Shown here: positions 1 through 64,000 of the stretch, in pieces
How positions within the stretch are numbered: the first letter of the stretch is position 1
Layout of the letters: every line of letters begins with the position of its first letter
The notes under the pieces: generated by a model
What the model was told of the DNA's origin: nothing
Databases searched by the model: none
The model's input: the letters and a program-made list of their open reading frames with translations, nothing else
Translations under genes and position numbers: made by a program
Source of the DNA: Hysterium pulicare CBS 123377
Taxonomy: Eukaryota > Ascomycota > Dothideomycetes > Hysteriales > Hysteriaceae
Direction of reading: 5' to 3'
DNA: 64,000 nt
Assembly (NCBI GenBank): GCA_000467715.1
Contig: AJFK01000502.1
Span: 124,001 to 188,000 of the forward strand

Positions 1-96
1 CCCGTAATAAGTATGCTTGATATCCACATCGTCGGCTTCGGAACACAACATAGCAGAGAAAGCCACCCAAGATTTGACTGATCGCAGAGAGCCGCA

Positions 97-2765
97 ATGG
101 CAACGGCACCTATACCACGTGCGTTTTTGTCTCCAAGCCGTTCGGCCTTTGCTGTCATCAATCCCGTCACGGAGGAGTATGATCGTGTCCTCGACCGAAC
201 CGGCGCAACACAGCTCAGGAAGACCGGCAGTTTCTTCGCTATATCATACGTATGGAGCGAGTGGAAGGCATCTCACACAGAAAAGCTGCCATCGTGGCGA
301 CACATTCGAGAACGACTAATTCAATTATCTACGACTAGCCTCGCGACAAGGCTGCTCAAACCCTCGGTCGACGTCGACCCTTGGAAGATATTCCAGGCCG
401 ATTCGTTCCGTTGTTGGATCGACTGCAAATGCATCGACCAAAACCTTGCAGCTGACAAGGCCTACTGGATACCTAGAATGAACGAGATTTACTTCGATGC
501 AGCCTGCACAATCCTGTTGTTGAAGGACCTTGATTTGACAGCCCTGTATGAACTGTACAAACTTATCACCTGTCTCGTTTCGGAGGCTACTCCTGAAGGT
601 TCCCCACGAAGTGGACCAACCTCACATCGCTGTTTGTTCACCCCAAGCTGTATCTCGCTGAAATCTTCTATATCGCCAGAGCTGGAGGATGTCTGCCTGC
701 AGACACTTGAAGCGCTATGGAACGGTTCTTGGAGAAAGCGTGCTTGGATTTTCCAGGAAATATTGCTGTCAACCGAGTATATGCTAAGCTGGGGTGATGC
801 ATCGTCCGTGGCGTACATGGAGCTTGGCACAGTTGGTCACATTGCTGCGTTTCTCTATGAGCGGCATCCTGAGAAGCAGTGGCTCCACGACTTCTGGACC
901 TGGTGTAAACAATGCCAATGCTTACGGGAGTTCTATGCGGACAAGTGTGATATGGAGGCGACCATCCTTCAACTTGCCGAACACCTTGAATCCACTATAC
1001 CATGTGACAAATACTATGCCCTATGCGGTATTCTGGGTTTGAGCGACCTAAAATACGACGCTCGACACACCGCTGAGGAAGCCTTGAACAACATTATCTC
1101 CAACCTCACGAAGCGAGGGAGGCTGGGCTGGATGTATGCCATACCTTCCAGTATCGGTGGGTCAGGTATCAATTTGTCAGACCGATGGATGTCTCCGTTA
1201 GTGTTGACGAGGAAAAAAAGGCAAATGGCCTCGAAGGTTCATCATGAAAGCTTTGTTTCGGAACATTTTGTGGGATTGACTGCAATACCTGTTGGTATCA
1301 TCTGCGACGTGATACAGCTTCCATTCTTATTTGATCATATGCGGGAGCGCTGCGGTGAGCTACTTAGAGACGGCGTGGACGTGGAGACCTTCCATGAACT
1401 TTATGCAAATGCAACACTTGCCGAGAAACAGCTGCCGGCCATTCTCTTCCGTCTAGGATACGATACGGTCAATCCATTTCGTGAACAGATTCTTTTCCAC
1501 ATCCTTTACTCCGCTCTCGTTTCTCGTGTAGAGCGTCCTGCTTGGAATTCGCCTGACGAGATTCATGAAGCCCTTTGGAGAGTTATCGTACGGCTCTGTT
1601 TCTTGCCCGATAACTCATTCATCGGTGACCCGCTACCAGAGCAGCTTGTCCGAGCTGCATCACGCAGTATCAAGAATCTCATGACAAAGATAAGCCACGA
1701 GAACTGGTCCATTCTTGTCTGGCAAAAGACTTCAGACGAAGGCAGCAGTGATTCGGGACTAAACTTATCATTCGTTTTGGTGACAGATAGGAATCCGTGG
1801 CTAGGGAAGTATGTGTGGTCAGTAAGATCCAGGACAAGCATCGATTCATTGTTCTTCATAGCAGACCCCCTGCAAGGCAGTTCTCCATCACCAATGGCTA
1901 GTCTCGACAATGATACGAAACCGGGGACCGAAAGGACCCAGCTCTCTGAAGCAAACTCCAGATTCTATGGGATAGCACTTCAAGTCCCTCGCCTGCTACC
2001 TCTCGTCAATTCTTCTCGAACCGTCTACCACGACAACCCCTCAGAAAGTTTCGGAGAAGGAATGCAGCAGCTAGTTGACAACTTCAAATTCACCTTTGAC
2101 AACTTGTCTAAGACAATACTAGAGACATGGAACAACAAGACCCATTTTCTGATGTTCCAAAGACGGGCCGGTATGCCAAACCCCTCTCCTACTCGGAGAC
2201 AAGCATCACCTATGGCGTCCCCAACCCTCCCATATCAGAACTTTAGTTCACTACCCCATCAAATTGTGAATACTTCTTCGACTCCCATAGTACAGGGTCT
2301 GGAGGATTTACCTCGCTACTATGATGCAGCGGTGGATCAGCTAGTGCTCATGTTTCCCACATTTGATAAAGAGCTTCTGGCAGACATTTTGGTTTCACAC
2401 GATGGCCAGTAAGTTGAAATCTGTTACACGCTTTTGATTCAACTCGCTCACGGTGCTTGAGCAGTGTCGATACGGCGATCGATGCCTGCCTGGAGATGAC
2501 GCAGTTCGAAGAACAGCCCAAACAAAGCGAAGAAAAAGCTTCAATGTACGAGCTCGATGGCAACAGCCATATAAGCGACAACCAACTATTGATTGACTTG
2601 TCTGCGGGGGAGTCAAACAGCCTTTACGAGGAACCATCACCAATTGTTGAATCAGAGAAAGTCGAATCTCCCGCATCGCCCTTGCAGATTAGGAGTAATA
2701 ATCCGTACCGAAGCCATGTATCTCCTCAACGCCGATCCGATACTACCGAGGATGAGAGAAAGTGA
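97..2765 (+). CDS. HET-domain protein with C-terminal CUE-like domain
   Basis: Two exons, 97..2408 and 2465..2765, give 870 aa. HET (heterokaryon incompatibility) blocks are visible: FAISYVWSEWK at about residues 48-57, WIDCKCIDQ at 107-115 and RAWIFQEILLS near 212-222. HET domains act in fungal non-self recognition and cell death; the middle of the protein is the usual long, poorly conserved HET tail. The exon junction falls inside a CUE-like fold: an MFP motif (LVLMFPTFDKELLADIL) before the intron continues into HVDTAIDACLEM after it. CUE domains bind ubiquitin. The intron has GTAAGT and GAGCAG ends, and without it the protein would stop in the middle of the CUE helix bundle. The last ~80 residues are acidic and look disordered. 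The HET call is firm; the CUE call is a motif-level inference. Confidence 0.85.
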
Positions 2766-3453
2766 TCAAAGATGAGATACTCCAGTCTCCCTGAAGTGAA
2801 TATGCAATTTGTCTTTCCGTCCAAGTTTTGGAGTCTAGTTCAAGAACGGCTTTTCCTTGGGAGAGCTACGTTACTTCTGTGTCGGATCATTTGTCAAAAG
2901 TCAGCAACAATAACCACTCAAAGCCAGCCTATTATCCCTCCGAAGTCACATATTGAAGATATCAACTCACGATCTGCACTCTTATCGCCTGAGCAAACCA
3001 TATCGTACTGTATACGCTCCCAGGGATCAGACTAAGCCCCATTTCACCGCACGATAATAGGGTTCTCGAGCGCCGAGTTGGGTTACGGGCGCGGAAATAG
3101 ATGCAGGCGAACTACCGGAAACTTTAGCAAGACCCGTTCGATCTACGAAAGCACGGAGAAGAGAAACCGGTGTCAGCTTTATTTGGTCGTTTGTAATTTA
3201 AGACGTTTCGATCATGAGTATTGCTTGATAGGAAGCCGTACAGAAGCAATATATCAAGGCGCATACTCAAAATCTTGAGATCATGACTTAGATGTCCAGC
3301 ATCATATAGAGAACTTGAGCGTATCTAAGATTATCATGCCCGCTTCTCATATACCAGATTATGCACTACAGGTCCCGAACGCCAAACCTGTTTCACTTCT
3401 ATAACAGATCCTAACACATTTTATGCACAAATTTACTTCCACCTTCCAAAATG
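2766..3453. other. Intergenic, nothing recognised
   Basis: Convergent 3' ends of the HET gene and the mannosidase gene. Only short ORFs without family resemblance are present. Confidence 0.5.
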
Positions 3454-5377
<1,924 letters not shown>

Positions 5378-6256
5378 TATGTCGCGACGGGCTTGACAGC
5401 AAAAGCTGGAACGAGGCCATCAGCTCCCTATTATACCGGTTGGATTTGCTGTGGGCAAGATCCGGGCGCTTAATGTCAGCATGTATACTGTCACGCACAC
5501 ACCCGCTGCCGCGCCTCGCAGGAGTCGCTACCAGGTTCGAGCGGCGGGAGCTAGGGTGTCCACTGCACCAGACTCCCCCGGGGGCACTGGGGAAAAGACG
5601 CCCCTTCAAAAGGAGAGAGTATGACACGTTGAAAGGGCATGAGAAAAGGGCTCGCCCTCAATGTTTTGCTTTGAGCAGCCGTAAGGACTCCCAAAACAAT
5701 CAGGTCTCTGATGCGTTTAAGGTGACTTTGTGAGGCGTGGGGGCGTCAATTCTTACCGGGTCCGGCTGTGTTCCCTGCTCCCCGAGAGTTAGCGGCGATC
5801 TGTCACTGTGGGCTCCCACGTTTGTAGGTGCGCTAGCGTGACGGGTTGTTGGTTCTTCCTCGCGCACTGTTTTCATTCAATTTGATGCTCCTATCGAGCG
5901 CCCTTCATCGAGTTGTAGGAACATGGCTTTGGTTTGGCCATTTTCGAGGTGCAATTAGGGATGGTTCTAGGCTGACACACTGTATTGCATGGCAGAGGTT
6001 GTCCATTGGTTGCTGTAGTCTCGCCCATGGTCAGTGATGCTGTGCCGCAATATGTCGCCCTGCATTGGCGCCTGTGGTTAATGAGCTCATGCTCCCGTTT
6101 CTGAATGGGTCGGAAACCGCGCCGCTTTACACGCACGGGTGCAGAGAAATAGACTTATGTACTCAATCGTGCTAACCGTTCCTGCGTGCAAGGCCGTCTC
6201 TCTATACCATCCCCTCAGTCAAAGAAGCTGATGTTCAGGATAGAGCATAGGTCTCA
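5378..6256. other. Intergenic, divergent 5' regions
   Basis: Lies between the start of the mannosidase gene (-) and the membrane-protein gene (+). It is moderately GC-rich near 5500-5600. No gene recognised. Confidence 0.4.
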
Positions 6257-7260
6257 ATGTCCTTTCCTGCAGAGACCAACGACGGCACGGTTACCTCTTG
6301 GGTACCCTTATCCACGGTGTATACCCCATCGTCCGGCTGTGAAAGCATCTTCCGCCTTGATGGACCTAGTCTAGTAGCCTTCGATCCTGGTTACGGTCTC
6401 GACATCGATACGCAAGTCAATTGTGAGCCCTCCGCTGTGACAACATGGTGGGAACAGGCTCGCCTTGGTGTGGGAGGCTCTGGACATACCGCCGTCAGCA
6501 TTTTGCCTCTGAGTTGTCCAGATGAATGGACCACTGTTGCAACGTCCTTGAAGGACAAATCCACCACGCAGCTGATGTGCTGCCCTTCGTAAGCCACCTT
6601 GACTCCTCGTCCTGCCTCTGATAACTAACGCCGAGCTACAGTGGTTATTACTTGACGAATGGCATCTCAGGTAGCATCGCCGGCGACTGTGCATCCATCG
6701 TGTCCAAGGGCAAGGTCTTGACTTACGCCTCAACCTCAGATTCCGCAACAGCGGACTGGCACATTGTTAAAACGACATTATCGGCCTCATCCACCGTTGG
6801 AGCAATTGCAGTAGTTGGCTTCAACGTCGCAACCAGCGTCTCGAGTACGACATCAACACCAACTTCTTCCAGCAGTCTACCTTCCTCTACTGTATCCCAA
6901 TCGTCTTCCACCACGCCCGCCTCCGCTTCACCGAGTGCCTCCGAGCCCCCTAGCTCAAACGACAATCTGTCCACCGGTGTAAAGGCGGGAATCGGGCTAG
7001 GCGTTGCTCTAGGGGTGATTGGAATCCTCGCACTGCTAGGGGCACTATTTATGTTTCGACGGCGGAACAGTAAATCATCTTCCAATGCCGGAGCAGAAGC
7101 AACAAGCTCCGAGATCAAGTCTGCGCCTCCACCCCACTACAATCACCCTGGAATCATTGAGCAACAAGCCCCAATTTACGAACTTCCAAATCATAGCCGG
7201 ATAGGAGAGCTGCCCACTAACGAAGCACGCTCCCCTATAGAGTTGCACGATAATCGCTGA
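6257..7260 (+). CDS. Single-pass membrane protein with Cys-containing ectodomain and Ser/Thr-rich stalk
   Basis: Exons 6257..6588 and 6642..7260 give 316 aa. The first ~170 residues form an ectodomain with scattered cysteines (SGCESIF, VNCEP, LSCPDEW, LMCCPS|GYYLTNG). A Ser/Thr/Pro-rich, probably O-glycosylated stalk follows, then one transmembrane helix at about residues 226-249 (GIGLGVALGVIGILALLGAL) with an FRRR stop-transfer signal, and a ~64-residue cytosolic tail. The intron (GTAAGC..CTACAG) joins CCPS to GYYL. The layout resembles Wsc/Mid2-like wall sensors, and similar proteins are common in filamentous ascomycetes, but there is no WSC domain. I see no clear N-terminal signal peptide from the chosen start, so a small upstream exon may be missing. 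Function unknown. Confidence 0.75.
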
Positions 7261-8409
7261 AGTGGGGAGTTTCAAGTCACAACATAACTTAGGATCAACG
7301 ACTATAGTAGCGGATCGGCGTAGATCGTTATTCTGCAGCTTGTTCAGCGTGTAGTATAGTATAAGTCCTCTGCGCCGCATAAAGAGAGAAAGGGCACACT
7401 TCAGTCCCCTGTTTCTGTGGGAGGGGCTTTTTGTTAATAATGAAATCACGCTGCTGTCAAGGTCCTTTACATGCGCGCACATGCCTTCGTGTTGAGGAGG
7501 TATACCTAAACTGTTGAAAGTACAGGAGGAACTGGTGTACTTAATCAGAATTAGCGAAGTATCGCGCCGGGTTTTGTTCGTCGAGGTTTGTATGAATTGG
7601 CGTATTGGTTGCAAGTAAGGGACTCTGTATACTACCTGCTGTGTAAATCTCTTTTGGGGGTCTAGAACCATCAGTGACATTAAATTTAGTCTTATCTACT
7701 TTTTTTGCGACCTAATAAAAACCTAAAACAAGTCTTAGATCTATCAGGCCGCTCCTAATCGCTCAAGTCTAACTTGATCACTGCCTGACCGTAGGGCCTG
7801 AGCTATATAGTGAGACAGTTTTTCAACGGGGAAACAAGGTGACCGTTAGGAATAAGTTGCAAACAAAATAGTCCTAACGAAAGTAGCTCTAATATCAGTA
7901 TAGGGCGGTAACCTCAATATGATTAGCTATGCATACGGTCTAGAACTATAAATCCTTTTACAATCAAGTATCAGTTCCTGGCCGTCGACTGGTATCTATT
8001 TTCAAAAAGCAAACTTAGAGTTCAAGTCTCCCAAGTCAAAGGCGTTTTGATCTAGCACTTATATTCCTGTCTTGGATAACGTTTACGAGAATGTATACGT
8101 TGAGGATAAAAGCCGAGCTGCTACTCATAGCTTTCAGGCCACCGGCATTACTTTCGTTGTGCATAAGTAAAGTCCCAGTAATAGATAATTCAATCCCAAA
8201 GTTAACGAGCGTGTGGATAGTAGTAAACAAGCCCGGACTTCAGTGCTCATTACAACTCCCACCCGCTTCACTGCCAATTCAAAGAACTCCCTAGTGACGC
8301 CCAAACTCCCAACCCTTGAAGTCCTCTGCAATGCTTATGCCAGCAGTAAAAATCTTCGCTCATAGGCCATGTAGCACTATCACCCTAGCACCATACTGTT
8401 GCCGTAGGC
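7261..8409. other. Intergenic, AT-leaning, no gene seen
   Basis: Convergent region between the membrane-protein gene and the DUF7053 gene. The 7680-8050 part is AT-rich with many short stops. Nothing recognised on either strand. Confidence 0.4.
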
Positions 8410-8907
8410 CTAAGCACTGGCTTTAACCTCTTTGCCTCCGGCCTGCTCAAGCAACATGGTGTGCTGGGCCGGATGGGTTTTCTCGACATTGCCCTTGGCC
8501 ATCTTTTTCATCATGAAATTTCCATCGATCTCAACATCCTCCTGCAGCTTGCCATCGATGATTCGCCATTTTCCAGCAATGGTGAGGATGCCAACCGGCG
8601 GCTTCGCGTTGACCAAGCTGTCGATCCCGTTCTCCTTGTTGGTAAGGGTGAGCTTGTAGGTAGTCTGGCACCACAATTAGTTTGTGGCCCACCATGTGTA
8701 GGCCTCTTGAGCTATTACCTGGCCAATAGGCTTCTTATCGGTAACGTTGTAAGTTGCGGATGTCTTTGGGTCACCGGAGTCGAACTCGTAAGAAATGAGA
8801 GCAGGACACAGAGTCTTGATCATGAGCTCATGGTTATGGAGAGCAGCAAGCACATTCTCTTTAGTGACGCCTTCAGGGATTGGAGTTGAGACACTGGTGG
8901 TAGCCAT
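8410..8907 (-). CDS. DUF7053-like small protein
   Basis: Two exons, complement(8410..8664, 8719..8907), give 147 aa. The 54-bp intron (GTAATA..GCCAG) joins TDKKPIGQ to TTYKLTLTN and removes an in-frame stop. The protein runs VLAALHNHELMIKTLCPAL, SGDPKTSATYNVTDKKPIG, NAKPPVGILTIAGKWRI and MMKKMAKGNVEKTHPAQH. I recognise this pattern as the fungal DUF7053 family of short proteins with a probable SRPBCC/START-like or lipid-binding-like fold. No signal peptide or membrane segment is seen, so it is probably cytosolic. No biochemical role is established to my knowledge. Confidence 0.85.
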
Positions 8908-10026
8908 CTTGAAGAAAGAAATTGTTCGGCTGATTTGTAGATTTGTTATTTGAGCTAAAGTGCAAATGATTGATGTTGGACTGAATGATATTGAGGTCGA
9001 CGAGAAGGCAGCTTTATATGCTCAACTGTAAATTGAACCTACAAAGAGACGCAACTCTATTTTCAGTACCCGAAGCCCCGCCACTCCAAGTAAATTGCCC
9101 ATTTGGTGCTCTTACGAAGGTGTAGCCATTCGGCTTCAAAGGAATGTAATGACACTCGAAACACCATGGTTGATACGCGTTATCCATCCGCCTAGGAAGA
9201 AACAAGACTTTAATCCCCCTGTATCCACCCCTTTGAGACCCGTTCACCATCGGATCCCCATTTGCAGTTCGCTCAAAACGGCTGAGGCGTTGTGGTGAAG
9301 TGATGTTCCGCACCGGCTCCACGATTTCCGTCATCTTAATCAGCGGCAGTGGCAGCTGGTCCGAGCGTTTCTTCAGCTACCAGGACTACCGCCTCTCACT
9401 CCTCAACACCACTCCATTCAGCTGTGAGACTCACCTCCGCAAACACACGTTCGGGGGATTTATTCGAGACTTGGACGTTTCAGATCTTAGGTTCCGCTTT
9501 CTTCGGCTGACTACGCTGGCATGTCCCACCCCTAGCGGCAAGAAGATCAACCGACCTTCGGGTCGAATTGAGGGTTTGGCCTCTCATGGCCGGCACTGTC
9601 GAGCATCAAGTCGGAACTCTGTCTCTGAAAATTTCGTTTCGTCCTAAATTTGTCACAATCTTGGGCTCGAGCCGGTCAACAACAAGGTGCTACTTGGGTG
9701 CGTTTCGACTCGAAATGAACGACATCACTAATCCGAGCACGCGAGCCTTGCTCACAAACATATGTCGCCACTGTTCTCTCACGCTACCAGTAACTTTGAA
9801 ATTTCGAGGAAATTATAGATATACAGTCGCAATGGTCTTATCAACATGCTCCAAATATACACAAGTCGTGGTTACCATGAAGATATGCCCAAAAGAAAGA
9901 TGCCGGCCATGGCTCTAAAAGCATCATGCTACCATCCACGGCCTCACACAGCAGGGATCGAGTCACCGATTCCATGACCCTTTGTCAACAAATCAGTTCT
10001 GACATTACTGGTCATCCTAACGCCAT
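8908..10026. other. Intergenic, nothing recognised
   Basis: 5' flank of the DUF7053 gene and 3' flank of the monooxygenase gene. A 115-codon plus-strand ORF near 9300-9647 shows no family features. Confidence 0.4.
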
Positions 10027-12016
10027 TTAAAGCTTGGGTTGCTCTTCAGTTTTTCTACCCGTGAAGTTGACCCCTACAGATGGCTGTACTGTCCCATGGC
10101 CATTAATGAGCTGAAGCTTTCTGCCACGGGAGATCGGCTCATCATCATCCTTATCGCGAATATAATATGCCCAGTCCGCCGTGGGATCCAGCTCCGTTTG
10201 GGAGTAACCATTTCCTAACCAAGCGAAGCGGTTTCCGTTATATTTAATATCCCAATCATCAAGACGGACTTCCATCAATGCCTCAATGTAGTGAAGGGTG
10301 CTACCTGGCCACAGAGCAGTAATAGGACCGTCCGGACGTAGCTTGTACCAGGATCGGCAAGGGTCTTGCCATACCGTCCTCTGCATGAAGTGGTCTTTGT
10401 GCGCGATGAAGTCCGCTACGGCATCGGCTTTGGGGGCGAACTGAGAGATGTTGTGTGTTTGGAAACGATCAATTAACTTTAGCATATAATCGGCTTGGCA
10501 CTCTGTGAAGCATGTCAGTCAATGTTAGGCCACAAGACGATCCGAAAGCTACTAACCAATAGCTGATAGCACAGGTCCGTTGCCGATGGGGCAGTTGGGC
10601 CCAAGGAAGATGAGGTAGTTGGGCATCTCAGCAGCGGCGAGACCAAAGTATGACTGGGGGTCTTGTGCCCACATGTCTTGCAGATTTTGTCCATTAGGTC
10701 CAACCACTGGGAATCGGGGCTTGAAGGATGTGTCGAAACCAGTGGCGCAGATGAGGACATCAACCGGGTATTCCTTTCCATTGTCGCAAACGCAGCCTTT
10801 CTCACTGACGGAGGTGATCTCGCCATACACAACCTCGACATTCTCCTTTCCGAGGGATTCGAGGTAGCCAACACCAGGTGTCAACCGACGGCAACCAACA
10901 TGCCAGCTTGGAATTAGTCGTTCCTCAAGATAGGGGTTGTGGAGCTTTTCTGACATCTGCTGTCTGAAGTAGCTCTCGGTATCATTGTTCGTGTTCGTTC
11001 CCTTCAAAAAGATTCCGAATTGACCGTTTAGACCTCGCTCAACCTGCTTTCGGTATTCGTTCAGTGTACCAGGCTTGGTCGCGAACTCAAGTCGCTCTTT
11101 ATCTGAGAAGACATGCTGCTCGAGCCCTTGAACAGGCGACACCCAAGTTGGTTCTCGGATGAAGGTTGTGCATTTGGCGACATGAGGTTGGATGGTGGGA
11201 AGAACTTGGATACCAGAAGAACTGATGCTATTAGCTAGGTTTCAAAACCAAAGGACCTGGAGCATACCCATTCCCGATCAACCCAACATGTTTCCCACTC
11301 AGGTCAATTTTGTCATCCCAATTCGCAGTATGAAGCAGTACACCCTTGTACTTGTCCAATCCAGGAATGGCCGGCCATCGCCAATTGTTCAAAATCCCAC
11401 CGGCGTTAACGAGAATATCGCAGTGATCCTTCACGATGGTGTTTCCCCGGATGTCCTTAACCTCAACATTGTACCCACCCTTCTCTTTATCCCAGTATGC
11501 TCCCTCGACTTGATGCTCGGTCTTAACGTATTTATGGAGCTCATATTTGCGAGCAAAATCATTGAAATATTGGAAGATCTCTCGACTGCTAGCATAAACA
11601 GCGGACCAATCCAATTTCGGCTCGAATGACCAGGTGTAATTATGCGACGGAACATCACAAGCGCACCTGATCCGTCTTAGTCAGCTTCTTGGTTTCCAAG
11701 GACCTAGGTACCGATCTCCCGGAGTCCCGCATTTTGAAAGGACGATGCGGAGAAGAACAAGCGAAAACCTAATAAGCAGCACTCACCCCGGATATCGATT
11801 TTCCCACCACGTCCCTGACACCTCGGGATTCTTCTCGTACACAGTCAAGCTGAAGTTTGTGAAATGTCGTTGCAGCTTGTATGCCATCAACAGCCCGGAG
11901 GCACCCGCTCCAACACAGATAACACGGACATGTCGTTGAGCGTGAATGGGCCCGTTTAGTCGTTGTTGAGCATCTGTTTCCGGGCGGGTGTTTGAGGGGA
12001 CCAGGCCATCAGCCAT
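10027..12016 (-). CDS. FAD-dependent monooxygenase, Baeyer-Villiger type
   Basis: Four exons, complement(10027..10502, 10557..11221, 11268..11666, 11787..12016), give 589 aa. The N-terminal FAD Rossmann motif is ICVGAGASGLLMAYKL. After intron 1 the family signature WWENRYPGCACDVPSHNY appears. The Baeyer-Villiger fingerprint (FxGxxxHxxxW) is present as YKGVLLHTANWD, and the second NADPH Rossmann motif, GLIGNGSSGIQVLPTI, is restored only when intron 2 is removed. CATGFDTSF and FLGPNCPIGNGP follow. The family inserts one oxygen into ketones, or oxidises heteroatoms, with NADPH and O2; fungal members often act in secondary metabolism. All four joins are in phase. Neighbours (secreted protein, SDR) do not make an obvious biosynthetic cluster: no PKS, NRPS or terpene synthase is in view. 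Substrate unknown. Confidence 0.92.
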
Positions 12017-12949
12017 TTTTGCGAGTATGAAGTACGCAAACACGAAAATAAGTATGGATCAAGGCCTTCCCCGCAGTAACAACAACAAAGGGTACACAAT
12101 TCAAAGAATGGCGAAGCGCAAGGAGGTTAGAGGGCGAGCAAGGTGACAGCAAGCTCATCCACGGTTCTACGGATGTCCCTTATATATCTACATACTTCCA
12201 TCTGACCACTAACTCGAGCCCAAGCTCCCACAGCGACGTTACTCGTACGAAAACGAGTCATGATGCGAGCTTCAAAAACCGGGGCAGCTGTCAGGTAGTC
12301 TGGGGGGGACCTCGAGTCATGCACGTCAAGGCAAGGAGCTTTGCTTATTCGTGTTTCCGCCGTCTAGTTCTGGTGGTTAACCATATCCGACCACAGCTTT
12401 TGTTTCTCCGCATTACCTCCGCGCCAACAAGAACACTAGATTTAGGGCTACTGTGCGGGAAGGCCTGGGCACGGTATTGGAGCTGCAGCGATTATCCAAG
12501 GTTTTCGGGGTCTGCTTCGGAATGTCGGCAGAAGCGCGTCTGGATCTTCGTAGGCGTTTTAGTCTCTTAATGGCTTCAGGGTGTCGTTGACCCTGCATCA
12601 GCCACCGCGGGGTAGTATCTGGCGATATTTGAGGCTGCGAAAATATATTGCATACTACCAGGTAGTTTTGTGAACTGATTCTACAAGGCAATGAGAACAG
12701 TGCTTCCTCTTCTTGCGGAGGGCTCGGAGTGAGTATTCCGTTCAGCCCAGGTATCGTTAATTATTCCTCCAAACTCTACGTCCTTTCTTTTTGCGATTCA
12801 CATAATCTCTTTTTCCCTGGCCAACAAAATCTCTTCCAAACTACTATCCGGCAATCCACAAACCTCTGAACAAGAGCAATACTCTGGATCTACTGCCACA
12901 GCAATACCACGTCAAGGCCACCTCCCGAACAACACTCCCACCATCCTCT
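12017..12949. other. Intergenic, nothing recognised
   Basis: Promoter side of the monooxygenase gene and 3' side of the secreted-protein gene. No supported gene. Confidence 0.4.
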
Positions 12950-13486
12950 CTAACACGCTTCCTCTTCCACCATAGCAACTCTATAGCTCCCCACCTTCAA
13001 CTCCTCCCTCCGCGCATTCGTCTCCGGCCCAAAGACTCCCTTGACATCAAAATCCCCATCTAAGTCGACCCCAAACACCATCTTTCCACCCTCCCCCTCC
13101 CAAACCACATCTCCTCCACCCGCACCACACGTTTCATCCTTATACAACATCACCACCGCCTTCTTCACAATCTTAACATCCCTATCTCCCTCCACTTCCT
13201 CCCCTATCCCACCCTCCGTCTCGCTCTCAAAATCACAATAACTTCCACCCGGGTAGCAAGCTTGGTAGCTCCGTTGGCGCGGATGCTGCATTTGGATTGT
13301 GTATGTTAGACCCGTGAAAGAGAGGTAGAGGACAGGTGAGTCGGGGTCTTTTAGTTTTGTGCAGGGGGTTGCGGATTGTCCGGAATCGATTTGCCAGTTG
13401 TGGGATTTGTGGATTATGTCGAGGTGCCAGAGGGATAGGGCTGGGGTTGCTAGGATGAGAGCGAGTAATAGTGGCAAGAATTTCAT
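12950..13486 (-). CDS. Small secreted protein, unknown function
   Basis: 178 aa, single exon. I chose the second in-frame methionine because it is followed at once by a clean signal peptide (MKFLPLLLALILATPALS); an upstream start at 13588 would bury that signal. The mature part has about six cysteines (TPCTKL, QACYPGGSYCDFE, DETCGAGGG and the final residue), and ends on a cysteine. An acidic, glycine-rich central stretch follows the paired cysteines. The protein is small, secreted and Cys-containing, which is the general profile of fungal wall or effector-like proteins. I recognise no family. Confidence 0.75.
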   Translation of the reverse strand: MKFLPLLLALILATPALSLWHLDIIHKSHNWQIDSGQSATPCTKLKDPDSPVLYLSFTGLTYTIQMQHPRQRSYQACYPGGSYCDFESETEGGIGEEVEGDRDVKIVKKAVVMLYKDETCGAGGGDVVWEGEGGKMVFGVDLDGDFDVKGVFGPETNARREELKVGSYRVAMVEEEAC

Positions 13487-13803
13487 GATGGAGGGTGGAA
13501 GTGGTGGAGGCGTGAGATCGGAGAAGAGTTGATGTTGGTTGGGGTTGGGCTGAAATGTTTGTTTCGATTTTAGGGTAGTAGGCGCCAACTAAGCTGAATA
13601 GATGTTATATATTGATTGAACTGCGTTGTGATTCTGACGCCTCCTGTATTTGTGTGAATGATTCGTAACTTTCACGCCGCGAGGGCTGGGGGGCCTCAGC
13701 ACAGGATGAAGAAGGAATGCCGTGACTTGAAATCTTTCTGCCATTAGTCACTCCTACTATTAGCCACCAAAGCCATCCACCAACAAACTTGCATCCTGCC
13801 CTC
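13487..13803. other. Short intergenic gap
   Basis: 5' flank of the secreted-protein gene and 3' flank of the SDR gene. Nothing recognised. Confidence 0.4.
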
Positions 13804-14712
13804 CTACTGTATCGTAAATCCACCATCCACAATCATGGGCGTGCCCGCCATATAACTACTCGCCTCAGAGCTCAAGAAAGAAACAACATCCCCAATCTCC
13901 TCCATCTCAGCAAATCTCCCCAAGGGCACCTTGTTCGACTCAAGCTGGGTTGCCTCAGACGACATACTGTCCCGCACCAGAGGCGTCGCAACATAGCCCG
14001 GACAGAGTGCATTAATCCGAATACCGCGAGGCCCATAGGCGATTGCATCAGCCTTCGTCAATCCCACCACCGCATGCTTGCTAGTAGCATAGGCAGTTGA
14101 GGGGACAGTTAAGGAAGAGGCTACAATGCCGTACATAGATGCAATGTTGACGATCGTCCCTCGGTACGAGCGTAACGAATCCGTCCTCTTCTCCTGCTTC
14201 AGCATCTGCCTGATCTGCGCTCTTTGACACAGCCAAACACCCTTTGTATTCACCGCAAGCACCTTCTCGAAGTCGTCCAGTGGTATGTCCTCGGTTGGTT
14301 TGAGCATACCTCCGATGCCTGCGTTGTTTACTGCGTGGTCGATTCGGCCGAATTCTTTGACGGTTTCAGCGATGGAATTGTCCACGGCGGACTCGGAGGT
14401 TACGTCTATCTCGATTTCCTTGATGGAGATATCGGGGTAGTCTTTTTTGAGTTGCGCGACGGTTTTTGTGAGGGGATTGCGGTCGACGAGGGCGAAGGAG
14501 CGGATGCCTTGGCGTGCCATTGAGTAGGCGGTATATTGACCGATACCTGCAGAAGTGATGTTCAGTAAGAAAGCAATGAGCTGAAGGCATTATGATGAAC
14601 AAAAGCTCAGATATCGAAGCACTGGGTGCTTCCGGGAAGATTAAGACGTTGATCCGAACTCACCGGATCCAGCTCCCGTTATATACGCAACGCCCTTGAG
14701 AAGAAACGCCAT
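13804..14712 (-). CDS. Short-chain dehydrogenase/reductase (SDR), classical
   Basis: Two exons, complement(13804..14546, 14664..14712), give 263 aa. A 49-bp first exon encodes MAFLLKGVAYITGAGSG. The intron (GTGAGT..CTGCAG) then completes the cofactor motif TGAGSGIGQYTAYSMA; an exon-2-only model would lack it. The rest is a standard classical SDR: NNAGIGG, the VNTKGVWLC helix, NIASMYG with the catalytic serine region, YATSKHA (YxxxK) and PGYVATPL. It should use NAD(P)(H) on an alcohol or ketone; the acidic aspartate after beta-2 (ALVDRN) hints at NAD. Substrate unknown. It is co-oriented with the secreted-protein and monooxygenase genes. Confidence 0.92.
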
Positions 14713-16268
14713 CTTGAATCCAAGATAGCTGGTTTTAGATTCCTGTAGAGTCGGAAATGTAGAGTTTCAAAGAGATCCTTGAGCGCAGGTGCAGGAGCTC
14801 AATGGCTCCAAAGTCATTTCTAACCCAGCGCCCCTCGCGAAAACTATGGATTGCGGAGAAGAGCTACGGAAGGCGTGGGTCGAGATCTGAAGCTACACCG
14901 GAAATCATGTGGCCGGCACCATCGTGCGGAATGCTCATGGCTGGAGCGGAGCGGATGTGTGGAGATGGATCGCTTGCTGAACGACTGGGCATTGGATGAC
15001 GTTTCCCGCCTCGGGTTCTTTACGAGTCAGGCGATGAACTATCATATGGATTACTGACTCCACCGTGAAAGGTTCTCCGCACCGCAGTACGGATAGGCGG
15101 AGCTTCATCAACCCGCGACATTGCATTATTATAGCATTTCTTGTACACTTTTTATAGATGCGAAGGAATGATGAGAATGGGAAGTACAATGGAATGGTGA
15201 AATACTATAGAAACCCTCTTACCGAACTCAGCTAAGTAGCTTCTCAATTCTTCTCCTTTCAACCTCCCATCTATAAGTCCTATTTGCTACCTCCCCAGTA
15301 TGCTCCCGTCTCCCAGCAATGAGACTGGATTCATTTCGTTCCATTCGAGGAATTGGGGTTGGGTAACTGTCACGTGAGAGTACTTCTTAGTAAGCAGCTG
15401 TCTGAAAATTCAACCACTTCTTCCGCAACGTCCATCGAATTGCACCCATCTTTGTCTTTATTTCTCTGACCAGCTACATTAAGCCCCGGTTTATCTTGAT
15501 GATTTCAACAACTTGTCTTCCCCGAAGAATCCAGGTAAAGTCGATAGCAACAAGTGAGGTCTTGCAAAGGAAAAAACATCATTTGCGTCCTGTAACCGAA
15601 CTGAGAAGCATTCTTGAAACTACGATAACCGTGACATGGACGGTCATGGATATAAGAGGATGGTGTCCAGTTACTTGGTAAAGAGGTAGGTTTTGCGTTC
15701 TACGAAGTTGAACTCTATCATTCATGAAATGCCGCTCGCTACATCACTATGAATTGGGGAACAGGAAGCAGCTTAGTAAATACGAAATGAATAGTTTCTA
15801 TGCTTCCTTGTCAGATCATATTTGTTTTTCAAATCCCGTCGTTTTGGAGCATTGACCGGGAGAGGCTGTATAATGCGAGTTTTGGCGGGTTGCGTCCGCA
15901 AACCTCACACCCTTGTCCAACGTTCGACATTCCATCTCCTCTTTTTTTCAACTCGATCTGTTAGTTTTTCTAAACCATGACATTATCTACTAGGTTTCCT
16001 CGTATTTGTTGTTGATTCAATAGATATACCCCGAACGCCTTCTAGTTCCGGTTTAGCCCTTCTGAACACGATTGGTGCATTTAATTGTCTCACCTTCCTG
16101 TTGAATACTAGCCATCTCTATATACCCATCCGGGTACCAGGTACCAGAAAAGATAGCAAGACCTTGTAGCGATGACAACATACAGGATGTTGAGGTACCT
16201 GAATATTTGAACCTCCACCTGCACACCCCGCAGCTTATCCTTCACCTTCCATCCTTACAATTTTCGCC
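14713..16268. other. Intergenic, divergent promoter region
   Basis: A 1.5-kb gap between the divergent SDR (-) and S28 peptidase (+) genes. It contains short pyrimidine tracts near 15930-15960 but no supported gene. Confidence 0.4.
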
Positions 16269-18316
16269 ATGGAACACAGCTTCGTTTTCATTCTCTTGCT
16301 CTTCTTGGAAGTTGTAGCTGGGCGCTTTGCTCGGCCCCCGGCATTTGAATTGAGAAGAGAGGCAAGTTTTCAATTTTAGCTTTCGCGATTTGAGATAGGC
16401 GTTTTTGCCAATTGAAACGTAGCGCTCCAAATGTTACTCTGTCTTCATAGAATAAGTCTCTGCTATTCATCATCTAATAGATCCCAGGCCGAAACATCGC
16501 GCTCGGAGAAGTTTATGAAGCGTGACACGGACCCAACGCTGCTATACCCGGAATATAACATCTCTGTGCCAGTCGACCATTTCCCGGATGATGATCAATA
16601 TGCACCCCACTCCAACGACACATTCAACCTGAGATATTGGTTCGACGCTTCGTACTATAAGGAAGGCGGCCCAGTCATCGTACTTCAATCTGGCGAAACA
16701 GATGGGACGGGCCGTCTAGTCTATCTCCAAAAAGGTATTGTCGCACAATTGATGAAAGCCACCGGCGGTGTGGGTGTCATCCTCGAGCACAGGTACTACG
16801 GTACTAGTTTCCCGGTTCCGGATCTCTCAGTTGAGAATATGCGATTCCTCACCACGGACCAAGCTTTGGCGGATGAGGCCTATTTCGTGAAGAATGTAAA
16901 GTTTCCGGGGTTGAACAAGACTCTGAATGCTCCGGATACTCCATATATTGCTTATGGTGGCTCATATGCCGGTGCTTTTGTGGTGAGTTTTATAATAACT
17001 TTTGAAACTTATTAATCTAGACATGCTGATGGATGGTCCCAGGCATTCTTGCGCGTCAAGTATCCTGATCTCTTCTGGGGTGCGATTTCCTCGTCGGGAG
17101 TTACGAAGGCCATCTATGATTATTGGGTGAGTATGCGACTGAACCTGGGGAACCTTAATTGGCTATCCACGATTCTGCATATTTTTTGCATGTTGAGAGG
17201 AAACTAATGAGACTATCAGCAATACTTCGAACCAATCCGGCAATTCGCACCTCCGGATTGCGTCAGAGCTACTCAACAAGCTACTAATGTCATCGACAAC
17301 ATTCTTTTGAAATCTAAAAATGCGGCCATTGTCCCTACTCTCAAAGCGGCATTTGGCTTGCCCAATGTGACGAATAATGCTGATTTTACCAATCTCCTGA
17401 CGGGTGGAATCTATGGTTGGCAAAGTCGCAAGTACGCACCCAAGCTTTAGATAGTTAGAAGAAGATGATTGCTAAACAAAACGCAGCTGGGATCCGGAGG
17501 TCAATAGCCCAAGTTTCTGGGAGTAAGGTTTCATTTTCATCCTTCTTCCGGACCTTAAAGCTAAGGCTTGTTAGATATTGCCAGAACATGACAGCAACGG
17601 ACATCTTATACCCAGCGACATCCTCACTCGCGCCCATTGTAAAAGACCTCCTCGCAGCGGGAGGCTACGGCGGCAACGCCGACCTACAAACCCAATTCTT
17701 AAACTACATCGGCTACGTAAATCTCACCATCGTATCCGGCTCCTGCTCAACAGGCGAAACCCAAGACCAATGCTTCACCACTCTCAATGCAACAACCTAT
17801 CAAGACACAAGCTACGCATTCGGCAACGCCCGCCGCTCCTGGGACTACCAAGTCTGCACCGAATGGGGCTTCATCCAAACCGGCGACACCCCCAAAAACA
17901 TCCTCCCGCTCATCTCCCGCACCCTCACCCTCGACTACCTAACCTTCTTCTGCCGCGCCGAATTCAACATCACCGAGCCCCCAGATCTCGACGCTGTGAA
18001 CAAATTTGGCGGTTTCGACATCAAGTACTCGCGTCTCGCGATCATTGGTGGCCAGGCGGATCCATGGAGACCTGCTACCCCGCTGGCGGATGAGGCGAGG
18101 AAGAGGGTTAGCAGTACGAATCATCCGGTGCTGGAGATCCCTGATGCGGTGCATCATTGGGATGAGAATGGGCTTTTTGCTAATGAGACGACGGCGACGT
18201 TGCCGCCGAATGCGATTGTGTATGCGCAGGAGTTTGAGAAGGATTTTGTTGTGCAGTGGTTGGCGGAGTTCAAGGAGGATAAGAAGAATAAGATGGGGGT
18301 CGGGTGGGAGAGTTAG
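16269..18316 (+). CDS. Secreted serine peptidase, family S28
   Basis: Six exons, 16269..16361, 16488..16982, 17043..17126, 17220..17431, 17487..17522 and 17575..18316, give 553 aa. Exon 1 encodes a signal peptide (MEHSFVFILLLFLEVVAG). S28 (prolyl carboxypeptidase/DPP2-like) features are HRYYGTSFP, the nucleophile region YGGSYAGA (~residue 187), WGAISSSGV, a late aspartate in GGQADPWRP (~465) and histidine in AVHHWDENG (~500). Such enzymes cut after proline, usually outside the cell or in the vacuole. Intron 1 as modelled is GC-AG (GCAAGT..CCCAG), the least certain join; the others are GT-AG and restore family sequence such as WDPEVNSPSFWEYCQNMTA. Several N-glycosylation sites are visible. Confidence 0.9.
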
Positions 18317-18998
18317 ATAGAGTAGGTAATGGTAATGGTAATGAGATCGGATTGGATAGGATGTCGATTTTGTGGTCCTCAGTATCGTTCAATTCTTCGT
18401 CCATGTCTCATCTAGACCTTCTGATGACTGACTAGCCTGATACTCGGTTCAGCGACTACACGCGAATCCAGTAGCCAACAATCCTGCAGGAAATCAAGAC
18501 TCCACTTGTAAGAAGCATACTCATCCATTCAGATGAACCAAGGGAAAAAGAGCGAATTCAAATCATCACCCATCTAGTCACCAATCTGTTGGCCAACTAC
18601 TCAAGTAGCAAGCCTACCCGACAACGGGAGCTATTATTTGTTGTGCTGCAGACGCCCCCTATTCCTAAGTAGTATGCCAGAGTCTCCAATTTCGGAAGAG
18701 CTATTCACGAATTCAGCCATATGTTGGCCTGACAGTAGATTTGCTCTTTGATTCTGAAATGCCACGAAAATAGAGGTAAAGCTTGCGGCGTCTGAGGAGT
18801 GGGTCGTCTTTTCTCAGCGCGTTTAGTAGTCCGCGGTCCGGACTGTTAAGCCTCCGCTTGGATGGATTGAGACGGCTAACTTTAGACGATTAGAAGGATG
18901 TTTAGTAACAGGCCTAATCGAGCTAATAGGCGTTGGATAGTGAATATAGTAGTGTTGGCGTACTAAAGGGGAAAGTGGGGCAATTGACCTATATTCAC
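18317..18998. other. Convergent intergenic region
   Basis: 3' ends of the S28 gene and the NB-ARC/TPR relic. Nothing recognised. Confidence 0.4.
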
Positions 18999-21165
18999 CT
19001 ATTCAAACGAACTCCTTCTCCCAAATCCAAATAATGAATGGCGAGGGAGGCCTATTCGAACACGCTGTCTTTTAATTTTCTTCGTTTCACTTGGCTCTGC
19101 AGCTTCGTTAAAGGGCTCGCCACTGCTCCAGTCATTGAGAAGCACAAGCACATCGACCGTCTGAGGATGTTCGGGTCCCCAATTTCGACTCCAGAGCTGG
19201 TAGCATTCCCCTAATAAAGACATAGCCTCCTCGTCGCAACCTTGCATCTTCCATGTTTGTGCTAAATCGCTCATGCTGGTCAGCCTGTCTGGACTTCCGT
19301 CTCCCAGTCCCCTTTGATAACTCTTGAAGACCTGCATTTCTAGCTCTTCCGCTTCATTCCACCGCCTTTGCTTCCAATATATATACGCTACGTTTCTCAT
19401 ACTCGCCACAGCAATTGAAGTATCCAACCCTAGGAATGGTTCGGTTTTATCAATGTCTAAGACTTGCTCTTCTGCCTCCTTCCACCGATCTTGATGGATA
19501 TATATTTCCACTAAGAAGTTTTTGATTATCAATATGTCACGAATGATTATGAATATGTTACGATCGCTTTGCCCAAGCAACTTTTCAGCAGCGCCTACTG
19601 CCTCTGTCGTCATCCCCTCTGCTTCAATGAATTTCCCCACTCCCACTGCATAGTATGCAGCGTTGTATAATAATACCAACCAGTGTGGTAGGTAGATTTC
19701 ATCGGCGGGCCGCTGTGCTTTTGCTGACCTAGCATGAGGAAAAAGCTCTTGACGCTTTCTCCAGTCCTCCATCCATGTGTGAGGATATGCCGCGCAGAGG
19801 TTTTTGAGATATTGCTGCTTCCATCTCTCAAGCTGACCATGCTCTTGAAGCCAGTTCCTCATGGCCAGCTGCACAAGCCCATGCATCCCAAAGGTCATTC
19901 CATCCATATCAACAGTGATGAATGAGTAGCTTCTCGAAGTGACTAGGTCCTTATCGAACTCGTTTTCGATACTGCATTCAGATCCGCTGTCCTCGTTGTC
20001 ATCTTCGCAATATCTGTCTCCTTTGTTGCCCGCACCTGTCTCATTGTCGCCATTTCCTAATGGTTGCGGATATTTGAGAAGATCCTCAGGTATCCCTTGT
20101 CGGTCGAAAAAGCTCATGAGAGAAAGCAAATCAGCTGCTGAAGGCCTGCTCTGGTAAACATAATCGAAAGATATTTGCCAGGTTATGATGATGGCATTTT
20201 TGGCCTCCTCGTCCCTACGAAGATGTCCGGCTTCGTATTTTACTAGGCGTGTTCGTCTTCTCTCGCTCTTGAGGAACTCCTTTAGGTACTCTCGCACTGA
20301 ACATCTCGGTGCTTTTCGTCGAATATACGCTGACGCTTGCACAAGAGCAAGCGGCATAAACTCAAGCGCTTCTGCTGGCTCACGGACGCCGTCCTTGTCC
20401 GTATCCTCTCCCAGCTTCTTTTCAAGAAGCGCTAGCGCATTTGAGTCGTCCATCGGCTCGATGGAAATGATGTCGTTATCCTAGACCAGCTGCCGTGCCA
20501 CACTTCTTGTGCGGCTAGTGATTAAAATCGTGCCATGTTTGCTCTCAAGCAGGTATCTTAGCAATTTATACGTCGAGCCGCTTGCCTGAACCTTTTGCTG
20601 GTTGGTAGGAGTTTTATGAAAGACAGCACCGTCGTCGAGACTGTCAAGAACTAGCATCCATTTATCATTCTTCTCGTTGCGGAGCCAATCGTGGACAATT
20701 TTGAATATATTCGCTAGTGGTTCCCTTCGACCAGGAAGCTTGATCTCCTCCGCGATATGCCGATAGCTTTGTTCAAGTCGGGTCGTATTGCTAGCATACA
20801 CCTAGAACACCCAGGTATCAGGTGACTGGTCGCTGATTAGGTAGCAGTGTTCTATGACAAGCTGCGACTTACTATATGCGAGTTAGCGAATATTGCTTGT
20901 CAGGTCTTCGTGCGTTCATTCAAAGAAATCAACCATAAATGAGAGCTATAGATATAATCACCGCTTACGCGTGGTTGAGCTTAATCAAACTCTTTTTTCT
21001 TCGTGCATACCCAACACCACCCATGCCAACGAGCGCGACCCGAGATGCAGGTTTAGAGCACTTGTTGTGAATCTGATTGAGTAACGTTTTACGATTGATA
21101 AAGTCAGGGTCGCGACGAAAGGGGACGTTCGATGATGGGCTCGGTGGGGTCTCTGGTCTCACTAC
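18999..21165 (-). pseudogene. NB-ARC/TPR (NOD-like receptor) relic, 5'-truncated
   Basis: Reading down the minus strand: the linker VPFRRDPDFINRKTLLNQIH, typical just before fungal NB-ARC domains; a P-loop (ALVGMGGVG|KSQLVIEH) split by an intron at 21010..20872; Walker B-like WMLVLDSLDDG; the sensor ILITSRTRS; MPLALVQASAYIRR; an acidic insert; and TPR-like helices (RWKEAEEQVLDI, RRWNEAEELEMQVF) ending at 18999. It carries two in-frame amber codons, one after TWVF (where the family has a tryptophan) and one after ARQLV (20481-20483). It lacks an N-terminal effector domain, because homology stops at about 21165, where a divergent hydrolase gene begins. The last 484 codons are open. It is most likely a decayed immune-type receptor gene; a shortened C-terminal protein could still be made. 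Confidence 0.82.
20917..21001. repeat. ~85-bp dispersed element, copy 1 (inside receptor intron)
   Basis: About 90% identical by eye to 26183..26267, same orientation. It sits inside the P-loop intron of the NB-ARC relic. On the minus strand the sequence GCACGAAGA occurs immediately before and just after the element, like a 9-bp target site duplication. Removing one copy plus the element leaves a normal ~46-bp intron with a GCTAAC branch site. No clear terminal inverted repeats; an internal TCAACCA/TGGTTGA pair could form a short hairpin. Confidence 0.7.
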
Positions 21166-22178
21166 TAAAGCCCAAAGATATCCTGCCTCAAGCCTGCCCA
21201 TCAGCTGGTATCCTCTCTTTTGGCTACAACGCGGATTTTGCTCCCTTCCATCCATTCTACGGGCTAAAGTTCGTCGCGGAGCAGCTCACAGTTGATGACC
21301 ATTCAACGGCACTCTTCCAGAGCATCATTGGCCTCCGCGAGAAAACGAAAACTGTATGAAATACATACGCATCCCCTTCATGCAAGAGGGCTAACGTTGA
21401 TTGTTTCTCAGTCAGAACGGCCAATTATCTTCGTGGCACATAGCTTGGTAGGCCTTGTATGCGCCAATGCTTTATCAAGGCACCATGGCACAGACATAGC
21501 TAGCACGAAGCTTGCGGAGAAGATGATCGGAATTATCTTTCTTGCGACACCGTTCGAAGGATCCTCAAAAGCTAAATGGATAAGTAGGGCGGTCAAATTT
21601 CTTGACTGGATCAGCACGACGCACAAGGAGGACGTGAAGGATCTTGGAGAGCGCTCGGCAAAGCTCATGAGCATTAATGAAGCCTTCCAGAAGTTCCTGA
21701 AAGCACGAGATCGGTCGGAAACGAGACAGTTCGTCGAAGTAGCATGTTTCTTTGAGCAGTATGCTATGTACAAGGCGGGAAAGAAGATCGGAACTATCGT
21801 GCCAAAGGAGTCAGCTTGCTTGCCGGGTATCGAGCCACAGTCGATACAGGCGGACCACGAAGCCATGTGCAAATTTGAGGATGAATATAGGGAGGGATTC
21901 AAGAACATTTCACAGAAATTGAACCAGTGGATATCGGATCTCGATAAGGGAATTGGGGGCCCGGCAGAGGAGAGCCAGGTCTGGCATACCCTTCACTTTT
22001 CCCAACTCTGGCTGACAAGGGACAGAAAAACTCCGTCCGTATGGGCGACGTCAATTTCAAAGATAAAATTGACAACAATCGAGGAGTGGTGATGGGCCAT
22101 GCCTACAGCGCAGCCACAGACGGAGTCAGAATTATTGGGACCAGTACCAGTGTACGCAGTCACTTATTCTTGCGATAG
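21132..22178 (+). CDS. SesB-like alpha/beta hydrolase with C-terminal amyloid-like motif, N-terminally truncated
   Basis: Three exons, 21132..21353, 21412..21978 and 22026..22178, give 313 aa. Hydrolase features are ILSFGYNADF, RPIIFVAHSLVGLV (nucleophile serine; most relatives have HSLGG), GIIFLATPFEGS and the end YREGFKNISQKLNQW. Relatives start with a further ~50-60 residues (HGLGGH..TW) that are absent; the first ~11 codons lie antisense to the receptor linker, so the 5' end was cut. The 47-bp third-exon intron (GTCTGG..GGACAG, weak donor) is in phase. It adds NFKDKIDNNRGVVMGHAY and DGVRIIG, which resemble the short amyloid signalling motifs found on fungal SesB/HeLo effectors and NLRs. 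The hydrolase call is strong; exon 3 and its motif are inferred. It may be non-functional. Confidence 0.72.
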
Positions 22179-23055
22179 TGACAACGTAGCTAACAGAGTA
22201 GATAGAACACATACCACGGTATTAACCCAAATGAGTTCAGGGAGATCTAGGAATAGCGAATTGCAATGAAACACCCCACAAGGGGTGCCATTATTCATGG
22301 TTTTTTGGTGCGGCTGTGCCCACCACCTGCCTTACTACCAGCCTCAGAGCTGATTCAGGCTGTGTACAAGGTTTAAAAGCAAGTTGCCACCCTTAAAGTT
22401 ATTCAAAAGTATTACATAGAATAGATGCCTTCTGGACTTGTCCAGCTAAGGGAGCTCACAGTACGACGAATAAAGGCACCCGCCGAGCCCCGTGAGAAAA
22501 CAAACTCCGAGAAGGGAAAACAAAAACCCCAGCTGAAAAAGGAGGAACTCAAACCAACAGCATAGACAAAACACAACATACAGCTGTTCGCTGTCGTGAA
22601 AGAAAGGATGTAGAACGTACGCTATAAATCGATGAGGTCAAATTCTCAGAGGAAGCTATTTAGGCAATATTCGGCCTATCAAATGCTTCATACGTCATAC
22701 TCCAAGTCCTCAAACACCAAAGTCTTCTTGGAAGCCTTAGTAACGAAAGCGCTAGTGCTCCGCTACTTACTTCATGGACCGGCAGACCGAATACGCAAAA
22801 CCAATCCCAAAAACACCAGCATATGTATATTTCCCAAGCAAGACACAGAGTTTGACCACCCCACCCGACACATGCTCGCTTATGCCGCGCCTACCTCGTA
22901 TTTCCGGGGGTATATGTATGGAGAGATGATGCCAACGAAAGAGGAAGGAGAGTGGAGTCTGAGATATACATCAAATCCATGAAAACGAGATTTAGGAAAA
23001 GGGCGGATTTGATTAGCCATAAATAAAGAAAAAGCCAACCCTAACGGATTCGCTC
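22179..23055. other. Intergenic, holds MITE copy A
   Basis: Apart from the MITE I see no gene. A 116-codon plus-strand ORF at 22632-22982 has no family resemblance and lies at the 3' flank of the FYVE-RING gene. Confidence 0.4.
22282..22482. mobile_element. MITE, copy A (~200 bp)
   Basis: Terminal inverted repeats: the left end reads GGGGTGCCATTATTCATGG and the right end CGACGAATAAAGGCACCCG. Internally it shares AAAAGCAAGTTGCCACCCTT and the ATAGAATAGATGCCTTCT region with copies at 53544 and 59788. No coding capacity. Class unassigned; no target duplication is clear. Confidence 0.75.
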
Positions 23056-25289
23056 TCAGTCATGCAATTGATGCGTAGGACAACTTCCCGGTCCTTTGGT
23101 CTCCCACCATTTGCGGATGCAAGTCTATTTCCTAAATTAGCACAACTCCCCTTTAACGAAAACCCCAGTCTCGAAAGACGTGCAAAGTGTAGGAGGTAGA
23201 TAATCAAGAAGGACTTACCCTATGGAATTTACACAAACACATCAACCTCCCCATCTCGTCCCCCTCCTCAAACTCCTCGAAACAAATCACGCATTCCTGC
23301 GCCTCTCCATCCTCACCCACGCAATCCTTCTCCGATGCATGATAGACTAGCATGCGATTACTCTGCGTGGTTCTCCTACCTCTCGAGCTCTCCCCATTGT
23401 TACCGTGAGGACTGGGACTTCGCAACGTGGCAGCGCCTGCGTTGCTCATTCCGCGGGTTCGGGGGTTGGGCAGAGATGAAGATATGGCGGATGAGCTTGA
23501 TCCTTGGGCTTGTGCGGGTGTTGCGGCTGAAGCGGCGATAGCTGCGTCTATGGCTGTTGAGGGGGCAAGTGGTGGTGAAGATGTTGATCCAGCGCCTAGA
23601 TGTGAAGCTATGCATTCTTGAACATGTGCTTCGCGGTCTATTTCGCTGCCATCGGCTCCTCGGGGTGGCAACTCATCTCCGCAGACAGGGCATTCGTCTT
23701 CTTCGGCAATCTCGCGACGAGGCTGAGGAGGGGTAGTGGAAGGTGGCGGAAGAGGAGCGTTGATATCGAGCAGAGAGCGGTAAGGTGGGGAGGTGGTAGT
23801 TGCGCTGTTTGAGTGGTGAGGGTGCCTGGGATGGTGAATCGATTGGGGAAAGTAGTTTGACGATGGGCGTGGACGGGAAGCGTGGGGATAACCTTCAGAT
23901 TGCTGATGCGGAGGATTACTAGGTGGAGGGAAAAGGTTGGAGACGCTGGTACGGTTGTGAAAAGTTGCTCTGTTGTCCCGGAATGGATCAGGAGGCCGAG
24001 CTCGGACTGAGTCTGGCCGTCTTTGTGAAGCATCGCTCTGCGAGGTTCGGTGGCGTGTATGATGCATGTCGGAGGGAAATCTGGATCTAGCTGAGTCCGA
24101 AGGTGGAGGCGGAGGTGGTGAAGAGTTTAAATCGAAGTCGAAGCTGGGAAATCTCAATCGGTCCTGGCCTGACGGATCCGGCTGCGGTTGAGGAGGTGGG
24201 CTGAAGTTGGGATCTGGTACACAAGGATTGCAAACTCGCACTTCTTCGCCGCCCCCGAGAGCTGGATTTCGGTAGGGCCCGAAAGTCGACATAACATTCG
24301 CATCTTCAGGATCCCCAGTCAAATCGATCATATTCATCGTCGACTCTGGGGGATGGACTATGAATTGCCGAGGGATAGTGATTCTATGCGGGGAACAGTT
24401 GGCGCATACCACTCTTCCGCATTTCCTGTGAAAGGGCATTAAAATTAGCTGGATGTAGATAAAGATTCTAAGATATTATATGGTACTTTAAATGAGGAAT
24501 AAGGGTGGCACCTGACCGGCCCTGTCACTGCTCGGTTTTACGTGGTCAAATGACTCAACCGCATGAAGTGAGACAGCACACCAATGTAATTCGTGTCTGC
24601 CAGAACTTTGTCACATACCTGCAATGGTGTTTCCGATAGAAAAACGTGAACTGATTCTTACAGACCGGACAGTGCGTTACTTTTGAGTCCGGTTGCCATG
24701 GTGGCAGTACTATATCACTCTCCCTCCTCCTTGTCCCCATTGTCGGCCTAGGATTGTGCGATTGTGGGCGCGTGGGCGACGACGTAAGATCAACAGGTGT
24801 ATTGATCGATCCGCCAGCAGGATTGCCAGAAGGTCGCATATTTCGCGGTGGGATCGGAGGTGTGAACGTGGCACCAGGTCGCCTTGCTGGACTCTCTGGA
24901 GCTGTTAACCTCCTCTTTCTATCCAGACTTGTCGTCCCGCTTGGCTGTCTTGACAATCTTGCTGGCCGGGTAGCCGTTCTTGAAGATGAAGCTCCGGGAT
25001 CAAGATTATTTTGGCCGAGAAAGTTTGGATACGGCCCACTTCTGTCACCAGCACCCGTCTCTCTCAAGAAGTCTAACCAGGTCTGGCCGCCAAAGGCTTC
25101 TGGAGGTTGGGCCAAAAAGTGAGAAGCAATAGCCCCATCACTGAGCGTGTGCACTAAATTCGTATTGTTCTGAGATCGCACCCCGACATTAAGCCCGTTA
25201 TCTTCTCTACTGTTATTCGCACCGTCCAGCAGCGGTATGATCGTGGGTGTACTGTGTGATACCCGAGGAGGGAATGGACTTCTGTCCAT
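23056..25289 (-). CDS. FYVE and RING finger protein, probable endosomal/vacuolar E3 ligase
   Basis: Three exons, complement(23056..23124, 23219..24425, 24619..25289), give 648 aa. A disordered Ser/Pro-rich N-terminus contains VDLTSSP. The FYVE zinc finger follows: CPVCKNQFTFFYRKHHC then RKCGRVVCANCSPHR and RVCNPC. The R(R/K)HHCR core is the PI3P-binding signature and is completed only by splicing intron 1 (GTATGT..CACAG). A long Pro-rich linker holds a small CPVCGDELP zinc-binding unit. The C-terminal RING is ECVICFEEFEEGD, CLCKFHR|TCIRKWW and GSCPTHQL, the last 22 residues in exon 3. The FYVE-RING order matches Pib1-type E3 ubiquitin ligases acting on endosomal and vacuolar membranes. All joins are in phase. 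Confidence 0.93.
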
Positions 25290-26182
25290 AGTCTTGCGGC
25301 AATAATGGCGTGGAGAAGGCTGAGATGAATGCTGGGGATGCAGCCGGCCTGTCGTGGGCGAGAAAGACTGGAGTAATAAAGGAGGAGTCTCGAGTAGTAC
25401 AGAAGTCTACGCGATGACAATGTCAGTCGTTGGGCAAATCGTGCCCTCTCGCCACTTCAGAGCCCGGAGCTCAGTAAGCGTACGAAGGCAAAATCCCGAA
25501 CGCTTCTTCATACATCGAAGCAAGGCTTCAACCGGCGTTGGAGAAGGGGAGTATGAGGGAGGAAATGAGGCTCTGAAGATGTGTTGGCGATGTGTGGTCG
25601 GGGCTGACAAGCCTCCGTGAGATGCCGGGGATAGGGAGTTCTGTTACTAATAGTGAGCGACTTTAGTGTGGTGAAGAATACAGCAGCAAGAAGGAGAGGC
25701 AACTGGAATGCATGCGGAGCAGTGTAGACAGTCTGTGAGGAGCGGCGGCAGGTGCTTTGGCTTGCCTCAGGTTCAGTGTACTTATCCGCTAATCCTTATC
25801 GCCGAGGATTAATGACGCTAAGCTCACGCGAGCAATGGATTATATTTCTCTCACTGCACCACCATCGATCTTCTTACCACCTTTGAAACTCATGAAAAGC
25901 CCAATTCGAGCCTTGTAGTCCCACTGCGATGCTGGGAAGACGCAGCTATCTATGATGAAGTTAAGAAGTGTGCATTCGGTCGGCTTCAACAAACGTTGTC
26001 GTCTATGGAACCAATTAATGGGCGAGGACATAAGATCAAACCTTCGAGAAAGTCGAATCAGCGGAGGAAGATGTACGAATTTTGACTGAATGGATTAACA
26101 AGAGTTTAGAAGCTGGTCTCGAGAACGTGGGTATTTCATCACAATCCTAACTCAACGCAAAATCAAAGCAACACCGTTACAT
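25290..26182. other. Intergenic with an unrecognised minus-strand ORF
   Basis: Upstream of the FYVE-RING gene. An open minus-strand stretch (about 25840-26095) has coding-like composition; see the separate entry. Nothing else recognised. Confidence 0.4.
25840..26031 (-). pseudogene. Unrecognised coding-like ORF, probable gene remnant
   Basis: 63 codons from an ATG, with the same frame open ~60 bp further upstream. The product contains NWFHRRQRLLKPTECTLLNF and SQWDYKARIGLFMSFKGG, which look like real protein rather than random translation (balanced composition, hydrophobic patterning). I cannot place it in a family. It lies next to the broken reductase gene on the same strand, so it may be part of another decayed gene. 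Confidence 0.25.
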
Positions 26183-26267
26183 CATTCAATGAAATCAACC
26201 ATGAATGAGAGCTTTAAATATAATAACCACTTACGCGTGGTTGAGCTTAATCAAACTCTTCTTCTTC
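26183..26267. repeat. ~85-bp dispersed element, copy 2
   Basis: Matches 20917..21001 with about eight differences. It lies a few bases past the stop codon of the broken NAD-binding reductase gene, in the same orientation relative to that gene as copy 1 is to the receptor relic. No convincing flanking duplication here. Confidence 0.7.
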
Positions 26268-26271
26268 ATCA

Positions 26272-27282
26272 CTATCCTGACGCCGACTCTAACGCTGCTA
26301 CTATCGACGGAACCTCGTCTTCCTTCCAGCTAGTCCAAATATCCCTTTCTCTAGGTTCCCAACCCAACTCCCGTAACCTGATCGCACGGCTCCTCGTATT
26401 ACAGCCCAAGCCCCCCGGAGTCATTGGACCAAAGACATCCTCATCGTCAGATTCAGTAAAAGCCTGTGCTTCAGGCCTCTGGATCTTGCCCATTTCGTAT
26501 AGAGCTGGGCCAAGATTCTCAGCACCCTCACGCATCGAAATCTCAGACCCGTTCTCGGCGAAGAAATACGGATTCTCCAGAAAGGTCGCTGGTGCAGCCT
26601 TCTCGATGTACGCCAACATCGTCATCTAGGCATGCCCGAGATCCCGGACGTGAACCACACTCCATATATTGCGGCCCTCGCCGACATAGCCTTCAAAGCC
26701 GTGCTTCAGAGTGAAGCGCACCAAGCTCACCAGCGCAAATGAATGGCGCTTGTGGACCGGGTCCAACCCATAGACGAGTGGGGGAAGAATAATAACCATC
26801 TTTGCTTTGTCTCCGAACTCTCGCGCTGCTTGGACGATAGGGATGTCCACGTGGCGGTGCATTGAGGTAGGTGCTATGGCGTCGATATCTCCTGAAGCAT
26901 CGTCGCGATAGATTTTACCGTTCTTGTGTATCCCCAATGCACCATCTTCGAGTACTCCCGTCCCGCTCGTATGGATATAGATACTTGGCTGGCCTACAAG
27001 GACACGCTGCCGTACACCTCATAGTATGGCTTCCACGCTGGCCAAGTCGTCGCATGATGCTATGTTTATGGTAATCTCATGTTGTGCAGTTTGTATTGTG
27101 AGCAACTCAAGGTCGCTCAAGGTGGCGAGGACGGTTTTGGCTCCGGCTTTCTCGAATGGTAAGGCTTGCTCTGGCCGCCGTACCAAAGTCGTTACTGGAT
27201 GTTTTGCAGCGAGGAGCTGATCGAGCACATTCTGTCCGATGTATCCAGCGCCGACGAGAAAGACGCTTTGAGGAGACGCCAT
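26272..27282 (-). pseudogene. NAD(P)-binding reductase/epimerase-like gene with two in-frame stops
   Basis: One frame runs 337 codons from ATG at 27282 to the stop at 26272 with family-like sequence throughout: FLVGAGYIGQNVLDQLLAA (Rossmann), TTLVRRPEQALPFEKAGA, SIYIHTSGTGVLEDG, VIILPPLVYG, NIWSVVHVRDLGHA, and a tail with LRELGWEPRE. It is interrupted by TGA after VEAIL (27019-27021) and TAG after DLGHA (26626-26628), with no splice signals around them. The layout fits NmrA/atypical-SDR proteins of unknown substrate. It is probably a recent pseudogene, since reading frame and domains are otherwise intact; sequencing error or readthrough cannot be excluded. Confidence 0.72.
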
Positions 27283-28360
27283 GGTAGAGGATCTCAATTG
27301 GCGGCTTGCTGAATCGGTAAAATGTTGACATGCTGAAGCGTTCGACGCAACTGACAGTACATTTATAATCACCTCTGTTATAAGCTCAACTTCTCTACCC
27401 GTCCGGTTCAGTCCGCTCGCAAGCGTCCAGGTAACCGATTGCTTATAAATTCAGCTCGCAAAATTTCTATAAACTGAAGCATTAACATTCTCCACAGTAC
27501 ATATATCATTGCGCCCCTTGCGAGCCCCCCTTCTTTATCCGTCCGGCTTAGTCCGTTTACAACCTGTAGCGAAGCTCAGGACCTGCTAAAAGGCCTCAGT
27601 CTAAATCCGTAGTTCTTGCCTAGGGGATCAATCACCCAGGTACGTCCGTTGTAGAACAGTGGAAGACGGAGCAGCGTTGACGTGTGACGACAAATGCTGG
27701 GAAGCGAACGTCTATACTTAGCCGGAACAGGGCAGCCTAATACTTAACGAGAACTTTCACTACCGACGGGGCGAGGTTACCTGCAACTAAGCATAGAAGA
27801 CTATGGGATATCGCAATTTAACTGTTGAAACTTGATATGTATTTCCACCTCTCAACTTCATTCCCCCCTTTTGCCCCTACCTATCAGATTAAATCAGCCA
27901 CGAGAAAGCATATACACTTAAAAATATTATACACGTGCAAGAACGCGCTCTGCTTGCTGATCACTCTCTTTGCCAATTACACAATACTTCTACAGAATAT
28001 GTAGATAGATAGGTGGGCACTCCATGCTAAAAGCCATATGCCTGAATCTGAAAAGGTATGATAAATCCTCTGCTCAAACTGCGCCGTAGGTAGGCCAACC
28101 CAATCCATCCACCGACTAATAAGCAGGATACATAAGACGCCGCTCTTCGCCCACTTTTGCTGTACAAGAAAACGCAAGGAGATTCGTTCGCCGACGGAAG
28201 AAGCGGGCGTCACGCGCTAAAGGGAAAAGCTTCTTCGTCCATGTGATATGGGAGAAGAAGAAGAAGAACACTAAAAGGAGATATTGTTAAGAGTGTGCCG
28301 GAGAAATGATTACATCGAAGAGAATTGAAAATAAGAAATGTAGAGACGTGATGCTATTGT
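27283..28360. other. Intergenic, includes a short imperfect duplication
   Basis: Two similar ~28-bp blocks at 27391-27420 and 27531-27560 share CCGTCCGG and AGTCCG. No gene recognised. Confidence 0.4.
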
Positions 28361-31300
28361 TCAACGAGAACGTCCGCTTCTGTTCGTGCTGACACTCCGA
28401 CTCCGCCCATCGACTACTTCGGCTGTGCTTTCGAGATGAGACCCGGCGTCGAACCCGCCATCGTGTATCATCTCGCGTGCAAGGTGTTGGTTCACATAGC
28501 CGGTACTCAGAGGCCTCTCGTTTCCGGTATGGACGGTTTGCGGTGGAGCTAGCGTCTCGCCATAGCCCTGGTTATTTGCTTCCGCAGTAGGAAATATACT
28601 TGAGGCTGCTGAATGACCTGGGGAACGTTCGGGAGATGGAGATGGTTCTGACGAGCCGAAGGGGAGACGTGCAGGGAATCCCGTTGGATTGGGTTGAAGG
28701 TGCCGGCTGTCGCTTGGGAGATGTGCCGACAATCGTCCAGGTGTTCCGGGCGGCGAACCTGCTACAGTGGATAATCGTGACCTTTCTTCCAAAATGGCGG
28801 CTTCTGTTGACGCGGTACGTCGGGAACTCTTTCGCGGTATTGTTGGTGCTCGACTCCTTGCATGTGCTTGTTGCGACCTCCTCGATGCACGTGAACCTAT
28901 CCGGCTGGGTAGCTCAATTCCGCCGCCCGTTTCGATCGGCCCTAGAGTCGGCGGGATTTCAGAAACGCGGTGCATGCGGTGGTCGAACGGGTCGTCATTA
29001 CTGCTGTCGTAATCGGAGTCATCAGGTTCACCGGCGCCGTCTGGTCCACCCCTCTCAAAAGAATTACTTTTCTTGTGACTTGCTTGCTTCCCAGTAGCGC
29101 CAGGGATAGCATCAGGGTAATCTTTATACGGCTCACGCGGAGACTCCTCATCCTCGTCCTCACTCAACGGCATCATTTGAGGTGGCATGCGTGTACTCCG
29201 AACGACTTCGAATCCTTTACCCTTCTCCTTGCGTTTCCCAGCGAACAGACCCCTAAACCATCCGGTGGCAGAAGAGACAGGACCCATTGGATCTGCTGGT
29301 CCTGTCTTGAGCTTCCGGCTTGGTTGGGCGGACAAGGCTGGGCCTCGGATACCGTAGTAGAAGTCAGACTCTCGAACAGTGTAGTCGGTATTGTTATGCC
29401 GTTCTGTCAGATTCGGGTCTGAGTCATCCTTGTGCATTCGTAAGTAGGCTGGTGTGATCGAACCGCGATTTGGCGAAAATCCAGATGGTCCCTCGCCGGC
29501 GTCTCCGGCTTCAGCCTGCTCAACAGAGTCCGCATATGGGGGACTGACCATATCTTGACTTCCTCCTGAGACTCTACTTCGTGCACCAGGATTGTATTGA
29601 TCCAATGGATTCGTAGCTCTCCGTGGTCTAGGTGGCCGGTAATACGGATCGACAGCCTCGATGGTTGCTCCCATGGTTGCCCTGCGAGAATTCTGGCCCG
29701 ATCCGGTGCCACTTCCAAGGTAGCTGAAAGGGGTATTACCGGTTCCAGGCGTGCCTGGCACCGTGTAGTCTCCACCTTGGCTGAACGAGTCGAATCCGAC
29801 GCTTGCACGTTGGCTTCCACTTGCCTGTTGGTTCAGTAGCACGGCGGAGCTCGCTGATAAGCTTCTTGATCTGCCTCCTAGAAGTTGAATAGATTTGCGG
29901 TCGACTTCTGGACCAAGCATGGCCGCGTTAGAGTTGAGGCTACTTCGTTGATTCTTTCGGTGAGTGCGGCGTGAGAGTTGTCGCATTCCAAACACGGTAG
30001 TAAGCCCTCCTCTTGCCTCTCCACCAGCGCCAGCGAGCCTAGCACCGACTTCGATAAGGGTTTGAAGTGAATTGAGGAAGAACCCGAATACCAGAACGAT
30101 TGCATGAAGCAACAAAATGATATATCCGATCCAACCTTTGGAATCTTCAGATACACCTAGTGAAGGAACGAATGCAATCATGAGGAGCGTAGTTATAAGT
30201 CGGACAACCGAGAAGAAAGTGTGGTAAGCGTTCATGGACGTATTAGACTGAAAAGGTCGAAATGCATGAAGTGTGAGAATCAAAATTACCTCGCATATAG
30301 CGAGCATTACAAGTTGAGCGATTCCCGATGGCTGGATGGCGCCAATGGCAATGCTTCTAATGCAGGCCAATAAAACCGGAATAAAAGCAAAAGGTGCTGC
30401 ATCGTCGGAATATGTGTTGTAAAGTGGTCCGTAAGTTAGTACAGTTGGGAGATCGTCGAAAAGGTGCGCACGTGGTCTCGTCGTGAATATAAACCAGAAG
30501 ATCCAGACAGCGACGGTCATGACCCCAAGTAAAAGCAGTACTGCCATTGCGACGACCGATGCCGGTGAATGTGGCGCAACCACTAGCTGGAATAGGGAGA
30601 GAGCAATAATGGGCAGTAGAAAGAAGTTGAAGACGATACGGACAATGTTCCCTGCTGTAAAGGGCCAATTCTTGCTGCGGAGGTCGGACTCCTGGGTGTT
30701 TGAAAGATAACGATGGAGCCATCGGATGAAGAACCCCAGCTGCCCTAGTAGAATCACAACAAGCGTGAGTCCGAGGAGCCAGACGGCCATTCCCGCCCAT
30801 ATATCCTGCTCTTCCGACATCCCCACCAGTTGGCCTAGCCTGGAAAGACCATAAGTCCCATTTGTAAAATATATCCCGTCAACAAGACTTTGAGATCCGT
30901 TCCCATGGCTCACAAAACTCTCGTTAAACAGAAGGAGTGACCAACTCGCCTGGCTGACGACTGGTTGGTAGTATCCTGGGTAGTTCAAGTTGAGGCTGCC
31001 TGCTAGGACGATGAATTGGATGTACTGAAGGCAGTCCCCGAAGCCCGGTGTGACCAGTCGTAGTAAATCTTCATCTCTACCGTAATTGCTGGACCAGCGG
31101 AACGGATCGGATGTACCCCATGGACTCATTGTTGCTGCGCACACAGTGGCTAAAGCCACAAGCGCGAGAACAGCAGCGGGAAGATATGTCAGGGCGTCGG
31201 ACAATGTACTTCCCAAATCCGGAGTAACGTTTCCAGAAACGCAAGCCAAGTGAGGAGCATCTTTATCACCAGAGTCTACTCGTAGTGTGGTTGAGAATGT

Positions 31301-32035
31301 TGCGAACGCATAACTACTGTAGAAGTCATGCGCTACAGTGAAGGCTGGTAGAGAATATGGATCGCTGGCATTTGCTCCGAATGCGGGACCGATAGGACAA
31401 GTCGTGTTGACAGTGGACAAGCAGAATTCGCTAGCGGGAGCGTCATATGGGGTGTATGTGAGGACCTTGTACGTGGAGAAGAGGGTCGAGAACTTGTTAT
31501 TGGTGGCGCTCAAATCCACGATCTTGCCAAAAGTTTCGTTGGGATTAGACCACCCCGGGTCATCCGGTGGAGGATACTCGCCCTCGGTCGCCTGCCCTGA
31601 TACATTTCCGTAAACTGTAATATTGAGGTTGTGACTCGGCGCTGTAGCATTGAACTTTGCCCAGTAATAGAGGGGTATGAATTGGAGTTGAAGCGGGTCG
31701 GAGTTGCGGATTCCAGGGTCCAAGCAATTGTCGAAATTAATGAAGACGGCATTCGAGAGCGGGATAAGTATTGCAAGGGCTACAAAAAGTAGCGTAGAGG
31801 GAGAGAGGATGGTCGATGGTAAGCCGATCCGAGGTTTCCGACGTGGTCGAGGAGGACGTGGTGAGGGTTCTAGAGAGGGCACATCTCTTCGTCTTCGTCG
31901 TAGTGAACTCATTCCTTCCGAGCGGATGCGCATTGGAGAAAGCGCCATTACTGTCTCCTGGTCCTGCTTTTCATATTCGCCCGCGAAATGTGCCTTTTGT
32001 CTCCGTAGCGTGGTGATAGAACTTTGTCCGTCCAT
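28361..32035 (-). CDS. TRP-like ion channel family membrane protein
   Basis: 1224 aa in a single exon. After a basic, Pro/Arg-rich N-terminus comes a hydrophobic segment (LLFVALAILIPLSNAVFI), then a lumenal/extracellular domain with several N-glycosylation sites and cysteines (FDNCLDPGI, EFCLSTVNTTCPIGP, LACVSGNVTP), as in the ML-like TRP_N domain. About nine hydrophobic helices follow, including WAGMAVWLLGLTLVVILLGQ, RIVFNFFLLPIIALSLFQLV and GYIILLLHAIVLVFGFFL, with the conserved FDDLPTVLTYGPLYNTY loop. The C-terminal ~560 residues are Ser/Pro/Arg-rich and probably cytosolic. This is the fungal TRP/flavin-carrier-like family (S. pombe Pkd2/Trp1-like), linked to Ca2+ and cell-wall stress. I used the first ATG; the MALSPMRIRS methionine is an alternative. 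Confidence 0.88.
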   Translation of the reverse strand: MDGQSSITTLRRQKAHFAGEYEKQDQETVMALSPMRIRSEGMSSLRRRRRDVPSLEPSPRPPRPRRKPRIGLPSTILSPSTLLFVALAILIPLSNAVFINFDNCLDPGIRNSDPLQLQFIPLYYWAKFNATAPSHNLNITVYGNVSGQATEGEYPPPDDPGWSNPNETFGKIVDLSATNNKFSTLFSTYKVLTYTPYDAPASEFCLSTVNTTCPIGPAFGANASDPYSLPAFTVAHDFYSSYAFATFSTTLRVDSGDKDAPHLACVSGNVTPDLGSTLSDALTYLPAAVLALVALATVCAATMSPWGTSDPFRWSSNYGRDEDLLRLVTPGFGDCLQYIQFIVLAGSLNLNYPGYYQPVVSQASWSLLLFNESFVSHGNGSQSLVDGIYFTNGTYGLSRLGQLVGMSEEQDIWAGMAVWLLGLTLVVILLGQLGFFIRWLHRYLSNTQESDLRSKNWPFTAGNIVRIVFNFFLLPIIALSLFQLVVAPHSPASVVAMAVLLLLGVMTVAVWIFWFIFTTRPRAHLFDDLPTVLTYGPLYNTYSDDAAPFAFIPVLLACIRSIAIGAIQPSGIAQLVMLAICEVILILTLHAFRPFQSNTSMNAYHTFFSVVRLITTLLMIAFVPSLGVSEDSKGWIGYIILLLHAIVLVFGFFLNSLQTLIEVGARLAGAGGEARGGLTTVFGMRQLSRRTHRKNQRSSLNSNAAMLGPEVDRKSIQLLGGRSRSLSASSAVLLNQQASGSQRASVGFDSFSQGGDYTVPGTPGTGNTPFSYLGSGTGSGQNSRRATMGATIEAVDPYYRPPRPRRATNPLDQYNPGARSRVSGGSQDMVSPPYADSVEQAEAGDAGEGPSGFSPNRGSITPAYLRMHKDDSDPNLTERHNNTDYTVRESDFYYGIRGPALSAQPSRKLKTGPADPMGPVSSATGWFRGLFAGKRKEKGKGFEVVRSTRMPPQMMPLSEDEDEESPREPYKDYPDAIPGATGKQASHKKSNSFERGGPDGAGEPDDSDYDSSNDDPFDHRMHRVSEIPPTLGPIETGGGIELPSRIGSRASRRSQQAHARSRAPTIPRKSSRRTASTEAAILEERSRLSTVAGSPPGTPGRLSAHLPSDSRHLQPNPTGFPARLPFGSSEPSPSPERSPGHSAASSIFPTAEANNQGYGETLAPPQTVHTGNERPLSTGYVNQHLAREMIHDGGFDAGSHLESTAEVVDGRSRSVSTNRSGRSR

Positions 32036-33867
32036 CAACTACCAGTGCAATCAATGGCCCCTCACAACGTCTTGATTTGTAGAAAGTTCCACAATGTATT
32101 TGGAGTGTCCACGCATAGAATGCCAGCGGTGTGTGAGTTGTCGGCTGTCCAAAGCCGAGTGCTTTTCCGTCCAGACAGGCGACGAGGAAGTTGAAACAAG
32201 ACAGCAGGCGGGCTGTTGGTCCGATAGGTGGGCGATGACGATGCGACAAACGTAGGCCACTAGGGTCCGTCTATGAGTAAATGGCTGCCATAGTGTGTAT
32301 GACAATGAGTTGTGGTTCTGAGCGAGCGTGGCGAAGGAGAATTATAGCGAAGGACGGGGTTCTCGTGGTGGTGAGAGTTTACGCAGGGCCGGCGGATAGG
32401 AAGAAAACGGCGTGCAGCAAGCGAAGGCAATCTGGCCGCTAGGAATTAGAAAAGAAGGCGAGCTGCAGGTGGATTGGAGTCGTGGTAGGGCCACTGTGCT
32501 GCGTGAGAAGAAAATCGATGGGCATTTCAGGATGCGGAGGTGGCTCACGCACCAAGCATGCGTCCCGTCATGCACCAAAATCAAGCGTTAAACCTTGCTG
32601 AGATAGGCATATATCAAAAGCTATCACCAGGTAATCTCAGCATCGTCATTGTATTTCTATGGCATTTGCGATTTCCCACTCCCGGGCCACAGATTGCCTA
32701 TAGCTCTTTGTCGCCTGCTGTTGTCTGCGCACCCTGTATACAACAATTCCTCGACAGTCCTTTTCCTGACGACCGCCCGCAGAAGACTAAGGTGACAGAA
32801 TACGGGGCACTAGCTCATGACAGTCCTGACAGTCGAGTCGTATTTGTATGCGCTTAGACGCTTCCCGGCCAATGAGGAATTTTCATAGACAGCATTTCCC
32901 TCTTCGTTATGGGAGGCAATAGCAAAAGACTCTCCCGGGTCTCTTTCCTGCGCAATAGCGTAGAATCAGCGTAGAATCATCGTCATCTTGGCTGGGATTT
33001 CCAAAGATGAAACAAGTGATGGGAGAGGAGAAGTGGCCGAATAGGATTAGTCGGTACAGATTAAGGTAGGGTTGAGGCGCAGCCAGGTGGCAGATCGCCA
33101 GTGTCACCCTTTCGCGAGAAGCAGTGAGCGTCTATTTTTACTTGCTCGAACCATTGGCGTAGGCGTCGCTTAGCATCAATATTGGATTGGCAAAGGAGGC
33201 GACTTTCCACTGTCGAGAGAATCATCCACAAAAGGGCATAGCATGGAGAGAACGACATCCTAATCAAGCATCTAGTTTCTTGTGTGACCGTAATCATATT
33301 CCGTGGGAGACAATGACGCAAGGCTCTTTACGGCCTGCATCAACCATCTCACTCTCGCTATCCTACCCCAAGGGGGGTCATAATTCGTCCGTTTTAAAGG
33401 GCAGGTTAAAGGGTAGTAGGTCTTCCCCTACACATTTCTTTACCGGCCCACAAAGCTGAGTTAGACTCTGGGAGGAGTAGGAAAGCAAGTTTTCCCTAAG
33501 GTGAGTCGGAAAATATTACTGGATGGGATTTTCCAGACTTATGCCAGCAGAATCATGACACCTATTGTGCACCTAGCCAATTGTATTGCTAATGTGCGCT
33601 CCTTCACCGCTGCACCCTTTCTCGAGTATTAAGTGTTATGTCGATTCTCTTCCTCCAGCTTTCAAAACTCCCTCAGTATGCATCTTGACCCCTACCATGT
33701 CCGTGCATCTAAATACCCACCTAGGTACTTTTACGCGAACTGCCTGCCGCGCCGCACCTTCCCGATGAAGAACGACGTTGAAATCCTCACCCGCCAACAA
33801 ACCTTGGAAGCTTGGAAGTGCACTGTGATGTGAACTGTACAGTCGCAGTGTCATCCCCTAACGCGAC
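32036..33867. other. Intergenic, divergent 5' regions, MITE end fragment
   Basis: A 1.8-kb gap between the divergent TRP-like and amidohydrolase genes. It contains a single MITE terminus at 33373-33391. No supported gene. Confidence 0.4.
33373..33391. mobile_element. MITE terminus, fragment D
   Basis: GGGGGTCATAATTCGTCCG matches the left terminal repeat of the MITE family at 22282, 53544 and 59788. The inner sequence does not continue the match, so this is an isolated end or a heavily diverged copy. Confidence 0.45.
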
Positions 33868-35840
33868 ATGCCCTTCTCCACGCAAGCAGTCCTTGCTACG
33901 TCTTCCGCAGTCATTGCCATTGCTATTGCCTTATCAGTACTTCCCGACTACTTCAAGGTGAAGCTTCTTGCATGGCAATCGGAAACGTATTGCTACAAGT
34001 CCGTCACTACTTTGTCTTCCACTCTACCAAGCGCAGAGTGTTTTACTGTCGCTCCTAATGGGACTTTCACCCGAGTATTCCTGGATGAGATATCGTATCC
34101 CGTCGTGAAGAATGCTCGTACAGGCTTCGTACTTCCTGGACTTTGGGATGGGCATGGCCATCTTCTCCAGTATGGCGAGCTTATGCATTCCGTAGATCTA
34201 TTTGGAACGAAGTCGTTGGATCAAGTCCGGCAACGAGTGAAAGACTACAGAACAGACCATCCCGAGGCCGGAACGAGCGACCAATGGCTTAGAGGTGTAG
34301 GGTGGGATCAGGCTGCTTTTGGGGGTCAATGGCCAACCGCAGTAGGTCTATTCCAGTCTGTGCTCTTATTCCACTTCTCTTCGGGCTCACCTTTGTTTAT
34401 TGCCTTGCTCCGTTCCCGTCCGGATCTGTTTCGTGGTCTTATTTCACACCACGTAGGTCACGGCAACAAGCGCTCGGCGACTTAGATAAGTCAGCCAAGA
34501 GGATATCGCTGACTTGGAAAAGTCAGACTTTGAAGTCGATGAGCAATTGAAAGGTCTATATATCATGTTGGACCGGGTTGATGTACACTGCGTATGGGTC
34601 TCACACAGGGTGCTTTCCCTGCTCCCGTCCCCCTTGCCAGAAACACCAGGCGGGGAAACACCTGCTTCGGGCATCTTCTGTGATAATGCAATTGAAGTTG
34701 TTATGGACCACTACCCTACGCCCGATAAAGAGCGCAAGCGTCAGTTCGTCAAAAGTGCGATGCAAGACCTCAACCGACTTGGCATTGTCGGGATGCATGA
34801 CGCTGGAGTCCTGCCAAACGATCTGAAGATGTATGCAGAATTGGCAGATCAAGATGATTGGACGCTGAGAGTCTATGCCATGCTAGAGTGCGAGAAGAGA
34901 AACACGTTCTGCCCAGAGGACTCATTCAAGGTTACTCGTGACGATGGCTTACTAGATGTACGCAGCGTCAAACTATTTGCTGGTACGTAAGCCCGTTCCC
35001 ACATCGAGGTACCCGGAAACTTACTCTTTTGCAGACGGTGCCCTTGGTAGCTGGGGCAGTGCGATGATAGAACCTTACACCGACCACGACTGGTCTTCGG
35101 GATCGCTCCTCGTGAATAGCACGACATTAACGTCTTTAACCCATGACTGGGCTTTGAAGGGCTATCAAGTCAACATTCACGCGATTGGCGATCTCGCAAA
35201 TCGTTTCGCTATCGATGCGATGTCTTCTGCTTTGGCCAAGCTTTGTCCAGACTCCAGCCTTCAAGAGTGCCAGGCGCAACATCGCTTCCGCATCGAGCAT
35301 GCCCAAATCATCCATCCGGATGATCAGAAACGAATGCATGACATAGGTATAATCCCATCCATCCAACCGACCCATGCTACTTCGGATATGCCCTATGCGG
35401 AGATTCGGCTGGGAAAGAAACGAACCAGTGAGGAGGCATATCGGATGCAGTCTTTGCTGCCTCTCAATCCAATACTAGGAAGCGATTTTCCTGTGGAGCC
35501 TGCAGATGTGTTCCAGGGAATATTTGCTGCAGTCACGAGGAGAAGCCCACGTACTGGCCTTGACGCTGGTGGCGGAACAGAAGGCTGGTACTTCGACCAA
35601 GCTCTGACCAGAGAACAAGCTCTAAGAGGTTTCACTGCTGGACCCGCCCATGGCGCGTTTCTTGAAGGCAAAGCTGGCATTATTGAAGTGGGCGCCTTCG
35701 CTGACTGGATTGTTCTTGAAGAGTCTCCAGACAAAATGGATATAGAGTCCTTTCGAGATCTCAAAGTTTCGGAAACCTGGGTAGCGGGTAAGCGAGTATA
35801 CCAAAGAAGTCCTTTCAGAGGGTGGGATAAAACTCAGTAG
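33868..35840 (+). CDS. Membrane-anchored metal-dependent amidohydrolase, YtcJ-like
   Basis: Exons 33868..34345, 34500..34982 and 35035..35840 give 588 aa. A hydrophobic N-terminal segment (about residues 8-28) suggests a signal anchor or secretion. Metal-binding features are LPGLWDGHGHLLQYG (HxH), GIVGMHDAG, VNIHAIGDLAN and FRIEHAQIIHP, then GSDFPVEP near the end. This is the amidohydrolase-3/YtcJ group. Intron 1 (GTCTAT..CCAAG) joins WPTAV to EDIADLEKSDF and intron 2 (GTACGT..TTGCAG) joins KLFA to DGALGSWGSAM, both family-like. Substrate unknown; relatives hydrolyse amide or imide bonds. Intron 1 is 154 bp, longer than the local norm, with a weak donor. Confidence 0.88.
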
Positions 35841-36436
35841 GTTAGCGCAACAACCTCGTATCAAGAATTTCATCGGCCAACGGCATGAAGCCGTCTATCT
35901 AGAAAGAGCCGTCGCGAACAACATCTTCAAACCTTCAATTATGAATTGTGATTACGGCAAATTCGTCGACTTGCGGAACGGCGTTGTAGTACAGCATAAT
36001 GGGTCTCCGTCTGCGCTCAAATTAATTCCCTTCCTCATCCCCACAAGCCAGTTCTCAAGCAGCCTATCGTGCTCGACCACATCGCTTAACTACTGCCATA
36101 TTTCAAATTGTCATCTTTGCCAAAACCCTAAATAAGTCTGGTTCTCCCACTTCACGCAATACACCCCGTGCAGGCCATTAAGGTGCTCGACCAACTATAT
36201 TTTGGTTGGGTGTTTGACATGCTCACGTAGGTGCCTTACAAGGCTAAGAGCATGTGCAGTTTTCTGTTTGAGTTCCTTTAATAATTTTCTGGGATTATAT
36301 TATTGTCGAAACTCGGATGAATACTCAAGCACTCGGTCCGCAACGATGCCTCTTCAACTTGCCAGCCGTACTTGCCAGCCATACTTGCCATCACAGCTCA
36401 AAACAGCACCTAACGAAAACTTCGACGGTATTGAAC
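35841..36436. other. Intergenic, nothing recognised
   Basis: 3' flank of the amidohydrolase gene up to the nicotianamine synthase relic. Confidence 0.4.
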
Positions 36437-36769
36437 GTGGAGAATGAGATCCATAACGACGCTAAGAGGATCGTCGCTGAGATAGTCGATATTTACAACA
36501 AGATACTGGGTTTGACGGATCTCAAACCTAGGCCGGAAGTCAACGAACTATTCAGTGAGCTGGTGGCAATCTGCATCACAGCATGCAACGAGCATGTCTC
36601 CCGTATCGTAGCCAAAGATAAGTAAATCAAGCAACTTACGCCAAACTTACGACAGCCGTGCTCAAGTGCAGAAGGAGAATTAGAATTATTCTGGGCGCGC
36701 GAGATCCTAAAGACTGCCGGGACTACTGCTAAGAGAGGTTTGCGGGACTCCTTGGGGATGCTGTGTTGA
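36437..36769 (+). pseudogene. Nicotianamine synthase-like gene fragment
   Basis: One frame gives IVAEIVDIYNKILGLTDLKP then RPEVNELFSELVAICI, and, after one in-frame TAA (following AKDK), IKQLTPNLRQPCSSAEGELE and LFWAREIL. These match the N-terminal part of nicotianamine synthases: the LPDLxPSPEVNxLFxxLV block and the later LRxLCxxxExxLExFWAxxI block. The enzyme condenses S-adenosylmethionine into the metal chelator nicotianamine; some filamentous fungi have one. Only about 110 codons remain and the SAM-binding core is absent, so this is a relic. It lies in front of the threonine/purine fusion gene, with no functional link implied. Confidence 0.6.
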
Positions 36770-37064
36770 TAGTGCTCAATCTCCTGCTTATATTGTCTGT
36801 ATCACTCTTGTGATATGGGTTGAATTTACTGGGTCGAAAATATGACATTCACCATCTTGTTCATATGAGCCAATCCGTTTTAAGATTTAGCTTATTTTGG
36901 AGGGGTTCGAAGTTTTTAGTGGGGTTTATCCCGCGCACCAATATTTTTAGCTACGATATCGGACGCGTGCGAAACTCACTTTTCCGTTCCCAATTGCTCT
37001 TCACTTCCTCTCCTACAATTCGCTTTCCCCTTTCCTTTCGCATGATACCCATTTCTTATTCATC

Positions 37065-39206
37065 ATGGCCACCACAATTCGTGTTCCTTGCTCTTCCGCA
37101 AACATTGGACCGGGTTTCGACGTAATCGGTCTCGCTCTCAACATTTATCTCGAGGTCCAATTCACCATCTCGCAGCAATCCACCTCAGACCACTCGCTTA
37201 ACTGTCGCATTACCTACGAAGGTGTTGATGCAGCTTCAGTGCCTTTGAAAGCTGAAGACAACCTTATCACGAGAACAGCCGTTTACGTCCTAAGATGCCA
37301 CGGCATTCGCGCTTTTCCTGCCGAGACCCACGTACATATCAATAACCCTATTCCTCTCGGTCGCGGTTTGGGGTCGTCAGGGGCTGCTATCGTCGCTGGA
37401 GTGAACCTAGCAAATGAGGTGGGGAATTTGGGCCTCTCGAAGGCTAGGATGCTGGATTACTGCTTGATGGAGGAGCGACATCCGGACAACGTCGCTGCAG
37501 CTTTATACGGTGGATTTGTGGGCACATACTTGAACGAATTGGCTCCTGAAGATCTTGCAAGGCTGGAGATTCCCCTCAGCGAAGTGCATCCTGAGCCTGC
37601 TGGAGGCGTGGACACAGGACTTCGACCGCCCGAACCACCATTGAATATTGGGCACTTCAAGAAATTCAAATGGGCACCCGAGATAAAATGCATTTGCATA
37701 ATACCAAATTTCGAAGTATCTACCGCGAAAGCTCGCGAAGTACTACCCACCGAATATTCGCGAAAAGACGCCGTGTTCAATATGCAACGGCTGGCACTCT
37801 TGACTACAGCTTTGGGGGAATCACCCCCAGACGAAGACATGATCTATACAGCTATGCAAGACAAGCTGCACCAACCATACCGGAAAACCCTTATCCCGGG
37901 ACTTCCAGAAATTCTTCAATCGGTAACACCGCAATCACACCCAGGGCTTCTAGGGATTTGTCTTTCGGGCGCTGGACCTACTATTCTTGCGCTCGCGACG
38001 CACAATTTCGACAAGATAGCCAACCATTTAATACAAGAGTTCAGAAAGAAAGATATTGACTGTACCTGGCGATTACTTCAGCCCGCTGAAGATGGTACAA
38101 CCGTTATTCGCGATAGCTCAACTTCAAAGCCAAGTCAAGCTCAACAACCACTTACCTATGCCGCCGCAGGAGTCAGTATCGAGTCTGGTAACGACCTTGT
38201 AAAGCGGATCAAGTCCGTAGTGGGTACAACCAAACGAGCTGGCGCGGACGCCGAAATTGGGGGATTCGGCGGCCTCTTCGACCTCCAGGCTGCAGGCTAT
38301 AGCTCTCCGCCTATACTCGTTGGGGCCATAGACGGGATCGGAACGAAGGTAAAGATCGCCTTTGAGATGGGCAAGCACGATACCGTCGGAATAGATCTAG
38401 TAGCGATGAACGTAAACGACCTTGTGGTTCAAGGCGCAGAACCGTTGATGTTTCTCGACTACTACGCCTGTAGTAAGCTGGACGTCAACTCGGCAGCTTC
38501 TTTCGTCCACGGAGTAGCAGATGGGTGCCGTCAAGCGAACTGCGCACTAGTTGGCGGCGAGACGGCAGAGATGCCTGGTCTGTACCGAGAAGGCGAGTAC
38601 GATGCCGGCGGAGCTGCTATCGGGGCGCTCAAAAGGGAATCAGCCATCCTCCCAGACAAAAAAGCAATGCTCGAGCGCGATGTCGTGCTAGGCTTGGCTT
38701 CAAAGGGCGCACACTCCAACGGCTTCTCCCTTATTCGCAAAATCATCGAGAATGCCGGAATATCATTCCACGATCCAGCTCCTTGGACCGAAAACGAGTC
38801 GGTTGGATCTAGCCTCCTCACTCCTACGCGCATATACGTCAAGTCTCTTCTCTCGGCCTCAGGCCGGGGCTTGATAAAAGGCATGGCTCATATCACCGGC
38901 GGTGGGCTTCTGGAAAATATACCGCGCATGTTACCGTCGCACCTGGCCGCCGATCTCGACGCATCCTCTTGGCCTGTGCCACCGGTCCTCAAATGGCTTA
39001 AGGCGGCGGGTAAAATCTCCGATGTCGAGTTCGCGAGAGCTTGGAATACCGGCTTGGGAATGGTGCTTGTGGTTGAGGAGGGGAAGGTGAAGGAAGCGAA
39101 GGAGGTGTTGACCGAGGGCGGAGAAACGGTTTTTGAGATTGGGAGGTTGGTGCAGAGGGCTGAGGGAGAAGGGTGTCTGGTGAGGAATATGGAAGTTTGG
39201 AACTAG
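37065..39206 (+). CDS. Fusion: homoserine kinase + phosphoribosylformylglycinamidine cyclo-ligase (AIR synthase)
   Basis: One uninterrupted 713-codon ORF. Residues ~1-345 are a complete GHMP-type homoserine kinase: TIRVPCSSANIGPGFDVIGL, the ATP loop PIPLGRGLGSSGAAIVAG (~92-109), HPDNVAAALYGGF, and the C-terminal SGAGPTILAL (~300). It would phosphorylate homoserine in threonine synthesis. A ~20-residue Ser/Gln-rich linker follows. Residues ~362-713 are a complete PurM/AIRS: TYAAAGVSIESGNDLV, GGFGGLFDL, AIDGIGTKVKIA, AMNVNDLVVQGAEP, GGETAEMPGLY (~497), GAHSNGFSLIRK and ITGGGLLENIPRM (~609). That domain closes FGAM to AIR in purine synthesis, normally the C-terminal half of fungal GARS-AIRS (Ade5,7). 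Key motifs look intact in both halves. No stop or splice signal separates them. Confidence 0.93.
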   Translation: MATTIRVPCSSANIGPGFDVIGLALNIYLEVQFTISQQSTSDHSLNCRITYEGVDAASVPLKAEDNLITRTAVYVLRCHGIRAFPAETHVHINNPIPLGRGLGSSGAAIVAGVNLANEVGNLGLSKARMLDYCLMEERHPDNVAAALYGGFVGTYLNELAPEDLARLEIPLSEVHPEPAGGVDTGLRPPEPPLNIGHFKKFKWAPEIKCICIIPNFEVSTAKAREVLPTEYSRKDAVFNMQRLALLTTALGESPPDEDMIYTAMQDKLHQPYRKTLIPGLPEILQSVTPQSHPGLLGICLSGAGPTILALATHNFDKIANHLIQEFRKKDIDCTWRLLQPAEDGTTVIRDSSTSKPSQAQQPLTYAAAGVSIESGNDLVKRIKSVVGTTKRAGADAEIGGFGGLFDLQAAGYSSPPILVGAIDGIGTKVKIAFEMGKHDTVGIDLVAMNVNDLVVQGAEPLMFLDYYACSKLDVNSAASFVHGVADGCRQANCALVGGETAEMPGLYREGEYDAGGAAIGALKRESAILPDKKAMLERDVVLGLASKGAHSNGFSLIRKIIENAGISFHDPAPWTENESVGSSLLTPTRIYVKSLLSASGRGLIKGMAHITGGGLLENIPRMLPSHLAADLDASSWPVPPVLKWLKAAGKISDVEFARAWNTGLGMVLVVEEGKVKEAKEVLTEGGETVFEIGRLVQRAEGEGCLVRNMEVWN

Positions 39207-39613
39207 CCTTAGCCACTTCAATTTCCGGGGAAGTGTTTGTCAGGCATGTATGCATTTGGAAGGCGTTGGATGGTTCCGTGGCATTTTGTATGGCGTTGGG
39301 AATCGAGATGGTAATGGAATGGAATGGACGATAGAACGCGAAAAGCATCACTACAATACTTTATCCTATGAAGAGACATTCATCACAAGACAATCGTATC
39401 GTCCAAATACAAATCAATGCGATACCTGGTATTTCTGAATAAAATCATACTACTAAACGAAAGCTAAAAACGCAACACCGATCTCACATCTCCCACCCAT
39501 TACCCCCTAACTAAATTAACCTAAATTTTTTTTTGCCGGAATACTCTTTTTCTCTCGTTCGAAATTCACACAATCTAACCCACCAAGAATGTCCCAATCC
39601 CCCCTCAACGCGC
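39207..39613. other. Convergent intergenic gap
   Basis: 3' ends of the kinase/AIRS fusion and the Zn2Cys6 gene. Nothing recognised. Confidence 0.4.
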
Positions 39614-42464
39614 TCACGCCGCACTGGTAGTAGGCGCATCCAAACCCCACCCCTCGTCATCCCCACCATATCCATATCCAAACTGTCCAGCCATCTGAAC
39701 AGGCGCGGCGGAGCGAGCAGCCCACCCGGGGTTCCCGCCGAGGTTGAGATTAGACGGGTCCTGGAAATCAGTCGGATTAGGATGTTGGGGGAAGAAAGGC
39801 GGGGGAGGGGGTTGTTGTTGGTAGAAGGATGAGTAGGCTGAGGGTTGAGGGGGTGGGAAGGAGGAGGAGTGGGGGAGGGGCGGTCTAGTCGAGGGTTGAG
39901 ATTGAGAATGAGATTGAGATTGAGGGTCAGAGAGCGGGTGCTGAGTCGGCATCATGTAGTAAGACATATAATCTTGCTGCGCCAGCTGTTGATGAAGCTG
40001 TTGTGGCATTCTAGGTGGTTGTCGTCGTTTGATGGCGGGTGCGTCGCCGTCTAGCATATCCCATTTCAACGGGGCGAACGATTCCGGGACGAAAGACTGC
40101 AGGCCGGGGTCTTCGAGGAGGAGCATGCCTGTATTGCCCATGACGGTGTCTTGAGAAGGCATAGACATGGATACATCCATCCCCTCTCCCACATCCCCAC
40201 TTCTTCCTCCTCCCCCTCCCTCATGCTTCCCCCTCAAACAACTCAGCCCCCAACTCACCCTCTCAACGGCCAGTCCAGCCAATTTATGGATCCCCTTATT
40301 CTTCAGTTCCACGAAGACCGCGTACGCCATCTCGACTCTCGCGATTCGAGACAGGTCGCCGGTTTCTAGGGCGTCGAGGAGCAGGATCATGCACGAGTTA
40401 AAGGCTTGTTGGCCCATGGTCCAGCAGATCAAGGCGGCTGGGCACCGGTGGTAGAAAAAGAGGAAGGCGCTTAGGAGGGTGTGGGAGGAGTGGAGGACTA
40501 GGGCGCGGCCGCGGAGAGGGGATGAGGTGGTGGGAGGGGGCTGGGGGAAGGGGAAGGAGGAGTTTATGGGGTTGAGGGATGAGGGGCGGGATGGTTGGGA
40601 GGTTGGGCGGCCGGTTGGTGTAGTCAGAGAGGAGGGAGGGGGCGCGAAGGGGAGGATTATATCTTGGCGTTGGCGATTTAGGAGGATGAGGTAGTTTTGG
40701 GTTTTCCCGTAGAAGACTGGATGGGGGCGTTAGTGGTTAAGATTGGAGATAGTAGAGCAAAAGCAGTACCGGCAGCCATGGCATCTAAAGGCCATTCAGG
40801 AATCTCCCTCCCTTCATCAAGCCAGCTCTCGTCGAATTGCAGCGTCTCAGGTACCGTATCCCACAATGCTCTGAGCGCATCTGTGAATCCATCTATTTTC
40901 GCATTGCTCAGTCGATCACTACTTAAGATCTGTCGTGCCAAGACCGTGAACTGGTTCACGTACTCCCCTAGTCGGAGGATCGTAGGATTCGTAGTCAGTG
41001 GTTCAGGTGGAGGACAGTCTCCAATTCCACTGATACCTAAGGGTCGTCCGAGGGTCATGGAGTATTGCTGATCCATGTGGAGCATCCACCACCAGAGGGC
41101 TTGGCGAATGGAACATTCACGCAGAGGCGGGGCGGGATCAAGGTACTTTGGGTTACGATGCAATCCGATGGAATGGGCGAGGCGAATGGTGGTACCGAAA
41201 AGTGTCCAAGCATCAAGAAAGCGTCCGCTGTTGGTGAGATAAGGACCGATCATGATCAGAGTTTGGATTGCGAGTAGTGTAGGTCTGTTCATGAAAGAGG
41301 CCATGCGCAAAGATTGCATTGCAGCCGCGACTATGATATTGTCGTTAGAAGGAAAGTCGCACATGTCGCACGTAGGTTGAATGATCGAAGATCTTACTGT
41401 AGACATCTCCTTTCTTAGACTCCTTCTCCATCGCACCAGCTTCCCATTTGCCACCACACTTGTCCAAGCAACAGTTTTGAGAGCCTAGAGCCAGAGCCGC
41501 GAAAAGCAGCGCTAGCATGTCAGGAAACATTTGAGCATTCTTCTTGACATCCGACAAAAAACGCTCGACCTCGCTCGAGGTGATCTCACTTGGCGTGTGA
41601 GGAAAAGAGCACGTTTGAACGCGATGTTGGAAAGTGTCCAGATAACTCACGAGTTCGTCTTTTGGAGGAAGACACCCCACCAGAGATGGCACTGAAGCTT
41701 CCAGAGTTGCCGGCCACATCGTGGCAAAGGGAAATGCCGGGGCATCTTTGGAAGCATAGATGTCTGCTCCACGAGGCATGGCATGAGTCAGGGATTGCGG
41801 AGAAACATGCAGGCTGGCAAACTAAGTCGACTTGTCAGTTACCGTTGCGAGAGACAGAAGATTGAGTGGCTGAGTACATCGTTGATGATATTTGCCAGTC
41901 CAGGACTTCCAAAGTAGAGGTTATCAGACCATTCTTGGCCCTTGAAGCGCTTTTGTTTGGCCATTGGAGGCTTCTTGAAAGACTTCACTCCAATCTTGTC
42001 GCCCGAGGCAAAGTCCGGGGAATGCGGGCTGCCATTATCATCATCATCGTCGATGGACAGCTTGCCTGCTCGAAGCCGTTCTTTGAGACGTAAATTCTCC
42101 GCACGCAGCTTCCGGAGCTCGTACGATTGCTGAATTGGTCCATAGTCGCTACCTTCCGCAACCTGGAATTCACATTGCTGTGGTAGTCCCCTTGCGCAAC
42201 ATGCGGAGCATGGTTTTGTACGATCACACTGTCGTCAGTGAGCTCAACCCTGCATCATATGGAGATAACTTTGCTTGATATTGAAGAGGAGGTACTCACC
42301 TTGACTTTCCGTTCTCTACATTTAGTGCAAGATAGCAGCTGCCGTGATTGAGACTTTTTGCTGGCATCAGCAGTGGCGGACGACTGCTCAACAGCAGCGT
42401 GGACATTCTCGGTCGAAGAATCTGAGGTTACAGCTTGGTTGAACGTAGGTGCTGATTCACTCAT
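39614..42464 (-). CDS. Zn2Cys6 transcription factor with fungal-specific middle domain
   Basis: Five exons, complement(39614..40716, 40770..41330, 41398..41821, 41878..42228, 42300..42464), give 867 aa. The zinc cluster is LLSCTKCRERKVK|CDRTKPCSACCARG then QQCEF, split by intron 1 right after the third cysteine helix. A coiled-coil-like ELRKLRAENLRLKERL and an acidic DDDDD stretch follow. The fungal-specific regulatory domain shows ASFMNRPTLLAIQTLIM, RLAHSIGLHRNP and ECSIRQALWWWMLHMDQQYS. The last ~200 residues are rich in Pro, Gln and Ser, a likely activation region. It should act in the nucleus on CGG-type sites. Joins are all in phase. Target genes cannot be inferred; the neighbouring metabolic genes are not obviously co-regulated. 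Confidence 0.92.
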
Positions 42465-43675
42465 TGTGGAGTAGGACTGGAGTAGGTAGCCAATAAAAGA
42501 AGATTCGGTATGTAGATTTGTGTAACTAGCAGTTCTGCGCAGCTATTTGGGGTTCTCGGAGAAGTGCGGTCCAGACGGATGAGGGTTTATATATTTGTTC
42601 CCTAAGACTGCCACCGCTTCCTTTCTCTCGTCCTCATTTTCATCTTCACACATGCCACAGAATAGTAATCGTGTCAATCCTCACCCACACCCTCTATCCG
42701 GGATTCTGGATCAACGTGTGTAGCTCAAAGCCTCATTCATACGCCAACGAGCGGACTCACCCTACATGGAGAAGATGAGGCGTTCAAACTCGAGATCTGC
42801 TCCATGTGCCGACCCTACAGCGGGCACTCGACGTCCTGATTGGTGCTCATACATATGGACTAGGGCCAGCCTCCATCAGGTAAAGCGGTTCGAAGGGGTA
42901 CAGAGAATATCGCCAAGGAATACGGAGATGGTGGCGTTTGAACGGTGTAGTTCTCGCGTGACGGAGAAGGGTCCGAGGAGACGCAGAGTAGCGACCCAAT
43001 GACCTGGTCGAGCAATTGGTGAGGCGCATCGAACCAGCACGACGGGCCGATCCACCATATGAGCGGACTCCATTTCCACCCCCGGCTGGGCGGATGCGCT
43101 GCCCCGGCCCTAGTGCGTGGCAGAAAGCAACATTCACCTTCGTGTTCCGAGAGGTTGGCACCGAGGAAGTTGGCTTTCTGGGCTTGTGGCTGCGCACAGA
43201 TCGGGCTTGTCAAAGCCATTGCGGCAGATCGCCCATTCATCATCTGCAAATGCGATCCTGGAGACCCTGCATTCCTTTTTCAACTCTTACCCCACCGCTG
43301 CCTGTCATCGAACGTCTTTTGTCCGTCCATTCCGAGCATTATTTGGAATTTCTTACCGTGGGCAGAGCCGATCTCCTGCGCGGCTTCGTCGATTGTTTTA
43401 CAGCAAAAGCCAGAATCCCGCCGTCAGGGGTGCTGGAATCCTGTGCATAAGCATGCGACATGTACGCCTCAGCACCACCATGCGGTGCTCAAATCCACCA
43501 CCGCAACTGACCCTATCAATTTTTGACGTCATTGTCCGAAAAAAGTCGGTCTCAAACATGTTGTATAATGCTGTGCAACCCAGTTACCCAGCTGCAAAAC
43601 GAATCTTGACCGCCCTCGCCTGTCTCGGCGTCTTGTTGGCTAACGCCCTATAGTACACATGGAACATTTCCCTCA
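42465..43675. other. Intergenic, several overlapping ORFs but no recognised gene
   Basis: Upstream of the Zn2Cys6 gene and downstream of the RNase gene, GC-richer than its flanks. Open frames occur on both strands at 42850-43650 without family features, consistent with GC composition rather than coding. Confidence 0.4.
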
Positions 43676-46600
43676 TTATGGGTTCCGGGAGTTCGATCGT
43701 GGGATAAGGTCGCGCTCACTCGAGATCAGACGAATCGGAATCGTCCTAAGTATCCTTAAGAAGCAATCGACCTCGACCAATTTTACTTCCCAAACATCAC
43801 CGAATTCAACCTTACCCAGTCCGAGTTTGACTGGGTCGTCCATCGTAATCTGCCGAATACCAAACGTCATTTCGTGACCCCTCACACTCCCGGCGCTATC
43901 AAGCGTATTGACATCCTTAATGAAGAGCTTAAAGGTTTCTGGTATAGTGGCTTCGTGAAAGTTGAGTGCACGCATAAACAGTTGGCATTCCCAGAAAAGG
44001 AGCGCCGCTTCCTTCGTCCTTCTGATGATACGCTCTCTGGTAGTAATTCTGGGGAGAATATCCTGGATCGTCTTACTTGAGAAGGGAAGCTTGAATTTCG
44101 AATTGTCTTTTCCATCGAACTTGGCCCCTTGTTCTGCTTCAACTCGCAGAGCGGCTTCAATCTGCCAGTGGGCAATCATGTCTCCATATCTTCGAAGTGG
44201 ACTGGTGACTCTAGTATAATGGTCCAAACCCAACGTGCCGTGGGGACGCGACTTCGTTAAAGAGATTGATCTGCCATAAAACCGTATGTATTGCAACCCG
44301 ATAGTCATTGGAGGCGTTCCGTCTGCTGCTAAATTGGGCTTGAGGACCTCTTCACGGAATTTCTCGAGCTCGGTATCGCCTACGCCTTCGGGCTGAACGG
44401 TGCTTTTAAATATCACTGGGATTCCTCGCTCATTGCACCACTGCGCCGCAGTGTGGCAGGCGAGTAGCATCATTTCCGGCACCATTGCAATTTGCCGGGC
44501 AGAAGTAGCAAACCAATTCTGAAAGGGTTCTCCTATCAACTCGATGATCGGATCTCCTTCAACAAAACGAGCCACAGTATGCGAGGGCCTCGTCCAGCCC
44601 AAGCCAAAGCGTCCGTATGTTTCGTATACGTTAACTTCGGCCACCCCCTCCCCGAATTGGATGCCCCCTCGAGAGATTCGTTTACGGTGTAGAGCGTTTG
44701 CTAGCATGTCCAGAGTTGACAAGTCCTCCATATGAGCAGGTTGGAGATCTTTGGTAAGCTTCCGGCTTGGATGGGGATGTTGAAGTACTTCCCCTCCCAC
44801 AACCAATGTTGGAGCGTGTCCACTATTTGGGCCGTGAAGATATTCTGCCACAGTCGTTGGCGTTAGGTAAACAACATTTCGAACGTACCCAGGCTGGATT
44901 TTGGTCTCTAGAACATTTCCATGTGTATCTAGCCTCGCGCTAAATGTAAGCACTGGACGGTTAGGCTCAAGACTGAAGTACTGTTTAGTAGCCCACAAAG
45001 GTAGCATAGGATGTGCTCGCTCGGGCATGTAGACCGTTTCCGTCATATGTGCAGCGAGTCGGGCAATGGGGTGATCCATTGGGAAGAATGCTGTGGGATT
45101 TGCGACGTGGATATGCACCCAATACTGCTGTTCATTGCCTGGGACATCAGAAATGGATATACCATCATCGATTTCCTTTGCACCTGCATCATCAATGCAA
45201 TATACGGTCATTTGACTCCAATCATGTCGTAAGTGCGCCATTGTGTCGGTAAACCCTGGCCCTTCTATATTCTGCATCGTTGTGGCCCTGGTGTTCAAAA
45301 GTTCCACCGAGCGTGATAGCCGAGACTTTGGGAGCATAAGAGTTTCATCGTAGCTGATGCGGTTCTCGTACGGGACAAGCACACCAATTTCCTGCAAAAA
45401 AAGATGTCCAGTTGGCCTTTCGGGAACATGACTCGTATAGCATCTCGTGGCCGTCAGTATCACCGGTGCAAGGGAATTGAGAGTATGAATGCCCCGGAAT
45501 TTCCCCACTAATGACCAAGATTCAATGAACGAAATGAGGAGTCGGTCAGTATCTGTGAACTCAATGGTCGAAAAAGTACGCATGGCGGAAGAAGTCGGGC
45601 TGATTGGATAACGATGTCTGCTTGGACCAACGCAACCACTGGTAGTTGGTTCTCGGAACTTACGGCTTTGCAAAATGAGCTCCTTGGACTTTTCCACGAA
45701 TTGCGATACAAATACTGCCCCTTGGCTATATTGCTCTGGTTTCAGAAGTGATTGGTGGGCGGATTCTTTTTTTGCACGCGCCGCAAGATATTCTTTGTAG
45801 TCGCGAATCCAGCTTCGAACAAGCTCGGTAGCCTCCACCTCTTTCTTAGACCGGATTGTATAAAGGCCTGTCACGCGTTGAACTCGCTTATCGGAGTGAA
45901 ACTTGAACCCAGCATGTTGTAGTGCCTTCCGCACCGCAAGTAAAATAGCTGGTGGTGGATCGGAACTCTTGTCTACCATCCAGAAAAGCAGCGACTTCGT
46001 GATATTGTGCAATGACATTGTTACGGATGTCTCGTCCCTCGCGAGCTTATCAAAGGCGTTATCGAGAATCGACGCATTTTGGCGATATATAGACTCCGAT
46101 TCGCGCCAAAGATCGAGAAGTTGTTTCGTAATTTTCGCACCTACTTCCCGAGGAACATTTAAGTCTACGGGTTGCGGCCTGTCGATGATGCCGTGAATTT
46201 CCTCTTCGGTTTCGGTAGTCGGTAAGAAAGGCATTATATCCTCTAGCAAAGACGGGTCTAAGAACTTAGGTATGACGAAGGTGATGTTAGTGCTTTCCCT
46301 GTGCATCCATTTGCCATCCATGGCGTAGAATTGGCAATTGCGCTGGAACTGGCGAACAACAACCGCAAGCGTAGGCTCACGGTCAGGAAACCTCGGATGC
46401 AATCAGCTTTGCAGAATAACAGCATCTTTGAGCTGAAAGGAAGATATACCGGATTTCAACCACATCGCCAGGATACATTAATAGATTCATTGTATCTATA
46501 TCTTCCGTTTCCTCATAATCGGGCGCTTCATCATATATTTCAGATGAAGAAACGTCGGATTGCGTAAGATTATTTGTATTATCTTTTCCTTGCGGATAGC

Positions 46601-47129
46601 TCCCGAATATGGACAAGACATCCTCGTTCGGAACTCCATTTTCTTCCTGCCATATTCGAAGATGTTCTCGTATGGGCTTCTTCGAAGGAAAGGAGGTGTT
46701 GAGGGAGGGAGGAGGCAGGTTGGAGGCAGTGTTCGCGGCTGTAATAGCTTGTTCACGTATCTAGAGTAGTCAGGCATGTAGGAAAGAAGGTAAAGTATGT
46801 TTGGACTTACAGCACGTCCTGAGTGGTACGCTCCAGCTAGGGTAGGCGTTCCGAAATCATTTCTTACGCATTGTCGAGAATTCAAAGGCGGTACTCGGGC
46901 AGTGCCAGTGGAGTTTGGTACATCAAGAGAAGCCTATTTCTGTTAACTTAAACTATAACAGGCCAGAAGGTGGGAAGGTGAGAAGGTTAATACGCACCTG
47001 GAGTAGCGGCTTATTTGCAGCAGCTATTCCAAAACGGCGACATTGCTGCCGCTGCCTGGTGATGTGACAGGCCCAGCACAATCTTGAAGAGGTGGATGTA
47101 CGCCATAGCAAAGCATTGGGGTGTGGCAT
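43676..47129 (-). CDS. Mitochondrial RNase II-family exoribonuclease (Dss1/CYT-4 type)
   Basis: Four exons, complement(43676..46391, 46450..46760, 46811..46933, 46998..47129), give 1093 aa. The RNB catalytic domain is clear: VYCIDDAGAKEIDDGISI with the metal-binding aspartates, WVHIHVANPTAFFP, AHMTETVYMPERAHPMLP, and HYTRVTSPLRRYGDMIAHWQ. Length, long N-terminal region and the absence of cold-shock-like starts fit the mitochondrial Dss1/CYT-4 group, which degrades and processes mitochondrial RNA with a helicase. The N-terminus (ITRQRQQCRRFGIAAANK) is basic and could be a presequence. An upstream in-frame ATG at 47204 is an alternative start. Intron 3 joins VVEIR to FPDREPTLAVV in phase. It is head to head with the MoaD-type gene. 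Confidence 0.9.
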
Positions 47130-47519
47130 GTCAAGAAATGCTGCGACATCTGGAATGGGAGCAAGTTCGAAAAAAGTTACGATTGATTCACGATGCCAAG
47201 CCATCTGGCACTACATACTTAGTCTACGCACGGGCTACGTAAAGTGGAAATGGTTCACTCAAGCTCCGCACTCCAACATCGAACTCTCTCCCATAGTACG
47301 GATCCATTCAATTACAGCTGGTAAGCACACTTTTTCCTATCCTTTGTTCTTAACATATGATATATGATGAATTAAGAAATAGCATGTATTATCCGAACAA
47401 CATCGTCAGATGCCGTCCTGCGGAGACTTCTCTTATTTAACTGACTGCAACCTCCTCTTGCTCGCAATCCTCATGCTTTCGAAGAAACATCTAATGACAA
47501 TGACCTTAGGTACGGTCCC
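47130..47519. promoter_or_regulatory. Shared divergent 5' region
   Basis: About 390 bp separate the start codons of the mitochondrial RNase (-) and the MoaD-type gene (+), so both promoters must lie here. No specific factor site is claimed. Confidence 0.5.
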
Positions 47520-47810
47520 ATGACTTTCCTCAAACCTCCACCGGGTCACTTCAGTCTGCTTTACTTCGCGACTGCCTCTACGTTCACGAAGAAGACCGCC
47601 GAAACTTTTCTTGCTCCGGTTCGTGCGGGAGATTTGTTCGCCTTATTAGAGGAGCGATATCCCGGTATTCAAGACAAGGTCTTAAGCAGCTGTGCTGTTA
47701 CCGTGAATCTGGATTATATTGATATTGATGGGGATGATGCAACCGAAAAAGAACTGACCATTAAGGAAGGAGATGAAGTTGCCATAATCCCTCCCGTGAG
47801 CTCTGGATGA
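47520..47810 (+). CDS. Molybdopterin synthase small subunit, MoaD/MOCS2A/CnxG-like
   Basis: 96 aa, single exon. Beta-grasp, ubiquitin-like fold pattern: FSLLYFATASTFTKKTAETF, LFALLEERYPGIQDKVLSSC, AVTVNLDYIDID, then ELTIKEGDEVAIIPPVSSG at the very C-terminus. MoaD proteins carry the sulfur, as a C-terminal thiocarboxylate, that converts precursor Z to molybdopterin. The C-terminal residue is glycine, as needed, but the penultimate one is serine rather than the usual glycine. I believe fungal homologues often share this ending, but cannot check. Needed for Mo enzymes such as nitrate reductase. A start two codons into an upstream ATG run (47493) would be out of frame, so 47520 is chosen. Confidence 0.88.
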   Translation: MTFLKPPPGHFSLLYFATASTFTKKTAETFLAPVRAGDLFALLEERYPGIQDKVLSSCAVTVNLDYIDIDGDDATEKELTIKEGDEVAIIPPVSSG

Positions 47811-48517
47811 GTCCTCGAGTATAGCGCTTTGGCGCTCCGAGTTCCAGACCATGTTCAAGTGCTAGCTTCCCTAACACTCATATCGGCTTGCGGGCAGCAA
47901 CACATCTCAGTGCTATTGAAAATGGGGAGTTCTTGCAGCCTCGACCTGAGTGAGCAGGTAAACAGGCAGCGAGGCATCAGCATTACTGATTTTGCAATCA
48001 TTTGTATTGATTCTGGTATGTGGTACTGGAGTCTTGCCCTCTTCTCAATGCACGATTGTGCTGGGTATCATGGACTACGGTCTCACGTGAACTTTAGAGT
48101 GGTGAAATACTATAGATTCCATTCCATTTGAAAATGAAGTACCTTTTCACTGCCATCCGATACTTTGAACATAGCTGAAGATCGCTTTGCAGACGTTTAT
48201 GAAGTTCGATATGACTAGTTAGCTCCATATAAACTCCGGGGTGACATGGCATCTAGCAGTAGTCAACAATCCACCAAGTCCAAATGAGCTATGTAGACTC
48301 CTAGTACTAAGGTTGTAGTCAAGAAGTTACGAGCAGCTGGCGCGCACTTCATAGTGAAGCCTTACTTTTTACCACTCGGGGTAATTCACTTACCCGTCCG
48401 AGTGGCTTTGTGATCCTACGCCAAGCATCTTCGCAGCACCAACAAAACTTGAATCGCGGAATCGATGTGACCGACCTCCGACCAAAAGACAGCTCACGTC
48501 CCAAACGAAACGTCGCC
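47811..48517. other. Intergenic, nothing recognised
   Basis: 3' flank of the MoaD-type gene and 5' leader of the Zn2Cys6 gene. Confidence 0.4.
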
Positions 48518-51500
48518 ATGACAGATCCAATTGATCCAAGACTGCAGTATACCTCGTCGCTGCCACCGCGCACTGTCTCACAGCCATATTCAGCCAACTC
48601 GGCCCTCCACAACGGCTCCGCACAGCAGCCTTATTACCTCCCCGCAACCAATGCTCATCCCCACCACCAGTCCCCCACAAACACCCTTGATCCTGCCCTG
48701 GAGGACTCGTCGCCAGGTGGACAAGATGAGACTTCCGACAATGAGAACGGAGCTGCTGGGGACCATGATGAGTATGTCTCTTCCTTGCCTGTACGCTTGA
48801 TAAGCCGCGTCAACGACAGCACTCCTGTCAAGGCGATCGCGCCGAGCACAACAGCATTGAGCTTGGTGAAGCGATTCAAATGTCTTTTCCCTCTCTGAGA
48901 GGCCCCCAATGGGACCTTTCGCTCGGATCGTTGATTCAGCAAACTGCTCTGTCGCAAGACGCAGGCGCACAAGCAGGAAGGAATGACTAACAACTGCCTA
49001 CAGCCCAACTCCTGGCTCGGCCAAATCGCCTGCGGATCTTAAACGGCCTCGTGCTTGCGACTCTTGTCGAAACTTAAAGGTGCCTAGCCAATTGAACAAT
49101 ATAATCTAGGCTCCGCTAAACTTATCCAGGTCCGATGCGATCAAGACCCAAACCACCCGGAACTTCCCTGCCGTCGTTGTGCCAAAGCAAGTCGACAATG
49201 GTAACCGCCATCTAAGTACCATACCATTGAGTTCTGATCCTGACAACTGATAGTATAACAACGCCCCCGACGAGAAAGCGACAGAAAAAGGCCGATAGTC
49301 GAGTTGCGGAGCTTGAAAGAAAGATCGATGCTTTAACAGCTACATTACATGCACAGAAGAATGGCGCTCCTCAGGATAACCGATCGTCATTTTCGCAAGT
49401 TGCATACGCCCCGGGACCTGCCCCATATCCGACTGGCGAAGGCTCGTTTCGTGGTGGAATGGTAGGACACGATTGGTCCAGTGCTCCGAATAGGGTATCT
49501 GAACCAGCGGGCAGCTATCAAACACCCCCGGCGCCACTAAGTGGCCCTGCAACCAAGCGAAGGCGGATTGATGATAGCGCTGGACATACTACAGTACGTT
49601 TGGTTGATCGCAAGTGTCTATCTCCGCTCGTAGAAAGCTAAAGATCTACAGACAATTCCGGAAGACATGGATGCGATTCATCGAGATATGGCCGAAACCC
49701 CTCAAGATGCGCCATTCCCACGACGTGGCGGGAAAAGGTTCTCTCAAGCTGATCATGCCTATATAAACGGACTCATCGATAGCCTCATGACCCCCGAAAC
49801 TGCAGAGAAGGTATTTCACCGATACGTCAATGAAATATGCCCTCACTTTCCCGCAGTTCCCCTTGCCCCTGGAGCAACAGCCAAGGAGATTCGAGAGAAG
49901 AAGCCATTGTTGTTCCTTGCCATGCTGGCAGGCTCGTCGCATGGCAGCGCTGAGCAGCTGGTTCCACAGGAGGTTCAACGGGAATTGACCAAGTTATTGA
50001 AGGATCAATTTGCGGATATAATATGGCGCAATGGAGAGAAATCGCTAGAAATAGTGCAAGCTCTTCAGTTAGGAGTCCTGTGGTAAGTCTGATACTAAAA
50101 TCCTTGTAGCGCGTTATACTCTGCCTAAACACAAACATTCAACAACATGTCTACTAACAATCCTACCTTAGGTATCGACCCCCTCTTCATTTTGAGCAGC
50201 ATAATTTCTACATGATGGTCAACTGTGCTGCAGTGATGGCACTTGATCTTGGACTTGGCAGACGGTCTGCTCCAAACGTTATGAAACTAGGGGTCGGTCC
50301 GTTCCGCCGGTGTCACCCTAATGCTGGGACTGTCGAGGCTCGAAGAACCTTCCTCGTCTGCTACTATCTCTGCATGAGCATCACCATGGTGCTCCGACGC
50401 CCAATCCTCCTTCGTTGGACGAAATATATGGAAGAAAGTGTTAATATCTTGGAAACTTCTCCCGACGCGCTGCCCTCAGATCGAATTCTGACTCAGCATA
50501 TAAAAATGGCTCATATTGGTGAAGATATTTCAGTGCAGTTTTCCATGGACGATCCCTCTGTTGATGTTTCTATTTCGGAGCCCAAGGTTATTTATGCGCT
50601 CAAAATATTTGAGAACGAACTCCATCAATTACAAGCTCAAAAGCCAGAAAAGCATGCAGATCGTGAGTTTCCCCTCTTTCCAGATGCTAATTCTTTGATC
50701 GTGTTGCTGACCTTTAGGTAGCGGCCATTAGACTTGCTGAGCATGTCACAAACCTCTACATTCATGAGATTGCACTTCACCACAATCAGAGCCCAGCAGA
50801 TTTCCAACCTCCGTTCTCTAGCGAAACTTTCTCAAGTAAAGTTGGGAAACAAGATCTTGTTGGTCCCGCTCACATTGCTGCATTAGGCGAATGCCTGACC
50901 GCAACACATGGTATCTTGAATACTATACTAGAAGTTCCACTTGACACACTCCTGACGCTACCTGTTATATTCTGTAAGCTGAGAAGTCACCCGATAACGA
51001 CCTATCAAATGCTGATACTTATATTAAGGTGTCCGAGCGATCTATGCAATCGTTTGCCTCATGAAAATGTGGGTTTCAGTTACCAGTCCTGGTGAAGTGG
51101 GCAACATCATCAGGAAAGAAGATCTGCAAATTGAATCTTTTACCGAGAAATTGGTCAAGATGTTCAATGCCATCGTCTCAAGGGATGCGCAAAGCCCTCA
51201 CGGCAAATTCTATTTTGTCGCTAAACGGCTACAAGAGAAATTTGCGCAGATCAAAGAGGGCGCCGCGAAGGGTGAGACGATAGGAGTCTATCCCAATAGC
51301 TCGCCAGATGAGCAACGGCCTTCAATGGCAAAGTCCGACCACAAACCAACCTCGAAATCCCGGTCGAAACCTAGCCCGACTAGTCAAACCCCTCTCCACC
51401 TCCTCTCCGAAGTCGCAATGGGTAGCAGTGGTTCTACTCCTGCACCTCAACAACAGCAGCAATCTTTACAAGCCCAGCAAGGACCGCAACAATCTCTTCC

Positions 51501-51714
51501 TTCAGGATCTCAACCCTGGTACAATACGCCTAATCTGGACACCCAAGCACCGGATATGATGGGCATGGGTACTGCTTTCGACCCCAACTTCGATTTCTCA
51601 AGTTTTGATCTCAATATGGGTAGCGATGCCGATCTATCGGCGCTTTTCATCCCGGATGGGATGTTATGGAATTTTCCCGACCCAAGCGTGCCAAATTACA
51701 CCGGAAACTTTTGA
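48518..51714 (+). CDS. Zn2Cys6 transcription factor, second gene
   Basis: Eight exons, 48518..48771, 49004..49079, 49130..49200, 49254..49593, 49652..50082, 50172..50662, 50722..50973 and 51029..51714, give 866 aa. The zinc cluster is assembled from three exons: RACDSCRNLK|VRCDQDPNHPELPC then RRCAKASRQC, with a basic KRQKKADSRVAELERKIDAL coiled coil after it. The Cys spacing with a long DQDPNHPELP loop recalls the War1/Leu3-like subgroup. The fungal regulatory domain follows (RRTFLVCYYLCMSITMVLRR). The C-terminus is Gln/Ser/Pro-rich and ends in acidic-hydrophobic stretches typical of activators (DPNFDFSSFDLNMGSDADL). Introns are 50-90 bp except the first (232 bp). The exon 7 acceptor was chosen as GGTAG because the earlier AG gives a stop. 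Targets unknown. Confidence 0.9.
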
Positions 51715-52573
51715 TGCGTTATGATTGTTTTGTGGCAGCGGAGACTCTGTATAGTATCGTCTCGTCAACTAATTGTAGGCTGGTGTTATTCATTTCGGCC
51801 GCTAACTCCCCTCTTTTCAAAAACCTCTTCCAGATGTGGGTGTTGCGTGATTTGCCTTTATTATTCGACGGCTTATATAACCTATTCCAATGATTTCAAT
51901 TAGAATGGTGTATACTACACTCAATGAATGCACTTTCGAGTTCTGATTCTGACTACGACTTTTGCAATGGCTTCAAGATGTTAAGGCCTCCCATGAATGT
52001 TCACAAGCTTCTATACTAATTATACTAGCGGGTACATATCTGACATATCTTGCATAGTTGAATGAATAGAGTCCAATTAGAAAGCCCAAAAGCGGCCGAA
52101 GGATTCTCGAGGTCAAGCCATTGGCTAAGCTAGCGTCTACTTAGTCAGCGGAATGAGGTCACGTACTTTTTTCCCATTGCTCCGTGGCCCTCATCGCTGG
52201 GAGCCACGCATTAGGTGCAAGATAAAGTCACATACCTTCGTTAGGACCTATTATCATATCATGCACTACGATCGGATCCCTCAGCTCTTTCGGCTTTAAA
52301 CGCTGGTTGCCGGCTTTGTTGGACTTAGAAGAGTAGCCCGGACCCGTGGGTCTACCACAGCTCCGGGCGAGGTGAGGAAAGTATTAAAGGGGCCGTTCTC
52401 TGCGCTGAACTCCCGGTTTCCTATCATCATTCTTGCATTGTCATTTCTATCTCATAAAGTCTCTTCTCCTATCAAACAAACCTCGTATCACGCAGGCAAT
52501 CAGTATACGGCTTCCGCGTTCATCATTTGGCTCAAATCATATATTCTTTCCTCTACCAAACCAGACCGCCAAC
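51715..52573. other. Intergenic, nothing recognised
   Basis: 3' flank of the Zn2Cys6 gene and promoter side of the SDR gene. Pyrimidine-rich 52430-52480 fits a fungal leader. Confidence 0.4.
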
Positions 52574-53376
52574 ATGTCCGCTCCTCTCTCAGGCAAAGTC
52601 GCTCTTGTAACAGGCGGCTCCAAAGGCATTGGCGCAGCTACTGTCCTGGAACTTGCAGGACAAGGTGCAAAAGTCGTGATAAACTACAGTTCCGACCAAG
52701 CTGCAGCCGACGCGCTAGTGGAAAAGATTGGAAAAGAAAATGCCATCGCCATCAAAGCCGACGCAGGCAACACCAGCGCCATCGAAGGCCTGGTCAAGCA
52801 GACTGTGGAGCGATTTGGAAAGATCGATATCCTGGTTCCCAATGCTGGGATTTTGCCCATGAAGGATTTGGAAGGGACGACTGAGGAGGATTTCGATAGG
52901 ACTATGAATGTGAATGTGAAAGGCCCTTATTTCTTGGTTCAGGTAGGTTTGGCCTTTTAATATTATTCCTTTTTTGTTTAGATTACTGATCTTTCCCAAA
53001 GAAAGCATCCCCACACATGCCCTCCGGCTCCCACATAATCCTCCTTTCGACCTCTCTCTGTGTCCTCTCGGCCATCACCCCCAATTACCTACTCTACGTC
53101 ACCAGCAAAGGCGCTATCGAGCAAATGACCCGGGTCATGGCCAAGGATCTCGGCCGCAAAGGGATCAACGTTAACGCGATCGCGCCCGGACCCACTGCCA
53201 CCGAATTGTTCCTGAAGGGCAAGCCTGAGGGCCTTATCAAGACTATCGCAAGCTGGAATCCGTTCAATAGGTTGGGAACGCCTGAGGATATTGCTAAGGC
53301 GATTGCGTTTTTGGGGAGTGATGCGAGCGGATGGGTTAATGGGCAGATTCTACGCGCTAATGGTGGCATGGCATAA
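52574..53376 (+). CDS. Short-chain dehydrogenase/reductase (SDR), classical
   Basis: Exons 52574..52942 and 53002..53376 give 247 aa. The cofactor motif is VALVTGGSKGIGAATVLEL, then VPNAGILPM, NVNVKGPYFLVQ, the catalytic serine in ILLSTS, YVTSKGAIEQM (YxxxK) and APGPTATELF. The intron (GTAGGT..CCAAAG) joins FLVQ to KASPHM in phase. The sequence resembles fungal and plant tetrahydroxynaphthalene-reductase-like and 3-oxoacyl-ACP-reductase-like SDRs; INYSSD after beta-2 suggests NADPH. Substrate unknown and no pathway neighbours help. Confidence 0.92.
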
Positions 53377-56300
53377 GTTAATGAACTGGATCATATAGCG
53401 TGGTTAATGTACTAATTTGTGGTTTAACAGTTTTGTCCCTCACTCTCCTCGACTCTCTTCTTATCTCAAACGATGACCAACAATGTCGATGCGAGAAGCC
53501 TCCTCAAGATTAGATGCCCGCCGCTAAGTACTACTGATCACTCGGGGTGTCGTAATTCGTCGGTTCAGGAGACTCTGCGCCTCCCACCTTCCTTACCACC
53601 AGCTTATAAAGCCGATTCAGACTTTAGGAAAGGCATAAAAGTAAGTTGCTGTCCTTAAGAGTATTTAGAAATTAGTCAATAAAATAGAATTCCTCTAGAT
53701 TTGTATGGCTAAAGAAGTTCGCAGCACGACGAATAATGACCACCTAGAAAAATTCTACTTACCGCACTTCTCATTATCACGTGCACTTATTCGCATGCCT
53801 CTCAACTCAACCTCTCTCTCTCCCTACCTATAAATACCACCTGCCCTCTCGCTTTCACTTTCTTCTCCTTTCCTTACAACCCACCAAAGTCTCTACGGAG
53901 CACAAGAATACGTAATTAAATTTCCAATGCATGCGCTGGGTTCGAGAACAATACTTACCTATTGACGTCCTTTTATGAGCGCTTGTGGATGAGAGTGTGT
54001 TTGACCGAAATTGGCTTGGAAAGCGTGTATGTGGTCTTGCCAAAATACGATGCCTATATCGGAACGATGTGGGCGGAGGGGTTCTGGGGTTTGGTCAATA
54101 TACCAGAAAGCGATAGAATTGCAAAAACATTGGTTCCAGAAAGAGCAAGAGATCGACACGATGGTGCGGGGAGGATTTGGTCAAATGCAGCTCGAGAAAT
54201 CTCCTATGGTGGGGAGGTTGGCGCCTAGACTTGGACCGGACTTGCTATCATTATCGAGACTTCGATGCTCCTGATAATCTTCATCGTTTCGAAACATTAA
54301 AGCAGTTCATCATCATTGCCGTGTCACTTAGGTCACAGAATTTTCATCCCCGTAACCCACCAGCTTTTTCCATTCCTTCGCCCATAGGCTTTGTTTGTAG
54401 TCTTTTATAGCACAAATGGCCCGCCGTGCTTTTCCATTGATTCAGACGCAAGAAAGCACTCCATGTGAGGTACTCGTAAAATTTTGTGGACCAATTTCGG
54501 TTTCCAGAACAACGTTATTTCTTTACGCAGATGTCGATGGGTGAACTCCAGAGTAGAGGCATTAGATTCCTCGGCCTTTGCTTTCGATGGAAGCGAGCCT
54601 CTGAGTGTGAGCAGTGAGGAAGGAAAGTTGAGATGCAGGAGAAGAGAGGATATTTATATATTGTAGCTAAGGAGGTGGTGTAGAGGTAGGAGAGTCTCAT
54701 GTGGAGTGCGTGATGAGCCCACCAAAGTTTACCACTTCATACAGAGAATCTACCAAGCTAAGCATGTCATAAGTGAATGCGTATCGATCTCCATTAACCA
54801 ACCTCTTTGGTGCTGCTTGGCATCATCCTCACTCAGAGTTCCACTTCTCACCTCTCCGCCGTCCCTCAAATCGACTACCAACACCAACATTCTCTCCTGA
54901 CCCATGGCCCAGATCTACATAAGACTTTGCAAAGTTATTGACAGCTTCCTATGTCAAAATTGAAGACACAACGAAGCATGGGTGGAGACGGAGACGTAAA
55001 ATGACTGTTCGACTCTCCGAACGCACATCAGAGTTTCTGCCGTAATATGTTGTTCACTTATCTCCGCATCTGCAGATGTCATTTCTAGCTTTGGGATCCA
55101 GATCACCTAACATAATTGTTGCCGACGGTGATGTTTTGGTGAAGTCCTTTCTTGTGTGTGGAGAGAAAAGGAGAAGGTAGAGTGAGAGTGGAAGGAGTTT
55201 ATGTGTCTTAGATAGGAGACAATTGGAAAGAGCTCAGATAACTAAGACAGAGATCGTTGCGCATATCTTGCGGTCTAACTACAGGGAGAAATTACAGATT
55301 AGAGAAATGCACATATATATCTTCTCATCCTCATCACTAAAGCACCATAATGCTACTTGTCAGCGCGACTTCCCTCATTATTTCCATCACCTCAGTACAT
55401 TTCTTCGAACACCTATCCCGGAAACATGCGTCTAGATTCAGGAGTTCACCGCTCTCGTGCCTAAACTCTCCATTTCGACAGTCAATCTCCACTTATCCAA
55501 CCCATCTTGCGTCTTTTGTTATGTTGTTAGAAGATTGAGAGCCAAGTTACAGTGTCAGAGGCGGATGCAAAACGAGTCATGATGATGTATGAAGCACAGA
55601 AATAACATTTCGCCTCCCAAAGAGCACATGAGACTTCTCTTTGTCATATTTTGCTCACCATACTGCACATTGCGCAAGCGCTTTCTAGTATCTGTATTCC
55701 ATGAAAGCCAGCCACGGTATTGCTGAGCGACTCGTTTTGAACAGAATTCTTGAAGGTGTGTAGAGGAGGAAGAAGAGGGTAGAGCAAACCGAGTTTATAT
55801 ACCTTGGTTAAGGGGATCTGGACACGTACATTTCCGCCTCAGCACTTTAGAGACAACTCTCACGGACCTGCTGAACTGTGAAACCGTGGTCAATGGCGAA
55901 GGATATTGAGTGGTTGGTGTAGCCCATTATCACTGTTTGCTGCTGATATTTGGTCATAGGACGAGGATAATCCAACAGGGCCTCAGTAAATACTTGCTTA
56001 TGTGCAACATTCATCACTCGAGCACGCCTATACTACTCATCATGACCAAAACCCACAACCCTCTCCACTTCTGCGCCGCCTCGCTCGATTTATTTTCTCT
56101 AGACGTTCGTCCCTCGAACTTATGACGTGGTAGGCGTTGATTTTGGAAGGCTTGTATTTCGAATTCGACATGATAGATAAATCAAGTCATACTGCATTTC
56201 CCCAACTGTTGGAGAGCTTTTGGAGAAGCGGTTTTGCGTATCAAAGGTAGGAAGTGAGTGAGGAAGCGGAAGGAAGTGAGAATGGGTTTATACATCTTCA

Positions 56301-57444
56301 AAAGAGAGTAAGCCGGCTGGTGGAGATCACCAGGTACTGAAGGCGAAGCTGACCAAAGGTGGTTGATATACCGAAGTTGGGGGACTGTTGTAGAGGGAGT
56401 CGACCTCTACCTTAAGCATAGTTGTGAACTTGGTATGACAAGATTGGATTCTACTATTTCACGAATACGTCCAACTAGACTCTTCGATCGCCATTATTAG
56501 GTGATACTGATACTCAGTTGCTTCGTACCGTACTCTGAAGTCGTTTCCGCAAGATTCATTACCCGACCTTTAGAACACCCATACCGCTCCCATGTATCTA
56601 TTGATCGATATCATATGAACTCAAAGAGAGTATGATTTGGAACGAAGCGATTTCAACCATATCGTTGATATTTCCACTCATATCCTAAAGACTTGAAATG
56701 TTTAGAGCTATGTAATGGAGCAGAGCACCATAGCAAGAAGTACTCTCACAGTTTGTATCTGTTTTTGTCCTTGAGTGTACACTTTTGTGTACAGCAAAAA
56801 GCGCAACAAGCGCAGAAGAGAAGGAAATTTATATCTCTTGACTATCTGATTTAAACCACGTGTGGCAAGAGGCTTCGAGTCCTGCAAATCCTCAATTGCG
56901 CATTTAGAATTTATCGGTAAGCTCTTGAAACTAAAACCTGGTATTCTTCCGAGTTCCGTAGCCCTGATCCTCGCCATCGACGTGAAAGCGTAAGGCTTGA
57001 ACTTTAGCTCCACATAACTCCCAGATTCCCAACTGGGCTAGTACAATAACAGCGATATCCTGAGAGATGATTTACCCTGCATAATGCCATCCTGAGCGGC
57101 CCGCGCGGGCATCCTCATTGAGACTAGTGCACGAGCTAGAACCAAACCAGTGCAGCCCGCGCTGTCCAACCTGATTGCATTCAAAAGGTGCGCGCGATGG
57201 AATCCGCAGCTCAAAGTCCCATTCGTCAACACTACTTGGGTATGGCCGCATCGGAAAGACTTTCAAGCCCGAATAGTGCTTCAATTACAAACCATCACTC
57301 AGCCGGTCAACTAATTGCTCCGGGAAGGATGGTTGTAGCGTGTATAAGAGCGGCCAAGCTCCCTTCTGTTGAGAGCCATCACACGGGCTTCTTCTTCTTC
57401 TTTACCAGTACATATACTCTACTAGCCACCCGAAAAGATACGCA
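53377..57444. other. 4-kb gene-poor stretch with repeated TATA/pyrimidine modules
   Basis: No conserved protein recognised. It contains MITE copy B at 53544-53744. TATAAA-like boxes followed by CT-rich tracts occur on the plus strand at ~53830 and on the minus strand at about 54655, 55205, 55800, 56297 and 56830. Only ORFs under ~90 codons follow. It could be an array of noncoding or small-peptide transcription units, or decayed gene copies. Confidence 0.45.
53544..53744. mobile_element. MITE, copy B (~200 bp)
   Basis: The left end reads GGGGTGTCGTAATTCGTCGG and the right end GCACGACGAATAATGACCACC, an inverted-repeat pair. The interior matches copy A (AAAAGTAAGTTGCTGTCCTT, ATAGAATAGA.TTCCTCTAG). 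It sits just downstream of the SDR gene. Confidence 0.75.
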
Positions 57445-58553
57445 ATGGTCGTCGTTGCAGTCGTCGGAGGAACGGGAAGCGTGGGCAAGACGTTAGTTGA
57501 CGCCTTCAAAGAGAATGGGAAGCACGAGGTGATTGTGTTCACTCGAAAGGTAAGCAGTTGCGCCGGGGATGATCATGTTCGTGATATGGTCGCTGATTAA
57601 TGGCAGGTCCCAGAAGGAGGAAGTGCTGCCCCAGTGTTTGCTGTGGATTACAACAGCATCGAGCAGCTCACCAAAACTCTGGATGAGAACAACGTTCACA
57701 CCGTCATCTCCACCCTCGTGATGTTCAACCCCGCTGCAGCGCAGGCAGAGGTCAACTTGGTGGCAGCGGCGGCTAAGTCATCTCCCACAAAGCGCTTCAT
57801 AGCGAGCAATTGGGGTAGTGCCGCGCCAAATGACGAGTGAGTGATCAACGCAGAGCCCCGAGAGCTCTCGGCCCACTTCAAGGTTGTTGCTAACATCATC
57901 GTCTGCCAGGTCTCTGCGACTACCGTTTAATGCCTTCCGAGAACAAAGTATCGAAGCACTTCGCAAGACTGACCTTGAATGGACGCAGATCCACAACGGA
58001 CTCTTCCTCGATTACTATGGCATGCCGCACGTCAAAACCTATCTCACTCCGCTTGTTTTTGTTGTAGACATAGCCAACAAAACGGCTGTCATTCCTGGCG
58101 CCACTGGTGATGAAACAATCACCTTCACCTACACTAAGGACTTAGGAAAATTCGTGGTTGCAGCGCTAAGCTTGCCAAAGTGGAAGCAGGCTTTGCATTG
58201 CTACAGTGACAACGCAACGTGTAACCAGTTGATTCAGACTGCCGAGGAGATGACTGGTGAGCACCAAGCTCCAGCAAAGTAAAGAAGACTAACGGCGAAT
58301 AGGGAGTAAGTTCAATGTGACCTATGACTCGGTTGAGAAGCTTCAACGTGGCGAGATCACTGAGCTTCCATCCCACCCAGCCATGTATGAGTACTTTCCA
58401 AAGCCACAGCTCGCAGGGCTCTTGTCTAAATTTTGTTTGTGGGTCGTCAATGGCATCTTGTATGAACCAAAAGAAGGGTCCTTGAACGAGCAATTTCCTG
58501 AGATCGCTACAACGACCGTCAAAGAGATTGTTGGTGCTTGGAAAGGCAAATGA
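57445..58553 (+). CDS. NmrA-like / isoflavone-reductase-like NAD(P)-binding protein
   Basis: Exons 57445..57549, 57607..57836, 57910..58256 and 58303..58553 give 310 aa. The N-terminal Rossmann motif VAVVGGTGSVGKTLVDAF is followed by HTVISTLVMFNPAAAQAEVN and KRFIASNWGS, then FTYTKDLGKFVVAALSL. This is the atypical SDR group that includes NmrA and isoflavone reductases; members reduce small aromatic or phenolic substrates or sense NAD(P) state. Introns are 46-73 bp, all in phase, and the last restores GSKFNVTYDSVEKL. No signal peptide, so cytosolic. Substrate unknown. Confidence 0.9.
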
Positions 58554-58678
58554 ATGGTCTCTTCATTAGATTTGCGATTCGAGGCCCGGACTATGGAAAG
58601 GTATGAGAATGAGGGTTAATAGTGGTGCAACGTAGCAGATAGAAATGCACGTTTTCATTCCTTCACTCAATGTGGTGT

Positions 58679-59458
58679 TCAGGCAAGTAGGATCGCAGAT
58701 CCCAAAATGCTGAAACACGATGCGAGATTCCAGGTGTTGGCGTGCAGCGTTGTTCTGATCTGCCATACTTGCTCCAAAATCTGTCGGGCATCATCCAACG
58801 CCCCAGCTGTGTGCACTTTGCCTTGCTTTGAGAACAGAGCCATGAATGACGACTCCTCCGATTCCAGCGCTAGACAGCCAGCGACACAAAGTGGCCAGGC
58901 AAGAGCACGCAGCTGGTATGACGGAACGGTTTGAAGCAGTTCGATGATTTGAGCAACATTAGCCCTAACTTCCGTATTAGACAATTGCCAGCCAGAAATC
59001 ACGACTGTAAGGTACAGCTGTGCTGCATGTGCCCAGATGAGAGTTGAGTTGGAGGAAGCGGAAGGAAGGGGACGCATGTCAAATGGCGCGCGGTAGTTCA
59101 GATCTGATGGAGAACTGGCGATAGGACAATTCTGAATTTCGAGGATGCCGTTTCTCAACCCATTGGCAATGCCCGAGGCGCGGTCGACCAGTTCCAAGAC
59201 GGAGAGGCTGTTGGCTGCGATTTGTTCCCGTTTCCATGAGTCTAAAGCGGATATTTCGGCGATTGACCTGATCACCCAATTGCGGCAGCCAACGATGCTT
59301 GAGAGTCGGACTTCAGCGTCAGTCACAACAGATGTCCCTTCATCTATTCGAGCAAGAACATCTGGGTGATATCTTAGCAGTCTTGGGGTTTCTTGAATAG
59401 CGGTGCTTGCCACGACGTCGATAAAGATTAGTAAGCCGGCACAGAATCGAAAGCCGGC
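58679..59458 (-). pseudogene. Fungal-specific transcription factor C-terminal region, no zinc cluster seen
   Basis: An open stretch of ~260 codons (59458 down to 58679) reads CAGLLIFIDVVASTAIQETP, RLLRYHPDVLARID, IVGCRNWVIRSIAEISALD, LIWAHAAQLYLTVVISGW and ALAWPLCVAGCLALESEE. This is the C-terminal half of the fungal_trans_2 domain found in many Zn2Cys6 regulators. Upstream on the same strand, 59682..59461 gives AVLRASLYFLTHALIRRTTE, which may be an earlier part of the same domain, but I found no clean join and no zinc cluster before it. Either the gene has a structure I missed, or it is a truncated remnant. A MITE copy lies just upstream. Confidence 0.55.
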
Positions 59459-60246
59459 CTGAATTCGTTGTTGCTTTGATCATTGGTTGTCTCATTGTGA
59501 TTATGGTCCAAGGACCTTCGCACACATTGCTGCATGCATTTAATCCGTTTCGGGATCTGCTCCTCTGTCGTTCTCCGTATGAGTGCATGAGTTAAAAAAT
59601 ATAGACTGGCCCTGAGCACTGCAACTCGCGGCGATACCTTGACAAAATACTGCGCGGTAGGATACGCCGAGATCTCTTCCATGGCAGAAAGCTAGGTGTG
59701 AGGGATGAAGTAATAGTGTAGGAAGAATCGAGAACAGGTAGGCCAGCAGAGTGAATTGTAGAAGAGACAAATCGCTACCGACCACAAGGGGTGTCATAAT
59801 TCATCGTTCTTGGATACAAGGCTTAAAAGCCAGTTGCCACTCTTTAGGTTATTTAGAAGGTATATAGAATAGATACTTTCTAGGCCTGTGGAGCCAAAGG
59901 TTTTGACAGTACGGCCAATATTGACACCCGCTGTGGACCATGCGGGGTACAATTCTATACCTACTAAACAAGTCTCATCACCTGACTCTATGGTCCACGT
60001 GATATTTACTCTCCTTACATTATTACGATGGATGCATACCGTATCCTTCGTCCGAACTCATGGGATACTGAAAAGACCAACAGCTTAGAAGCAAGATAAT
60101 AGGCGTAAATGAAGCTGTTATCATAGCAGCTACACAAAGGGTGACACATTTGTGCTGATGTACCAATGTCAGCCAATGACAAGTACATCTGATTGAAAGC
60201 GCTTCATCATGACAGGGATCTGAAGCTTGACGCTCGGAACCGTTTA
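59459..60246. other. Intergenic with MITE copy C
   Basis: Between the transcription factor fragment and the SDR gene. Apart from the MITE and the possible upstream part of the fragment (59461-59682), nothing recognised. Confidence 0.4.
59788..59930. mobile_element. MITE, copy C (~143 bp, internally deleted)
   Basis: The left end reads GGGGTGTCATAATTCATCG and the right end ACGGCCAATATTGACACCCG. The interior matches copies A and B (AAAAGCCAGTTGCCACTCTT, ATAGAATAGATACTTTCTAG) but lacks about 55 bp near the left end. Confidence 0.75.
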
Positions 60247-61218
60247 TCATTTGAAGCTTGCAGTCTGCTCTTCGCACCATTCTACAAAGGCCTTTGCGAT
60301 ACCTGTTCCACCATCTTCCTTCGACTTTAAAGCTGCAACCAAATCAGGCCTTGGGTTCGGATGTATACGCCCCCAAGGGATAATATAACTTCCTCCATCT
60401 TGAATGCCCACGCCAGCCGACAGCCCCGCCCAGAGCTGAGTGTACGCCCCATATTTCGCCTCATATAACAGGGGAGAGGCTATGATATTCACTGCCTTGG
60501 GTAGGTGGCGCGTCAAGGCGGTCTTGAGATTTCCAGGATTCACAGTCACACTGAGAACACCGTCCTGCCCGGCTTGCGATGCTAGCTGGCTTGCAAGGTA
60601 CCAATTGCCTGCTTTACTAATCGCGTAATTCTGCTGTTGATTATTCGATGGCTTCGAGATCTCCGCTATGTTGATTCCGTCTTTGGGTGCGCCCAAATCA
60701 ACCGCGATGGAGGAAGTCCATACTACTCGCACTGCAGCGACCGAAGTACTCTTTGCACTTCGAGTCAAAATAGGCAAGAGCAGCTGAGTAAGAAGATATG
60801 GGCCAAGGCAATTGGTCGCCATCTGAAGCTCGTAACCTTGTGCAGACACGGAACCGCGTGGGGGGTTTGAGACGCCCGCATTATTGAATAATACATCTAG
60901 TCTCGACTCAGAGGCTTGGAAGGACTGAACAGCTGGCTTGATGGTGGTAAGGTCGTCGAGCGAGATACGAAGGAAATGGAGTTCTCCTGATAATGTAGTA
61001 GGTCTCGCTTTGATCTGCTTGATCGCAGAGTTTGCATCCTCCTGTGAGCGACTGCCCAGATACACCTTGCCACCAGCTTGATAGAGGATGCTGCAAAGCT
61101 CGAAACCAATGCCGGATGTCCCTCCTGTGACGATAAAGACCCTGCCCACCTGGCTGGAGATGTTGGCTTCGGTCAACGCCGGGCGTGGTGGGAAGAACTG
61201 GGAGAACGTGACGCCCAT
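60247..61218 (-). CDS. Short-chain dehydrogenase/reductase, retinol-dehydrogenase-like
   Basis: 323 aa, single exon. RVFIVTGGTSGIGFELCSIL is the cofactor site, then LGSRSQEDANSAIK, DVLFNNAGVSNPP, TNCLGPYLLTQLLLPIL, the catalytic serine in VVWTSS, YAISKAGNWYLAS (YxxxK) and TVNPGNLKTAL. The length and the long C-terminal part (YGAYTQLWAGLSAG) match the WW-domain-oxidoreductase/retinol-dehydrogenase-like SDRs widespread in fungi. The arginine after beta-2 (GSRS) suggests NADP(H). Substrate unknown. Confidence 0.92.
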   Translation of the reverse strand: MGVTFSQFFPPRPALTEANISSQVGRVFIVTGGTSGIGFELCSILYQAGGKVYLGSRSQEDANSAIKQIKARPTTLSGELHFLRISLDDLTTIKPAVQSFQASESRLDVLFNNAGVSNPPRGSVSAQGYELQMATNCLGPYLLTQLLLPILTRSAKSTSVAAVRVVWTSSIAVDLGAPKDGINIAEISKPSNNQQQNYAISKAGNWYLASQLASQAGQDGVLSVTVNPGNLKTALTRHLPKAVNIIASPLLYEAKYGAYTQLWAGLSAGVGIQDGGSYIIPWGRIHPNPRPDLVAALKSKEDGGTGIAKAFVEWCEEQTASFK

Positions 61219-61668
61219 ACTGCAATAAAAATCAGTCCTAGTACCGAACTGAAAGACTTGAAGAGGAACGGGGCAACAACATAATAGAAGAGTTGGAGCT
61301 TCCTAGCGGGGCGGGGTTTACGAACCTTAAGTCCAATCCAATCATGTAGTATTCACGTGACCTAGCCGAGGCTCTAGGTACTCTAAGCACATTTCTTAGA
61401 GGCTGTAGTTGATATCTTTAAAAAAAGTTATGGAGAAATAAGATAAATTGAATTACAAACATTTTTATTCAAAAAAATAGATCGAATGCAAATACCCGTA
61501 AATATGATAATTAGGGTTGGAGGAGTATGAGGCGGTTAGGTATTGCACTTTCGCTAATAAGGATGTAAAGCGGCAGGAAGCTGTACGCATGATACAGCTA
61601 GATTCATTCTCCAAAGCTTAGCCCTGGTAGCAAGACTGAACTATCCCACCCAAGTCTCTACTATACAA
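61219..61668. other. Intergenic, AT-rich, nothing recognised
   Basis: 5' flank of the SDR gene; 61380-61560 is AT-rich. Confidence 0.4.
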
Positions 61669-62163
61669 TTAATAATTAGCTAGAGCGGCTTCCATGCATC
61701 TTAGCTTCTTCGCGACATCCTCTTCATGTCTGCGCATTCTAATTCCGATGCTAGCGTAGGACTGTCCATCATACTCTCGCAACTCCAGCTCGTCAAACTC
61801 AAGGCATTCTTTCAAGAGTGCTCGGTATCTATACCCCGCTTCAGCAGCTACGGCATCAAGGTACGAAGTTTCATTCATCAGCCTTGGTCCAACGCTCTGA
61901 ACCTCTTTCCTCGTCAACTTTAGGATATCGTTGAACCCCATGACTTCTTCTATGCGCTTCCAGTACGTGATTTCTAAGTGTAGTGTCCCGAAACTATATA
62001 TGTCGTAGAACCGGCGGAAGTGATAGTTGAATTTGCCCTCCTCGGTAATCAAGTAATTGTCTGGCCTTAGTGTGTGAAATATCCAGGAGTGTTTCATCCC
62101 TAAAAGGCTGAATATACCCGGGCTCTCTCGTTTTATTCCGAATGCATAATGCGGCCCTTGCAC
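61669..62163 (-). pseudogene. Fragment of a fungal kinase-like protein (C-terminal lobe)
   Basis: About 165 codons. MKHSWIFHTLRPDNYLI resembles the catalytic-loop region (normally GWIHKxLRPDNxLI) and FRRFYDIYSFGTLHLEITYW matches the later YDIYSLGVVLLEIGxW helix of the kinase-like proteins found with HeLo/prion-type domains in ascomycetes. The segment normally lying between these two, including the activation loop, is missing, and no N-lobe is present. It ends in the usual short helical tail (EEDVAKKLRCMEAALANY). Probably a relic; a short protein might still be made. Confidence 0.5.
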
Positions 62164-62770
62164 ACCCTGTATTCAGCCTCTTAAGTGAATAATAATGCCA
62201 CCTAACCAGGGAAAGCGTCTTGAGCTCTGAACCAGGACTCAGCCTCTCGTTCAGTCTGGTTTTCCCTCCGCTTATAGAGCGCACTGCCTTTCCCTGTGAT
62301 TTCAGTAGAGAGGTCATTGACTGATGCGCCTAAAGCTAGGATGATGTAGAGAGTTGAGCGTTCTACGTGGATATCCTAACGATGCATGAAACTGAGAACT
62401 GGGATTTTGTCGTTGTACGCAATCATTCTTTTGCTTTTAAGATTTTCGGAGTACGAATATCCAGAGAGCTGAAACTTAAAAAGCTTGCTGTTTTCTTGAC
62501 TGTGCGACCTTGAAACACGGCGGCTCCCAGAGCCCGATTGGACTATGCAGACGGCGGTCATCGTAAGGTGGTGGGTATAGCAGCATGGCGTGAGGCGAAT
62601 TTCCATAGCTGAGAGGATTAGCAGATTGAGGCAGTTCGAACCTTTAGAGGATCCGCGTTCAGTTCATAGATAATGTAAGAGACTAGTGCCAAGAGTTCTA
62701 TCAAACGAACTGGAATGAACTACCTATAGTCTGTTAATATGGAAAACAACTGGACAAGATCTACCCGTAT
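62164..62770. other. Intergenic, nothing recognised
   Basis: Between the kinase-like fragment and the iminopeptidase gene. Short ORFs only. Confidence 0.4.
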
Positions 62771-63763
62771 TCAAGCCGTTTTCGACTTGCTGTCTCCCAA
62801 GAAAGTACCAATGATCTCGAAATAGCGTACCCGCTCCTCCCAATGTCCCATGTGAGCAGAATTCTCTAGAGTAACCCACTTCACCTTCGGGATCTCGTGA
62901 AAAAAAGGAGCAACACACAGGTTTCAAATCTCGTCATATCTCCCATTTAGGAGAAGTGTTTCAACGTTGATTTTGCTAGCCTCGGAGTAGCCTTCCCAAT
63001 CTTTAAGGGAACCATGGACTTCAAATTCCGAAGTACCTTGCCTATACTAGTCTGAGCACCATAGGTAGATTAGGGCCGTGTAGATCACTCACATCGTCAC
63101 ATACACAGTGGGATCTTGCTTCAAGTTCCCAAATCCCTCCAACAACGCTTCCGGCCAAGGGTCGAGGCGACAAATCCATCTCTTATAGAATTCCATGCTT
63201 GCATTCTCCCATGTCTCGCTGTCATGGTCACCATTCCGCTCGCATTCCTCTAACACGTCTTGTACGTCTTTTGGCAACTGTTTCAACAGCCCTCGCGTAC
63301 TCTCCACAAATAAGGGCATACTAGCGGGTGTACTAGCCAAGACGAGTTTCTTTAGGCCAGCTGGCTGTCGCGCAGCGTACACCGCGCCCAACATACCACC
63401 CCAGCTTTGGCCATATAGGAAAAAGCCAGATCGAAGTTCTAGGTAGTCAATCAAGTTATCCAGCTCCTGGATGAAGAGATCAAGAGTCCAGAAGGATTTG
63501 TCGCCGGCTTTTTCGCGTAAGTGCGTGGAGCGTCCGCATCCAATCTGGTCGTAGTGGACAACAGGGATCCCATATTTCTCGTAGAGATCCACGAAAGGAA
63601 GAAAATAGTCGTGTCCCGCTCCTGGCCCTCCATGTAAAGTGATGATAGGCGTGGATTGGGAATCAGATAAGCTTCCGACCGTTTTATACCATGTTGCGCA
63701 TGGTTTGCCCGCGCTCGGTACATGAAATGGAATCTCGCCTTCAGAAGAGGGATGAGTTGACAT
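62771..63763 (-). pseudogene. Proline iminopeptidase (alpha/beta hydrolase) with premature stop
   Basis: Two exons, complement(62771..63041, 63093..63763), span 314 codons. Start chosen at MSTHPSSEGEIPFHVPSAGK, the usual family beginning. ITLHGGPGAGHDY (oxyanion region), YDQIGCGRSTHL and the nucleophile GQSWGGMLG (~residue 121) are intact. A 51-bp intron (GTGAGT..GTATAG) leads to FEVHGSLKDW and LLLNGRYDEI, with the catalytic aspartate. An in-frame TGA at 62924-62926 follows, before VAPFFHEIPKVKWVTLENS and AHMGHWEER, which holds the catalytic histidine. The product would therefore lack its histidine. Everything past the stop remains in frame and family-like, so the change is recent or an assembly error. 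Confidence 0.78.
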
Positions 63764-64000
63764 GATTATGTTCGAAAATGCGGCTTGTAGGCGCTGAAGA
63801 TATTTGGCGTTGAGGTATCGTGGATAAAAAGACACACGATTCACAATGTAAGTGACGCTTTGTGCTTGATTGGGATTTTGACTAGCTTGTAGAACATATA
63901 TAAATTTTTAAGTGGGTTCTTCGCCCACAGGAAAAAATCCATGCGAAATCGGCTCAAAAGCTAGAGACAGTTTGATTGTCTGACATTTAAATTCCTGTTT
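63764..64000. other. Window edge, 5' flank of the iminopeptidase gene
   Basis: No further gene can be supported before the window ends. Confidence 0.4.

Follow-up and report, generated by a model that had tools for sequence, protein, structure and literature searches.

The fungus Hysterium pulicare CBS 123377 encodes a homoserine kinase (HSK) and an AIR synthase (AIRS, PurM) in one uninterrupted reading frame. We consider it about 85% probable that the product is a genuine bifunctional HSK-AIRS enzyme whose AIRS moved from GARS-AIRS to HSK, probably once and by way of neighboring genes.

RESULTS

One frame encodes a homoserine kinase and an AIR synthase

The DNA analyzed (the window) is a stretch of 64,000 nucleotides, and all positions refer to it unless another contig is named. 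The fused frame lies at 37065 to 39206 on the plus strand and translates as 713 codons closed by one stop, free of introns; it agrees with the assembly and is not broken by stops. Among the 21 frames of at least 100 amino acids that overlap positions 33000 to 44000, the only longer one is a 908-amino-acid frame at 43676 to 46402 on the other strand.

Families were assigned with NCBIfam equivalog models, which have their own curated cut-offs, and with Pfam. The HSK half scores 351.2 bits against the thrB equivalog TIGR00191 (cut-off, 168.25 bits; residues 4 to 349 on model positions 2 to 303 of 304), and the AIRS half scores 399.6 bits against the purM equivalog TIGR00878 (cut-off, 236.35 bits; residues 363 to 697 on model positions 1 to 331 of 332). 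Both scores are far above the cut-offs, which bears out the preliminary description of a single 713-codon frame with a homoserine kinase followed by PurM/AIRS. Pfam recognizes GHMP_kinases_N, GHMP_kinases_C, AIRS, and AIRS_C in the fused protein, GHMP_kinases_C at 21.7 bits and hence barely above its cut-off of 21; the Pfam and NCBIfam profile searches found no GARS domain in it. The HSK half matches solved HSKs by sequence, the AIRS half finds solved AIR synthases (best by phmmer, 347 bits to 7lvp), and solved structures of both enzymes are also matched by fold, although much of the AIRS N-terminal region of the AlphaFold2 model used is of low confidence. The parts of the frame and its end are the following.

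37065..38111 (+), homoserine kinase half, GHMP kinase fold, residues 1 to 349 (TIGR00191, 351 bits; Pfam GHMP N and C; 66 to 76% identity to stand-alone fungal HSKs)
37353..37388 (+), GHMP motif 2, PLGRGLGSSGAA, residues 97 to 108 (PLGRGLGSS and the last Ala identical in 121/121 fusions; G106 in 60, A107 in 114)
38112..38150 (+), variable linker containing Ser and Gln, residues 350 to 362 (column identity, length spread, low pLDDT)
38151..39203 (+), AIR synthase (PurM) half, residues 363 to 713 (TIGR00878, 400 bits; Pfam AIRS and AIRS_C; phmmer, 347 bits to 7lvp)
38331..38348 (+), AIRS signature DGIGTK, residues 423 to 428 (D, G, G, T, and K identical in 121/121 fusions; I in 109)
39204..39206 (+), TAG stop codon of the fused frame (translation)
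39438..39443 (+), AATAAA hexamer, a consensus match only (the sole AATAAA/ATTAAA on this strand within 37065 to 39700)

Third-position GC differs along 37065 to 39203, being 0.49 in the HSK half and 0.61 in the AIRS half. Directly upstream of the fusion, a frame at 36317 to 36625 on the plus strand resembles the beginning of nicotianamine synthase (39 bits to PF03059). Downstream, on the minus strand, lie a fungal-specific transcription factor domain (40678 to 41457) and a cyt-4-like RNB protein (43676 to 46402). Scans of the whole window found no Rfam families and no tRNAs.

Conserved motifs on either side of a variable linker

Motifs and linker were compared in an alignment of 121 fusions, that is, the window protein and its 120 listed homologues. 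The HSK half has three GHMP motifs, at residues 8 to 19, 97 to 108, and 300 to 306; their positions are identical in 120 to 121 of the 121 fusions except for C9 (116), I14 (110), G106 (60), and A107 (114). Over both halves, most motif positions are identical in 118 to 121 of the 121 fusions, although G106 (60), A549 (18), I557 (40), and L616 (80) are among those that vary more. The preliminary description had suggested that both halves look complete and may be bifunctional, and the retention of the main motifs of both in a conserved fusion agrees with this. The fused protein is apparently a conserved, bifunctional HSK-AIRS enzyme; we infer that both halves are active and that the frame is expressed as a single transcript.

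The linker, counted after LLQPAEDG and up to LTYA, spans 12 to 30 residues over the 121 fusions, with 18 in the window protein and 16 as the commonest length (55/121). Mean column identity is 0.42 over residues 350 to 362, compared with 0.88 in HSK and 0.84 in AIRS, and the presence of both Ser and Gln in this span matches the short Ser/Gln linker reported initially. An AlphaFold2 model, made from an alignment of 43 of the 121 fusions and 21 of the 120 rows of a search with the HSK half, gives pLDDT values below 50 for residues 351 to 361 and low values, with shallow alignment, for most of residues 390 to 520. Being poor over most of the latter span, the model is not the basis for any domain-interface argument. 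Foldseek matches PurM structures with a best E-value of 9.1e−21 and TM scores by target length of only 0.48 to 0.62 in the rows shown, the model being weak at residues 390 to 520. A linker this variable and of such low predicted confidence would fit a flexible tether between two independent enzymes.

The same two properties could be expected if the continuous frame gave rise to two separate products, by transcription, splicing, internal initiation, or proteolysis, and in 42 of the 121 fusions the first AIRS residue is Met, so that an AIRS start of its own is conceivable there. However, residues 265 to 434 of the window protein include no Met, and its AIRS therefore lacks an ATG start of its own in that span. 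On the plus strand between 37065 and 39700, no AATAAA or ATTAAA occurs before 39438, that is, none ahead of the stop codon. Moreover, the halves remain in frame across varying linkers in 121/121 fusions, a count that is made on predicted proteins from a length-limited search and holds partly by construction. We consider separate products unlikely and a single bifunctional protein the better account of the frame.

The fusion is common among the listed homologues

In fungi, AIRS is commonly known as the C-terminal half of Ade5,7. A homologue search with the whole protein gave 5,660 matches among 8,000 scored candidates of 0.55 to 1.75 times the query length, a length window that favors full-length fusions. 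The 120 of these 5,660 matches that were listed all carry the GHMP and both AIRS domains (120/120), at 68 to 82% identity. Names among them include Glonium, Lophium, Delitschia, Parastagonospora, Alternaria, Lasiodiplodia, Phyllosticta, Aulographum, Microthyrium, Tothia, Coniosporium, and Aureobasidium. Five names were checked in the taxonomy, and all five belong to the Dothideomycetes, in the orders Dothideales, Venturiales, Microthyriales, Aulographales, and Mycosphaerellales (the last via the genus name Oleoguttula only); the remaining named carriers are presumably Dothideomycetes as well, and many rows are nameless.

For the unfused state we searched with the HSK half on its own, a query that lets in proteins of about 190 to 610 amino acids, and with a GARS-AIRS probe made by joining the GARS of H. 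pulicare to its AIRS. Among the 120 HSK-half matches listed, three (P0144, P0173, and P0183) are fragments of fusions and none exceeds 76% identity; the other named rows we take to belong to non-Dothideomycete classes. All 120 listed matches of the GARS-AIRS probe have GARS and AIRS domains (120/120), at no more than 67% identity, and no Dothideomycete name was recognized among them. A close Dothideomycete stand-alone HSK or GARS-AIRS should appear among the first rows of these two 120-row lists, and none was seen there. The initial statement that fungi use GARS-AIRS and a stand-alone HSK thus holds for the non-Dothideomycete fungi listed in both searches. The homologue searches, of the kind that had been proposed, place the fusion in 120/120 listed whole-protein homologues and show the listed relatives outside the class to be separate HSK and GARS-AIRS. 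A tblastn search of plasmids returned 93 records with partial matches only, 0 of them covering 80% of the query, and a search of viral contigs with an outgroup HSK, made for gene order, found no relative.

Public records name these fusions either "Homoserine kinase" or "phosphoribosylformylglycinamidine cyclo-ligase-like protein." Since each name covers one half only, the fusion is hidden in the databases. Many records of stand-alone HSKs, among them P0134, P0141, and P0145, are named "Trihydroxynaphthalene reductase," probably because both enzymes go by the gene name THR1 and automatic annotation spread the confusion. The protein P0103 (Bipolaris maydis, 867 amino acids) has a phosphoribosyltransferase domain after a truncated AIRS_C and is likely a merged gene model.

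The fused AIRS is apparently not a second copy

The assembly of H. pulicare is a draft of 37.2 Mb in 596 contigs. The HSK model matches it once, at the fusion. AIRS_C matches it at the fusion and at two sites within a single frame of contig C26, an FGAM synthase (1,379 bits over the 1,117 residues available). GARS is found on contig C401 as a protein model of 446 amino acids after removal of one 48-bp intron; its two exons cover positions 1 to 264 and 270 to 424 of the 425-position purD model, and the protein ends just past KDIAGRAL, where the GARS-AIRS rows continue into their linker. The stretches retrieved from around both GARS-like loci of this assembly gave no match to AIRS or HSK.

The fusion is the only HSK, and the only AIRS besides FGAM synthase, found in this draft assembly, and in this single draft of 596 contigs GARS stands alone. 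Separate Thr1 and Ade5,7, which the preliminary description had advised looking for in the same genome, were not found there. Its idea that the kinase gene had captured a second AIRS copy is not supported, because no other AIRS but FGAM synthase was found in this assembly and GARS has no AIRS tail; by the same evidence, it is the genome's own AIRS that sits on HSK. An ancient duplication of AIRS followed by loss is possible.

A second GARS-like gene (G000:C543; L011, 4175 to 5653, minus strand; L006, 904 to 2382, minus strand) is 30 to 40% identical to the GARS on C401. The match breaks near GARS residue 271, the intron site of the C401 gene, and motifs are altered (e.g., YNVRFGDPE to FVPSFGDPE). 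The gene looks like a diverged, possibly inactive paralogue.

The AIRS half is kin to that of Pezizomycotina GARS-AIRS

The AIRS half shares 51 to 69% identity with the corresponding part of the GARS-AIRS rows, and the best prokaryotic AIRS loci, mostly from Rhizobiales, are 53 to 59% identical over nearly the whole half. Three AIRS trees were calculated from rows picked by hand for named, spread-out organisms. The first contained 22 of the 121 fusions (window protein included), 23 of the 120 GARS-AIRS rows, and 8 of the 80 bacterial loci; the second was the same without the fish row; the third lacked both the fish and Iodidimonas and included two solved AIR synthases, from Cryptococcus and Neisseria. 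The sampled fusion AIRS (22/22) form one clade in the three trees (98/91, 98/90, and 98/93). In the third tree, the fusions join 22 Pezizomycotina GARS-AIRS in a single clade (100/100), outside which lie the 7 alphaproteobacteria, Neisseria, and Cryptococcus. These trees show the AIRS half to be kin to Pezizomycotina GARS-AIRS and, since the fusion clade joins the latter and not the bacteria, suggest that AIRS changed its partner by descent.

The exact branching is less firm. The best trees place the fusions inside the Pezizomycotina GARS-AIRS, and a branch separates that group from all other rows in 0% and 8% of the bootstrap trees (second and third analyses); a tree with the fusions outside was not rejected (AU test, P = 0.316, fish row removed). 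Cryptococcus AIRS (7lvp) lies outside a clade of alphaproteobacteria and Pezizomycotina AIRS (98/74 in the third tree; long branches). In the first tree the fish AIRS (P0267) groups with a bacterium, also on long branches. Two AU tests against a bacterial origin, both with P = 0.0004, were discounted: one forced the fish row among the fungi, although the unconstrained tree pairs it with a bacterium, and the repeat with Cryptococcus and Neisseria forced Cryptococcus inside, although it lies outside in the unconstrained tree. The argument uses the 100/100 clade in their place. In a tree of the GARS from C401 and 23 of the 120 GARS-AIRS rows, this GARS branches among the corresponding parts of Pezizomycotina GARS-AIRS, with no firmly placed sister.

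The Rhizobiales loci, with their 53 to 59% identity over nearly the whole half, raise the question of whether a separate horizontal transfer from alphaproteobacteria (Rhizobiales-like) brought in the fused AIRS and replaced the native domain, and the unrejected tree with the fusions outside the Pezizomycotina GARS-AIRS (P = 0.316) would accommodate such an event. However, GARS-AIRS is closer (up to 69% identity), and the fusions and 22 Pezizomycotina GARS-AIRS group at 100/100 apart from 8 bacteria and Cryptococcus, which makes the transfer very improbable compared with descent from a fungal GARS-AIRS. It would be just as surprising if one half were catalytically dead and the fusion now served as a regulator or scaffold: across both halves, 118 to 121 of the 121 fusions agree at most motif positions, and no replacement HSK or AIRS was found in this assembly.

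The HSK half and the question of a single origin

The HSK half, 66 to 76% identical to stand-alone fungal HSKs, gives a less simple picture. In the best tree of 19 of the 121 fusions and 23 of the 120 HSK-half rows, the fusion label changes 5 times and the fusions are not one clade; their monophyly was rejected (AU test, P = 0.008). Once Aulographum is left out, monophyly is not rejected (P = 0.218), and the conflict therefore comes mainly from this fusion. In Aulographum hederae (P0106), the HSK half groups with Pseudogymnoascus, Xylona, and Sarea and the AIRS half with the other fusions. The same HSK data reject the Eurotiomycetes (P = 0.035) and do not reject the Leotiomycetes (P = 0.137). 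We read the conflict as a sign that the HSK half is a poor marker, the alternative being that HSK was replaced in Aulographum or some other lineage. The HSK tree is weak. The single origin stands on the AIRS half, and we infer that the fusion most likely arose once, early in the class.

Joints of the fusion and neighboring genes in outgroups

The joints lie at natural ends. An end motif, [DNE]GxxV, is present in 101 of 117 stand-alone HSKs and absent from 16; 92 of the 101 stop 2 to 7 residues past the motif, where the fusion linker begins, and 9 extend 11 to 21 residues beyond it. The entry point into AIRS is the same in the fusion as in the 6 GARS-AIRS rows compared.

Twelve named species, matched by eye, occur in both the HSK and the GARS-AIRS 120-row lists and were used to look at gene neighborhood. 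The longest contig has the same size for HSK and GARS-AIRS in 9 of the 12 (Xylogone, Chaenotheca, Venustampulla, Phlyctema, Glutinoglossum, Diplocarpon coronariae, Thelocarpon, Xylographa, and Tricladium), including contigs of 15,844 and 27,399 bases, while some shared contigs are megabases long, where sharing means little. In Sarea, Xylona, and Trichoglossum the two genes are on contigs of different size. Locus tags are consecutive in two of the three species showing both (PZA11_002542/002543 in Diplocarpon coronariae and MMC34_005051/005050 in Xylographa) and not in Trichoglossum. The shared contigs and consecutive tags suggest that HSK and GARS-AIRS were neighbors before the fusion, and neighboring genes probably gave rise to it. 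The apparent adjacency in some outgroups, like the likely merged model in Bipolaris (P0103), is also what an assembly or gene-model artefact joining neighbors would draw on, but this is hardly credible for a frame that is uninterrupted in raw DNA without the need for an intron model, recurs in many species, and has no other AIRS or HSK beside it in the assembly search.

DISCUSSION

We propose that in the Dothideomycete lineage AIRS left GARS-AIRS (Ade5,7) and became the tail of HSK, at a time when the HSK and GARS-AIRS genes would have been adjacent. A simple route would be that GARS was lost from its place between HSK and AIRS and retained elsewhere. Alternatively, duplication with reciprocal loss may have brought a complete HSK beside a complete AIRS. 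In the resulting protein, the N-terminal half is predicted to phosphorylate homoserine in the threonine pathway and the C-terminal half to close FGAM to AIR in the purine pathway, the two enzyme domains presumably being carried on a flexible linker.

Why would a cell join these two enzymes? Any metabolic benefit of the fusion is speculative. Threonine can feed glycine, and GARS consumes glycine. It is possible, though rather doubtful, that the exchange of partners, AIRS off GARS and onto HSK, is class-wide and that the amount, location, or oligomeric state of the shared protein couples the pathways. Deletion of the gene is predicted to remove both enzymes and hence to create a double requirement for threonine and adenine. 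The fusion is a candidate defining character of the Dothideomycetes and a readable case of domain exchange, in which the neighbors in outgroups suggest how the fusion happened.

The preliminary description would have counted an already described and common fusion as a refutation. The fusion is indeed common, being present in 120/120 listed homologues; a description of it was not found in a search of mostly open-access literature. A survey of fungal gene fusions may list it. We rate the finding as a new pairing of known enzymes with notable breadth, the ancestral pairing not being found in this genome.

Among known systems, the closest is GARS-AIRS (yeast Ade5,7; fungal "ADE1"), which like the fusion has a C-terminal AIRS of the same kin and with the same domain boundary. 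There, however, the N-terminal partner is GARS, whereas in the fusion it is homoserine kinase, and GARS is a separate protein of 446 amino acids encoded on another contig. Stand-alone fungal homoserine kinase (Thr1) aligns over nearly the whole HSK half at 66 to 76% identity but, unlike the fusion, has no full AIRS past the natural HSK C terminus. In the vertebrate trifunctional GARS-AIRS-GART protein (P0267), AIRS likewise lies within a multifunctional protein; GARS/AIRS/GART multifunctional enzymes are described in passages of PMC10912719 that use the word "homoserine" 0 times. The partners of AIRS there belong to the purine pathway, while the partner in the fusion comes from another pathway. 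Basidiomycetes have a natural protein that also unites enzymes of two pathways, the spermidine synthase-saccharopine reductase fusion (PMC10051792); it is made of enzymes unrelated to HSK and AIRS and belongs to a different group of fungi.
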